A stretch of 43,354 nt of DNA. Source: Pantanalinema sp. (GTDB taxonomy: Bacteria > Cyanobacteriota > Sericytochromatia > S15B-MN24 > UBA4093). The DNA lies in contig DATNQI010000026.1 in assembly GCA_036704125.1 (NCBI GenBank), positions 1 through 43,354 on the forward strand, written 5' to 3'. The translations under genes and the position numbers were made by a program. Numbering within the stretch: the stretch's first letter is position 1; every line of letters starts with the position of its first letter. The notes beneath the pieces are model-generated. The model did no database searches. It was not told where the DNA came from and saw nothing but the letters and a program-made list of their open reading frames with translations. Shown here one piece after another: positions 1 through 43,354 of this stretch.

Positions 1-36
1 AGTACCGCCGATCGATGTAAGTCCCCTGACGTCCCA

Positions 37-77
37 GGACGCCGGCGAGCCAGTGGCCCGCCGGCGTCCTTGCGTTT
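37..77. terminator. Hairpin, probable terminator of an upstream gene
   Basis: An 11-bp perfect inverted repeat (GGACGCCGGCG at 37-47, CGCCGGCGTCC at 59-69) with an 11-nt loop is followed by TTGCGTTT. It fits the end of a transcript entering from the left edge. The T tract is short, so termination efficiency is uncertain. Confidence 0.45.
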
Positions 78-166
78 AACACCGGCTTTATCCGGGCGGA
101 AAGAGGGTTTTATCCTGCTTTGACATACTCCTGAACGTGGAGCCAACGCAGGAAAGGAGTACGACG

Positions 167-475
167 ATGTACGACGTATGGGCCCCCTTCACCGATTCGT
201 TCACGGCGCGGGATCTCGTCACGCTTCAGTCGCTGAGTCACACCGGGTTGAAGCTGGTGAGCATCAAGCTGTCGCCCATGAGCGAAGCGGCGGGAAAACA
301 CGTGCCGGAACTGGCGCTCCCCAGGGATTGCGTGCTGGTTCTGCTGATCAGGGACGACGCGGTGCTCTATCCGCGGGGCGACACGGCGCTGAAGCCGTGG
401 GATCAGCTCTTCGCGGTCGTGGATGAGCACTCGGAAGGGGAGCTGCGCGACGTGCTGACGCGACTGGCCTCATAA
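167..475 (+). CDS. Stand-alone RCK_C (TrkA-C) domain protein
   Basis: A protein of 102 residues that is almost entirely one RCK_C/TrkA-C fold: a beta strand with LVSIKLSP, a G-K-x-VPEL-x-LPRDC segment, VLVLLIRDD, a YPRGDT turn and a WDQLFAVV strand. In the family this domain binds small ligands such as cyclic dinucleotides and regulates K+ channels and transporters; the partner here is unknown. The start at 167 is chosen because an AGGAAAGGAG ribosome binding site at 149-158 lies just before it; an in-frame ATG at 137 has no such site. No RCK_N nucleotide-binding half or channel gene is beside it, so it may act as a separate regulatory subunit. The next gene begins 29 nt downstream on the same strand. 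Confidence 0.8.
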   Translation: MYDVWAPFTDSFTARDLVTLQSLSHTGLKLVSIKLSPMSEAAGKHVPELALPRDCVLVLLIRDDAVLYPRGDTALKPWDQLFAVVDEHSEGELRDVLTRLAS

Positions 476-492
476 TCCCAGCCTTAATCCGT

Positions 493-498
493 TATAAT
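493..498 (+). promoter_or_regulatory. TATAAT box six bases before a GTG start
   Basis: A perfect TATAAT at 493-498 is followed by only six bases before the GTG at 505. No good -35 hexamer is seen at the expected distance. Transcription would start at or near the start codon, giving a leaderless or nearly leaderless mRNA. Confidence 0.45.
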
Positions 499-504
499 GA
501 AGGC

Positions 505-849
505 GTGGAAACATTCGTCCAAGTGGGGGGCTGGCGTTCCGCGGCCCTCCTCCTCAATCTCATCACGTTCTTCCTGGCCTTTTCGGCCTTCGCCGTGGGG
601 TGCCTGATCGCCACGCGGATCAGGCGCCTCCTCGGCTCGGGGCTGCTGAGCGGGATCGTCACCTGCTTCTTGATCGCCTCGGGGGCGCTCGCCCTGCGCA
701 GCCTGCTCATCATCCTCCATCACCTGGCGCTCGTCCCCGAGCTCCTGGCGCTCGTCGTGAGCGACGTGGGCCTGCTGGTGACGGGGGGCGCCCTCTTCGC
801 GGCGTATCTCGTCTTCGAGCGCTTCCTCCGGACCAAGGAAGTGCTCTAA
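505..849 (+). CDS. Small membrane protein with three predicted helices
   Basis: 114 residues, not matched to a named family. Three hydrophobic stretches are visible: about 13-36, 43-68 and 78-104, separated by short basic or polar loops (TRIRRLLGSG, LHHLALVP), with a charged C-terminal end (RFLRTKEVL). It is therefore an integral inner-membrane protein. The start is GTG at 505; there is no convincing ribosome binding site, but a TATAAT box lies six bases upstream, which suits a leaderless message. An ATG at 497 is in another frame. It follows the RCK_C gene on the same strand, but a functional link is only positional. The reading frame ends just before a large G/C-rich hairpin repeat. Confidence 0.65.
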   Translation: METFVQVGGWRSAALLLNLITFFLAFSAFAVGCLIATRIRRLLGSGLLSGIVTCFLIASGALALRSLLIILHHLALVPELLALVVSDVGLLVTGGALFAAYLVFERFLRTKEVL

Positions 850-866
850 GTAGCTCGAAATGAAGT

Positions 867-916
867 GTCCGCTTGATTCCCCGCCCCACCGGGGGGCGGG
901 GAGGACTCAGGCGGAC
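867..916. repeat. REP-like G/C palindrome, copy 1
   Basis: The core CCCCGCCCC (879-887) pairs with GGGGCGGGG (893-901), and an outer GTCCGC (867-872) pairs with GCGGAC (911-916). The 48 nt at 879-926 match 7011-7058 at all but about six positions. The same core occurs in the arms around the DUF559 gene at 10.4-10.8 kb. It lies between two convergent genes, so it may also serve as their terminator. Confidence 0.75.
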
Positions 917-946
917 GATCGATTCAGGCAAGACGCGCTTAGGCCC

Positions 947-1540
947 CTAGCCTCCGACCCTCACGGTGCCGCGCATGGAGGGATGGAAGCGACAGTAATA
1001 CTCGAACACCCCGGGCGCGTTGAAGGTGAACGAGTAGCTGCCGCCGACCGGAAGGACCCCGTCGAAGGCCCCGATGGTCGAGACCCCGCCTTCGAGCGGA
1101 TGCGTGACGGTGTGGGCCACGGAGTCCTGGTTGTACCAGATCACCGTGCCGCCGACCGGGACCTGGATGGTCGCCGGGAGGAACTGGTAGGTCCGGATGG
1201 CGACCTGGATGGGGCCGTAGTCCACGCCCCGGTAGGGGATGACGTCGGGGGTGTAGTACGGGTAGCCGAAGTAGGGCGTCACGATGATCGTGCGGCGGCG
1301 CTCGCGATCGCGGTCTCGATCGTCGCGATCGCGCCGGCCGTCACGGTCGCGCCGGCCGTCCCTGTCGCCCCGGCCGTCTCGGTCTCGGTCGCCGCGTTGC
1401 TGGACCTGGTACGTGCCGCCGCCCGCTCCCGCGTCGAGACGCGCGTGCGTCTCAAAAGCGCCAGGTAGCGGCTGGGAGCAGCCGGCCGTGGTCGCGAGCA
1501 AGGCGAGCATCGCGACGCTCAAGAGGCTGTTCTTGGGCAT
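947..1540 (-). CDS. Cupredoxin lipoprotein with an Arg/Asp-rich tract
   Basis: 197 residues. Residues 1-21 form a lipoprotein signal peptide ending TTAGC, predicted to anchor the protein through C21. Residues 50-83 are an almost pure Arg/Asp/Gly tract. Residues 108-197 are a plastocyanin-like cupredoxin fold with visible type 1 copper ligands: H143 in AHTVTHP, then C183, H186 and M189 in the YYCRFHPSMRG motif. The likely role is periplasmic electron transfer or copper binding; its redox partner is unknown. The start at 1540 is favoured over upstream codons because GAAGGAGG precedes it and the signal peptide begins there. The tract is encoded by imperfect repeats rich in CGCGATCG, so slippage may change its length. 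It is divergent from the LarC-like gene. Confidence 0.87.
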   Translation of the reverse strand: MPKNSLLSVAMLALLATTAGCSQPLPGAFETHARLDAGAGGGTYQVQQRGDRDRDGRGDRDGRRDRDGRRDRDDRDRDRERRRTIIVTPYFGYPYYTPDVIPYRGVDYGPIQVAIRTYQFLPATIQVPVGGTVIWYNQDSVAHTVTHPLEGGVSTIGAFDGVLPVGGSYSFTFNAPGVFEYYCRFHPSMRGTVRVGG

Positions 1541-1769
1541 GGGGCCTCCTTCACGGAAGAAAGATCGGTCGCTCGGACCAGTGCCGTTCCACCGGCCCAC
1601 CATAGAGCAGCGAGCGCAATGGACCATGCGTCACCGGCCCCAATCTTTCGACGAAAATGGCTCGTTTCAACCCTTCGCCCAAGCCTCGCCGGGCATCCGT
1701 CACAGCCGCGCGGCGAAGCGTTATGGTATCCAGGAAGATGCAAGCGCATCGCCCCCCTGGAGCCCCCCC

Positions 1770-2945
1770 ATGCGAACGGCCTACTTCGACTGCTTCCAAG
1801 GCGCCACCGAGACCATGCTGCTCGGCGCCCTGATCGACGCGGGCGCCGACCCCGAGCGGCTGCGCGCGGACCTCGCGGGCCTCGGCGACGGGTGCGCGCT
1901 GACGGTGACGCGCGATCGCGACCGCGGCGTCGCGGCCACCCGGGTGACCCTCAAGGCCAAGGACGACGCCATCAAGCGCGAGATGCGCGAGGTGGCGGGC
2001 GTCATCCTCAAGAGCAAGCTCGAGACCGGCGTCCAGGAGCGCGCGCTGCGCGTGTTCCACCGCCTCGCGCTCGCGCACGGCCGCCTGCAGGACCTTTCCC
2101 CCGAGCGGGTCATCATGCACGAGGCGGGCAGCATGACGGCGATCGCCACCGTCGTCGCCTTCATCCTCTCGCTCGACCAGCTCGGCCTCACCCGGCTCTG
2201 CTGCTCCGCGCTGCCCCTCGGCAGCGGCACGGTCAAGACCCCCCAGGGCCTGATGCCCGTCCCCGCTCCGGTCGTGGTGGAGTTGCTCGCGGGCATCCCC
2301 GTCTGCGACAACGGCGAGACCGGCGAGCAGCTCACCCCGCTCGCGGCCGCCATGCTCAGCACCCTCTGCCGCGACGCCGGCAAGCTGCCTTCCATGCACC
2401 TTTCGAGCCAGGGCTGGGGCGTCGGATCCGGGCGCCAGGCCCCCATGTGCCGGGTGCTGACGGGTGCCGCCGAGGCCGAGGAGGCCGAGCAGCGCGAGAC
2501 CGTCGGCGTGGTCGAGACGAACATCGACGACGCCAACCCCCAGTTCCACGAGTACGTGGTGGATCGCCTCTTCGAGGCCGGCGCGCTCGACGTCTTCTTG
2601 ACCCCCATCGTGATGAAGCGCGGCCGCTCGGGCATCAAGCTCACGGCCCTGGTCGCTCCCGACAAGCAGGAGCTCATCACCGACATCATCTTCGCCGAGA
2701 CCCCGAGCGTCGGCGTGCGGACCTACCAGGCCGAGCGCCGGATGCTCGATCGTGAGATCATGTCCATTTCGACGGACTTCGGCCCCATCCGAGTCAAGGT
2801 GGCCCGCCAGATGGGCGCCATCACCAACCTGATGCCCGAGTACAAGGACTGCGTCTCGGCCGCCAAGAAGCAGGGAGTGCCGCTCAAGACCGTGTGGCAG
2901 GCGACCCTCTCGCAGGCCCTCCAGCAGACGGGACGTGCGGGGTGA
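1770..2945 (+). CDS. larC: LarC family protein (nickel-pincer cofactor biosynthesis) with divergent N-terminus
   Basis: 391 residues, full length and unsplit. LarC is a CTP-dependent nickel insertase that finishes the nickel-pincer cofactor of lactate racemase-type enzymes. The C-terminal half is canonical: ETNIDDANP, LFEAGALDVFLTPI, MKRGRSG, VKVARQMG and MPEYKDC. The middle PVPAPVVVELL and LTPLAAAML segments also fit. The N-terminal signature is altered: family members usually begin DCFSGISGDM, here DCFQGATETM, and the usual HEVGxxDSIADI is HEAGSMTAIATV. No larA, larB or larE is in the window. The ATG at 1770 has GGAG eight bases upstream and matches the family start. It could be an active orphan LarC or a paralogue with changed activity. 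Confidence 0.8.
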   Translation: MRTAYFDCFQGATETMLLGALIDAGADPERLRADLAGLGDGCALTVTRDRDRGVAATRVTLKAKDDAIKREMREVAGVILKSKLETGVQERALRVFHRLALAHGRLQDLSPERVIMHEAGSMTAIATVVAFILSLDQLGLTRLCCSALPLGSGTVKTPQGLMPVPAPVVVELLAGIPVCDNGETGEQLTPLAAAMLSTLCRDAGKLPSMHLSSQGWGVGSGRQAPMCRVLTGAAEAEEAEQRETVGVVETNIDDANPQFHEYVVDRLFEAGALDVFLTPIVMKRGRSGIKLTALVAPDKQELITDIIFAETPSVGVRTYQAERRMLDREIMSISTDFGPIRVKVARQMGAITNLMPEYKDCVSAAKKQGVPLKTVWQATLSQALQQTGRAG

Positions 2946-3026
2946 CGAGGCGAGGGGCATGCCGCTTTACAGCGCATGCCCCGGCTCGTATCATGGCCGG
3001 GTCCCCACGCAGGAAGGAGCCGCCCC

Positions 3027-3521
3027 ATGGTGGAAATGACGCTCTCGGGGGTCATCCTCGAGCCGAAGACCAAGTCCCCCATCGTGGTGCTCAAGGACGA
3101 GGACGAGCAGCGCGCCCTGCTCATCTGGGTGGGCGAGCCCGAGGCCAACGCCATCCTGCTCGCGCACGAGGGGATCAAGACCCCGCGCCCGCTGACCCAC
3201 GACCTCTTCCGCGACGCCCTCGAAGCCCTCGCGGCCCCGATCAAAGAGGTGCGCATCAACGACATGCGCGAGAGCACCTACTTCGCCGAGCTCGAGCTCG
3301 AGGTGGCGGGCGAGACCCGGGTGATCGACGCGCGGCCGAGTGACGCCATCGCCATGGCCCTGCGCTTCGGCGCCCCCATCTTCGTGGCCGAGAAGGTCAT
3401 GGCCGACAGCGCGGTCCCGATCAACCAGAATCGCGACGAGGAGGAAGAGGCCGAGCAGTTCAAGAAGTTCCTCGAGAACGTGAAGCCCAGCGATTTCGGG
3501 AAGTTCGGCGGGCAGTCCTAG
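3027..3521 (+). CDS. Bifunctional nuclease family protein (DUF151)
   Basis: 164 residues. The first 130 are a typical BFN/DUF151 domain: LSGVILEPKTKSPIVVLKDE, LIWVGEPEANAI, PRPLTHDLFRDALEAL, INDMRESTYFAEL and DARPSDAIAMALR followed by APIFVAEKV. The C-terminal 30 residues are an acidic tail (DEEEEAEQ) with a short helix. Plant and archaeal relatives have been reported to have DNase and RNase activity; the cellular role in bacteria is not settled. The start at 3027 has GGAAGGAG at 3012-3019. Its stop TAG shares the palindrome CTAG (3518-3521) with the stop of the convergent cyclodeaminase gene, so the two genes overlap by four bases tail to tail. Confidence 0.88.
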   Translation: MVEMTLSGVILEPKTKSPIVVLKDEDEQRALLIWVGEPEANAILLAHEGIKTPRPLTHDLFRDALEALAAPIKEVRINDMRESTYFAELELEVAGETRVIDARPSDAIAMALRFGAPIFVAEKVMADSAVPINQNRDEEEEAEQFKKFLENVKPSDFGKFGGQS

Positions 3522-4210
3522 GCGTTGGACGCCCCGAGCCCCTCGCTGTTCAACAAATGCCGGGTCATGGCCCGGTCCATCAGGGCGGTCTCGGTGGCCT
3601 TGACGTGGGAGCGGATGGCGATCGCCTTCTCGCGCAGCTCGGCAGTGAAGGCCTCGTCCTCGATCTTGGCGGCCTTGGCGAGGCCCGCGAGCAGCGCCCC
3701 GTCGATGGCGGCCACGGCGGTGCGGACCGCGAGGATGGCCTCGGTGGCGCCGCTGGGCACCCCGTAGCGGAAGACGGACTCGGCCAGGTTGAAGATCTCC
3801 TGGCCGTTCTGGGCGATGAGCATGGGCGCCTGGGCCGCGTTCTTGAGCGCGCTCTGCACCAGGGTGTGGCGGAGATCCTGCTCTTCCGGGGTGGTCAGCG
3901 GCAGGGCCGCCGCCGCCGCCAGGCGGTTCATCACGGTGGGGTCCTGGTCGATGAGCTCCTCGCTCTGATCGCCGATGGTGGTCGCGCGCGCCAGGATGCG
4001 ACGCATCTCCTCCTCGACCGGCTCGAAGCCCTCGCGACCGATGGTCATGCGGGCCACCTTGGCCACCAGGGCCGAAGCGATGGCGCAAAGCCACGAGGCA
4101 GCGCCGCAGGCGCCGGGGGGGGGCACCTCGGCCAGCTCCTTGAGCAGGTCCTCGACCGGGTAGCGGTACGAGGGCAGGTTCTCCAGATGTTCCAAAGGAC
4201 TAATGCTCAC
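3518..4210 (-). CDS. Formiminotransferase-cyclodeaminase C-domain protein (FchA-like)
   Basis: 230 residues, all helical, of the FTCD_C family. Relatives are formimidoyl-THF cyclodeaminases or methenyl-THF cyclohydrolases in one-carbon metabolism. Visible family features are the N-terminal PPPGACGAASWLCAIASALV helix (the usual motif is PxGGSVAA), KVARMTIG, LTTPEEQDLR and the long C-terminal helices EAILAVRTAVAAIDGALL and ELREKAIAIRSHV. Changes in the glycine-rich motif mean substrate assignment is unsure. No formiminotransferase domain or histidine-degradation gene is nearby. The start is GTG at 4210 with only a weak ribosome binding site. A GTGGTATAAT extended -10 sequence lies about 57 nt upstream. 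Confidence 0.75.
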   Translation of the reverse strand: MSISPLEHLENLPSYRYPVEDLLKELAEVPPPGACGAASWLCAIASALVAKVARMTIGREGFEPVEEEMRRILARATTIGDQSEELIDQDPTVMNRLAAAAALPLTTPEEQDLRHTLVQSALKNAAQAPMLIAQNGQEIFNLAESVFRYGVPSGATEAILAVRTAVAAIDGALLAGLAKAAKIEDEAFTAELREKAIAIRSHVKATETALMDRAMTRHLLNSEGLGASNA

Positions 4211-4266
4211 GTTTCTCGAAGAAGGACGGGCGACTTACGAGGTCAGAATCGCCCGAAGCATCGACC

Positions 4267-4276
4267 ATTATACCAC
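4267..4276 (-). promoter_or_regulatory. Extended -10 promoter of the cyclodeaminase-family gene
   Basis: On the minus strand the sequence reads GTGGTATAAT, that is TGG followed by a perfect TATAAT (4272 down to 4267). No good -35 element is seen 16-18 bp upstream. The GTG start lies 57 nt downstream. Confidence 0.5.
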
Positions 4277-4355
4277 ACACGGTTCAGTGGCTTCCGAATC
4301 CCCCCTGCCATGCAGCGATCGCCGGTGCGGACGCACCCGATCTCGGATCGCCAGG

Positions 4356-4421
4356 TTGATACTTTTATAAATATTGGCTAAGATGGATATAATTTTCGAT
4401 TTTTTCATGCTTAACCAATAT
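4356..4421 (+). promoter_or_regulatory. AT-rich promoter region with a 12-bp inverted repeat
   Basis: An AT-rich island precedes the first lipoprotein gene. TTGATA (4356-4361) and TAAGAT (4379-4384) are 17 bp apart, and a TATAAT lies at 4388-4393. ATATTGGCTAAG (4371-4382) and CTTAACCAATAT (4410-4421) are inverted repeats with one wobble position and enclose the TATAAT. This could be an operator or an mRNA leader hairpin. Confidence 0.45.
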
Positions 4422-4470
4422 CAAATTCGGCCAATGACGCATGCCAGTTGAACAAGGAGACATTGTCCTG

Positions 4471-5145
4471 ATGAACCTCAATTCGAAACAGGCCCTGGCC
4501 CTCGCCGGCGCCCTCTCTCTCATCGCGCTCGCCGGCTGCACCGGCATCCCCGGCTTCGGCAACCCGCAGGTCGCCCCCACCGAAGAACACCCGATGGTCG
4601 CGACCAAGGCTCGCCTGATCTTCAACAAGCTGACCTTCAACACGCGCGCAGGCTCGCCTGGGTTCGGTAACCACGAGGTCTACATCAAGAACCTGACCGA
4701 TGCGGACGTCGACATGACGAACTACGTACTCGCCTATCACCCCGACGGCGCCGTCTCGGACAACGTCGCGACCTCGTCCCTCGTCTTCGCCGCCAACGAC
4801 GCCACCATCAGCGCCGGTGCCACCAAGCGAGTGATCATGGACCTTGGGTACACTCCGCTGGTCGGCCAGGCACGGATCGCCAGCAACATCGGCGTGCAGT
4901 ACAGCCGGGGCGGCGGCCTTGGGCTGTTCGACAGCCGCATCGCCACTGCGTCGGCCAACATGAAGGACTTCGTCCAGTGGGGCCGTACGGACACGCAGTA
5001 CGCGCCGGTCGCGGTGACTGCGGGCCTCTGGAAGACTGGCACGGCGATCGCCACCACGTCGCTTGCGAACGTCGACGGCGTCAACATGACGGTCTTCTCC
5101 GAGGGCGCGACCGGTTCCACCAACTGGAATTTCAGCACCTTCTAG
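4471..5145 (+). CDS. Lipoprotein with a lamin-tail-like domain
   Basis: 224 residues. A lipoprotein signal peptide ends at LAGC (C18). The mature part resembles lamin-tail (LTD) proteins: VYIKNLTDADVDMTNYVL (the usual pattern is a strand followed by a D-L/T-N-x-L turn), TISAGATKRVIM, then DFVQWGR and TAGLWKTG, a pair of motifs common near the end of such domains. LTD proteins are often exported and may bind DNA or carbohydrate; the role here is unknown. The start at 4471 has AAGGAGA at 4454-4460. It is the first of three consecutive lipoprotein genes on this strand, separated from the second by a terminator-like hairpin overlapping its stop codon. Confidence 0.75.
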   Translation: MNLNSKQALALAGALSLIALAGCTGIPGFGNPQVAPTEEHPMVATKARLIFNKLTFNTRAGSPGFGNHEVYIKNLTDADVDMTNYVLAYHPDGAVSDNVATSSLVFAANDATISAGATKRVIMDLGYTPLVGQARIASNIGVQYSRGGGLGLFDSRIATASANMKDFVQWGRTDTQYAPVAVTAGLWKTGTAIATTSLANVDGVNMTVFSEGATGSTNWNFSTF

Positions 5146-5171
5146 CGAGTACGCGCTCGCTACCGTTTTTT
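5143..5171 (+). terminator. Terminator overlapping a stop codon
   Basis: TAGCGAG (5143-5149) and CTCGCTA (5156-5162) form a 7-bp stem that includes the stop codon, and CCGTTTTTTG follows. The stem is short and may be leaky, which would allow read-through into the next lipoprotein gene. Confidence 0.6.
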
Positions 5172-5198
5172 GATTGATTGAATAAGGAGAGTCGCTCG

Positions 5199-5942
5199 AT
5201 GAAATTCCAGATCAAGCTCGGACACATGCTGCCCGTGGCGGCCGGCCTCATGGTCGCCCTCTACGGCTGCGCCCAGCTGCCCTTCAGCACCACCCCCCCC
5301 GCCGACAAGCCCCAGGTCGACGGTCGGATCACCTTCAACAACGCCGAGCCCAGCAACCAGCTCCTGCTCGGCATCAAGCGCTTCGACGGCGCCAACTTCC
5401 AGAAGCTGACCAACACCACGACCACCGACACCAAGGGCAACTACGGCTTTGCTCGCCTGGTGGACGGCAAGTACCAGGTGTTCTACGACGACCAGGGTGA
5501 GGACGTGACCGATCCGACCGTCAACACGGTCGGCGTCTACAACTCCGAGGCCGTCGAGATCGCCTCGGCCAGCACCCCGGCCGCGAGCATCAGCTTCGAC
5601 GTGAGCTGGGACTTCACCCCCACCATCAAGCCCGAGGGCACCTTCCGCGTCGGCGGCGCCGACACCTTCGGCTTCAAGGCGCTGCCCGCCCACTCGGACG
5701 CCGAGTACCAGATCTTGCTCGCCGACAACGACAAGAAGGCCGTCTGGTCCTCCAACTGGGTGAAGACCACCAGCTTCACCTGGAACGGCAAGCGCGGCAC
5801 CGCCGTCGCGGCCCCCAGCACCGCCTACACCGGCGTCGGCCGTCACTTCTACCAGATCAAGTTCCAGAAGCCCGGCACCACCTACGGCAAGGAAGGCTAC
5901 TACGGCCAGACCAAGTGGGTGCCCTTCTTCGTCACCCGCTAG
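5199..5942 (+). CDS. Lipoprotein, tandem paralogue A
   Basis: 247 residues of unknown function. The signal peptide ends at the lipobox ALYGC (C24). Residues about 38-95 look like a carboxypeptidase-regulatory or Cna-B-like beta-sandwich (DGRITFNN, KRFDGANFQKLT, GKYQVFYDD, VNTVGVYNSEA). The C-terminal half has repeated strand motifs ending FYQIKFQKPGTTYG and YYGQTKWVPFF. The start at 5199 is preferred to an ATG 21 bases upstream because AAGGAGA (5184-5190) is correctly spaced. The next gene is a clear paralogue: FDG, QKLT, GKYQ, FYDD, VNTVG, WSS, TSF, WNGK and GQTKWVPF match in order. The two are probably a tandem duplication encoding surface or periplasmic proteins. Confidence 0.78.
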   Translation: MKFQIKLGHMLPVAAGLMVALYGCAQLPFSTTPPADKPQVDGRITFNNAEPSNQLLLGIKRFDGANFQKLTNTTTTDTKGNYGFARLVDGKYQVFYDDQGEDVTDPTVNTVGVYNSEAVEIASASTPAASISFDVSWDFTPTIKPEGTFRVGGADTFGFKALPAHSDAEYQILLADNDKKAVWSSNWVKTTSFTWNGKRGTAVAAPSTAYTGVGRHFYQIKFQKPGTTYGKEGYYGQTKWVPFFVTR

Positions 5943-5963
5943 TCGAACCCATTCTCATCCTCG

Positions 5964-5996
5964 ATCGGCCGCGCGACAATCGCGCGGCCGATTCTT
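5964..5996 (+). terminator. Terminator between the two paralogous lipoprotein genes
   Basis: ATCGGCCGCGCGA (5964-5976) pairs with TCGCGCGGCCGAT (5980-5992) around a 3-nt loop and is followed by TCTTC. It is a strong stem with a poor T tract. Confidence 0.6.
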
Positions 5997-6072
5997 CATG
6001 CAATTGGCCCGATGCTCCTGCCCGAGCTTCCCCTATCGTATGGACTCGCCCCACCCCCATGAGGAGAGCGAG

Positions 6073-6795
6073 ATGAAGCTTCAGCACAAGCTTGGGATTG
6101 CCCTGGCGGGCGCCATCGGGACCAGCGCGCTGGCAGGCTGCCCCACCACGACCGTCCCAGGGATCACTCCCGGTTCGCAGATCGTCAGCGGCCGGATCAC
6201 CTTCGGCGCCGCGGATCCCGGCCAGGAGCTCACCGTCGGCCTCAAGAAGTTCGACGGCTCGGCCTACCAGAAGCTCACCCAGACCACCAAGACCAGCAAC
6301 GCCGGCAACTATGCCTTCACCGACACGACGCTCAGCAGCGGCAAGTACCAGGCCTTCTACGACGACGGCGGCCAGGAGGTCACCGACGCCACCGTCAACA
6401 CGGTCGGTGCCTACGTCTCCGAGGCCAAGGACTCGCCTGCGACCATCAACTTCGACGTGAAGTGGGCGTTCTCACCGAGCATCGCGCCCAACTCCACCTT
6501 CACGGCCGGCACGAGCACGTTCGGCTTCGCCGCGAACAGCAACGCATCAGGGGCCGAGTACCAGGTCGCCGTCGCCGACGGCAACAAGAGCGTGAAGTGG
6601 TCGTCGGCCTGGGCCAGCACCACCAGCTTCAGCTGGAACGGGAAGGAAGGCAGCGAGACGAACACCCCGACCGGGGCCGATCGCGCGGCCGGCAAGCACT
6701 ACTACCAGATCAAGTTCCGCAAGGCCGGAACGACTTTCGGCGGGGCCGGCTTCTACGGCCAGACCAAGTGGGTGCCCTTCACCCTGGCCCGCTAA
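6073..6795 (+). CDS. Lipoprotein, tandem paralogue B
   Basis: 240 residues, paralogous over its full length to the preceding gene product. The lipoprotein signal peptide ends ALAGC (C22). The order of motifs is the same: SGRITFGAADPGQEL, KKFDGSAYQKLT, GKYQAFYDDGG, VNTVGAYVSEA, VKWAFSPSI, KWSSAW, TSFSWNGKEG, YYQIKFRKAGTTFG and FYGQTKWVPF. GAGGAGAG at 6061-6068 sets the start at 6073. Function is unknown; the conserved C-terminal tryptophan motif suggests a binding surface. The two copies differ mainly in the N-terminal linker and in the stretch after WNGK, as expected for paralogues under common structural constraint. The reading frame is followed by the repeat-filled region. Confidence 0.78.
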   Translation: MKLQHKLGIALAGAIGTSALAGCPTTTVPGITPGSQIVSGRITFGAADPGQELTVGLKKFDGSAYQKLTQTTKTSNAGNYAFTDTTLSSGKYQAFYDDGGQEVTDATVNTVGAYVSEAKDSPATINFDVKWAFSPSIAPNSTFTAGTSTFGFAANSNASGAEYQVAVADGNKSVKWSSAWASTTSFSWNGKEGSETNTPTGADRAAGKHYYQIKFRKAGTTFGGAGFYGQTKWVPFTLAR

Positions 6796-6820
6796 GCAGG
6801 TCGAGGTAGAGATTGGCATT

Positions 6821-6853
6821 CGCTTGATTCACCGCCCCCCGGTGGGGCGGGGC
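6821..6853. repeat. REP-like G/C palindrome, copy 2
   Basis: CGCTTGATT followed by CCGCCCCCCGGTGGGGCGGGG. The same CGCTTGATT precedes the palindrome of copy 1 at 870-878. The core is in the opposite orientation to copy 1. Confidence 0.7.
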
Positions 6854-6862
6854 TAGGGTGAA

Positions 6863-6934
6863 CGTCTAACGAAACCGTTCCATCAAGCCGCTTACAGCGG
6901 CCACCACAACACATGCCTGGTATTGTTAGATGTG
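6863..6934. repeat. Second palindromic repeat family, copy A
   Basis: It starts CGTCTAACGAAAC and ends TATTGTTAGATGTG, which are imperfect terminal inverted repeats, with a central hairpin GCCGC/GCGGC near 6888-6900. ACATGCCTGGTATTG matches copy B at 12129-12143 with one difference. No reading frame is seen. Confidence 0.65.
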
Positions 6935-6935
6935 A

Positions 6936-7035
6936 GGGGTGGGGGGATATGATCAAGTTCCTCATGCTTTCGGCTGGAGGCTCGGATCGGTTAGATCCCC
7001 CCACCCCCGACCCCGCCCCACCGGGGGGCGGGGAG
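6936..7035. mobile_element. Shortened relative of the DUF559 inverted-repeat unit (MITE-like)
   Basis: The left arm (6936-6962) matches 10427-10453 at 24 of 27 positions. The right arm (6993-7035) is identical over 43 nt to 10791-10833. Only 30 nt separate the arms, so the nuclease gene is absent. This is the structure expected of an internally deleted, non-autonomous copy, but a chance assembly of repeats is not excluded. Confidence 0.6.
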
Positions 7036-7077
7036 GTTTCAGGCAGACGTTAGATCCAGCAATGACATGCTTGACGC

Positions 7078-7108
7078 AAAAAAGGGGAAGCGCGACGCGC
7101 TTCCCCTT
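7078..7108 (-). terminator. Rho-independent terminator of hisC
   Basis: AAGGGGAAGCGC (7082-7093) pairs perfectly with GCGCTTCCCCTT (7097-7108) around a 3-nt loop. On the minus strand it is followed by a run of six T. Confidence 0.9.
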
Positions 7109-7114
7109 CCGTCT

Positions 7115-8227
7115 CTAGCCCACCAGCTCCGTGAAGGCCTTCAGGAAGGCCTCGTTCTCTTCCGGCAGGCCCACGCTCACCCGCAGGCAGTGCGGCAAGC
7201 CGAAGCCCTTCAGTGGGCGCACGATGATGCCCCGGGTCAAGAGCGCCTCGTAGATCCGCGTCACCTCGTCCTCGGTGCCCAGATCGAGCATGATGAAGTT
7301 GGTGACGCTCGGAACGTGCTTGACGCCCAGGCGCTCGAAGCCCGCGCGCAGCATGGCGAGACCCTGACGGTTGTTCTCGAGGGTCCGCGCGAGGAACGCG
7401 TGATCGCCCAGGGCCGCGAGGCCCGCGGCCTGGGCGGGGGCCCCCGCCTCGAAGGGGAGCTTGACCTTGGAGATCTGCGAGATGAGGCTCTCGTGGCCGA
7501 GGCCGTAACCGATGCGGATGCCGGCAAGGCCGTAGGCCTTCGAGAAGGTCCGCAGGGTGATGACGTTGTCCGCCCGGTAGAGCATCGAGTCGGGGTAGTC
7601 GTAGCCGTCTCCCACGAACTCGTAGTACGCCTCGTCGAGGACGATGATGACGTGGGGGGGCACCGCCGCCAGGAAGCGCTCGAAGGTCTCGCGGTTGAAG
7701 TGGGTCCCCGTCGGGTTGTTGGGGTTGGCCAGGTAGACCAGCTTCGTCCAGGGCGTGATCGCCCGGATCATGGCGTCCAGGTCGTAGGCGTAGTCCTTGA
7801 GCGGGGTCGTCACGATGGGCACGCCCTGCGCCTTGGCGAGCACCATGAAGCCGATGAACGTCCCCTCGGAGGTCAGGACCTCCTCGTTGCCGTGGAGGAA
7901 GGTCCGCACGATGGTCGCGAGGATGCCTTCCGACCCGGCGCCCAGGATGACGTTCTCGGGCTTGACCTTGTACGTCTCGGCAAGGCCCGAGCGCAGGGCG
8001 AAGCCCGCGGCGTCCGGGTAGAGGTGAAGGTGAGAGAGGGTCTCGCGAATGGCGTCGAGGGCCTTGGGCGAGGGACCGAGCGGGTTCTCGTTCGAGGCGA
8101 GCTTGTAGACCCGCTCGAGGCCGTACTCACGCTGCACCTCTTCGATGGGCTTGCCCGCCTTGTAGGGGACGAGCTGCTCGATGTTGCGAGGCACGAGCTG
8201 GGTGCGGGTGATGGGGTGGGGATTCAT
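7115..8227 (-). CDS. hisC: Histidinol-phosphate aminotransferase family
   Basis: 370 residues, the normal length. PLP-dependent fold type I class II aminotransferase; HisC converts imidazole-acetol phosphate and glutamate to histidinol phosphate. Visible features: KLASNENPLGPSP near 42-54, the GAGSEG cofactor loop near 97, NPNNPTGT near 168-175, DEAYYEF near 198-204, the PLP lysine K230 in TFSKAYGLAG and the arginine of IRIGYG. C-terminal LRVSVGLPEEN is typical. The start at 8227 is chosen because GGAGAG lies nine bases before it; an in-frame ATG at 8251 lacks a site. No other his gene is near, so a role in aromatic amino acid transamination is possible. It is divergent from kynA. Confidence 0.85.
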   Translation of the reverse strand: MNPHPITRTQLVPRNIEQLVPYKAGKPIEEVQREYGLERVYKLASNENPLGPSPKALDAIRETLSHLHLYPDAAGFALRSGLAETYKVKPENVILGAGSEGILATIVRTFLHGNEEVLTSEGTFIGFMVLAKAQGVPIVTTPLKDYAYDLDAMIRAITPWTKLVYLANPNNPTGTHFNRETFERFLAAVPPHVIIVLDEAYYEFVGDGYDYPDSMLYRADNVITLRTFSKAYGLAGIRIGYGLGHESLISQISKVKLPFEAGAPAQAAGLAALGDHAFLARTLENNRQGLAMLRAGFERLGVKHVPSVTNFIMLDLGTEDEVTRIYEALLTRGIIVRPLKGFGLPHCLRVSVGLPEENEAFLKAFTELVG

Positions 8228-8278
8228 GAGCGCTGTCTCTCCGGTAGGCATGGGCTTTCGGCCTGCGACGATACGTCA

Positions 8279-8288
8279 ATTATAGCAC
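8279..8288 (-). promoter_or_regulatory. Extended -10 promoter of hisC
   Basis: The minus strand reads GGTGCTATAAT with TATAAT at 8284 down to 8279 and a TGC extension. No clear -35 is seen. The proposed start codon is 51 nt downstream. Confidence 0.5.
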
Positions 8289-8318
8289 CCGCGCGGCTGG
8301 CGGCCATTTTCCCTCGCG

Positions 8319-8347
8319 TTGACAGCTCGGATCGAGTCTGATAGCGT
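8319..8347 (+). promoter_or_regulatory. Promoter of kynA-kynU, possibly leaderless
   Basis: A perfect TTGACA (8319-8324) is followed after 17 bp by TAGCGT (8342-8347). The ATG of kynA begins only seven bases later and has no ribosome binding site, so the message may start at or close to its start codon. Confidence 0.55.
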
Positions 8348-8354
8348 GCGAACC

Positions 8355-9200
8355 ATGAATAAGCGAGAGTTGGAAAAGGGCATCGAACTCGATCTTCGCG
8401 ATCGCATGACCTACGCGGGCTACCTCTGCCTGGACCAGTTGCTGGGGGCCCAGAAGCCCCTGAGCGACCCCATGCACCACGACGAGATGCTGTTCATCAT
8501 CCAGCACCAGACCTCGGAGCTGTGGATGAAGCTCATCCTGCACGAGCTGCAGGCGGCGATCGCCTTCATCCGGGACGACAAGCTCGACCCCTGCTTCAAG
8601 GTGCTGACGCGCGTCAAGAACATCCAGGCGCAGCTCTTCGACCAGTGGGGGGTGCTCGCGACCCTCACCCCCAGCGAGTACGCGGAGTTCCGCGGCGTGC
8701 TGGGCAACGCCTCCGGCTTCCAGTCCCCGCAGTACCGGGCCATCGAGTTCATCCTCGGCAACAAGAACGCCGACATGATCCAGGTCTTCAGCTACGCGCC
8801 CGAGTGGCACGCGCTCCTGAGCGAGATCCTTCATGCGCCGAGCCTCTATGACGAGTTCCTGCGCTACCTCGGCCGCCGCGGCCTGGCCGTGCCCGAGGAG
8901 TGCCTCGAGCGGGACTGGTCGCAGCCCTACCGGCGCAACGAGCAGCTGATCCCCGTGTTCAAGCAGATCTACGAGGATCCCCAGCGCTACTGGGACGCCT
9001 ACGAGATGTGCGAGAAGCTGGTGGACGTGGAGGAGCAGTTCCAGCTCTGGCGCTTCCGGCACATGCGGACCGTCATGCGGACCATCGGCTTCAAGCGCGG
9101 CACCGGCGGCTCGTCGGGCGTCGGCTTCCTGCAGCGCGCCCTCGACCTCACCTTCTTCCCGGAGCTCTTCGACGTCCGCACGGAGATCGGAGCCCGATGA
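8355..9200 (+). CDS. kynA: Tryptophan 2,3-dioxygenase
   Basis: 281 residues, the usual bacterial length. The heme enzyme inserts O2 into L-tryptophan to give N-formylkynurenine. The N-terminal motif [17 protein letters not shown] carries the distal H51, R113 lies in the [12 protein letters not shown] segment, and the proximal heme ligand is H236 in [21 protein letters not shown] closes the active site. The H51-H236 distance of 185 residues equals that of the characterised Xanthomonas enzyme (H55, H240). There is no Shine-Dalgarno sequence, and a TTGACA/TAGCGT promoter ends seven bases before the ATG. It overlaps kynU by four bases (ATGA), a strong sign of translational coupling. Confidence 0.95.
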
Positions 9201-10393
9201 TCAGGGCCGCCGTCCATGCCCTGGGCCCCGGTCCGCTGAGCGAGCAGGCGCTGGTCGACCACGTTCATCCGCTGTTCTCTCGCGCGCTCTCGCGTTCCGA
9301 GATCTACCTGGCCAACCACTCGCTCGGACGTCCCTTGGATCGGACCGCCGCGGACGTGCAAGAGGCCCTCGACGCGTGGTACCGGGACCTGAACGGCGCA
9401 TGGGATCCGTGGGTCGAGGCCATCACGGCCTACCGCGCGCGTCTTGCGCACCTCATCAACGCGCCCCGGCCGGACAGCGTGGTCCCCAAGACCAGCGCGG
9501 GACAGGGCCTGCGCGCGGTGCTCAACACCTTCGATCGCCCCATCCGGGTGGTCACCACCCGCGGCGAGTTCGACTCCCTCGACTTCATCCTCAAGGTCTA
9601 CCGGCAGCACGGCCGCCTGGAGCTGGTCTACGTGGAGCCCGACGCCGAGGGCCGGTTCCATGTCGATGATCTCCTGGCTGCGATCGACCAGCGCACGGAC
9701 CTGGTGGTCGTCTCGCAGGTCATGTTCGTCTCGGGCCAGGTCGTGACGGGACTCGATCGCCTCGTGAAGGGCGCCCATGCCCACGGCGCGAAGGTGCTCA
9801 TCGACCTCTACCATGCCGTCGGCGCCATGCCGGTGGACGTGGCGGCCCTCGACACCGACTTCGCCGTCGGGGGGTGCTACAAGTACCTGCGCGGCGGCAC
9901 CGGGGCCTGCTACTTGTACGTTCACCCCCGTCACCTGGACGGTGCCCTGACGACCCTCGACACGGGCTGGTTCGCCAAGCGCGAGCCCTTCGGCTACCAG
10001 CGCCCCGAGGTTCCCCTGTTCGGCGAGGGGGGAGATGCGTTCCTCGAGTCGACGCCGGCGATCCTGCCGATCTACCAGGCCAAGGCCGGGCTGGAGCTGG
10101 TGTGCGAGCTGGGTCCCTCGCGAATCCGGACCTACTCGCTGCACCAGCAGTCGATCCTGGTCGGGGCGCTTTCCGAGCGCGGCATCGAGGCCCGTGGCGC
10201 GCGCGAGGACCAGGGCGCCTTCGTGGTTTTCTCGCACCCCCGGGCGGTCGAGATCGCCAAGCGCCTCATGGCGCGGGGGGTCAACACGGACGCGCGCCAC
10301 ACGTCGCTCAGGCTCTGCCCCGACGTGGCGAACACCGCCGATGAGCTGCGAATCGCGGCCGAAAAGCTAGCCGAAACGATTCAATCCCTGTAA
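9197..10393 (+). CDS. kynU: Kynureninase-like class V aminotransferase
   Basis: 398 residues, PLP fold type I class V. Kynureninase cleaves kynurenine to anthranilate and alanine. Visible are [12 protein letters not shown] near 37-49, SAGQG near 100-104, DLYHAVG with D203 and H206 (PLP ring contacts), and the PLP lysine K229 in [10 protein letters not shown], the form found in kynureninases. The C-terminus has the expected [11 protein letters not shown] segment. The start ATG at 9197 overlaps the kynA stop, so the two are co-translated. Together they make a short tryptophan route, but a kynurenine formamidase is missing from the window. The end of the gene abuts the left repeat arm of the DUF559 unit, seven bases after the stop. 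Confidence 0.86.
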
Positions 10394-10400
10394 CGAGATC

Positions 10401-10454
10401 CCCCGCCCCCCGGTGGGGCGGGGTTAGGGGTGGGGGGATCCAATCAAGTTCCTT
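10401..10454. repeat. Left arm of the DUF559 unit, with a G-quadruplex motif
   Basis: The inverted partner is 10778-10831. Positions 10415-10437 on the plus strand contain four G tracts (GGGG, GGGG, GGGG, GGGGGG) with loops C, TTA and T, a strong quadruplex-forming pattern. The TTA at 10424-10426 is the stop codon of the DUF559 gene read on the minus strand. Confidence 0.8.
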
Positions 10455-10759
10455 ATGGTTTCCACCACCCCGTCGAGATTGCCGAGCACCTCGTTGTTCC
10501 AGAATCTCAGCACGCGAAAGCCCTGATCACCGAGCCACGCGTCACGCTGGCGGTCGTATTCGTTTTCCAGGTGCTGACTGCCATCCACCTCGACGATCAA
10601 GGACACATCGAGGCAGACGAAATCAACGATGTAGTTCCCAAGCGGGACCTGGCGCCTGAACTTGGCGCCGAGACTCTCGAAGCGCAGGGCGCGCCAGCGC
10701 TTGCGCTCAGCGTCGGTGAGATTGTGGCGGAGTTCTTTTGCTCTTGGCGTGAGGTCCAT
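10424..10759 (-). CDS. DUF559 domain endonuclease-like protein
   Basis: 111 residues, one DUF559 domain (PD-(D/E)XK nuclease fold, related to very-short-patch repair endonucleases). Visible: the N-terminal helix LRHNLTDAERKRWRALR, KFRRQVPLGNYIVDFVC with the first acidic residue, LIVEVDGSQH with the E-x-D and Q-H catalytic pattern, and GFRVLRFWNNEVLGN. The start at 10759 has GGAGGT spaced six bases upstream; an ATG at 10819 would translate repeat sequence into a Gly/Arg-rich leader and is unlikely. The last residues (GSPHP) and the stop are supplied by the left repeat arm. Whether it cuts DNA, and whether it moves or maintains its repeats, is unknown. Confidence 0.85.
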   Translation of the reverse strand: MDLTPRAKELRHNLTDAERKRWRALRFESLGAKFRRQVPLGNYIVDFVCLDVSLIVEVDGSQHLENEYDRQRDAWLGDQGFRVLRFWNNEVLGNLDGVVETIRNLIGSPHP

Positions 10760-10777
10760 GTGGCACCTCCGACGAAC

Positions 10778-10831
10778 AAGGAACTTGATGAGATCCCCCC
10801 ACCCCCGACCCCGCCCCACCGGGGGGCGGGG
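10778..10831. repeat. Right arm of the DUF559 unit
   Basis: Inverted partner of 10401-10454. On the minus strand it also has four G tracts with short loops, placed in what would be the 5' leader of the DUF559 message. The 43 nt at 10791-10833 recur exactly at 6993-7035. Confidence 0.8.
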
Positions 10832-10846
10832 AGACCAGGGGGGAGA

Positions 10847-11620
10847 TCAAAGGGGAAGGTCGCCGACCCAGTCGATGAAGAGGAAGGCCCGGTCCTCGGA
10901 GCGGCCGCTGCCCGAGACGTAGTAGCCCCCCGTGAGGCTGATGCGGTCGTTGATGCTGTAGCCGATCGCGGCGTTGGCCCCGCCGAGCGGGCGGTTCCCC
11001 GCGATGTGCGTGCCGCCGCTCGTGTAGTCCCCCATCACGTAGAGGTTCAGGGGCAGGTTGCGGAAGTAACCCGCCATCCAGCCGTTGCTGTCGCCCCCCA
11101 CCGCGGCGGGGTTCGCGTGGTACAGCCCCATGGTGAACTGGCCCAGGTCCATCTCGTTCCATGACAGCCACTTGGTGGCCGTGAAGTGAAGGACGTTCTG
11201 CGAGTACTCGAGGCTCGGCAGGCTGACACTGTAGGCGCCGAGGGCGAGCCCCGGCAGCGTCTCGGTCTCGCGCAGCACCCCCAGCTTGAAGTGCGGCTGC
11301 AGGGGCATGGGCGAGCTGCTGGGATCGGGCGAGCCGGGGAAGGGGTACATCAGGTCGACGCCCACCTCGAGCGCCCCCGACTCGACCCCCGGCGCCAGCT
11401 CGTAGAAGGGCAGGACCCCGCCCACGAACGAACCCTCGAAGAGATAGGGCGATTCGGGAGTCGAGAGCATGCTGGGCTTGAGGTAGTGGTAGGTGCCCAG
11501 GTGATACGACTTGAAGGGGGTCACCCCGGCGGTCGGGACGTTCACGACGGCCGTCGGGAAGGCATGAGCGGGAAGGCCCAGCCCAAGCAACAACAAGGCG
11601 GACAGCGAGAGCGAACGCAC
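10847..11620 (-). CDS. Exported beta-barrel-like protein
   Basis: 257 residues, no named family recognised. The signal peptide is short and cleavable (LLLLGLGLPAHAFP, cleavage near residue 20). The mature part is rich in alternating aromatic and hydrophobic strands separated by Gly/Asn turns (SYHLGTYHYLKP, ALEVGVDLMYPF, FTMGLYHANPA, NLYVMGDYTSGG, ISLTGGYYVSGSG), and it ends with the strand AFLFIDWVGDLPL. This suggests a small outer-membrane barrel or barrel-like protein. The GTG start at 11620 has TAGGAGGATCCC immediately upstream. It is separated from the DUF559 unit by only 15 nt, so the repeat arm may sit at its transcript end. Confidence 0.72.
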   Translation of the reverse strand: MRSLSLSALLLLGLGLPAHAFPTAVVNVPTAGVTPFKSYHLGTYHYLKPSMLSTPESPYLFEGSFVGGVLPFYELAPGVESGALEVGVDLMYPFPGSPDPSSSPMPLQPHFKLGVLRETETLPGLALGAYSVSLPSLEYSQNVLHFTATKWLSWNEMDLGQFTMGLYHANPAAVGGDSNGWMAGYFRNLPLNLYVMGDYTSGGTHIAGNRPLGGANAAIGYSINDRISLTGGYYVSGSGRSEDRAFLFIDWVGDLPL

Positions 11621-11698
11621 GGGATCCTCCTACGACGAAATGGCGGCGAATGCTGTCAGCTTACCTCGCTCGCCTCGTTCGCGCAACGTGCCGGGCGC

Positions 11699-11992
11699 TC
11701 AGCGATCGCCCTCTTCGCGACCGCCCCTCAGGACGTGCCACCCTCGCGCCTGGGCCTTGGCGTCGTCGACCTCGCCGATGGGGTCGAACTCCGCCGGCAG
11801 CTCCAGCTGGTCCGTCGCCCGCTTGTACACGCGGATCTTCTGGAGGATCTGCTCGATCGGCGTGACGCCGCGAGCGGCCATCTCCTCGGCGAGCTCGCCG
11901 ACCATCCGGCGCCACTCGGGCTCGCTCAGGGTCACGCGCTGCTGGGCCAGGAACGCGTCGATGTCTTCGGGGGTCTTCAGGTGGTCGAACAT
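11699..11992 (-). CDS. Small helical hypothetical protein
   Basis: 97 residues, soluble and helical, rich in charged residues. The N-terminus is HLKTPEDIDAFLAQQ, followed by EPEWRRMVGELAEEMAARG and IEQILQKIRVYKRATDQLELP. No catalytic motif or known domain is recognised. A GAGAGGATCACCC sequence precedes the ATG at 11992, and the gene lies on the same strand as its neighbours with a gap of 78 nt to the beta-barrel gene. It is probably real from its ribosome binding site and codon pattern. Confidence 0.6.
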   Translation of the reverse strand: MFDHLKTPEDIDAFLAQQRVTLSEPEWRRMVGELAEEMAARGVTPIEQILQKIRVYKRATDQLELPAEFDPIGEVDDAKAQARGWHVLRGGREEGDR

Positions 11993-12059
11993 GGGTGATC
12001 CTCTCTGGTGGGGGTCATGGTATTAAACCCACCGAGCGTCCCCGGCAATCCAAAAAGAG

Positions 12060-12152
12060 CGTCCAACAATACTGTTCCTGCCGTTTTAGCCGCAGGCGCT
12101 CGAGCCGCCCACGGCGGCCAATGGCCGTAACATGCCTGGTTTTGTTGGATGC
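12060..12152. repeat. Second palindromic repeat family, copy B
   Basis: It starts CGTCCAACAATAC and ends TTTTGTTGGATGCG, with a central GCCGC/GCGGC hairpin near 12104-12117. The end segment 12129-12152 matches 6911-6934 at 21 of 24 positions, and the start matches 6863-6881 at 15 of 19. It directly abuts the terminator at 12156. Confidence 0.65.
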
Positions 12153-12155
12153 GCG

Positions 12156-12194
12156 AAGACGCGCCCCCCTCGCCGAGCGAGGGGGGCGCGTCTT
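12156..12194 (-). terminator. Terminator downstream of the glycosidase gene
   Basis: AAGACGCGCCCCCCTCGC (12156-12173) pairs perfectly with 12177-12194 around a 3-nt loop. The T tract on either side is short, so strand assignment rests on its position ten bases after the stop of the minus-strand gene. Confidence 0.75.
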
Positions 12195-12203
12195 TGCGTG
12201 CGG

Positions 12204-13766
12204 CTACGGGGTGACTTCGAGGATGGTCACCGACGCGGCCGGGAAGCTGTAGGCGCCGCTGAGGTTGGCGGCCTTGGTCTCCATCTTGACCTGGCCCTCG
12301 CCCGAATCCCAGCCGGCGGTGCCGGTGAGCTGGTAGGCGGTCGCCTGCTTGGGGGTGAAGCCCATCGCGAGCTTCGCCGAGACGGCGCTTGCCTGCGTGC
12401 GGTTGGTGACCATCACGTAGACCTTGCCGTCACGCCCCTTGGAGGCGGTGATGCCGAGGTTCGGCATCGACAGGTCGTTGACCTGGGTCGTGGGGATGCC
12501 CTGCGGGGTCACCTTGACCTGCTGGTCGCCCCAGTGCCTGGACAGCATCTGCTGGAACATGAAGATCGGCGTCACGCGGCTGGGATCGCCCCCGTAGAAG
12601 AAGGCAGCGTCGGCCGAATCGCCGTGGTCGAAGCAGAACTGGTTGGCGACGAGCATGTTGTGGTTCAGCGCCAGGGTCACGGTGTCGGCCGAGTAGAGCG
12701 CCCCGAAGAGGCCGCGGGCCTGCTTGGAGTTGCCGTACTGCTCGGTGAAGAACTCGGTGTTCGCGATCTGGACCGGGTGGGAGGCGTACTGCTTGATGGC
12801 CGGCTCGATCTTCTCGGACAGGAGCCTGTCGTTCCAGGCGTTCTGGGCCATCAGGGTCTTGGCGTCCCCCTCGTTCTTGAGCGGCCAGCTCGGGTAGCCG
12901 TGGTAGATGAGGAAGTCCACGTCGGCGCCCATGGTCTGGAGGATGTTCTTGACGACCTCGCCCTCGGCGCCGCCGCCTTCCCAGCGGAAGTTCGAGTTGG
13001 TCGAGGCGACCGCGCCGATCTTGATGGGGGTGGGGCTCGCCTTGCGCATGGCCTGGGCGAACTCCTTGGCGCGCCTGGCGTACTGGGTCTCGTTGGCGGC
13101 GTACTGGCCGTGACCTCGCACCATGGACCAGCTGATCTCGTTGCCGATCTCGAAGTACTTGGCGCCCTGCACCGGGAAGGGGTGGGCCTTGCGGTTGGCG
13201 TCGTCGGGGTTGTTGAGGTAGCTGACGAAGCGTCCGGCCTCCTGCGCGTCGCCGGTGCCGAAGTTCACGACATGCAGCTGCTCGGCGTCGAGGTCGTTGG
13301 CCTCCTTGAGGCCGTTGCGGACGTCGTCGTAGGGGTAGCCCCCGTTCTTGTCCCAGTGCTTCTCGAAGTGGTAGCCCGTCATGTAGTCGTAGTCGAGGCG
13401 GCCGTCGGTCGGGCCGTGGCCGAGCCGGTACATGTACTTGCCCTGGCCCCAGCTCGGGCGCAGCTCCTTGAGCTTCGCGATCTTCGCGCTGGCGTTGGGG
13501 AAGTAGTCGGTGGTGTGGTTGCGGTTGGTGGCGAGCACGAAGCTGTTCGAGGGGTGGGTGGTCTCGTTGACGTGGATCTTGTAGCCCACGGCTCCGGCCT
13601 CGAGGGCCGGCTCCTGCGCGGCCAGGGTGGGGACGTGCCCGCCGAAGCCTTCGACGCTGCCGCCGCCAGGCACCAGGACGCCGGGGGCCACGCCGCAGCC
13701 GGCGAGCATGAGGATCGGGGTGGAGAGGGCGAGCATCATGGCAACCTTGGGACGCTTATGGAACAT
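12204..13766 (-). CDS. Lipoprotein glycoside hydrolase, clan GH-A (alpha-L-arabinofuranosidase-like)
   Basis: 520 residues. A lipoprotein signal peptide ends MLAGC (C24). The body is a TIM-barrel glycosidase of clan GH-A: KYFEIGNEISW carries the acid/base glutamate in the GNE motif, and VQIANTEFF carries the likely nucleophile glutamate. The C-terminal 100 residues form a beta domain typical of GH51-type arabinofuranosidases (DGKVYVMVTNRT, YQLTGTAGWDS, ASVTILEV). Substrate is not decided; GH39 or GH30 relatives are alternatives. The start at 13766 begins the signal peptide; its ribosome binding site (AAAGGA, about 13 bases away) is weak. The aminosugar-like isomerase and aldolase genes follow on the same strand further upstream. 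Confidence 0.75.
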   Translation of the reverse strand: MFHKRPKVAMMLALSTPILMLAGCGVAPGVLVPGGGSVEGFGGHVPTLAAQEPALEAGAVGYKIHVNETTHPSNSFVLATNRNHTTDYFPNASAKIAKLKELRPSWGQGKYMYRLGHGPTDGRLDYDYMTGYHFEKHWDKNGGYPYDDVRNGLKEANDLDAEQLHVVNFGTGDAQEAGRFVSYLNNPDDANRKAHPFPVQGAKYFEIGNEISWSMVRGHGQYAANETQYARRAKEFAQAMRKASPTPIKIGAVASTNSNFRWEGGGAEGEVVKNILQTMGADVDFLIYHGYPSWPLKNEGDAKTLMAQNAWNDRLLSEKIEPAIKQYASHPVQIANTEFFTEQYGNSKQARGLFGALYSADTVTLALNHNMLVANQFCFDHGDSADAAFFYGGDPSRVTPIFMFQQMLSRHWGDQQVKVTPQGIPTTQVNDLSMPNLGITASKGRDGKVYVMVTNRTQASAVSAKLAMGFTPKQATAYQLTGTAGWDSGEGQVKMETKAANLSGAYSFPAASVTILEVTP

Positions 13767-13926
13767 GCGAGTGAGGGTGTCCTTTCTTGTCGGAACGTAA
13801 CGAGCGGACAAACTTCCGCAATGATTCTTCGTCTCACCTGTCCTACCCGCCTCAAACCCGCAATATTCTTGCGATAGATGTCGAGATGTTGCGTCGGCCC
13901 GAACCCGCCGAGCGGCGAAAATGAAG

Positions 13927-13957
13927 GATGCCGGGCCGACGAATCGACCCGGCATCC
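13927..13957 (-). terminator. Terminator of the aldolase gene
   Basis: GGATGCCGGG (13927-13936) pairs with CCCGGCATCC (13948-13957). On the minus strand the hairpin is followed by TTCATTTTC. It lies 26 nt past the aldolase stop and upstream of the glycosidase promoter region. Confidence 0.65.
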
Positions 13958-13982
13958 GTTTACATACGGCCCGAAAAAGATC

Positions 13983-14861
13983 TCAGCGCGCCGCGATCGC
14001 ACCCGACGCGACCTCGTCGGCCTTGCCGGCCGAACCGTAGAGGCGGATCTTCTCGCGGACCACCTCGCTGATCGCGGCGCGGCCGGCGCCCAGCATGGGC
14101 CGCGGGTCGATCTGGTCGGGGTCCTTGGCGGCCGCCTGGCGCAGGGCGTCGGTGAAGGCGCGGTTCAGCTCGGAGGCGACCGAGATCTTGCAGATGCCCT
14201 GCGCGACGGCCTCGCGGACCTCGTCGTCGGGGATGCTCGAGGAGTGGTGAAGCACCAGGGGCACCCCCGCGGCGTGGCGGATGGCGCTGATGCGCTCGAT
14301 GTCGAGCTGCGGCCGCTTCTCGAGGAGCTTGGGGATGGCCCCCACGGTGACGGCGAGGCTGTCCACCCCGGTGAGGGTGACGAAGCGCTCGGCGGCGTCG
14401 GGGTCGGTGTAGTCCGAGGCGTTGCCCACCACGTCGTTGGGCTTGCCGCCCGAGTGGCCCAGCTCCCCTTCGACCGGGATCCCCATGACGTGCGCGGCCT
14501 CGACGATGCGGCGCGTCTCCTCGACGTTGACGGCGAAGGGCAGGGCCGAGCCGTCGAACATCAAGGAGGTGAAGCCCGCGACCAGGCTCTTGAGGTTGAG
14601 GTCGAAGTCGCCGTGGTCCAGGTGCATGGCGACCGGGACGCGGGCCTCCTGGGCGGCGGCGCGGACCATGGAGGCCATGGATCGCAGGCCGGCGTAGTGG
14701 ATGGCCCGCGCCGAGACCTGGAGGAACACCGGGGCCGAGAGGTCCTCGGCCGCCCGGATGATGCCCTGGACGAACTCCATGTTGTGGGCGTTGAAGGCCC
14801 CGATGGCGTAGCGGCCTTTGAGCGCGGCCTGAAGGATCGGTGTGGCGTTGACGAGCGGCAT
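13983..14861 (-). CDS. Class II aldolase family (KbaY/GatY-like) with altered metal site
   Basis: 292 residues, colinear with E. coli tagatose-bisphosphate aldolase. Conserved: AFNAHNMEF near 22-30, HLDHGD with catalytic D82 and zinc ligand H83, ELGHSGG near 133-139, TGVDSLAV near 164-171 and the zinc ligand H205 in VLHHSSS. Unusual: the second zinc histidine, in IGTAHG of KbaY, is replaced (VGAIPK, proline at 177), and the phosphate-binding GASD is HSSS. H206 might substitute as ligand. So the fold is certain but a normal zinc aldolase activity is not. TTGGAGG precedes the ATG at 14861. It lies 14 nt after the SIS isomerase gene, forming a two-gene operon. Confidence 0.82.
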   Translation of the reverse strand: MPLVNATPILQAALKGRYAIGAFNAHNMEFVQGIIRAAEDLSAPVFLQVSARAIHYAGLRSMASMVRAAAQEARVPVAMHLDHGDFDLNLKSLVAGFTSLMFDGSALPFAVNVEETRRIVEAAHVMGIPVEGELGHSGGKPNDVVGNASDYTDPDAAERFVTLTGVDSLAVTVGAIPKLLEKRPQLDIERISAIRHAAGVPLVLHHSSSIPDDEVREAVAQGICKISVASELNRAFTDALRQAAAKDPDQIDPRPMLGAGRAAISEVVREKIRLYGSAGKADEVASGAIAAR

Positions 14862-14875
14862 GCGGCCTCCAAAGA

Positions 14876-15949
14876 TCAGAGGATGACGGATCGACTGAGG
14901 TGACGCGGCGCGTCGGGGTCGGCCCCGTTGCGCACCGAGCGGTGATAAGCCAGGAGCTGAAGGATGGGGGTGTAGAGCAGGGCGCGCGACGCGTCGCTGG
15001 GCGCCTCGAGAGCGCCTGCGGCCAACCCCGCGTCACAGAGGAAGTGATGATCGGCCCGCGCGGCGATTGCGGCCTGGTCGGCCCCTGCGATGACGAGCGT
15101 CCGCGCCCCGAGGCCCTTGAGCTCGTCGAGGAGGACGGCCTCGTAGGAGGCGCCCACGCCCGTCAGCAGCATGGTCACCAGGGTGTCGGGCCCCACCGTG
15201 GACTTGGGGCCGTGGCGGTACTCCAGGGCGTGGTAGGCGATAGCCGAGGGCTCGAGGGCCATCTCCTGGAGCTTGAGGGCCCCTTCGCGCGCGATCGCAT
15301 GCAGCAGGCCCCCGCCCAGGAAGACGAAGTGCTTCACCGGAAGCTCCGCCACGGCCTTCAGGGCATCGCTCTGGCGCAACGGGGCCTCGGCTTGGCGCAC
15401 GGCCGCGGCAAGGGCCGCCGCGCGCTCGGCATCGGGCCGCACGGCCAGGGCCCACAGCGCGAGCGCGAGCAGGGTCCCCGTGAAGGCCTGGGTCATGACC
15501 ACGCTGGCTTCGCGCGCGGGGATGAGGAGGGCGCGATCGCACGCCCCGGCCAGGGGGCTCTCGCCGGTGCAGGTGACGCCATAGAGGGGGCCCGCGACGC
15601 GACCCTGGGCCCGGCGCTCGCGAAAGGCCTCGACCGCCTGCAGCACCTCGGAGGTGGTGCCGGTGCGCGAGAGGGCGACCAGCGCGACGCGATCACGGTC
15701 TCGGAAGGTGAGCTCGGGGTAGAGGACGAGCTCGGAAGCGGGCACGAAGCGCGCGCGCAGGCCCGTCCACTGCGAAAAGAGGTTGGCCCCCGTCTCGGCG
15801 AGGTGATACGAGCTGCCGCAGCCGGTGAAGATGACCTCCTGCCCCTCGTCGAAGGAGAAAGAGTCCAGCTCGGCGCCGAGGCCCTCCCTGACGCGCTGCC
15901 AGAGGTCGGGCTGAGCGAAGATCTCGCGAATGGTATGCTCGCCGTGCAA
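14876..15949 (-). CDS. Double SIS-domain sugar isomerase / aminosugar-phosphate deaminase (AgaS/GlmS-like)
   Basis: 357 residues with two SIS domains. The first has FTGCGSSYHLAETGANLF and LSRTGTTSEVLQA, the phosphosugar-binding loops; the second has VFLGGGLLHAIAREGALKLQEM and YRHGPKST, which in GlmS and AgaS carries the isomerisation residues. There is no glutaminase domain, so ammonia release (deaminating isomerisation) is more likely than GlmS-type synthesis. The TTG at 15949 is chosen because GGGGGAG lies nine bases before it and the extended -10 promoter at 16007-16016 lies inside the longer open frame reaching 16081, ruling out the upstream codons if that promoter is used. It is followed by the aldolase gene. 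Confidence 0.78.
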   Translation of the reverse strand: MHGEHTIREIFAQPDLWQRVREGLGAELDSFSFDEGQEVIFTGCGSSYHLAETGANLFSQWTGLRARFVPASELVLYPELTFRDRDRVALVALSRTGTTSEVLQAVEAFRERRAQGRVAGPLYGVTCTGESPLAGACDRALLIPAREASVVMTQAFTGTLLALALWALAVRPDAERAAALAAAVRQAEAPLRQSDALKAVAELPVKHFVFLGGGLLHAIAREGALKLQEMALEPSAIAYHALEYRHGPKSTVGPDTLVTMLLTGVGASYEAVLLDELKGLGARTLVIAGADQAAIAARADHHFLCDAGLAAGALEAPSDASRALLYTPILQLLAYHRSVRNGADPDAPRHLSRSVIL

Positions 15950-16006
15950 GAAGGGCGTCTCCCCCCGATGTGCCGCCGTGGCGGGCTCGCTCGCCTGTCG
16001 TGGCTC

Positions 16007-16016
16007 ATTATACCAC
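16007..16016 (-). promoter_or_regulatory. Extended -10 promoter of the SIS-aldolase operon
   Basis: The minus strand reads GTGGTATAAT, the same ten bases as before the cyclodeaminase gene. The proposed TTG start is 58 nt downstream. Confidence 0.5.
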
Positions 16017-16044
16017 GGGCGATCGCAGCCAGGCGCCGGGCGAT

Positions 16045-16074
16045 TTGACAGCTCGCTCGGCGCATCCATATCAT
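16045..16074 (+). promoter_or_regulatory. Promoter of the crotonase operon
   Basis: TTGACA (16045-16050) and TATCAT (16069-16074) are separated by 18 bp. The ATG of the first crotonase is 45 nt downstream. It is back to back with the promoter of the SIS gene. Confidence 0.6.
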
Positions 16075-16118
16075 GGCGCATTCGCCGAAGCCCTCATCAC
16101 GCTAGAGAACGGAACACG

Positions 16119-16901
16119 ATGGAAGCAAAGACGTACGAGAACATCCTGGTGACGCGCGAAGGACGGGTGGGGGTCGTCACCCTCAATCGCCCCAAGGCCC
16201 TCAACGCCCTCTCGCCCGAGCTCCTGGGCGAGCTGGTCGAGGCCCTCGACGCCTTCGACCGCGACGACGCCATCGGAGCGATGGTCCTCGCGGGCAGCGA
16301 GCGCGCCTTCGCTGCAGGCGCGGACATCAAGGTCATGGCCGAGGCCTCGATGGTCGAGATGAGCCAGCATGCGTTCCTCGCGGTGTGGGACCGCGTCGCC
16401 CACATGCAGAAGCCCGTGATCGCCGCCGTGAGCGGCTTCGCCCTGGGCGGCGGCGCCGAGCTCATGATGATGTGCGACATGGTCGTCGCCTCCGAGACCA
16501 CCCGGATCGGCCTGCCCGAGGTCAGCCTCGGGGTCATCCCCGGCGCCGGCGGCACCCAGCGCCTGACCCGCGCGCTCGGCAAGGTGCTCGCGATGGAGAT
16601 GGTCCTCACCGGCCGCCAGCTCGACGCCCAGGAGGCCCTCTCCCGGGGGCTCGTCAACCGCGTCGTGCCCGCGGAGCTCTTCCTCGAAGAGGCCATGAAG
16701 CTCGCCTCCGACATCGCGGGCCGCGCGCCCGTCGCCGTCCGACTGGGCAAGGAGAGCATCAACAGGGCCTTCGACACCTTCCTCTCGCAGGGGCTCGCCT
16801 TCGAGCGCAAGAACTTCTGCATGCTCTTCGGCACCGAGGACCAGAAGGAGGGCATGCGCGCCTTCGTCGAGAAGCGCCCCGCCACCTGGAAGGGCAAGTA
16901 G
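16119..16901 (+). CDS. Enoyl-CoA hydratase (crotonase)
   Basis: 260 residues, standard length. It hydrates trans-2-enoyl-CoA in fatty acid or aromatic acid degradation. The oxyanion-hole motif is ERAFAAGADIK near 61-71, and the two catalytic glutamates are present: E114 in GFALGGGAELMMMCD and E134 in GLPEVSLGVIPGAGGTQRLTR. The C-terminal KESINRAFDTFLSQG is typical. The start at 16119 matches the family, though the upstream site (GAGAA) is weak. It is separated from the second crotonase by only two bases, so they form an operon with the VOC gene. It could equally be PaaF-like or a short-chain fatty acid enzyme. Confidence 0.92.
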   Translation: MEAKTYENILVTREGRVGVVTLNRPKALNALSPELLGELVEALDAFDRDDAIGAMVLAGSERAFAAGADIKVMAEASMVEMSQHAFLAVWDRVAHMQKPVIAAVSGFALGGGAELMMMCDMVVASETTRIGLPEVSLGVIPGAGGTQRLTRALGKVLAMEMVLTGRQLDAQEALSRGLVNRVVPAELFLEEAMKLASDIAGRAPVAVRLGKESINRAFDTFLSQGLAFERKNFCMLFGTEDQKEGMRAFVEKRPATWKGK

Positions 16902-16903
16902 CG

Positions 16904-17683
16904 ATGTACGAGACCATCGCCTACGAGGTCCTGGACGCTCGCGTCGCCAGGATCTCGCTCGAGCGGCCCGACGTCCTCAACGCCATGACCGACCGCATGA
17001 AGCGCGAGCTGCTCGACGCCTTCAAGCGCGCCGACAAGGACCCCGCGGTCCGCGCCGTGGTCCTGACGGGAAGCGGCCGCGGCTTCTGCTCGGGGCAGGA
17101 CCTGGCGGACGCGAGCAAGTCCGAGACGGGCCTCGGCGACAACCTGCGCGAGCTCTACAACCCGCTCATCCTCCAGATGCGCCAGATGAACAAGCCCATC
17201 GTCGGGGCCGTCAACGGGGTCGCGGCGGGGGCGGGAATGAGCCTCGCGCTCGCCTGCGACCTGCGCCTGGCAGCCGACAACGCCTCGTTCATCGAGGTCT
17301 TCGTCCGGATCGGCCTGGTGCCCGACGCCGGCAGCACCTGGCTGCTGCCCCGCCTGGTCGGGCTCGCCAAGGCCTTCGAGCTCGCGGCGCTCGGCGACAA
17401 GGTGGACGCCCAGGAGGCCCTGCGCCTCGGGCTGGTCAACCGGGTGGTGCCCGCGGATCGGCTCGAAGCCGAGGCCCTCGCGCTCGCCTCGCGCCTCGCC
17501 GAGGCCCCCACCAGGGCCATCGGCCTGATGAAGCGTGCCTTCGAGCGCGCCTACGACCACTCGCTCGGCGACCAGCTGGACTACGAGGCCCACCTGCAGG
17601 AGATCGCCGGCCGCACCCAGGATTTCAAGGAAGGCGTCAGCGCCTTTATCGCCAAGCGTCCCCCCGCGTTCACGGGTCAGTAG
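16904..17683 (+). CDS. Crotonase family, PaaG-like isomerase/hydratase
   Basis: 259 residues. It follows PaaG (ring-epoxide isomerase of phenylacetyl-CoA degradation) in GFCSGQDLAD near 61-70, YNPLILQMRQMNKPIVGAVNGVA, the oxyanion turn AAGAGMSLALACD and GLVPDAGSTWLLPRLVG, in which the conserved Asp replaces the catalytic Glu of hydratases. The first catalytic Glu of hydratases is also absent (GAGMSL). Therefore isomerase rather than hydratase activity is expected. No paaABC or other phenylacetate genes are present, so a beta-oxidation isomerase role is also possible. The stop of the previous gene and this start are separated by two bases. Confidence 0.85.
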   Translation: MYETIAYEVLDARVARISLERPDVLNAMTDRMKRELLDAFKRADKDPAVRAVVLTGSGRGFCSGQDLADASKSETGLGDNLRELYNPLILQMRQMNKPIVGAVNGVAAGAGMSLALACDLRLAADNASFIEVFVRIGLVPDAGSTWLLPRLVGLAKAFELAALGDKVDAQEALRLGLVNRVVPADRLEAEALALASRLAEAPTRAIGLMKRAFERAYDHSLGDQLDYEAHLQEIAGRTQDFKEGVSAFIAKRPPAFTGQ

Positions 17684-17697
17684 TAGAGGAGATCGCA

Positions 17698-18066
17698 ATG
17701 ATCAAGGAGACCCCCATGGTGAAGAGCATCCAGAGCGTCCTTATCTTCGTGAGCGACATGGATCGCTCGGTCGCGTTCTACCGCGACGTGCTGGGCTTCA
17801 GCGTCCTCTCGTCCAACCCGGCCATCACCGAGTTCGAGATGGGCGCGATGACCTTCGGCCTTCAGTACATGCCCGCCGAGGCGCGCAAGAACGGCATGGC
17901 CGTCACCATCGACTTCGCGGTGGACGACATCCAGGCGATGATCGAGAAGCTGGAGGCCAAGGGCGTCGCCTTCGTCGCCAAGGAGCTGGACCAGCCCTTC
18001 AACAAGCTCGCCAAGTTCCAGGATCCGGACGGCAACCTGCTCGGCTTCATCGAGCAGACGAGCTAG
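17698..18066 (+). CDS. VOC family protein (glyoxalase/bleomycin-resistance fold)
   Basis: 122 residues, one VOC domain: VKSIQSVLIFVSDMDRSVAFY at the start, DVLGFSVL, ITEFEMG, VTIDFAVDDIQAMIEKL and FQDPDGNLLGFIEQ, the last motif holding a metal-ligand glutamate in family members. Function ranges from glyoxalase-type lyases to dioxygenases; it is not set here. Two ribosome binding sites are visible, GAGGAGATCGCA before the ATG at 17698 and AAGGAGACCCCC before a second ATG at 17716; the longer form is reported, the shorter fits family N-termini better. It lies 14 nt after the PaaG-like gene in the same operon. Confidence 0.85.
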   Translation: MIKETPMVKSIQSVLIFVSDMDRSVAFYRDVLGFSVLSSNPAITEFEMGAMTFGLQYMPAEARKNGMAVTIDFAVDDIQAMIEKLEAKGVAFVAKELDQPFNKLAKFQDPDGNLLGFIEQTS

Positions 18067-18084
18067 TTCTTCCGCACCAATGCC

Positions 18085-18120
18085 GATGCCCCCCACCTTT
18101 CCGTTCAGGTGGGGGGCATC
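18085..18120. terminator. Hairpin between convergent genes
   Basis: GATGCCCCCCACCT (18085-18098) pairs perfectly with AGGTGGGGGGCATC (18107-18120) around an 8-nt loop. It lies between the convergent VOC and small Cys-rich genes. No T tract follows on either strand. Confidence 0.6.
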
Positions 18121-18130
18121 GCCTATCTGG

Positions 18131-18355
18131 CTAGCGGAACTGGTTGCGGTTGGCCAGTTGCACCGCGGGGCACTGCGACTCGCCCGAGGGCGGGTAGAGA
18201 TCGACCTTGCAGAGCTGCTCGGTCTTGTAGCTGCAGTGCTGGATCGCCTGGTGGACCGGCCTGCGCTTCCAGTGGTCCATCTGGTTCAGGTAGGTGACCC
18301 GCACGGTATGGCCTTCGTGAGGGCAGTGAAACAGGGTGAGCTTGCGTTCGCGCAT
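18131..18355 (-). CDS. Small four-cysteine protein, unknown
   Basis: 74 residues, not matched to a named family. Four cysteines and several histidines are spaced like a metal-binding fold: C11 in FHCPHEGH, C42 and C49 in QHCSYKTEQLC, and C62 in ESQCPAV. There is no signal peptide. The ATG at 18355 has a strong GGAAGGAGG ten bases upstream, which supports translation. A structural zinc site is a reasonable guess. It stands alone between the VOC gene and the exported protein gene. Confidence 0.65.
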   Translation of the reverse strand: MRERKLTLFHCPHEGHTVRVTYLNQMDHWKRRPVHQAIQHCSYKTEQLCKVDLYPPSGESQCPAVQLANRNQFR

Positions 18356-18474
18356 CGGGTAACCGCCTCCTTCCAGGCTTCTGTACCCGGCCCGAGAGAC
18401 TTGTCACACCGACTTAATATTCATTTGATAGATTGATCGCATCCAGTTCACACCTACCGGGGAATGATGATCTT

Positions 18475-19266
18475 ATGTCAAGCCGCCATGGAGCCATACG
18501 TCGCAGCGCGCGCGCGATCGCGTCCATCGGGGCCGCCTACCTGATCATGGCGGCCCCGGCCGGCGCGCGCGCACCGGAGCTGAAGGCCGCCCAGGCGATC
18601 GCCCGGGCGCAGGCCGCGCTCAAGGCCAAGCAGGTCCATCCTGCCATCGAGATCCTCGCGATCCAGATCGGCAAGCCCACCTTCCGCTCGGACCCCGCCG
18701 CTCCCGCCCTCTTGATGATGCTCGCAGAGACCTCCGAGGTCTACGTCCAGGGGATCAACGACCGCTACTGGAAGCGATCGCGGCTCGATCCCAGGAGCCC
18801 CAGCTGGCTGCCCTATCTTCGCAAGGAGCAGCGCTGGGCGGCCCAGCGCTACGCCTCCTTCCAGTACTTCGACCCGCGCGGGCGCTACCGCTCGGACGGC
18901 GTCGCCTACAAGCTGCTGGTCAATCGCTTCCCCCGCCACCCCCTGGCCGAAGAGGCCGCCTGGCGCCTCATCCCGCGCGAGGACGACGGCGAGCACGACC
19001 TGAGCGTGGACCCCGCGCTGATCGACGCCAGCCGCCACGAGCGGTTCCTCAAGCAATACCCCAGGAGCAAGTACCGGCTCGCCGCCAAGCTCGCCATCGG
19101 ATGGGATTACCTGTACGCCTCGGGCTTCACCTGGGGCGCGCCCGATCGCAGGCGGTTCGAGAAGGGCCAGCGCATCCTCCAGGGGATCATCAAGGAGGCG
19201 CCCCAGTCCCCCGAGGCCCAGAAAGCCCGGCGCTTCCTCGACAAGGCGAAGAACCCCTGGCACTAG
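18475..19266 (+). CDS. Exported helical-repeat (TPR-like) protein
   Basis: 263 residues. An N-terminal signal peptide is visible (basic RRSAR, hydrophobic ASIGAAYLIMAAP, cleavage near GARA). The mature protein is helical with repeat-like elements: AQAIARAQAALKAKQVHPAIEIL, a YKLLVNRFPRHPLAEEAAWRL unit, HERFLKQYPRSKYRLAAKLA and GIIKEAPQSPEAQKARRFL, the last three matching the Y-P-x-S-x-A-x-x-A pattern of TPRs in BamD/CpoB-type proteins. The role may be in envelope assembly, but there is no lipobox and no partner gene nearby. The start at 18475 is set by a GGGGA-type site and the signal peptide. Confidence 0.68.
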   Translation: MSSRHGAIRRSARAIASIGAAYLIMAAPAGARAPELKAAQAIARAQAALKAKQVHPAIEILAIQIGKPTFRSDPAAPALLMMLAETSEVYVQGINDRYWKRSRLDPRSPSWLPYLRKEQRWAAQRYASFQYFDPRGRYRSDGVAYKLLVNRFPRHPLAEEAAWRLIPREDDGEHDLSVDPALIDASRHERFLKQYPRSKYRLAAKLAIGWDYLYASGFTWGAPDRRRFEKGQRILQGIIKEAPQSPEAQKARRFLDKAKNPWH

Positions 19267-19364
19267 GGGAGAGCCTCCGGTTGGACAAGCGAGGGATTGC
19301 GGGGGAAAATGGTCACGGATCGTTTTCCCCCCTTCCTGTTGCGCCGAGAGAGGACCCGCCGGGC

Positions 19365-19922
19365 ATGCCGACCTCCACCCCGTTGAGCTGGGATCAGTTT
19401 CTCGCCGAGGCGGCGCGCCACACCCCCGAGACCTTCGGCCTGAGCGAGCTGACGGCCCTGGTTGAGAGGCTCGTCCTCACCCCCGACCTCTTCGAGGGCC
19501 GGATTCAGTTCTGCCCGGACGCCTACGCCCGCAACCTCCTGTTCAAGAACGACCTCTTCGAGGCGGTCTGCATGTGCTGGCAGGACGACCAGCGCACCAG
19601 CGTCCACAACCACGGCCGATCCTTCGGGATGGTGGTGATCGTCGAGGGCCGCATGCGCGAGGAGATCTTCCGCCGGGTCGAGGGCGATCGCCTCGCCCTG
19701 GCCCACACCCGCGACCTGCAGCCGGACTCCGGCATCGCCGGAGCCCCGGTCGAGATGATCCACCGCCTGGGCAACGCCGGCGGCCCCGGCTCGCGCCTCG
19801 TCTCGCTGCACTTCTACGCCGGCCCCCTCGACGAGATGGACGTCTTCGACCTGGAGACCGGCACGGCCTACCGCAAGCCCATGCGCTACCTCAGCGACGG
19901 CGACCTGCCGCCGACGAGCTGA
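19365..19922 (+). CDS. Cysteine dioxygenase family protein
   Basis: 185 residues, a cupin. It converts cysteine and O2 to cysteine sulfinate using mononuclear iron. The three-His iron site is visible: H81 and H83 in TSVHNHGRSFG and H149 in SLHFYAGP. YARNLLF near 54-60 contains R56, matching the carboxylate-binding arginine of mammalian CDO. The Cys-Tyr crosslink cysteine of animal enzymes is glycine here, as in most bacterial forms. A related thiol (such as 3-mercaptopropionate) is possible as substrate. The start at 19365 follows GAGAGAGGA. The gene faces the same way as cysK and cysE directly downstream, so synthesis and oxidation of cysteine are adjacent. Confidence 0.86.
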   Translation: MPTSTPLSWDQFLAEAARHTPETFGLSELTALVERLVLTPDLFEGRIQFCPDAYARNLLFKNDLFEAVCMCWQDDQRTSVHNHGRSFGMVVIVEGRMREEIFRRVEGDRLALAHTRDLQPDSGIAGAPVEMIHRLGNAGGPGSRLVSLHFYAGPLDEMDVFDLETGTAYRKPMRYLSDGDLPPTS

Positions 19923-19942
19923 CCGCCCGATTCCCCGGGAGG

Positions 19943-19980
19943 TTGCTTGCGATCACGCAATGGACTAACATTTAGTTAGT
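19943..19980 (+). promoter_or_regulatory. cysK promoter with ACTAAC/GTTAGT palindrome
   Basis: TTGCTT (19943-19948) and TAACAT (19966-19971) are 17 bp apart. A perfect 6-bp inverted repeat, ACTAAC (19964-19969) and GTTAGT (19975-19980), overlaps the -10 and ends 22 nt before the cysK start codon. It is a candidate operator; the regulator is unknown. Confidence 0.45.
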
Positions 19981-20002
19981 TCACACAGAAGGAGGCCTCC
20001 CC

Positions 20003-20983
20003 ATGGCGAACATCGCCCCCAGCATCACCGAGCGCTTCGGCAAGACCCCCCTGGTCGAGCTCAAGAAGCTCCAGACCGGCACGCGCGCCCGCGTCGTGGG
20101 CAAGGTCGAGTTCTACAACCCCTCCAGCTCGGTCAAGGACCGCATCGGGATCGCGATGGTCGCCGACGCCGAGGCCAAGGGCCTGATCGCTCCCGGCCGC
20201 ACGACCCTCATCGAGCCGACGAGCGGGAACACCGGCGTGGCCCTCGCCATGGTGGCCGCGGCCAAAGGCTACAAGCTCGTCCTGACCATGCCCGAGACCA
20301 TGTCCCTGGAGCGCCGGGCGCTGCTCAAGGCCTACGGGGCGCAGCTCGTCCTGACCGAGGGCGCCAAGGGCATGAAGGGCGCCATCGCCGCGGCCGAGGA
20401 GCTGCTCGCCGGGACCCCGGACGCCCACATTCTCGGCCAGTTCGACAACCCCTCGAATCCCAGGATCCACGAGGAGACGACCGCCCGCGAGATCTGGGAG
20501 GACACCGACGGCCAGGTCGACTACGTGATCTCGGGCGTCGGCACCGGCGGCACCATCACCGGCATCTACCGCGCCCTGCACCCTCTCAAGGCCGGCCTGC
20601 GCTACGTCGCCGTCGAGCCCTCCGAGAGCCCCGTCCTCGCGGGCGGAGCCTCCGGCACCCACAAGATCGCGGGCATCGGGGCGGGCTTCGTCCCCGGCGT
20701 CTTCGACCAGACCCTGCTTGCGGGCTTGCGCGATCGCTCGCTTGGCGAGATCATGGGGGTCTCCTCGGCGGATGCCATGGAAGTCGCTCGTCGCGTCTCG
20801 CGCGAGGAGGGCATCCTGGTCGGCATCTCGAGCGGGGCGGCCGTCGCGGCGGCGCTCGAGCTCGCTCGGCGCCCCGAGGCCGAAGGCAAGCTCATCGTCG
20901 TGGTCCTCCCCAGTTGCGGCGAGCGGTATCTCAGCACGCCGCTCTACAACTTCGAGGCCACCGGCGCAACGACAGGAAAGTAA
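20003..20983 (+). CDS. cysK: Cysteine synthase A (O-acetylserine sulfhydrylase)
   Basis: 326 residues. It makes cysteine from O-acetylserine and sulfide with PLP. PLP lysine K45 lies in [11 protein letters not shown], the substrate loop [12 protein letters not shown] near 71, the phosphate loop [10 protein letters not shown] near 178, and the C-terminal [10 protein letters not shown]. Length and motifs are those of CysK rather than cystathionine beta-synthase (no heme or regulatory domain). The start at 20003 has GAAGGAGG shortly upstream. cysE begins seven bases after its stop, so the enzyme and the serine acetyltransferase that supplies its substrate are cotranscribed and can form the cysteine synthase complex. 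A palindrome at the promoter suggests control. Confidence 0.95.
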
Positions 20984-20990
20984 CCAAGGC

Positions 20991-21578
20991 GTGGCACCCC
21001 GGCTCATCGAAAACATCCGCACCGTCCTCGAGAAGGATCCCGCCGCCAAGCACTGGCTCGAGGTCCTCCTCTGCTACCCCTCGATTCACGTCCAGCTGTT
21101 CCATCGCCTGGCGCATCCCCTCTACCGCGCCGGCGTGCCGATCCTGCCGCGCCTGCTCATGCAGGTCGCCCGCTTCTTGACCGGCGTCGAGATCCACCCC
21201 GGCGCCCGCCTCGGGCGGCGGCTCTTCATCGACCACGGGATGGGCGTGGTGATCGGCGAGACCGCGGTCGTCGGCGACGACTGCGTCATCTTCCACCAGG
21301 TGACCCTCGGGGGGACCGGCAAGGACACCGGCAAGCGCCACCCCACGCTCGCAGACGACGTCGTCGTGGGCGCGGGGGCCGCGATCCTCGGCAACATCAG
21401 AGTGGGCAACCATTCCAGGATCGGCGCCAACTCGGTGGTGCTGCGCGACGTGCCCGACCATGCCACCGTGGTCGGCATTCCGGGCCGCGTGGTGGTCATC
21501 AAGGGGCAGCCCGTCGCGCAGCCGAGCACCACCACGCCCCAGGAGTTCGAGGACTTCATCCACGGAGCGGGAATCTAG
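20991..21578 (+). CDS. cysE: Serine O-acetyltransferase
   Basis: 195 residues, the short EpsC/CysE form. It acetylates serine with acetyl-CoA to feed cysK. The left-handed beta-helix motif is clear: VEIHPGARLG, FIDHGMGVVIGETAVVG with catalytic H82, VTLGGTGKDTGKRHPTL (acetyl-CoA site) and VGIPGRVV. The C-terminal tail ends with isoleucine (HGAGI), the residue that in CysE family members inserts into the cysteine synthase active site to form the complex. The start is GTG at 20991, the only reasonable family start, with a weak ribosome binding site. It lies seven bases after cysK. Confidence 0.93.
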   Translation: MAPRLIENIRTVLEKDPAAKHWLEVLLCYPSIHVQLFHRLAHPLYRAGVPILPRLLMQVARFLTGVEIHPGARLGRRLFIDHGMGVVIGETAVVGDDCVIFHQVTLGGTGKDTGKRHPTLADDVVVGAGAAILGNIRVGNHSRIGANSVVLRDVPDHATVVGIPGRVVVIKGQPVAQPSTTTPQEFEDFIHGAGI

Positions 21579-21653
21579 CGCCTTTCGCCGCTTGCCGCCC
21601 TGGCGTTCTCAAGCTACGATTGACTATTCGTCTACCCCACCTTGGAGTAAAAC

Positions 21654-22922
21654 ATGAACCATCTGCGTCCCGTGAGTTTCGCCGCCGCGTTCGCGTTGTC
21701 CGTCGCCCTGTGTGCTCCGGCCTTCGCCAGCCTCGCCTCCGACACCTTCAAGGACGTCCCCGACGGCCACTGGGCCGAGCAGGGCGTGGCCGACGTTGCC
21801 GTCAAGCGCGACCTGATGCGCGGATACGCCGACGGCACCTTCCGCGGCGACAAGCCCTTCACCCGCGCCCAGTTCGCCGACAGCCTCGCCAACCTCCTCA
21901 AGGAGTTCGAGACCCTCTCGAAGACGTCGTGGCGCCCCAAGACCACCTCGATCAACGTCTACGCCGACGTGCCCCCCGGCGGCGAGCGCGAGAAGGTGCT
22001 GTCGCTTGCCAACGACTACGGCCTTTTCGAGGGCGTCCCGGGGATCACCCCCGACTCGTTCGGCATGGAGCGCACCGTCACCCGCTACGAGATGGCCAAG
22101 ATCATCGACAACCTCATGCGCCTCGCCGAGGCCAAGGACGTCGTCCGGCCGCGCGCGGGCAACAAGTTCACCTTCAAGGACCTGGACGAGCGGGCCTGGG
22201 CCTACAACGACGTCCTGGAAGTGGCCAACCGCTACGGCGTGATGGTCGGCTTCCCCGACGGCACCTTCCGCGGCAGCGAAGAGCTGACGCGCTACCAGTA
22301 CGCCCAGGCCATCTCCCAGACGGTGCCCCTCATCCGCGAGCTGATCAAGGAAACGGTCGGCGTCAAGGAAGAGGAGAGGCGCGCCGCCGAAGGCCCCTGG
22401 CGCTTCCAGGAAACGCAGCCCATCCGCCTCTCGCTCGACGGCGGCATCACCACCGGCGCCACGACGGGCAGCCTGGCCGGCGTGAGCGGGCGGTACGTGG
22501 CCTATCCGAGCGGCTTGTTCGTGATGCTCGACCCCAAGCTGCGCTTCAGCCCCGGCCTCAACCTGGACGCCGAGCTCGGCGCCTTCTGGCGGATGCCCAT
22601 GGTGGGCCCCTTCCACCTCCAGCCCTACGTCGGGCCTCACCTCTACGCCCTGGGCACCGCCCCCACCACCGTGGGGCTCGGCGCCGGCATGGCGGCCTAC
22701 TGGCGCACCTCCGCCGCTCCCATCGGGGTCTACCTGAAGGGCGGCGCGAACTGGGCCCTGAACAACAACAGCGGCATGCTCACGAACATGGAACTCGGCC
22801 CCGAGTTCCACTTCAACAAGAACCTGGCCCTCACCGTCGGCCTTAGCATGGCCGACTCGCCGGCCACCGCCGGCAAGACGAGCAACGTCGGCATCACCGG
22901 CGGCCTGCTGTTCAAGCTGTAG
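21654..22922 (+). CDS. SLH-domain outer-membrane protein with C-terminal beta-barrel
   Basis: 422 residues. A signal peptide cleaves after AFA near 26. Three SLH-type units follow: about 31-72 (FKDVPDGHWAEQGV, GYADGTFRGDKPFTRAQFA), a diverged one at about 98-150, and about 172-222 (FKDLDERAWAYNDV, GFPDGTFRGSEELTRYQYA). From about 255 the sequence is alternating beta strands ending GGLLFKL, as in a barrel. SLH domains bind peptidoglycan-linked polymers, and SLH plus barrel is the layout of cyanobacterial and some other diderm porins. Here the barrel is shorter than in classical OprB/SomA proteins. TTGGAG precedes the ATG at 21654. It ends at the bidirectional terminator. Confidence 0.85.
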   Translation: MNHLRPVSFAAAFALSVALCAPAFASLASDTFKDVPDGHWAEQGVADVAVKRDLMRGYADGTFRGDKPFTRAQFADSLANLLKEFETLSKTSWRPKTTSINVYADVPPGGEREKVLSLANDYGLFEGVPGITPDSFGMERTVTRYEMAKIIDNLMRLAEAKDVVRPRAGNKFTFKDLDERAWAYNDVLEVANRYGVMVGFPDGTFRGSEELTRYQYAQAISQTVPLIRELIKETVGVKEEERRAAEGPWRFQETQPIRLSLDGGITTGATTGSLAGVSGRYVAYPSGLFVMLDPKLRFSPGLNLDAELGAFWRMPMVGPFHLQPYVGPHLYALGTAPTTVGLGAGMAAYWRTSAAPIGVYLKGGANWALNNNSGMLTNMELGPEFHFNKNLALTVGLSMADSPATAGKTSNVGITGGLLFKL

Positions 22923-22930
22923 GACCAGCG

Positions 22931-22977
22931 GTAAAAGAGAGGGGGCGCTTCCGACGGAAGCGCCCCCTCTCTTTTAC
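22931..22977. terminator. Bidirectional terminator between the SLH gene and cinA
   Basis: A perfect 22-bp stem (22931-22952 with 22956-22977) and a 3-nt loop, with AAAAGAGAG on one side and CTCTCTTTT on the other, so it has T tracts on both strands. The cinA stop codon lies inside the stem. Confidence 0.95.
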
Positions 22978-24221
22978 CCGGCGGCGACGGCCGACTTGAG
23001 GCTCTGGAACAGCATCGCGAGCGCGCGCTGGCTCGCGAACCACTTCACCTTCTCGCGCGGATGGCGCCCGAAGTGGAAGGACCGCACCTCGGTGCCTTGG
23101 GGCCCGCTCAGGGCCACGAAGACGTGCCCGACCTCCTCTTCGGGGGTGTTGGCGCTCGGCCCGGCGTAGCCGGTGACGCCCACCCCGTAGGTGGCACCGG
23201 TGATCCGGTGGATTCCCTCGGCCATGGCGGTCGTGACCTCGGCGCTGACGTGGGTGTGGGTCTCGATGAAAGCGGGATCGATGCCGAGGAAGCGAACCTT
23301 CTCGCTGACGGCGTAGCTGATCACGCCGCCGAGGAAGTAGTCCGAGGATCCCCCCACGTCCGTCACGCGGCTCGCGAGCAGGCCGCCGGTGCACGATTCG
23401 GCCACCGCGAGGGTCGCCCCGCGCTCCCTGAGCATCTTGCCCACCACGCCAGGCAGGGTCTCATCGTCCGAGCCGAAGTACCACTCCTCGAGCCTGCGCC
23501 GGATCTCGGCCACCACCGGCTCGAGCAGCGCGTCAGCCTCGGTTGCGGTGTCGGCCTTGGCGGTCACCCGCAAGTGGACCTCGCCATTGCCGGCGTAGGG
23601 AGCCACCGTCGGGTTCTGGCCCCCGATGAGGTCGCCGACACGGTTGGCCGCATCGGCCTCGTCGATCCCCACGAACTTCATGAGCCGCGAGCGGATGCTG
23701 CCGTGCACGAGCTTCTCGAGCTCGGGGCGGGCCCAGGTCTCCCACATCTGGCTCAGCTCGTGCGGGACCCCGGGAAAGGTCATCAGGCGCTTGTCGCCGC
23801 GCACGAGGTAGACGCCCGCGGCGGTGCCCGCGGGGTTGCGGATGAGGGCCGCGGTCGAGGGGAACACGGCGAGCTTGTGCTCACTGGGCAGCAGCTTGCG
23901 CCCCTTCTCGGCGAAGGCCTTCTCGATGCGCGAGAGGATGTCGGGCCTGAGCTCCATGCGATCGCCCACGAACGCGGCGATCACCTCGTGGGTCAGATCG
24001 TCCGCGGTGGGGCCGAGGCCCCCCGTGCAGATCACGAGGTCCGCCCGGCTCCATGCGAGCTCGAGCGCGGCCTGGATGCGCCCCGGGTTGTCGCCCACCG
24101 AGGTGACGTAGTACAGGTCGACGCCGAGCCCGGCGAGCTCCTGGGCCAGGTAGGTCGCGTTGGTGTTGACGACCTGGCCGATGAGCAGCTCGGTCCCGAT
24201 GTTGAGGATCTCCGCCTTCAT
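22974..24221 (-). CDS. cinA: CinA: competence/damage-inducible protein, NMN deamidase
   Basis: 415 residues, full two-domain form. The N-terminal MoCF-like domain (about 1-170) has ILNIGTELLIGQVVNTN and CTGGLGPTADDLT and in the family acts as an ADP-ribose or nucleotide pyrophosphatase. The C-terminal PncC domain (about 255-410) has LAVAESCTGGLLASRVTDVGGSS, FLGGVISYA and VGVTGYAGPS and deamidates NMN in pyridine nucleotide salvage. The start at 24221 directly abuts the upp stop, so the two are translationally coupled. It is the last gene of a minus-strand block and ends inside the bidirectional terminator stem. Confidence 0.93.
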   Translation of the reverse strand: MKAEILNIGTELLIGQVVNTNATYLAQELAGLGVDLYYVTSVGDNPGRIQAALELAWSRADLVICTGGLGPTADDLTHEVIAAFVGDRMELRPDILSRIEKAFAEKGRKLLPSEHKLAVFPSTAALIRNPAGTAAGVYLVRGDKRLMTFPGVPHELSQMWETWARPELEKLVHGSIRSRLMKFVGIDEADAANRVGDLIGGQNPTVAPYAGNGEVHLRVTAKADTATEADALLEPVVAEIRRRLEEWYFGSDDETLPGVVGKMLRERGATLAVAESCTGGLLASRVTDVGGSSDYFLGGVISYAVSEKVRFLGIDPAFIETHTHVSAEVTTAMAEGIHRITGATYGVGVTGYAGPSANTPEEEVGHVFVALSGPQGTEVRSFHFGRHPREKVKWFASQRALAMLFQSLKSAVAAG

Positions 24222-24881
24222 CTAGTAGGTCCCGAAGGTCCGATCGCCCGCGTCCCCCAGGCCGGGCACGATGTAGCCCTTCTCGTTGAGCTTCTCGTCC
24301 ACCGAGACCGTCAGGATGGGGACGTCGGGATGCTTCGCATGGACGTTCTGCACGCCCTCGGGGCTCGCGATGAGGCACAGGAACTTGATGCGCTGGACCC
24401 CGCGCTTCTTGAACAGCTCGATGGTCGAGACGGCCGACCCGCCCGTGGCGAGCATGGGGTCGATGATGAGGACGGTGGTCTCGGCGGGGTAGGACTCGGG
24501 GAGCTTGACGTAGTACTCGACCGGCTGGAGGGTCTTCTCGTTGCGGTAGAGACCGATGTGGCGGACCTCGGCCTCGGGCAAGAGCTCCATGGCGGGCTCC
24601 ACCATCGCGAGGCCCGCGCGCAGGATCGGCGCGATCACGACCGGGCGATCGCCCAGGGTGCGACCGGGGGCGTTGACGCCCAGCGGGGTGGGGACCTGGA
24701 TGGGGTCGGTCACGAGGTCGCGGGTGGCCTCGAGCACCAGGAACTTGGCCAGCTCGCGCGCGCGCTGGCGAAAGCGGACGACCGGCGTGTCCCTGTGCCG
24801 CAGGTCGGCCAGGGCGTGGTGGACGAGGGGGTGATCGAGGATGACGAGGTTGGTGTTGGCTTCGATCGCGAGATGGACCAT
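24222..24881 (-). CDS. upp: Uracil phosphoribosyltransferase
   Basis: 219 residues. It converts uracil and PRPP to UMP in pyrimidine salvage. The N-terminal NTNLVILDHPLVHHALADLRHRD matches the family, the PRPP-binding loop is IIDPMLATGGSAV, and the C-terminus GYIVPGLGDAGDRTFGT holds the uracil-binding motif. The start at 24881 has GGAGGAATCC immediately before it. The stop TAG touches the start of cinA with no gap. It follows pgsA by 55 nt in the same direction. Confidence 0.94.
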   Translation of the reverse strand: MVHLAIEANTNLVILDHPLVHHALADLRHRDTPVVRFRQRARELAKFLVLEATRDLVTDPIQVPTPLGVNAPGRTLGDRPVVIAPILRAGLAMVEPAMELLPEAEVRHIGLYRNEKTLQPVEYYVKLPESYPAETTVLIIDPMLATGGSAVSTIELFKKRGVQRIKFLCLIASPEGVQNVHAKHPDVPILTVSVDEKLNEKGYIVPGLGDAGDRTFGTY

Positions 24882-24936
24882 GGATTCCTCCGACGCGGAG
24901 CCTGGACGTCGCTTGCGCCAGGCGTCGGATTCAATC

Positions 24937-25443
24937 CTACACCCAGATGCGGCGCGTCTGCCAGATGTATTCCAGTCCCGAGTAGGCGGTCATCACGATG
25001 GCCGCCCACCAGAGCCAGTCGCCCCAGGGCTGGACGCCCGCGATCAAGAGGGCGATCGCGACCATCTGGAGGGTGGTCTTGACCTTGCCCGTCCAGCTCG
25101 CCGCGAGGACCACGCCCGCGTTGATGGCCGCCGTGCGCAGGCCGGTGATGAGGAACTCGCGGGTCAAAACCAGCGTCACCGCCCAGGCCGAGACGACCCC
25201 GTGGCGGGCGAGCCCCACGATGGCAGCGGTCACGAGGACCTTGTCCACCAGGGGGTCCAAAAGGGCGCCCAGGTTGGTCCTCTGGTTGAAGCGGCGGGCG
25301 ACGTAGCCGTCCACCCAGTCGGTCAACGACGCGACGATGAACAGCGCGAGCGCGACCCGGTGGGTGGGCGAAACCTCGAGGAAGTAGACGAAGAAGGGCA
25401 CCAGGCCCAGCCTCAAGAGCGTGATGAGGTTCGCGACGGTCAT
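24937..25443 (-). CDS. pgsA: CDP-diacylglycerol-glycerol-3-phosphate 3-phosphatidyltransferase
   Basis: 168 residues, an inner-membrane enzyme of phosphatidylglycerol synthesis. The CDP-alcohol phosphotransferase motif D-G-x2-A-R-x8-G-x3-D-x3-D is complete: D45, G46, A49, R50, G59, D63 and D67 (catalytic). The N-terminal NLITLLRLGLVPFFVY and several later hydrophobic segments are the transmembrane helices. The start at 25443 is three bases after the rimO stop. The order rimO-pgsA-cinA is common in bacteria; here upp is inserted between pgsA and cinA. Confidence 0.93.
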   Translation of the reverse strand: MTVANLITLLRLGLVPFFVYFLEVSPTHRVALALFIVASLTDWVDGYVARRFNQRTNLGALLDPLVDKVLVTAAIVGLARHGVVSAWAVTLVLTREFLITGLRTAAINAGVVLAASWTGKVKTTLQMVAIALLIAGVQPWGDWLWWAAIVMTAYSGLEYIWQTRRIWV

Positions 25444-25446
25444 GGG

Positions 25447-26781
25447 CTAGTGGTCGTCCCAGACGACTTCGCCGTGGAGGTCGTAGGGCTCGGCCTTGGT
25501 GATGCGGACGTTGACCAGGTCGCCGGGGAAGGCGGGGAAGGTGGTCGTCGCGTAGGTCGTGCCGTCGATCTCGGGGGCGTCGCGGTGGGTACGGCCCACC
25601 AGGCGCCCGGTCTCGACCTCGATGCCCTCGACCAGCATGGGGATGACCTTGCCGACCAGGCCCTCGTGGATTTCAAGGGTGACGGCCTGCTGGGCCTCCA
25701 TCACCGCGTCGCGGCGCGCCTCCTTGATGGCGTCGGGCACCTGGTCGGGCATCTCGTGGCCGGCGGTGCCGATCTGGGGCGAGTAGGCGAAGGCGCCGAC
25801 CCGGTCCAGCTTGAAGGTGCGGATGAAGTCCAGCATGTGCTGGAAGTGCTCCTCGGTCTCGCCGGGGAAGCCCGTGATGAAGGTGGTGCGGATGACCAGA
25901 CCCGGCAGCTTCTCGCGCATGCGGTTGATGAGGGTCTCCACCGGCTCGTGGCGGGGCCGGCGCATGGCGCGAAGCATGTCCGGGTGGGAGTGCTGGAGGG
26001 GCATGTCGAGGTAGGGCACGACCTTGGGCAGGCGCGCCATGGTCTCGAGCAGCTCGTCGGACATGTAGTTGGGGTAGGCGTAGAGCACGCGCACCCAGGT
26101 CAGGTCCTCGATCTCGTTCAGCGCCTCGAGCAGGCGCGGCAGGAGGTACTGGCGGCTGTGCTCGTGGCCGTAGCGGGTCGTGTCCTCGGCGATGAGCACC
26201 AGCTCTCGCACGCCGCCCTCGACCAGCATGCGGGCCTCGTCGAGGATGTTCTCCATGGGGCGCGAGGCGTAGCGGCCGCGCAGGCTCGGGATGATGCAGA
26301 AGCTGCAGGCGTGGTCGCAGCCCTCGGAGACCTTGAGGTAGGCCGAGGGGCCGATCGAGGTCAAGAGGCGGGGCAACAGGGTCTGGACGGGGGCCTTGGC
26401 CTTGGGCTGCACCTCGGTGAAGCGCTCGCCGGCCTCGACCCGCTTGACCACGTCCACGATCTGGTGGAACTCGGAGGTGCCGATGGCCGCGCTGATCTCG
26501 GGCATCTCCTCCATGAGCTCCGCCAGCTCGCCCTGGGCGCGCTGCGCGAGGCAGCCCGTGACGATCAGCTTCTTGTTGAGGGTGCCGAGCTCCATGATGG
26601 TCTGGATCGACTCCCGCTGAGACGCCTCGATGAACGAGCACGTGTTGAGCAGCAGGATGTCGGCCTCGGTCTCTTCCGAGACGACCTCGTAGCCGTCCTG
26701 CGCGAGCAGGCCCAGCATGTTTTCGGTGTCGACCGTGTTCTTTGAGCAGCCGAGGCTGACGATTCCGACCTTGGAGGCCAC
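25447..26781 (-). CDS. rimO: Ribosomal protein S12 methylthiotransferase
   Basis: 444 residues, radical-SAM enzyme that methylthiolates an aspartate of ribosomal protein S12. The N-terminal MTTase domain carries the auxiliary cluster cysteines C12, C48 and C77. The radical-SAM cluster is C155, C159 and C162 in EGCDHACSFCIIP. The C-terminal TRAM domain (about 375-440, VGKVIPMLVEG through FPAFPGDLVNVRI) follows. SEGCDHACSFCIIPSLRGRY and the absence of MiaB features support RimO over MiaB. It is separated from the lipoprotein gene upstream by 12 nt and from pgsA by three. Confidence 0.93.
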   Translation of the reverse strand: MASKVGIVSLGCSKNTVDTENMLGLLAQDGYEVVSEETEADILLLNTCSFIEASQRESIQTIMELGTLNKKLIVTGCLAQRAQGELAELMEEMPEISAAIGTSEFHQIVDVVKRVEAGERFTEVQPKAKAPVQTLLPRLLTSIGPSAYLKVSEGCDHACSFCIIPSLRGRYASRPMENILDEARMLVEGGVRELVLIAEDTTRYGHEHSRQYLLPRLLEALNEIEDLTWVRVLYAYPNYMSDELLETMARLPKVVPYLDMPLQHSHPDMLRAMRRPRHEPVETLINRMREKLPGLVIRTTFITGFPGETEEHFQHMLDFIRTFKLDRVGAFAYSPQIGTAGHEMPDQVPDAIKEARRDAVMEAQQAVTLEIHEGLVGKVIPMLVEGIEVETGRLVGRTHRDAPEIDGTTYATTTFPAFPGDLVNVRITKAEPYDLHGEVVWDDH

Positions 26782-26793
26782 GGGATGTTTCTC

Positions 26794-27948
26794 CTATTGG
26801 ATGCCGGCGCCGAGGACGATGTCGCTGATGGGGGGCGCCTGACCGGGGGTAGAGGTGTAGGACACGGCGCTCAGGCGGTCGGATCCCTGCTGATTGAGCT
26901 GGCCACCGACCATGCCGAAGTAGCCGAGCCGGTTCTGAAGGGAGACCCACAGCTCGGTGCCCGCGGCGTTGACCGCGATCGACTGGGGCTGGGTGGCGTC
27001 TGTCACCCGATCGTTGACAGGGACCGTCGACTTGGCGTTGGTCTCGAGGTTGATGACCTGGACCAGGCCGCTGGGCCGGCCCGCCGCAGCGGCCGCTTGG
27101 GGCAGGGTGACGTAGGCCATCTTGCCGTCGTCGGTGATGGCGACGTCGTAGCCCTTGTCGTTCAGCGGGATGGAGCTGTCGAACGTGAAGTTCTCGAGGT
27201 TGACCTTCCAGAGCTGGCTCGCCCCGCGATCGGCGAGGTACATGCGCTTGCCGTCGGGGGAGATGGCGCCCCGCCAGAGGTTGACCGATCCCGGGATGGT
27301 CAACACCGAGCCCAGGCTGCCGTCGTTGTTGATCTTGATGATCTCGCAGTCGGTCGAGCCGGTCGCCGGTGTGTCCGAGAAGACGTAGGCGGCGAGGTTG
27401 GCGGCGGCGAAGTCCTTGGTCATCGGGTAGGTGACCACCCCGCGCGGCTTGAAGGTGGCGCTGAAGGGGGTGAAGGTCTTGTTGATCGCGTTGGTCTGGG
27501 CGTTGATGCGCGTGACGGTGCGATCGCCGTAGCTGGTGACGTAGACGTACTGCTTGTTCTGGTCGCGCGCGGTGGTGGAGGGGTTCTTCTCGGGCGGGGT
27601 GACGGCCACCCCCGAGGGGCGCGAGCCGGCCTGGATGGCCTGGACCTGCTTGCGGCTGCGCAGGTCGACGAACGAGACGGTGCCGTCGTTCTCGTTGGCG
27701 GTGTAGAGGTACTCGAGGTCGGGGCGCGGGTTGATGGCGAGGCTCACGGGGGCCTGGCCCACCTCGATGACGCCCACGGGACGCTTGTCGCTGACGCTCA
27801 CGACCGCCACCGCGTTGTCGGCCGGCATGCTGGCGTAGGCGAGCAGGCTGGGCCGGTCGTTGGGCGACACGGGCGAGCTGAACAGCGAGCAACCGGAAAG
27901 CCCCAGTGACAGCGCTAAGCCGAGCCAGACGTTTCGATGGTGCTGCAT
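26794..27948 (-). CDS. Lipoprotein beta-propeller (YncE-like)
   Basis: 384 residues. A lipoprotein signal peptide ends at GLSGC (C20). The rest is a seven-bladed-type propeller with repeated blade motifs such as LAYASMPADNAVAVVSV, YLYTANENDGTVSFVD, YVYVTSYGDRTVTRIN, MYLADRGASQLWKVN and LWVSLQNRLGYFG, resembling YncE/40-residue YVTN repeats. Such proteins are often periplasmic binding or scaffold proteins; the ligand is unknown. The start at 27948 is favoured over 28062 because GGAGGA lies ten bases before it and the signal peptide begins there. It lies just before rimO (12 nt gap) and probably shares its transcript. A TATCAT -10-like box is seen near 27998-28003 on the minus strand. Confidence 0.8.
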   Translation of the reverse strand: MQHHRNVWLGLALSLGLSGCSLFSSPVSPNDRPSLLAYASMPADNAVAVVSVSDKRPVGVIEVGQAPVSLAINPRPDLEYLYTANENDGTVSFVDLRSRKQVQAIQAGSRPSGVAVTPPEKNPSTTARDQNKQYVYVTSYGDRTVTRINAQTNAINKTFTPFSATFKPRGVVTYPMTKDFAAANLAAYVFSDTPATGSTDCEIIKINNDGSLGSVLTIPGSVNLWRGAISPDGKRMYLADRGASQLWKVNLENFTFDSSIPLNDKGYDVAITDDGKMAYVTLPQAAAAAGRPSGLVQVINLETNAKSTVPVNDRVTDATQPQSIAVNAAGTELWVSLQNRLGYFGMVGGQLNQQGSDRLSAVSYTSTPGQAPPISDIVLGAGIQ

Positions 27949-28068
27949 CCTCGGGGCTTCCTCCATAGAGCGCATGCGTCGCCCTGCGCCGGGCAACCAT
28001 GATACCAGACTCCCATACCCCAAGGTAGGGAAAATTAGCGCCAGGGGCGGTGATCCAGGCACCTGACC

Positions 28069-28791
28069 TCAGGGCAGGATCGGCTTCGCCGCAGGCCTCG
28101 GACGCGGACGCGTGGGCTTGCCCGCGGCGCTCGGGGTGTCGAAGCGACCGGTCTGGAAGGCCGGACAGTCCGCCGTCAGCGCGCAGCGCTCGCACTTGGG
28201 TTTGCGCGCCACGCAGGTGTAGCGCCCGTGCAGGATGAGCCAGTGGTGGGCCTTGGCCCAGTCGTGGCGGGGAATCAGGCGCATCAGGTCGGCCTCCACG
28301 GCCTCGGGGGTCAGGCCCTTCGAGAAGCCGAGGCGGTGCGAGACGCGAAAGACGTGGGTATCGACGGCGATGGCCGGCACGTCGAAGACGATGCTCAGCA
28401 CGACGTTCGCCGTCTTGCGCCCCACCCCGGGCAGGGCCACCAGCTCCTCCATCGTGCCGGGCACCTTGCCTGCGTGCCGCTCGACCAGGAGCCTCGCGGT
28501 CGCCACGACGTTCAGCGCCTTGGTCGGCGCGAAGTTCACGCTCGCGATGAGGGGGAGGACGTCTTCACCGCTCGCCGCGGCCATGGCCTCGGGGGTCGGA
28601 TAGCGCGCGAAGAGGCCCGGGGTGACCGTGTTGACCCGCTTGTCGGTGGTCTGGGCCGAGAGCATGACCGCCACGAGCAACTCGAAGTCGTTGCCGTAGC
28701 GCAGCTCGGTGACGGCCTCGGGATAGGCGGCTTTCAGGGTGTCGAGCAAGCGTTTGATCCGGGCTTTTTCCTTGGCGCTGAGGCGTTTCAT
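28069..28791 (-). CDS. nth: Endonuclease III
   Basis: 240 residues, base-excision repair DNA glycosylase/AP lyase for oxidised pyrimidines. The HhH motif LPGVGRKTANVV holds the catalytic K126, D144 lies in VDTHVFRVS, and the [4Fe-4S] loop C193-x6-C200-x2-C203-x5-C209 is complete. A basic Pro/Arg tail follows. The start at 28791 is preferred over an ATG at 28809 because AAGGAG is correctly spaced. A TATAAT at 28821 down to 28816 on the minus strand, in the gap after the polX stop, may give it its own promoter. Confidence 0.94.
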   Translation of the reverse strand: MKRLSAKEKARIKRLLDTLKAAYPEAVTELRYGNDFELLVAVMLSAQTTDKRVNTVTPGLFARYPTPEAMAAASGEDVLPLIASVNFAPTKALNVVATARLLVERHAGKVPGTMEELVALPGVGRKTANVVLSIVFDVPAIAVDTHVFRVSHRLGFSKGLTPEAVEADLMRLIPRHDWAKAHHWLILHGRYTCVARKPKCERCALTADCPAFQTGRFDTPSAAGKPTRPRPRPAAKPILP

Positions 28792-28830
28792 TGCAGGCTC
28801 CTTTTTCAAGGGAGCATTATAGCGCGAGCC

Positions 28831-30570
28831 TCAGGCCTTGCCCCGGCTGCGGACCCTGCAGTGGAGGCGCCGGCACAGGGCATCGGCCTCCAGGGCGTTT
28901 AGGACCTGGCGCTTCTCGACCCAGGCGCGCCGGGCGATCGCGACCGCGTACCGCATCAGGCGCAGCTGCTCGCTCGAGTGGGCGTCGGTCGAGAGGGTGA
29001 ACGAAAGCCCCGCGTCGCGCGCCGCGCGCGCCAGGTCCACGGGAAGATCCAGGCGCTCGGAGCCGTTGATCTCGAGGGCCTTGCCGTACCGCTCGGCCGC
29101 CCGCAGGACGGCGGCGAAGTCCGCCTCGTAGGCTTCGCGAGAACCGACGACGCGCCCGGTGGGGTGATTGAGGCCATCCACCTCGCGGTCCCTCAGGGCG
29201 CTCAGGAGGCGCGCGGTGTTCTGCGCCTCACCCTTGCCGCGCGTGCCCACGTGCAGCGAGGCGCCCACCCAGTCGAAGCCCCGCAAGAAGGCATCCTCGA
29301 AGTCGAGGGTTCCGTCCGGCCGGATCTCGACCTCCACCCCCTGGAGGATGCGAAAGGGCGCAAGCTCCCGGTTCAGACGCGCGATCTCGCTGCGCTGCGC
29401 AAGGGCCTTCTGCTCGGTGAGTCCGGTCGTGACCGGCAAGCCGTAAGAGTGGTCGGCGACGACGATCCAGCCGTACCCCATGGCCATGGCGGCGCGTGCC
29501 ATGGCCTCGAGGGTGTCGCGCCCGTCCGAGTAGCGCGTGTGCGTGTGGCAGTCGCCCCGGACGTCCTCGATCGAAATCAGGTCGGGCAGGCGCCCCTCGG
29601 CGGCGGCCTCGATCTCGCCGGTGTCCTCCCGGATTTCGGGGGGCATCCATTCGAGGCCCAGCGCCTCGTAGATCTCCGGCTCGGTCGCGCCGCCGACGCG
29701 CGCGCCGGTGTCGAGGCGGAAGATGCCGTACTCGTTGACCTTGTAGCCCTTCGCGATCGCGATGGTCCGAAGGTGGATGTTGTGCTGCTTGGAGCCGGTG
29801 AAGTACTGGAGCGCCGCTCCCCAGGTCTCGGGGGGAACCACCCGGACGTCGACCTGGAGCTGAGCGTGGGTCAGGACGGTGGACTTGGTCGGGCCTCTGA
29901 GCAGGACCTCCTGGACCGGAGGCAAGGTCGAGAGGTGATCGAAGACGTCCTCCGGATCGCGCGACGCGACCAGCAGGTCGATGTCGCCGATGGTCTCCTT
30001 GCGGCGGCGGATGCTGCCGGCGGGCTCCACCGCTTCCACGGCGGGGTGCGCCCGCAGCATCTCGGCCATGGCGTCCGCCAGGGGCCAGGCGACGAAGAGG
30101 GGCAGGCGCTGCGTGCGCTGAGTGACGCGACGGGCCTCCTTGAGGACCTGCTCCTCGGAGCGAGCGCCCATGCCCGGCAGCTCCTGGAGCTGGTGGACTT
30201 CCGCCGCGTGGATGAGCTCCGTGACGCTCTTGATCTTGAGCCGCTCCGCGATCAGCTTCGAGCGCTTGGGCCCCAGCCCCGGCACCTGGGTGAGGGCGAT
30301 CGCGCCCGCCGGAACCGCCTGCTCGAGCTCGCTCAGGTACGCGCTCTTGCCGTGCTGGAGGAAGTCCGCGATCTTGGCTGCGATGGACTCCCCGACCCCG
30401 TGGATCTCCTCGAGGCGCCCCTCGCGCCAGAGGTCGGCGACGTCCTCGCCCATGGCCCCGATGGTGCGCGCGGCGGTCTGGTACGCTCCGACCCTGAAGC
30501 GATCGGCCCCCTGCAACTCGAGCAGGACGGCGATCCGCGAGAGCAGGGCAGCCACTTCGGCGTTGCGCAT
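28831..30570 (-). CDS. polX: DNA polymerase X / PHP phosphoesterase
   Basis: 579 residues, the usual bacterial PolX. The N-terminal HhH regions (IHGVGESIAAKIADFL, VPGLGPKRSKLI) precede the polymerase palm with metal Asp residues in IGDIDLLV and QVDVRV, then the C-terminal PHP domain with DCHTHTRYSDG, ADHSYG, GVEVEI, GASLHVG, LNHPTG and TDAHSSEQL. The enzyme fills gaps and has 3'-5' exonuclease activity in base-excision repair. The start at 30570 is chosen because GGGAGG lies eight bases before it. That site sits inside a long hairpin that also spans the tatD-polX gap, so translation may be controlled by RNA structure. Confidence 0.92.
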   Translation of the reverse strand: MRNAEVAALLSRIAVLLELQGADRFRVGAYQTAARTIGAMGEDVADLWREGRLEEIHGVGESIAAKIADFLQHGKSAYLSELEQAVPAGAIALTQVPGLGPKRSKLIAERLKIKSVTELIHAAEVHQLQELPGMGARSEEQVLKEARRVTQRTQRLPLFVAWPLADAMAEMLRAHPAVEAVEPAGSIRRRKETIGDIDLLVASRDPEDVFDHLSTLPPVQEVLLRGPTKSTVLTHAQLQVDVRVVPPETWGAALQYFTGSKQHNIHLRTIAIAKGYKVNEYGIFRLDTGARVGGATEPEIYEALGLEWMPPEIREDTGEIEAAAEGRLPDLISIEDVRGDCHTHTRYSDGRDTLEAMARAAMAMGYGWIVVADHSYGLPVTTGLTEQKALAQRSEIARLNRELAPFRILQGVEVEIRPDGTLDFEDAFLRGFDWVGASLHVGTRGKGEAQNTARLLSALRDREVDGLNHPTGRVVGSREAYEADFAAVLRAAERYGKALEINGSERLDLPVDLARAARDAGLSFTLSTDAHSSEQLRLMRYAVAIARRAWVEKRQVLNALEADALCRRLHCRVRSRGKA

Positions 30571-30575
30571 GACAA

Positions 30576-30612
30576 GACCCTCCCACGCCCATTTTGGGGG
30601 CACGGGAGGGTC
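30576..30612 (-). promoter_or_regulatory. Hairpin covering the polX ribosome binding site
   Basis: On the minus strand GACCCTCCCGTGCCC (30612-30598) can pair with GGGCGTGGGAGGGTC (30590-30576) including two wobble pairs, around a 7-nt loop. The second arm holds the GGGAGG used by polX. No T tract follows, so it is more likely a translational control hairpin than a terminator. Confidence 0.45.
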
Positions 30613-30626
30613 GTTGCAACCAGTGT

Positions 30627-31430
30627 CTAGGTGGTGGGAAACCTGAAGAGCCTCAAGGCGTTCTCGGTCGAACGCTCCGCGATGTCCACGAGTCCCACCC
30701 CGTGCACCTCGGCGAGCGCCTCGGCGATCTTCACGACGAAGGCAGGCTCGTTACGCTTGCCCCGGTGAGGCGGTGGCGCCAGGTAGGGCGCATCCGTCTC
30801 GATGAGCGTCCGATCCAGCGGCACCACCTTCGCGGTCGCGCGCAGCTCCTCGCTCTTCTTGAAGGTCACCACCCCGCTGAACGAGATGTGGAAGCCCATC
30901 TCGAGCGTCGCCTGCGCGAGCGCGGTGGAGCCGGTGAAGCAATGGATGACCCCGTGAGTCGCCCCCTCTTCCTTCAGGATGGCGACGGTGTCCTCCTCGG
31001 CGTCCCGGGTGTGGACGATGACGGGCAGCCCAAGCTCCTTGGCCAGGCGCAGCTGCTCGCGAAAGGCGCGGTGCTGCGCCTCGCGGCTGCCGTGGTCGTA
31101 GTAGTAATCGAGCCCGATCTCGCCGATGGCGAGCACCTTTGGGTGCGCCGCGAGGGCCTTGAGGCGCTCGTACGACGCATCGTCCCAGCTGTCCGCCTCG
31201 TGCGGGTGGATGCCCACCGCGGCGAACACGTGAGCGTAGCGCTCGGCCACGGCCAGCACGGCGGGCATCTCCGCCCAGGTGGATCCCGGGTTCAGCATCC
31301 ACTCCACCCCGGCGTCTTGCGCCCGCTGGACGGCCCGCTCGATCTCGAGCCAGGAGTCCTCGAGCGACAGCTCGCCCTCGACCCACCCGGGCAGCATGTC
31401 CAGGTGGCAGTGCGAGTCGATGAAGCGCAC
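30627..31430 (-). CDS. tatD: TatD family metal-dependent DNase
   Basis: 267 residues, an amidohydrolase-fold nuclease. Metal and active-site residues are in IDSHCHLDM at the N-terminus, GIHPHEA near 94, GEIGLDYYYD near 103, VIVHTRDAE near 140, HCFTGS near 163 and TDAPYLAPPPHRGKRNEP near 215. The start is GTG at 31430, three bases after the metG stop. Adjacency of metG and tatD is common in bacteria and supports co-transcription. In E. coli TatD has 3'-5' exonuclease activity and roles in DNA repair or degradation. Confidence 0.92.
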   Translation of the reverse strand: MRFIDSHCHLDMLPGWVEGELSLEDSWLEIERAVQRAQDAGVEWMLNPGSTWAEMPAVLAVAERYAHVFAAVGIHPHEADSWDDASYERLKALAAHPKVLAIGEIGLDYYYDHGSREAQHRAFREQLRLAKELGLPVIVHTRDAEEDTVAILKEEGATHGVIHCFTGSTALAQATLEMGFHISFSGVVTFKKSEELRATAKVVPLDRTLIETDAPYLAPPPHRGKRNEPAFVVKIAEALAEVHGVGLVDIAERSTENALRLFRFPTT

Positions 31431-31433
31431 GGC

Positions 31434-32984
31434 CTAGCCCTTCTTCTTCGCGCCGGCGAGCTCCGCGCCGATGCGGGGGTAGATGGGGCCGAGCTTGTTG
31501 GTGACCGTCCCCTCGGCGAGCCCCCCCCAGGCGAGATCCGACCAGCGCTGGGCCGAGAGAGGCGCCTCGATGCCGAGCTGCTCCCAGATCTTGGCAGCCA
31601 GCGTCGGGATGTAAGGGGAGGCGAGGGTGGCCGCGATACGCAGGGCCTCGAGCACCGCGTACAGGACGCCGCCGAGCTTCTCGGTCTCGCCGTTCTTGGC
31701 CAGGGCCCAGGGCGCGGTCGAGTCGATGTACTTGTTCACCGCATCCAGCAGGCCCCAGACCGAGGCGATCGCCTCTTCGATGGCCATCTCGTCCATCCGG
31801 GCGACGACGGTCGCGAGCGTCTCCTCGACGCGGCCGGGCAGATCGCCCTCGATCTCGGGGAAGCGCGGGCTGACCTTGCCCTCGAAGTTCTTCTCGAGGA
31901 TGGTCAGGGTGCGGTTGAGGGCGTTGCCCAGGTTGTTGGCGAGATCCGCGTTGACGCGGGCCTCGAAGGCTTCGTAGGTGAAGTCGCCGTCGCGGCCGAA
32001 CGAGACCTCGCGCAGCAGGTAGTAGCGGATGGCGTCGGCGCCGTACTCTTCGGCGAAGGCCTTGGGCTCGACGACGTTGCCGATGGTCTTGGACATCTTG
32101 AGGCCGGCCATGTTGACAAAGCCGTGCCCGAAGATCTGGCGGGGCAGGGGCAGGTCGAGCGCCATCAGGAGCGCGGGCCAGATGATGGCGTGGAACTTGG
32201 TGATGTCCTTGCCGACCAGGTGGAGCTCGGCGGGCCACCACTGGTTGAAGCGCGCCATGTCGGTGTCGTAGCCGATCCCCGTCAGGTAGTTGGACAGGGC
32301 GTCGATCCAGACGTAGATGACCTGCGACTCGTCGCCGGGCACCGGGATCCCCCAGCGCACGTTCTGGCGCGAGACCGAGATGTCGGGGAAGGTCTCGAGC
32401 AGGTTTAACAGCTCGTTGCGGCGCGCCTCGGGCTGCAGGAACCCGGCGTTCTGCTCGATGTGGGTCCGGATCCGGTCACGGTAGTTCGAGAGCTTGAAGA
32501 CGTAGTTCTCCTCGCTGGACCACTCGACCGGCTGCTGGTGCTGAGGGCAGATCTTGTCCTCGGGCAGGTCGCGCTCGTTCTTGAACTCCTCGCAGCCCTT
32601 GCAGTACCAGCCCTCGTACTTGGCCTTGAAGATGTCGCCCTTGTCCACCAGGCGCTTGAAGATGCGCTGGACCGCTGCGCGGTGCGCGGGATCGCTGGTG
32701 CGGATGAAGCCGTCGTAGCTGACATTGAGGGCCGCCCAGACCTCCTTGGCCTTGGCCGCGATGTCGTCCACGAAGGCCTGGGGCGAGACGCCGGCGGCAT
32801 CCGCGGCCTTCTCGATCTTGTTGCCGTGCTCGTCGAGCCCGGTCAGGAAGAAGACCTCCTCGCCGCGCAGCCGGCGGTAGCGCGCGAGGGCATCGGCGGC
32901 GATCTTCTCGTAGGCGTGCCCGATATGGGGGGGCGCGTTGCCGTAGTCGATCGCCGTGGTGATGTAGTACTTCTTCGAGGTCAT
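31434..32984 (-). CDS. metG: Methionyl-tRNA synthetase
   Basis: 516 residues. The class I HIGH signature is residues 20-23 (HIGH in PPHIGHAYEK), the KMSK-type signature is KMSKT at 296-300, and the zinc knuckle is C128, C131, C146 and H149 (the last ligand being His instead of Cys). It lacks the C-terminal tRNA-binding (Trbp111-like) domain, so it is a short MetRS. TAGGAGA precedes the ATG at 32984. It heads the metG-tatD-polX group and is divergent from tRNA-Phe. Confidence 0.94.
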   Translation of the reverse strand: MTSKKYYITTAIDYGNAPPHIGHAYEKIAADALARYRRLRGEEVFFLTGLDEHGNKIEKAADAAGVSPQAFVDDIAAKAKEVWAALNVSYDGFIRTSDPAHRAAVQRIFKRLVDKGDIFKAKYEGWYCKGCEEFKNERDLPEDKICPQHQQPVEWSSEENYVFKLSNYRDRIRTHIEQNAGFLQPEARRNELLNLLETFPDISVSRQNVRWGIPVPGDESQVIYVWIDALSNYLTGIGYDTDMARFNQWWPAELHLVGKDITKFHAIIWPALLMALDLPLPRQIFGHGFVNMAGLKMSKTIGNVVEPKAFAEEYGADAIRYYLLREVSFGRDGDFTYEAFEARVNADLANNLGNALNRTLTILEKNFEGKVSPRFPEIEGDLPGRVEETLATVVARMDEMAIEEAIASVWGLLDAVNKYIDSTAPWALAKNGETEKLGGVLYAVLEALRIAATLASPYIPTLAAKIWEQLGIEAPLSAQRWSDLAWGGLAEGTVTNKLGPIYPRIGAELAGAKKKG

Positions 32985-33077
32985 TCCAAAAATCTCCTAC
33001 TGGCGCTCAAGCCGCGTGAAACGGACGTTTCAGGTTAGCAGATCGGCGGAGATTCAGCAACCGACCTTACCCTGTGC

Positions 33078-33105
33078 TTGACACGGATTTAAAGCTTGCT
33101 ATACT
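33078..33105 (+). promoter_or_regulatory. Promoter of tRNA-Phe
   Basis: A perfect TTGACA (33078-33083) and TATACT (33100-33105) are separated by 16 bp. The mature tRNA begins 30 nt after the -10 box. Confidence 0.85.
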
Positions 33106-33134
33106 GAAAAAGTCAGCGGTTCGCGCCGCGACGC

Positions 33135-33207
33135 GGCCAGGTAGCTCAGTTGGTAGAGCACGAGACTGAAAATCCCGGTGTCGGCAGTTCGATTCTGCCC
33201 CTGGCCA
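33135..33207 (+). tRNA. tRNA-Phe (anticodon GAA)
   Basis: 73 nt folding as a cloverleaf: acceptor GGCCAGG/CCTGGCC, D stem GCTC/GAGC, anticodon loop CTGAAAA (GAA), T stem GGCAG/CTGCC with loop TTCGATT. The anticodon stem CGAGA/TCCCG has one A-C mismatch in its centre (positions 29 and 41 in standard numbering). CCA is not encoded; ACTA follows. It has its own strong promoter and terminator. Confidence 0.95.
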
Positions 33208-33216
33208 CTAAATAAC

Positions 33217-33258
33217 AAAGAAGCGGGTTTCGGCGATTTGGCCGAAGCCCGCTTCTTT
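33217..33258 (+). terminator. Terminator of tRNA-Phe
   Basis: AAAGAAGCGGGTTTCGGC (33217-33234) pairs with GCCGAAGCCCGCTTCTTT (33241-33258) with one wobble pair and a 6-nt loop; T-rich sequence closes it. Confidence 0.9.
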
Positions 33259-33343
33259 CTCCATTCCTGCTTCTTTCCTATCGCCGACTCAACCAGCGTG
33301 TTGCGCATGGCCGCCTTCTCGTTCCCCTTCCCTGATCCAAACT

Positions 33344-33352
33344 TGGTATACT
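33344..33352 (+). promoter_or_regulatory. Extended -10 promoter of the amidase gene
   Basis: TGGTATACT with TATACT at 33347-33352 lies 90 nt before the amidase ATG. No good -35 is seen. Confidence 0.45.
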
Positions 33353-33441
33353 GCCGACACGTCGGCTCGCTTGCACCTTGGCAGGCGTTGGGCCGCTTCA
33401 CCCTGCGTTTGGATGCCTCGCTTGCGGAACCGGGAGGACCC

Positions 33442-35148
33442 ATGGCCTACGATCTCACGCCCATGAACGCCCCACGGGCGACCGGCGCCCTCCTCGACCT
33501 CATGGCTCGTCTCCTCGAAAATCCCCTCACCGGCCCCCTCCTCGCCAGACCTCAGCTGGACGGCATGGGCCTCTCTCGGCTCCGGGAAATGCCCATCGCC
33601 GAGCCGATCCCTGCCGTTCACCCCCTCTTTGAGAGCCTTCCTCCGACCCTTGCCGAGCCCGCCCCGTTCACCGTACCCGACTCCCCCTTCGAGGGTCTGG
33701 GCTTTCGCTTCGAGACCGCGGCGGACTTCGCGGAGGCCTACCGCTCCGGGGCCACTACTCCCCTCGAGGTGGCGGAGCGCCTCTTGAACCAGTCCCGGGA
33801 GCTCGATCGGCTCGATCCTCCCATGCGTCTCCTCATCGCCCAGGACGCCGACGACCTGCTCTCCCAGGCCCGCGCGTCGACGGAGCGTTACCGGATCGGA
33901 TCGCCGCTCGGCGCCCTGGACGGTGTGCCCGTGGCCATCAAGGACGAGGTCGACCAGGTCCCTTATCCCACCACGGCGGGAACCCGCTTCCTCGGCAAGG
34001 AGCCCGCAGTCCGGGACGCAGAAACCGTCGCCCGCTTCCGGGCGGCTGGAGCCCTCCTCATCGGGAAGGCCAACATGCATGAGATCGGTCTGGGCGTGAG
34101 CGGCATCAATCCCCACCACGGCACTCCCCGCAACCCCTACGATCCGATGCGGATTCCCGGAGGGTCCTCGGGGGGCTCGGCAGCGGCGGTGGCCGCGGGG
34201 CTCAGTCCCCTTGCCCTCGGCGCCGATGCCGGAGGATCGATCCGGATTCCTGCGGGCCTCTGCGGTGTCGTCGGCCTCAAACCGACCTTCGGCCGCGTCA
34301 GCGAGGATGGAGCCGCCCCCATCTGCTGGAGCGTCGCCCACCTGGGTCCTTTCGGTGCGACTGCCCGCGACGCGGCGCTGGGCTATCTTGTCATGGCGGG
34401 GCCTGACGTGAAGGACCCCAACACCCACTTTCAGCCCTCGCCCCACCTCCGGGGCTTCGAGACCCGCGATCTCCGGGGCATCCGGCTCGGATTCTACCGG
34501 GACTGGTTCGAGGACGCCCAGGCCCCGGTGGTCGAGGCATGCCGCCAAATGCTGGAGATCCTGCGGGATGCCGGAGCGGAGATCGTCGAGGTGGAGATCC
34601 CGGAGCTCGGGCTCTTGCGACTGGTCCACAGCATCACCACCGTCGCCGAGATGCTGGCGGCCCATCAGGGCTACTACGAGCGGCATCCGGAGGCATTCGG
34701 GCACGAGGTCCGGGTGAACTTCGCACTGTTGCGCCAAGTGCGCTCGGACGACTACCTCCTGGTTCAGCGCCACCGGGCGCGGCTGCATCGGCAAGTGATG
34801 GCCGTCATGGGAACGATCGACGGCCTGGTGACTCCCGCGACAGCCTGTACCGCCCGCCCCATCGCCGCAGGTGCCCTGCGCTACGGGGAGTCCAACCTGC
34901 CGCTGATGAGCGAGCTGATGCGCTACATGCCGCTCGCGAACCTGACGGGACTGCCGGCGATCGTCTTCCCAGCGGGCTACGATCCAGATGGCTTGCCGAT
35001 CGGGCTTCAGGTGATCGGCCGAGCATGGGAGGAAGCCTTCCTCTTGCGCGTGGCCCATGTGGCCGAGCGGCATGTCGAGCGCCATGCCCCCCGGATCCAT
35101 CACCGCCTCCTGAATGCTCAGCCTTCCCTCAGGCCGATCTACCGCTGA
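33442..35148 (+). CDS. Amidase signature family hydrolase
   Basis: 568 residues. The Ser-cisSer-Lys triad is visible: K167 in [11 protein letters not shown]242 in [12 protein letters not shown] and S266 in [16 protein letters not shown]. An N-terminal extension of about 85 residues and the [15 protein letters not shown] segment resemble the plant fatty acid amide hydrolase type more than GatA. The substrate is unknown; GatA is unlikely because gatB and gatC are absent and length is greater. The ATG at 33442 has GGGAGGA close before it. It is convergent with ade across a shared terminator. Confidence 0.86.
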
Positions 35149-35181
35149 GGATAGGGTCGGGAGTGAGGTAGCCAAACAGGA

Positions 35182-35214
35182 AAGGGGGACGCACCGCACG
35201 GTGCGTCCCCCCTT
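35182..35214. terminator. Terminator between amidase and ade
   Basis: AAGGGGGACGCACCG (35182-35196) pairs with the sequence from 35199 to 35214 (CGGTGCGTCCCCCCTT). It serves convergent genes and has only a short T tract. Confidence 0.7.
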
Positions 35215-35235
35215 GTGCCCCGATTGAGACGAATT

Positions 35236-36960
35236 TCAGGCCAGGACAGACACGACCTCGAAGCGATGAACGTCGATGTAGCCCCGATCCGTGAGCTTGA
35301 GCTCTGGAATGACCGATAGCGCCAGGAAGGCAAGAGTCATGTAGGGATGATCGACCGTGATTCCGAGCGCCTCGCGGGTCTTTGCCTGGAGCACCTCGAT
35401 GCGATCGGCCACCCAGGGCATTGGCTGATCCGACATGATGCCGGCAATGGGCAGGGGAAGCAGCTCGACGACCTGGCCATCCTTTACTGCGCAGAGGCCG
35501 CCCTGGCTTTGAACCAGTGCCTCGACCGCCGCGCGCATGTCGGCATCGTTGGTGCCCATCACCACCAGGTTGTGCGCGTCGTGGGCGACGGTGCTTGCGA
35601 TCGCCCCCCCGCGGATCCCGAAGCCCTCCACGAAGCCCACCCCGATGTTGCCGGTGGCGTGGTGACGCTCGACCACTGCGATCTTGGCGATGTCCTGGCT
35701 AGGATCCGGTAAAACCTCGCCGTGGCGCGCCGGCAAGTCCCGCTCGAGGGCATGCGACCAGCACTGCCCCGGCACGACGCCGATCACCCGGGCGCGCACC
35801 GAATCCGCTTCGATGGGCGCCGGAACGCGGAACGAGCAGGCATCCAGTTGAGCCACGCGCATCGTGTCGGTCACCTCGGCCGGCGCAACGCCTTCCGAGC
35901 AGAAGAGAGGCCGGCCCTGTCGGGCCACGACCCGGCCACTCTTGATGACCGTATCGATCCGGAGGTTCTCGAAGCCGTCGGCGAGGACGATATCGGCCTG
36001 CCAACCCGGCGCGATGGCGCCCACGCGATCGAGCTGGAAGTAGCGCGCGCAGTTGATCGTCGCGAGCTTGACCGCGAGCACCGGGTCCATGCCGTGGGCG
36101 ATCGCCTTGCGCACGGCGTTATCGATGTGGCCGTGGTGCAGCAAGTCGTCCGCGTGCCGATCGTCGGTGACGAACATGCAGCGCTCCTGGCTGGTGGGCG
36201 TGACGGCTCCCAGCAGGTCCACCAGGTTCCGCGCGATGGACCCCTCCCGGATCATGACGTGCACGCCCAGGCGCAGCTTTTCCATGGCTTCCTCGACGGT
36301 TCGGCACTCGTGGTCGCTCGAAATACCGGCGGCCACGTAGGCGCAGAGGTCCTTCCCGGTCAGATCCGGCGCATGGCCATCGACCAGCAGGTTGGTGAAA
36401 CCGAGCTTCGCCATCACCTCGGGGTCCTGGTGGAGCACCCCCGGGAAGTTCATCATCTCACCCATGCCGAGCACCTGGGGCTTGGCCAGGAGGGGCCCCA
36501 GGTCCGTGCTCTTGAGGACGGTCTTCGCCGACTCGAAGGGGGAAGCCGGTACGCACGACGGAAGCATCATGTACACGTCGAGGGGAAGGCGCGCCGCGTC
36601 GTCGAGCATGAAGGCGAGGCCGGGCAAGCCGCAGACGTTCGCGATCTCATGGGCATCGATGATGACGCAGGTGGTGCCGTGCGGCACCACCGCCTGGGCG
36701 AACTGGCCAGGCGAGCACATGCTCGACTCGATGTGCACGTGACCGTCCAGGAAACCAGGCATGACCAGGGCCCCGGCGGCATCGATGACTTCACGGCCCT
36801 CGTACCCCGAGCCCACTCCTGCGATGCGATCGCCGATGATGGCGACATCCGCGGCGTACACCTCGCCGGTCAGGACATTGACCACGCGGCCGCCCCTGAT
36901 CACAAGGTCTGCGGGGTGGTTGCCGCGTGCGGCGGCGATGAGCGTGGTCAACTCCATCAT
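35236..36960 (-). CDS. ade: Adenine deaminase
   Basis: 574 residues, amidohydrolase of the microbial ADE type, converting adenine to hypoxanthine. Metal-binding motifs: FLDGHVHIESS near 71-80, DAHEIAN near 101, MGEMMNFPG near 167, LVDGHAPDL near 192, SSDHE near 213 and DDRHADD near 266. The C-terminal ade domain has HATGNIGVGFVEGFG and TVAHDAHNLVVMG. The length and motif order exclude adenosine deaminase. GAAGGAGAAC precedes the ATG at 36960. No purine riboswitch is seen in the 190 nt upstream. Confidence 0.92.
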   Translation of the reverse strand: MMELTTLIAAARGNHPADLVIRGGRVVNVLTGEVYAADVAIIGDRIAGVGSGYEGREVIDAAGALVMPGFLDGHVHIESSMCSPGQFAQAVVPHGTTCVIIDAHEIANVCGLPGLAFMLDDAARLPLDVYMMLPSCVPASPFESAKTVLKSTDLGPLLAKPQVLGMGEMMNFPGVLHQDPEVMAKLGFTNLLVDGHAPDLTGKDLCAYVAAGISSDHECRTVEEAMEKLRLGVHVMIREGSIARNLVDLLGAVTPTSQERCMFVTDDRHADDLLHHGHIDNAVRKAIAHGMDPVLAVKLATINCARYFQLDRVGAIAPGWQADIVLADGFENLRIDTVIKSGRVVARQGRPLFCSEGVAPAEVTDTMRVAQLDACSFRVPAPIEADSVRARVIGVVPGQCWSHALERDLPARHGEVLPDPSQDIAKIAVVERHHATGNIGVGFVEGFGIRGGAIASTVAHDAHNLVVMGTNDADMRAAVEALVQSQGGLCAVKDGQVVELLPLPIAGIMSDQPMPWVADRIEVLQAKTREALGITVDHPYMTLAFLALSVIPELKLTDRGYIDVHRFEVVSVLA

Positions 36961-37057
36961 GTTCTCCTTCGGTGAGCGCAGGGGATCGGCTCCTTACATT
37001 GTGCCCCCATCGAGCGAGATTTCGCTCCCCTGGCTGACCTCCCTAGCGTCCTCTTGG

Positions 37058-37093
37058 CGAAGGGGCTGCCCTTGCTTGGATGCAGCCCCTTCG
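37058..37093 (-). terminator. Hairpin after the small zinc-ribbon-like gene
   Basis: CGAAGGGGCTGC (37058-37069) pairs with GCAGCCCCTTCG (37082-37093) with a 12-nt loop. It lies 57 nt beyond the stop of the minus-strand gene at 37151 and before ade. No T tract is seen. The rest of 36961-37150 shows nothing recognisable. Confidence 0.45.
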
Positions 37094-37150
37094 GTTGGGA
37101 AACGAGCTTCGCGAGCGCGAGGTGCCTAAGCGTTACAACTGCGATGAGAT

Positions 37151-37462
37151 TTACTGTTCTCCGCCTTCGAGATGCTTGGCGATCCGCTCACATCGCACAC
37201 ACCTGGCGCTCAGGCCTTCGGCATGGGCATTGCCCCGAGGCTTGCACTCGGCGCAGTTCTCGATGACATCCAGGAGCAAGAACCGCTGACGGGAGATGGT
37301 GGTGGTCGCCTTATCGAGCTCGCCCGCCATTGTCAGCAGGGACTCTTGCAGCGTACCGACGGCCGCCATCATCCGAGCCTGCACGTCCAAGAGTTGGCGC
37401 TCGAACTCGGCCTGCAAGTGCTGCAAGCGGGCGGAAAGTTCTTGTTGGTCGATCGGATCCAC
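37151..37462 (-). CDS. Small coiled-coil protein with a zinc-ribbon-like tail
   Basis: 103 residues, no named family. The first 60 residues are a likely helical coiled coil (QELSARLQHLQAEFERQLL, VQARMMAAVGTLQESLLTM). The tail holds two CxxC pairs, NCAECKP and ARCVRCER, 16 residues apart, a pattern expected of a zinc ribbon, with two His residues nearby. The start is GTG at 37462, with GAGG nine bases upstream. It lies downstream of the methyltransferase gene on the same strand. A regulatory or adaptor role is possible but unproven. Confidence 0.6.
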   Translation of the reverse strand: MDPIDQQELSARLQHLQAEFERQLLDVQARMMAAVGTLQESLLTMAGELDKATTTISRQRFLLLDVIENCAECKPRGNAHAEGLSARCVRCERIAKHLEGGEQ

Positions 37463-37541
37463 AGGGCTACCTCAAGTCGTCTGGTCAGAGGGGTGAACAT
37501 CTGAATCACCGCAATTCCGCAGTCACGTCATCCTGGAACTT

Positions 37542-38297
37542 CTAGCGCGAAACGGCCTTGCGCCCAACTCGCATGGCGATTGGCCAGCTGACCCGCCTCA
37601 CGCGATCCGGTTCGCCCCACTTCGCCGCAAGCTCTGCCTCGATCAGACTCACCGGATCGACTCCTTCGAGTTCCTGGAAGCGTTGCGTCGCCGACCAGCT
37701 GCGGAGATAGCCCATCAGGCTCGCAAAGGTCCAGTCGACCTCCAGCTTCAGGGCAGGCGGCTCCAGCTCCTCGAAAGGCCAAGGCAAGGTACGGTAGCCG
37801 GCTTCTAGCACCTGTCGCTCGGGAGGCCAGTAAGGGCCCACCGTTTGATGATAGAACCGCTCAAGGATTTCGTTGAGCCCCTCGGCCATCTCGAACTGGC
37901 CGTAGCACCAGGCCGCGATCACGCCGCCAGGCTTCAGCACGCGCTCGGCCTCCTGGAAGAAGCGCTCCGCGTCGAACCAGTGAAGGGCCTGGGCCACGGT
38001 CAGCAGATCGACGCTCGCATCCGGCAGGCTACAGGCCTCGGCGGGCTCGCATGCATAGGTGATGTTGGGGCGCGCTTCGGCGTGCGAGATCTGGTCGGCG
38101 CTGGCGTCGGTGGCATGGACACGCGCGAATCGCGAGGCCAGGCTTACAGCAGCCTGACCACTGCCGGTGGCGCAATCCCAAGCCAGGGCGTGGGCGGGCG
38201 CCACCTCGGAGAGCCAGTCGAACAATCGCTCGGGATAGCGCGGGCGGTAGGTCGCGTAGGCGGCCGCAATACCGGAAAAATGATCCTTGAAGCTCAC
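37542..38297 (-). CDS. Class I SAM-dependent methyltransferase
   Basis: 251 residues. The Rossmann fold motif I is WDCATGSGQAAVSLA near 40, with motif II HATDASADQI and motif IV VDLLTVAQALHWFD. The motif DRVLKPGG-type (ERVLKPGGVIAAW) follows. The FSGIAAAYATYRPRYPE N-terminus is shared by UbiE/Methyltransf_11 proteins. Substrate is not known. The start is GTG at 38297, after an AAGGTAGG site. It is 15 nt from the lipoprotein gene upstream and probably in one transcript with it. Confidence 0.85.
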   Translation of the reverse strand: MSFKDHFSGIAAAYATYRPRYPERLFDWLSEVAPAHALAWDCATGSGQAAVSLASRFARVHATDASADQISHAEARPNITYACEPAEACSLPDASVDLLTVAQALHWFDAERFFQEAERVLKPGGVIAAWCYGQFEMAEGLNEILERFYHQTVGPYWPPERQVLEAGYRTLPWPFEELEPPALKLEVDWTFASLMGYLRSWSATQRFQELEGVDPVSLIEAELAAKWGEPDRVRRVSWPIAMRVGRKAVSR

Positions 38298-38312
38298 GAC
38301 CTACCTTGCGGG

Positions 38313-39122
38313 TTATGGGCGAGCGAGAAGCTCCCCGGTGTAGGCATCCACGACGAACGTGCCGAGCCGGCTCTGAGCGTATCCCCCGCCGTAATAGGGC
38401 TGATCGTAGGGATAGGGCGCAGAAGTGGGCGACGGATACGGCATCTTACCACGGTAAACCGGCTGCGGGCTTCCCTGCGGGCTTTGAAAAGAGAGGGTGT
38501 TGTCGATCTCGTAGACGGCGCCGCCGTCATCTCCGGCGCGCAGCGCGACCTTCACGCCGAAGGGCCCCATGTTGAGTCCATTCTGGGCGCAGATGTCCAG
38601 GACCTTCGAGAGCGAGAGCGCACGTCCGAAGTCGAAGGTTTCGATGGCCGTCGCCTTGAGGGTTTCGGGTGCGAGAAGCTGATTTGTGCCGGTCAGGGCC
38701 AACGTCAGGTACTGCGTCTCGAAGCGCGACGGCACCTCGACGCCCTGGGCTGCGTAGGAGGCGCTCGACTGATCGGCTGGCACGACCTCGGGGCTCGCCG
38801 AGGCTGCAGGAGCGACCTTGTAGCTCACGGCGTACGTGAAGTACCAGGTTCCGTCCTTCGCGATCCGCCCGGAAGACCCGACCTGATCGGCCCAGGACTT
38901 GACCATGCGCGCTTCCCCGTAGTGCAGGGAAACGTAGCGCTGGACCTGGTGATACGCGTCGTAGAGGCTCGGGCCGCTCGCCATGTCGGGGGCCGCGATG
39001 GACATCCCCATGTCGTAGGGCCCCGGCGCCGCTATCATCCCCGGCGAAGGCGAGGGCCCGAAGCACCCCGCCAGCGAGAGGGCGAGGAGCGGCAGTAGGG
39101 CGTGGAAAGGCTTGAAACGCAT
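38313..39122 (-). CDS. Lipoprotein with a PepSY-like C-terminal motif
   Basis: 269 residues. The lipoprotein signal peptide ends SLAGC (C20). A Pro/Gly/Met-rich linker follows (about 21-50), then a beta-rich domain with DGTWYFTYAVSYKV, TQYLTLALTG, a helical segment near ALSLSKVLDICAQNG and the C-terminal GTFVVDAYTGELLARP, a strand-turn resembling PepSY/PepSY-like proteins. No enzymatic motif is visible. The ATG at 39122 starts a standard signal peptide. It is divergent from the phosphatase gene, with an AT-rich spacer that has a TATAAT on the minus strand at 39192 down to 39187. Confidence 0.72.
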   Translation of the reverse strand: MRFKPFHALLPLLALSLAGCFGPSPSPGMIAAPGPYDMGMSIAAPDMASGPSLYDAYHQVQRYVSLHYGEARMVKSWADQVGSSGRIAKDGTWYFTYAVSYKVAPAASASPEVVPADQSSASYAAQGVEVPSRFETQYLTLALTGTNQLLAPETLKATAIETFDFGRALSLSKVLDICAQNGLNMGPFGVKVALRAGDDGGAVYEIDNTLSFQSPQGSPQPVYRGKMPYPSPTSAPYPYDQPYYGGGYAQSRLGTFVVDAYTGELLARP

Positions 39123-39271
39123 CGAGGATGCCTCCTGCTATTGCGGGACACGGACCGAGCAAGGAACTAACATTACTATGATAATATTATACACAATTGA
39201 AAGCCAGTTCTATCCGGCGGATCCCGCCGATTTCGAACAAAAAAGATGATGCAATACAACTTCTCCTCAAG

Positions 39272-39290
39272 CTTAAATCGAACTTAAGAA
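39272..39290 (+). promoter_or_regulatory. Direct repeats CTTAA, Pho-box-like
   Basis: CTTAAATC (39272-39279), three bases, then CTTAAGAA (39283-39290), an 11-bp period. Cyanobacterial Pho boxes are 8-bp direct repeats of the form PyTTAA... with 3-bp spacers. The next start codon is 54 nt downstream. Only two repeats are present, so it is a weak candidate. Confidence 0.35.
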
Positions 39291-39343
39291 ACATTCCGCC
39301 CGCGTACGCGATGAACCAAGTGCACCCGCTTGGAGGTTTCTCG

Positions 39344-39979
39344 ATGATCCGCATGCGCGCCACCCTCAATCGCTCCCTGCTCTTGCTCGCGCTCGTCCTG
39401 ACGGGCTGCGGTACCCAGGCCGGTCTGCTGCCGCAGCGAAGCGACAGCGCCGGCGTTGCCGCCCTCAGCGCGAGCAAGGCCGCGCAGCTGCCCATGGAGA
39501 ACTTCACCCGCGTCAACGCGGGCCTGTACCGCGGCGGCATCCCGACCGACGAGGACATGAAGGGCCTCAAGGCACTGGGCATCAAGACAGTCGTCAACCT
39601 GATGGGTGGCGCGGGCGACGCCCAGGAGCGCGCCATGGTGGCGCACGAGAAGGAAGTCGCCGCCAAGCTCGGGCTCACGTTCGTCAACCTCGCCATCCCG
39701 TTCAACGTGGACGTGCCGGAAACCATGGTGAAGCAGTGGCTCCAGCTGGCTCAGGCTTCGGACGCGCAGCCCGTCTACATCCATTGCCGGCACGGGCGCG
39801 ATCGCACCGGCATGATGGTCGGCGCCTACCGCATCGCCAACGACGGCTATTCCGGAGAGCAGGCGCTCGACGAGATGAAGACCTTCGGCTTCAAGCCCGA
39901 GCGCTATCCCACCTTCGCCAAGTTCGTGCTGAACTTCAAGCCCACCCCCTCGAGCGGCCGGGTGGCACTCGCCAACTAG
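39344..39979 (+). CDS. Lipoprotein dual-specificity-type phosphatase
   Basis: 211 residues. A lipoprotein signal peptide ends at VLTGC (C22). The mature protein is a tyrosine/dual-specificity phosphatase fold with the P-loop HCRHGRDRTG: nucleophile C148 and R154, and the conserved general-acid region at NVDVPETM. The N-terminal RVNAGLYRGGIPTDED and TVVNLMGG strands are typical of SIW14/DSP-like enzymes. Because it is exported and lipid-anchored, its substrate is likely outside the cytoplasm (phosphoinositides, phosphate esters or polysaccharide). TTGGAGG precedes the ATG at 39344. A CTTAA direct repeat lies upstream. Confidence 0.82.
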   Translation: MIRMRATLNRSLLLLALVLTGCGTQAGLLPQRSDSAGVAALSASKAAQLPMENFTRVNAGLYRGGIPTDEDMKGLKALGIKTVVNLMGGAGDAQERAMVAHEKEVAAKLGLTFVNLAIPFNVDVPETMVKQWLQLAQASDAQPVYIHCRHGRDRTGMMVGAYRIANDGYSGEQALDEMKTFGFKPERYPTFAKFVLNFKPTPSSGRVALAN

Positions 39980-40108
39980 CCCTTCCACGATCTCGGACCG
40001 GCCGAACCCCTCGTAAGGAGCTGACCGGGCTTCCTTTCCATCGCCTGTTCGAGATGCTAGGATGGCGTGGCTACTCGCTCTTGCGCAAGCAATACCCCGA
40101 AAGGCCGC

Positions 40109-41374
40109 ATGTCATCGCTGAGCCGCCTCGTCCATGCCCTGCTAAACGTCAACGTCACGTCATCGGACGGTCAATCCCGGCGCCTTCGCAAGGTGAGCGT
40201 CAATGCCACCCTCGTCCTGGGGGCCGCCTGCGCCGCGATCTGGGCGATCGCCTTCGCCGGTCTCGGCGCCTGGTGGCTGGCATGCGTCGATCTGGGCATG
40301 GCCCTGCTATATGCGATCCTGCTCGCGGGCATTCACCGCTTCAAGCGCATCGAGCCTTTCCGTAGCCTGGCGCTCGGCATGCTCCTGGTGGCCAGTCTCG
40401 CCCACCACATGATCCTCGGCGGCTTCGCCGGCTCGGGCAGCTCCATTTTGTTCGCCTTCCTCACTCCCGCCAGCGCGCTCATCACCTATCGGGCAAAGGA
40501 TGCCTGGCCGTGGTTCGTCGCCTTTCTGGGGGTGCTGGTCCTGGCGGCGCTGACGGACAAGCGCTTCGCTCCTCTCGGCCACATCGACTCCCAGGTCGTG
40601 TTGAGCTGGACCACCGCCGCGGCGATCGCGAGCTTCACCGTCATGCTCTTCGGCTTCTTTCGCTACTTCCTCATCCAGCGCGAGGAGATCCTCGAGGCCC
40701 TGCGGGTCGAGCAGGATAAGTCCGAGCGCCTGCTGCTCAACATCCTGCCCGAGGAGATCGCCGGCCGCCTCAAGCAGCAGCCCGGCATCATCGCGGACGG
40801 CTTCCCCGAGGTCACGGTCCTCTTCGCCGACCTGGTGGGGTTCACCAAGCTCTCGGAGGAGCTGAGCGCCCAGGAGCTGGTCCACCTGCTCGATTCAATC
40901 TTCACCTCCTTCGACCACCTGACCGAGCGTCACGGTCTCGAGAAGATCAAGACCATCGGCGACGCCTACATGGTGGCCGGCGGCCTGCCGCAGCCGCGCC
41001 CCGATCACGCCGAGGCGATCGCGCGGCTCGCTCTGGACATGCGCGACGCCATCACCCGCTCACCGCTCGCGCAGCGGCACGATCTCGCGATGCGCATCGG
41101 CATCCACACCGGCCCGGTCGTCGCCGGCATCATCGGCGACACCAAGTTCAGCTACGACATGTGGGGCGACACGGTCAACACCGCGAGCCGCATGGAGTCC
41201 CACGGGCTCCCGGGCGAGATCCAGGTCTCGGAGGACACCTACGGGCGACTGTCGGTGGCCTTCGAGCTCGAAGGACGCGGGAGCGTGGCGGTCAAGGGCA
41301 AAGGGGAGATGCCGGTCTACCTGCTGCAAGGGATGCGCTCCTTCACCGCGAGCGAAGCGCCCTCTCTGGCCTGA
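40109..41374 (+). CDS. Membrane-bound class III adenylate cyclase
   Basis: 421 residues. About six transmembrane helices fill residues 30-190, followed by an amphipathic signalling helix (QREEILEALRVEQDKSERLLLNILP) and the CHD catalytic domain (about 230-405). Catalytic residues are all present: metal Asp D241 and D285, adenine-specifying K281 and D350 (Lys/Asp pair of adenylate, not guanylate, cyclases), transition-state N357 and R361. The product is expected to be cAMP. The start at 40109 has GAAAGG at 40099-40104. Its membrane domain is not a known MASE that I recognise. It is convergent with kamE. Confidence 0.9.
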   Translation: MSSLSRLVHALLNVNVTSSDGQSRRLRKVSVNATLVLGAACAAIWAIAFAGLGAWWLACVDLGMALLYAILLAGIHRFKRIEPFRSLALGMLLVASLAHHMILGGFAGSGSSILFAFLTPASALITYRAKDAWPWFVAFLGVLVLAALTDKRFAPLGHIDSQVVLSWTTAAAIASFTVMLFGFFRYFLIQREEILEALRVEQDKSERLLLNILPEEIAGRLKQQPGIIADGFPEVTVLFADLVGFTKLSEELSAQELVHLLDSIFTSFDHLTERHGLEKIKTIGDAYMVAGGLPQPRPDHAEAIARLALDMRDAITRSPLAQRHDLAMRIGIHTGPVVAGIIGDTKFSYDMWGDTVNTASRMESHGLPGEIQVSEDTYGRLSVAFELEGRGSVAVKGKGEMPVYLLQGMRSFTASEAPSLA

Positions 41375-41401
41375 GCCGGTCCGAAGGACCATCAAGCAAG
41401 A

Positions 41402-41439
41402 CGAAGGCCCCTGCGACCACTTGGTCACAGGGGCCTTCG
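41402..41439. terminator. Hairpin terminator between the cyclase gene and kamE
   Basis: CGAAGGCCCCTG (41402-41413) pairs with CAGGGGCCTTCG (41428-41439), with an inner GACCA/TGGTC stem. It lies between convergent genes. Confidence 0.8.
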
Positions 41440-41451
41440 AGGCGTAGCGCG

Positions 41452-42231
41452 CTAAGCGATGGCTGAGGCGTCGCGCCGGCGCATCATCTCCTGGACGACG
41501 AAGGCCGCCACGTCCTCGGCGTAGTTACCCACGCCGAAGCCCGCGTCGAAGCCGAGCTCGGTGGCCAGGTCGTGGGTGATGCGGGGGCCGCCCACGGCCA
41601 CCACGAAGCGGTTGCGCACCCCTTCGGCCTCCAGCACCTCGACCAGGTTAGTGAGCGTCATGATGTGAAGGTTCTTCTGGGTGACGACCTGCGAGACGAG
41701 GATGGCGTCGGCGTCGAGCTCGAGCGCCTTGGCCACCAGCACCTCGTTCGGAACCTGGGCGCCCATGTTGATGGCGTTGACCATCTTGTAGCGCTCCAGG
41801 CCGTAGTGACCGTTGTAGCCCTTCATGTTCATGATCGCGTCGATGCCGACCGTGTGCGCGTCGGTGCCGGTGCAGGCGCCGATGATGGTGATCTTGCGGC
41901 CGAACTCCTGCTCGATCAAGGCGTCGATCGCCCCCATGTCCATGGCCTCGTACTCCGAGCGGGGCACGTGGATGGTGGTGTAGTCCACCCCCTGGACGCA
42001 CGCGGCGTACATGATGAAGAGGCTCATGGTCGGGCCCACGGCCTGCATCGAGACCACCGCGGGGTCCTGCATGCCCATCTGGAGCACCAGGCGCTTGGCG
42101 GCCTCGTAGGCCTCGGGACCGGCGGGCACGGGCAGGGTGAAGCTGAGCTGCACCTTGCCGTCGTCCATGGTGTCGCCGTAGGGCTTGAGGTTCTTGAGGT
42201 TGGCTTCCTTGGGATAGGTGTTGGTCGTCAT
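41452..42231 (-). CDS. kamE: Lysine 5,6-aminomutase beta subunit
   Basis: 259 residues. The heterodimer moves the terminal amino group of beta-lysine or D-lysine from C6 to C5 with adenosylcobalamin and PLP, in lysine fermentation. The B12-binding DxHxxG motif is D124, H126 and G129 in TGTDAHTVG. The PLP lysine is K137 in MNMKGYNGHYGLE, 11 residues after the cobalt-ligand histidine, as in the Acetoanaerobium enzyme (H133, K144). Length fits KamE, not the large ornithine 4,5-aminomutase subunit. AGGAGA before the ATG overlaps the kamD stop region, so the two are coupled. Confidence 0.93.
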   Translation of the reverse strand: MTTNTYPKEANLKNLKPYGDTMDDGKVQLSFTLPVPAGPEAYEAAKRLVLQMGMQDPAVVSMQAVGPTMSLFIMYAACVQGVDYTTIHVPRSEYEAMDMGAIDALIEQEFGRKITIIGACTGTDAHTVGIDAIMNMKGYNGHYGLERYKMVNAINMGAQVPNEVLVAKALELDADAILVSQVVTQKNLHIMTLTNLVEVLEAEGVRNRFVVAVGGPRITHDLATELGFDAGFGVGNYAEDVAAFVVQEMMRRRDASAIA

Positions 42232-42243
42232 ATCCGGCTTCTC

Positions 42244-43354
42244 CTAGACCGTCGCCCGGGCGACGCCGTTGATGGCCTCGAGTCGGGTCATGAAGGGGTT
42301 GAAGTAGTCCTTGGCGCGCTCGAACACGCCCGAGAGGCCCTTGCCGCCGTCGGGGGCGCGCTTGACGTCGGCAAACTCGCCCTTGCCGATGGCCTCGACC
42401 AGGCCGGCGCTCTCGACCTTCTCCAGCAGCTCCACCGCCTGTTCCAGCACCAGCCGTGCGCGGGTCGCGACCATGCCGTCGGGCTTCCAGTCCAGGTCCG
42501 CGCCCATGTTGCGGGCGTAGTTGAAGACGTAGTCCGCGTTCTGGAGCGCCAGGTGGCGGTCCGAGGCGAAGGGGGTGTGGATCGCCTCGGTCATGATGCC
42601 CAAGAGGTGAATCTCTTGATTGGTCAGCACCGAGACCAGGTTGAAGAGGGCGTTGTGGGCGTAGGCCTGGAAGATGTCGCCCGTGATGTGCTTGGTGGGG
42701 GGCATGTACTTGAGGGGCGCCTCGGGGAAGACCTGGCGCACCAGCTGGGCCATGGCGATCTCGTAGCTGAGGCCGTCGGGGGTCTTGGGGTTCATCTCGA
42801 AGGCGTGGCCCAGGCCCATCAGGTCGGGGGTCATGCCGGCGGCGAGCGCGAAGCGCTCGTTGATGAACTGGCTGGCGAGCACCGTGTGGCCCTGCTCGAA
42901 CGCGTCCGCCGTGGTCAGGTAGTTGTCCTCGCCGGTGTTGATGATGATGCCGCTCGCGGCGTTGATGAGGCGCGAGAAGTACTGGTCGCAGAGGGTGCGG
43001 AAGATGTTGATGTCGCGGAAGAGGATGCCGTACATGGCGTCGTTGAGGAGCATGTCCAGCCGCTCCCAGGCCGCCGCGAACGCGATCTCCGGCATGCACA
43101 GGCCGGAGGAGTAGTTGGTGAGGTGGACGTAGCGGTTGAGCCGGCGCGACTCGTCGTCGAGCGCCTCCCGCATGATCCGGAAGTTCTCCTGGGTCGCGTA
43201 GGTCCCGCCGTAGCCCTCGGTCGTCGCGCCGTGCGGCACGTAGTCGAGGAGCGACTGCGCGGTCGAGCGGATCACGGCGATGACGTCCGCGCCGGCCTGC
43301 GCCGCGGCGCGGGCCTGCTCGACGTCGTCGTGGATGTTGCCGGTCGCGACGATG
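42244..43354 (-). CDS. kamD: Lysine 5,6-aminomutase alpha subunit, partial
   Basis: 370 codons are visible, ending at the TAG 12 nt before kamE. The open frame continues without a stop to the right edge, and the codons beyond the GTG at 43275 (TGNIHDDVEQARAAAQAG, then DVIAVIRSTAQSLLDYVP) are family sequence, so the true start lies outside the window. The TIM-barrel features YVPHGATTEGYGGTYATQENFR and the helical C-terminus are typical. It forms the catalytic heterodimer with KamE. Other lysine-fermentation genes (kamA, kdd, kce, kal) would be expected beyond the edge. Confidence 0.92.
   Translation of the reverse strand, partial: IVATGNIHDDVEQARAAAQAGADVIAVIRSTAQSLLDYVPHGATTEGYGGTYATQENFRIMREALDDESRRLNRYVHLTNYSSGLCMPEIAFAAAWERLDMLLNDAMYGILFRDINIFRTLCDQYFSRLINAASGIIINTGEDNYLTTADAFEQGHTVLASQFINERFALAAGMTPDLMGLGHAFEMNPKTPDGLSYEIAMAQLVRQVFPEAPLKYMPPTKHITGDIFQAYAHNALFNLVSVLTNQEIHLLGIMTEAIHTPFASDRHLALQNADYVFNYARNMGADLDWKPDGMVATRARLVLEQAVELLEKVESAGLVEAIGKGEFADVKRAPDGGKGLSGVFERAKDYFNPFMTRLEAINGVARATV

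Follow-up and report, generated by a model that had tools for sequence, protein, structure and literature searches.

To our knowledge, the origin of the BoxC/PIT/TM repeats has been without an explanation since the 1990s. These intrastrand-triplex repeats are known from E. coli, Synechocystis and H. influenzae and later from more than 260 genomes, with about 100 motifs surveyed in N. gonorrhoeae (PMC4666352). Each copy combines a C-rich stem strand, a short loop, a G-rich stem strand, a 3-nt spacer and a mirrored, G-rich third strand; the repeats are multicopy and sometimes stand as inverted pairs with two spacer types. Triplex formation in solution has been demonstrated for the E. coli motif, loci of this kind are unstable in E. 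coli, and the 2015 survey found no mobility gene or activity near the repeats (PMC4666352). In the RAYT/REPIN system, a single-copy, lineage-distinct gene for a Y1 tyrosine (HUH) transposase is flanked by inverted, GTAG/CGTC-tagged repeats that multiply as short gene-less inverted pairs and also occur as singlets (PMC3116915). Bacterial MITEs and in-frame palindromic insertions (QMITEs) are likewise short inverted-repeat elements that are sometimes read in frame within genes (PMC5896051). EDxHD homing endonucleases such as I-Bth0305I have a nuclease fold in common with Vsr and with DUF559, the family considered here, and serve one cognate allele.

The window analyzed in this study is a stretch of 43,354 nucleotides from Pantanalinema sp. 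It contains a DUF559 gene at 10424–10759 (minus strand; Pfam PF04480, E 2e-38) encoding a predicted Vsr/EDxHD-like PD-(D/E)XK-fold nuclease of 111 amino acids, the only PF04480 gene in the 3.51-Mb genome. The gene stands between two inverted arms of 54 nt each that lie 323 nt apart and are 93% complementary, with four mismatches. The left arm (10401–10454, minus strand) consists of a hairpin (10401–10423), a YYR spacer TTA (10424–10426), a mirror tail GGGGTGGGGGG (10427–10437) and a 17-nt inner sequence ATCCAATCAAGTTCCTT ending in ATCAAGTTCCTT. The right arm (10778–10831, plus strand) has the inner sequence AAGGAACTTGATGAGAT (10778–10794), the tail (10795–10805), the spacer CGA (10806–10808; TCG when read from the hairpin) and the hairpin (10809–10831). 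Both tails are directed toward the gene, and the TTA spacer of the left arm is the TAA stop codon of the gene on the minus strand. The first-pass annotation had described near-identical inverted arms around a single gene, a stop codon supplied by one arm and hairpin-forming arms, and all of this is borne out, the computed folding energies of the arms being -14 and -15 kcal/mol, which is unexceptional against shuffled sequences (z-scores of only -0.6 and -1.7). No target-site duplication was obvious by eye, the unit contains no transposase, and no clean empty allele of the site at kynU came to light, as none of the 17 relatives compared has a close kynU orthologue.

At DUF559 loci in many phyla the arms are built alike, with a hairpin of C-rich and G-rich strands, then a 3-nt spacer, then a G-rich tail mirroring the stem. 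The window arms read GGGGCGGGG-TTA/TCG-GGGGTGGGG and, with one position at which T faces C, fit a hairpin whose 5' strand is C-rich and which is followed by a third, G-rich strand mirroring the purine stem. Over 77 loci, A positions of the stem face A or T in the tail in 124 of 129 cases, against a null of 69% (0 of 2000 permutations), and asymmetric stems score 0.92 when mirrored and 0.69 when unmirrored. Intrastrand triplexes of the purine motif follow this rule of a tail mirroring the purine stem, and on these grounds we assign the DUF559 arms, by their sequence, to the known BoxC/PIT/"TM" class. The window arms themselves fall outside the E. coli consensus CCCTCNCCC...GGGNGAGGG...GGGNGAGGG, their stems being CCCCGCCCC; many other DUF559 loci match it.

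The first-pass annotation had suggested looking for the same arms beside other DUF559 genes. Among 80 DUF559 loci sampled from many phyla, 59 have flanking inverted arms at a score of at least 16, compared with 2 of 240 control positions. Within 250 nt of DUF559 genes, the repeat pattern occurs at 3154 and 3400 per Mb, compared with about 50 per Mb further out in the same loci, a roughly 65-fold difference. Two-arm units are mostly tail-inward, with the tails directed outward in 9 of 52. The subtype of the arms matches the repeats of the same genome weakly over the 80 loci and closely in two genomes, that of the window and that of an unrelated member of the Rhodanobacteraceae (G323), where about 22 of the 28 repeats in a 400-kb sample belong to the subtype of its DUF559 arms; the match is absent in Luteimonas G309. 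In Legionella anisa, the genome of which has only one standard repeat, the DUF559 gene is located inside a different inverted repeat of about 98 nt containing CTCCCTCTCCC (L113, approximately 5001–5303). The open-access literature that we searched yielded no paper linking DUF559 to BoxC/PIT/TM repeats.

Within its own genome, the arm of the window has 62 BLAST matches at 39 sites. Solo copies, which the first-pass annotation had proposed to count, occupy 21 of these sites; the other 18 are clusters, including 12 simple '-+' inverted pairs with tails inward and 4 longer clusters ending in such a pair. The gene-bearing unit of the window is one of the 12 simple pairs. Most gene-less pairs are about 114–135 nt long, a near-constant size, and have in common with the DUF559 unit their ends, hairpin, tail and inner ATCAAGTTCC sequence, as well as the pairing of one T-type with one TCG-type spacer. 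The organization of the arms is thus REPIN/MITE-like, and a search for the Y1/RAYT transposase (PF01797) found none in this genome. Given the 62 matches at 39 sites and the flanking arms at other DUF559 loci (59 of 80 versus 2 of 240), the arrangement of arms and gene in the window is not due to chance.

Some copies are more elaborate. A gene-less copy of the repeat pair within the window (6829–7035, unstranded) carries an insert of about 82 nt in its left-arm tail, as do two further pairs (C37:20040–20240, L004; C59:18479–18685, L023); this insert resembles an integron attC site (GTCTAAC...GTTAGATG). Several pairs (L006, L007, L012, L018, L019 and others) are enclosed by a further imperfect inverted repeat (...gaacgtctgcctg / caggcggacgttcg...), and some elements may consequently be longer than their arms. 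Several truncated DUF559 fragments are also present in genome G002 (C48, C26, C189 and C113) and are possible decayed gene units.

By analogy with RAYT and REPIN, we propose that DUF559 and its cognate triplex-forming palindromic repeats constitute a two-part system, a reading to which we assign a probability of roughly 55%. The first-pass annotation had raised a RAYT/REP-like arrangement as one alternative, and this is the one that gained ground: a single-copy nuclease gene lies within a multicopy palindromic family, accompanied by REPIN-like pairs, and the association recurs across phyla. The two systems differ in that DUF559 is predicted to be a PD-(D/E)XK-fold hydrolase rather than a Y1 tyrosine transposase, and in that its repeats, judging by their sequence, would form triplexes. 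Unlike MITEs and QMITEs, the present elements also have a version that includes a conserved nuclease gene, and neither a TIR transposase nor a target duplication was seen.

Units containing DUF559 are found inside host genes in Gastranaerophilales-type genomes: in frame within priA (six loci examined), in frame at two different points of ispE, and at the end of a radical-SAM-like gene, host identities that we presume from recognition of the translated sequences. The in-frame arms are translated as PSPAGGEG-like peptides. Since units occupy different places in different lineages, insertion has happened. In a set of 21 genomes, three carry the priA insertion and the rest have no DUF559 unit in priA. 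The priA inserts are mostly 62–72% identical (95% for one pair), compared with 85–92% for PriA itself, a sequence divergence which suggests that these insertions are old, with later losses, and which speaks against recent homing. The priA linker before ILLHGVTASGKTEVY, where the units are hosted, is an indel hotspot in the Gastranaerophilales-type genomes, and other species have unrelated low-complexity insertions there.

In genomes with several DUF559 copies, the closest relative sampled for each copy belongs to another species; two apparent exceptions were discounted as one locus counted twice (L189 = L246). DUF559 is thus not a multi-copy transposon, no copy being closest, among those sampled, to another copy of its own genome, and for the same reason the gene behaves like RAYT. 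The multiplying entity is the gene-less arm pair, while the gene stays single-copy and lineage-distinct. The self-contained mobile unit of the first-pass annotation therefore has to be given up, as DUF559 does not multiply within genomes; position 10831 does mark the outer end of the right arm, but the relevant system is genome-wide.

In E. coli K-12, the DUF559 gene is ycjD, with a BoxC/PIT/TM-type repeat directly downstream. Downstream of the gene, two repeats enclose another stretch similar to the 3' end of ycjD (L171, 2741–2895), perhaps a decayed copy. A fabI-ycjD-sapF query (L171, 2663–3330) is covered to at least 80% in one place in 3330 of 5426 E. coli genomes. We considered the block missing from about 2000 genomes as a clean empty site and rejected it: the two genomes examined represent an allele swap, because an RND efflux operon is located between fabI and sapF in both (L242 and L243).

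The AlphaFold model of the window protein (pLDDT 85) matches the structures 3hrl, the EDxHD homing endonuclease I-Bth0305I and Vsr. A sequence profile agrees, with 3hrl, a solved DUF559 structure from N. gonorrhoeae, at 1.5e-34 and I-Bth0305I (3r3p), the nearest solved structure outside DUF559, at 1.3e-5; weak profile matches to unrelated folds were put down to chance. Five residues (Asp46, Glu57, Asp59, His63 and Asp69) do not vary among 23 homologues, from which we infer that DUF559 is likely to be an active nuclease. The protein is a single domain without the DNA-binding extension of the EDxHD type.

Such an enzyme might also serve in repair. As a structure-specific or Vsr-like mismatch-repair nuclease, DUF559 would process or police the triplex repeats without moving them; the gene would lie between repeats for regulation or as their stabilizer, and the repeats would spread by replication slippage or recombination. 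The Vsr-like fold is consistent with this role, as are the Caulobacter DUF559 protein VsrA, which is tied to DNA damage with a proposed role in VSP repair (PMC12907096), and the instability of triplex loci (PMC4666352). A repair role alone, however, explains neither the near-constant-size inverted pairs with the ends and inner sequence of the gene unit nor the in-frame units in unrelated genes, and we regard this main rival as unlikely.

The proximity to I-Bth0305I, and the fact that units in scattered genera occupy identical points of priA and ispE, would also suit a free-standing homing endonuclease that cuts insertion-free alleles and is copied into them by repair. The palindromic arms would then serve for landing or repair, and the repeats across the genome would be abortive copies. 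DUF559 nevertheless differs from EDxHD homing endonucleases in having neither an intron or intein nor a long DNA-binding region, and it is tied to dispersed repeats instead of a single allele. The divergence of the priA inserts resembles old vertical inheritance with losses, and homing would not multiply gene-less pairs. This explanation is accordingly improbable.

We compared the occurrence of DUF559 and of the repeats among genomes. In 292 Cyanobacteriota, repeats are present in 95 of the 125 genomes with a strong DUF559 gene (E at most 1e-20) and in 26 of the 167 without (odds ratio 17; p 3e-26). At least five copies are found in 69 of 125 and 15 of 167, respectively, and because the difference holds at this threshold, the arms of DUF559 itself do not explain it. 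Permutation within families reached the observed value in none of 5000 trials. The 293 Gammaproteobacteria genomes, counted uncorrected for relatedness, behave similarly, with repeats in 49 of 59 compared with 45 of 234 (odds ratio 21) and at least five copies in 40 of 59 compared with 22 of 234. Elsewhere, 35 of 36 genomes with DUF559 carry repeats, and reversed-pattern controls are near zero. The presence of DUF559 therefore predicts which genomes carry the repeats, an association that extends across bacteria. Exceptions occur in both directions, with at least five repeats in some genomes lacking DUF559 (the 15 of 167 and 22 of 234 above) and few repeats in some that have it. They are partly due to blindness of the pattern, which misses stems with G (2 pattern matches in the window genome versus 62 by BLAST), and possibly also to false-negative DUF559 calls. 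The E. coli control of the DUF559 search gave no match although K-12 has ycjD; many E. coli are without ycjD.

These counts bear on whether the gene is a passenger, trapped between repeats which some other enzyme, for instance a RAYT or an IS transposase, mobilizes. The phylum does have many Y1 transposases, and these show a weak association with the repeats (z 2.2 given DUF559), but the effect of DUF559 remains when family and Y1 are controlled (z 6.5), the window genome has no Y1, and DUF559 recurs between such repeats in unrelated phyla; we hold a passenger role to be less probable still than homing. The weakest explanation, chance or artefact in the form of G/C-rich terminator-like palindromes around a small gene, could appeal to the abundance of hairpins, the ease with which C/G-rich sequence matches and the unexceptional folding of single arms, but is refuted by the reversed-pattern, control-position (2 of 240) and mirror-covariation (0 of 2000) controls and is very improbable.

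We return to the two-part system, in which DUF559 is a good candidate for the agent that spreads the repeats or maintains them. That it cuts and moves the repeats is inferred from the analogy with RAYT. The nuclease would recognize the hairpin or third-strand fold of a repeat in DNA that has become single-stranded, most likely at replication forks, and would cut beside the repeat by ordinary metal-dependent hydrolysis. In repairing the break, the cell would copy the repeat pair to, or join it at, another site; short pairs without the gene would thus spread in trans, while the gene copy remains in place as the single-copy partner. PD-(D/E)XK-fold enzymes form no covalent DNA intermediate, unlike a tyrosine transposase, and movement would therefore be by break and repair, in a homing-like manner, rather than by strand transfer. 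More tentatively, and with somewhat less confidence than in the two-part system itself, we suggest that DUF559 proteins may be the dedicated enzymes of pan-bacterial intrastrand-triplex repeats, hydrolytic non-transposase nucleases that would recognize the triplex or hairpin and disperse gene-less pairs by break and repair, a mode undescribed before.

What the window contains is thus better described as a single-copy resident nuclease accompanied by a population of dispersed repeats. Hundreds of genomes are rich in BoxC/PIT/TM repeats, which have been linked to genome instability, with no gene previously connected to their spread; the partner gene proposed here is a domain of unknown function found across bacteria, including YcjD of E. 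coli. Linking the two provides a testable role for DUF559 and another for the repeats, and points to a REPIN-like system run by a Vsr/homing-type nuclease in place of a tyrosine transposase.
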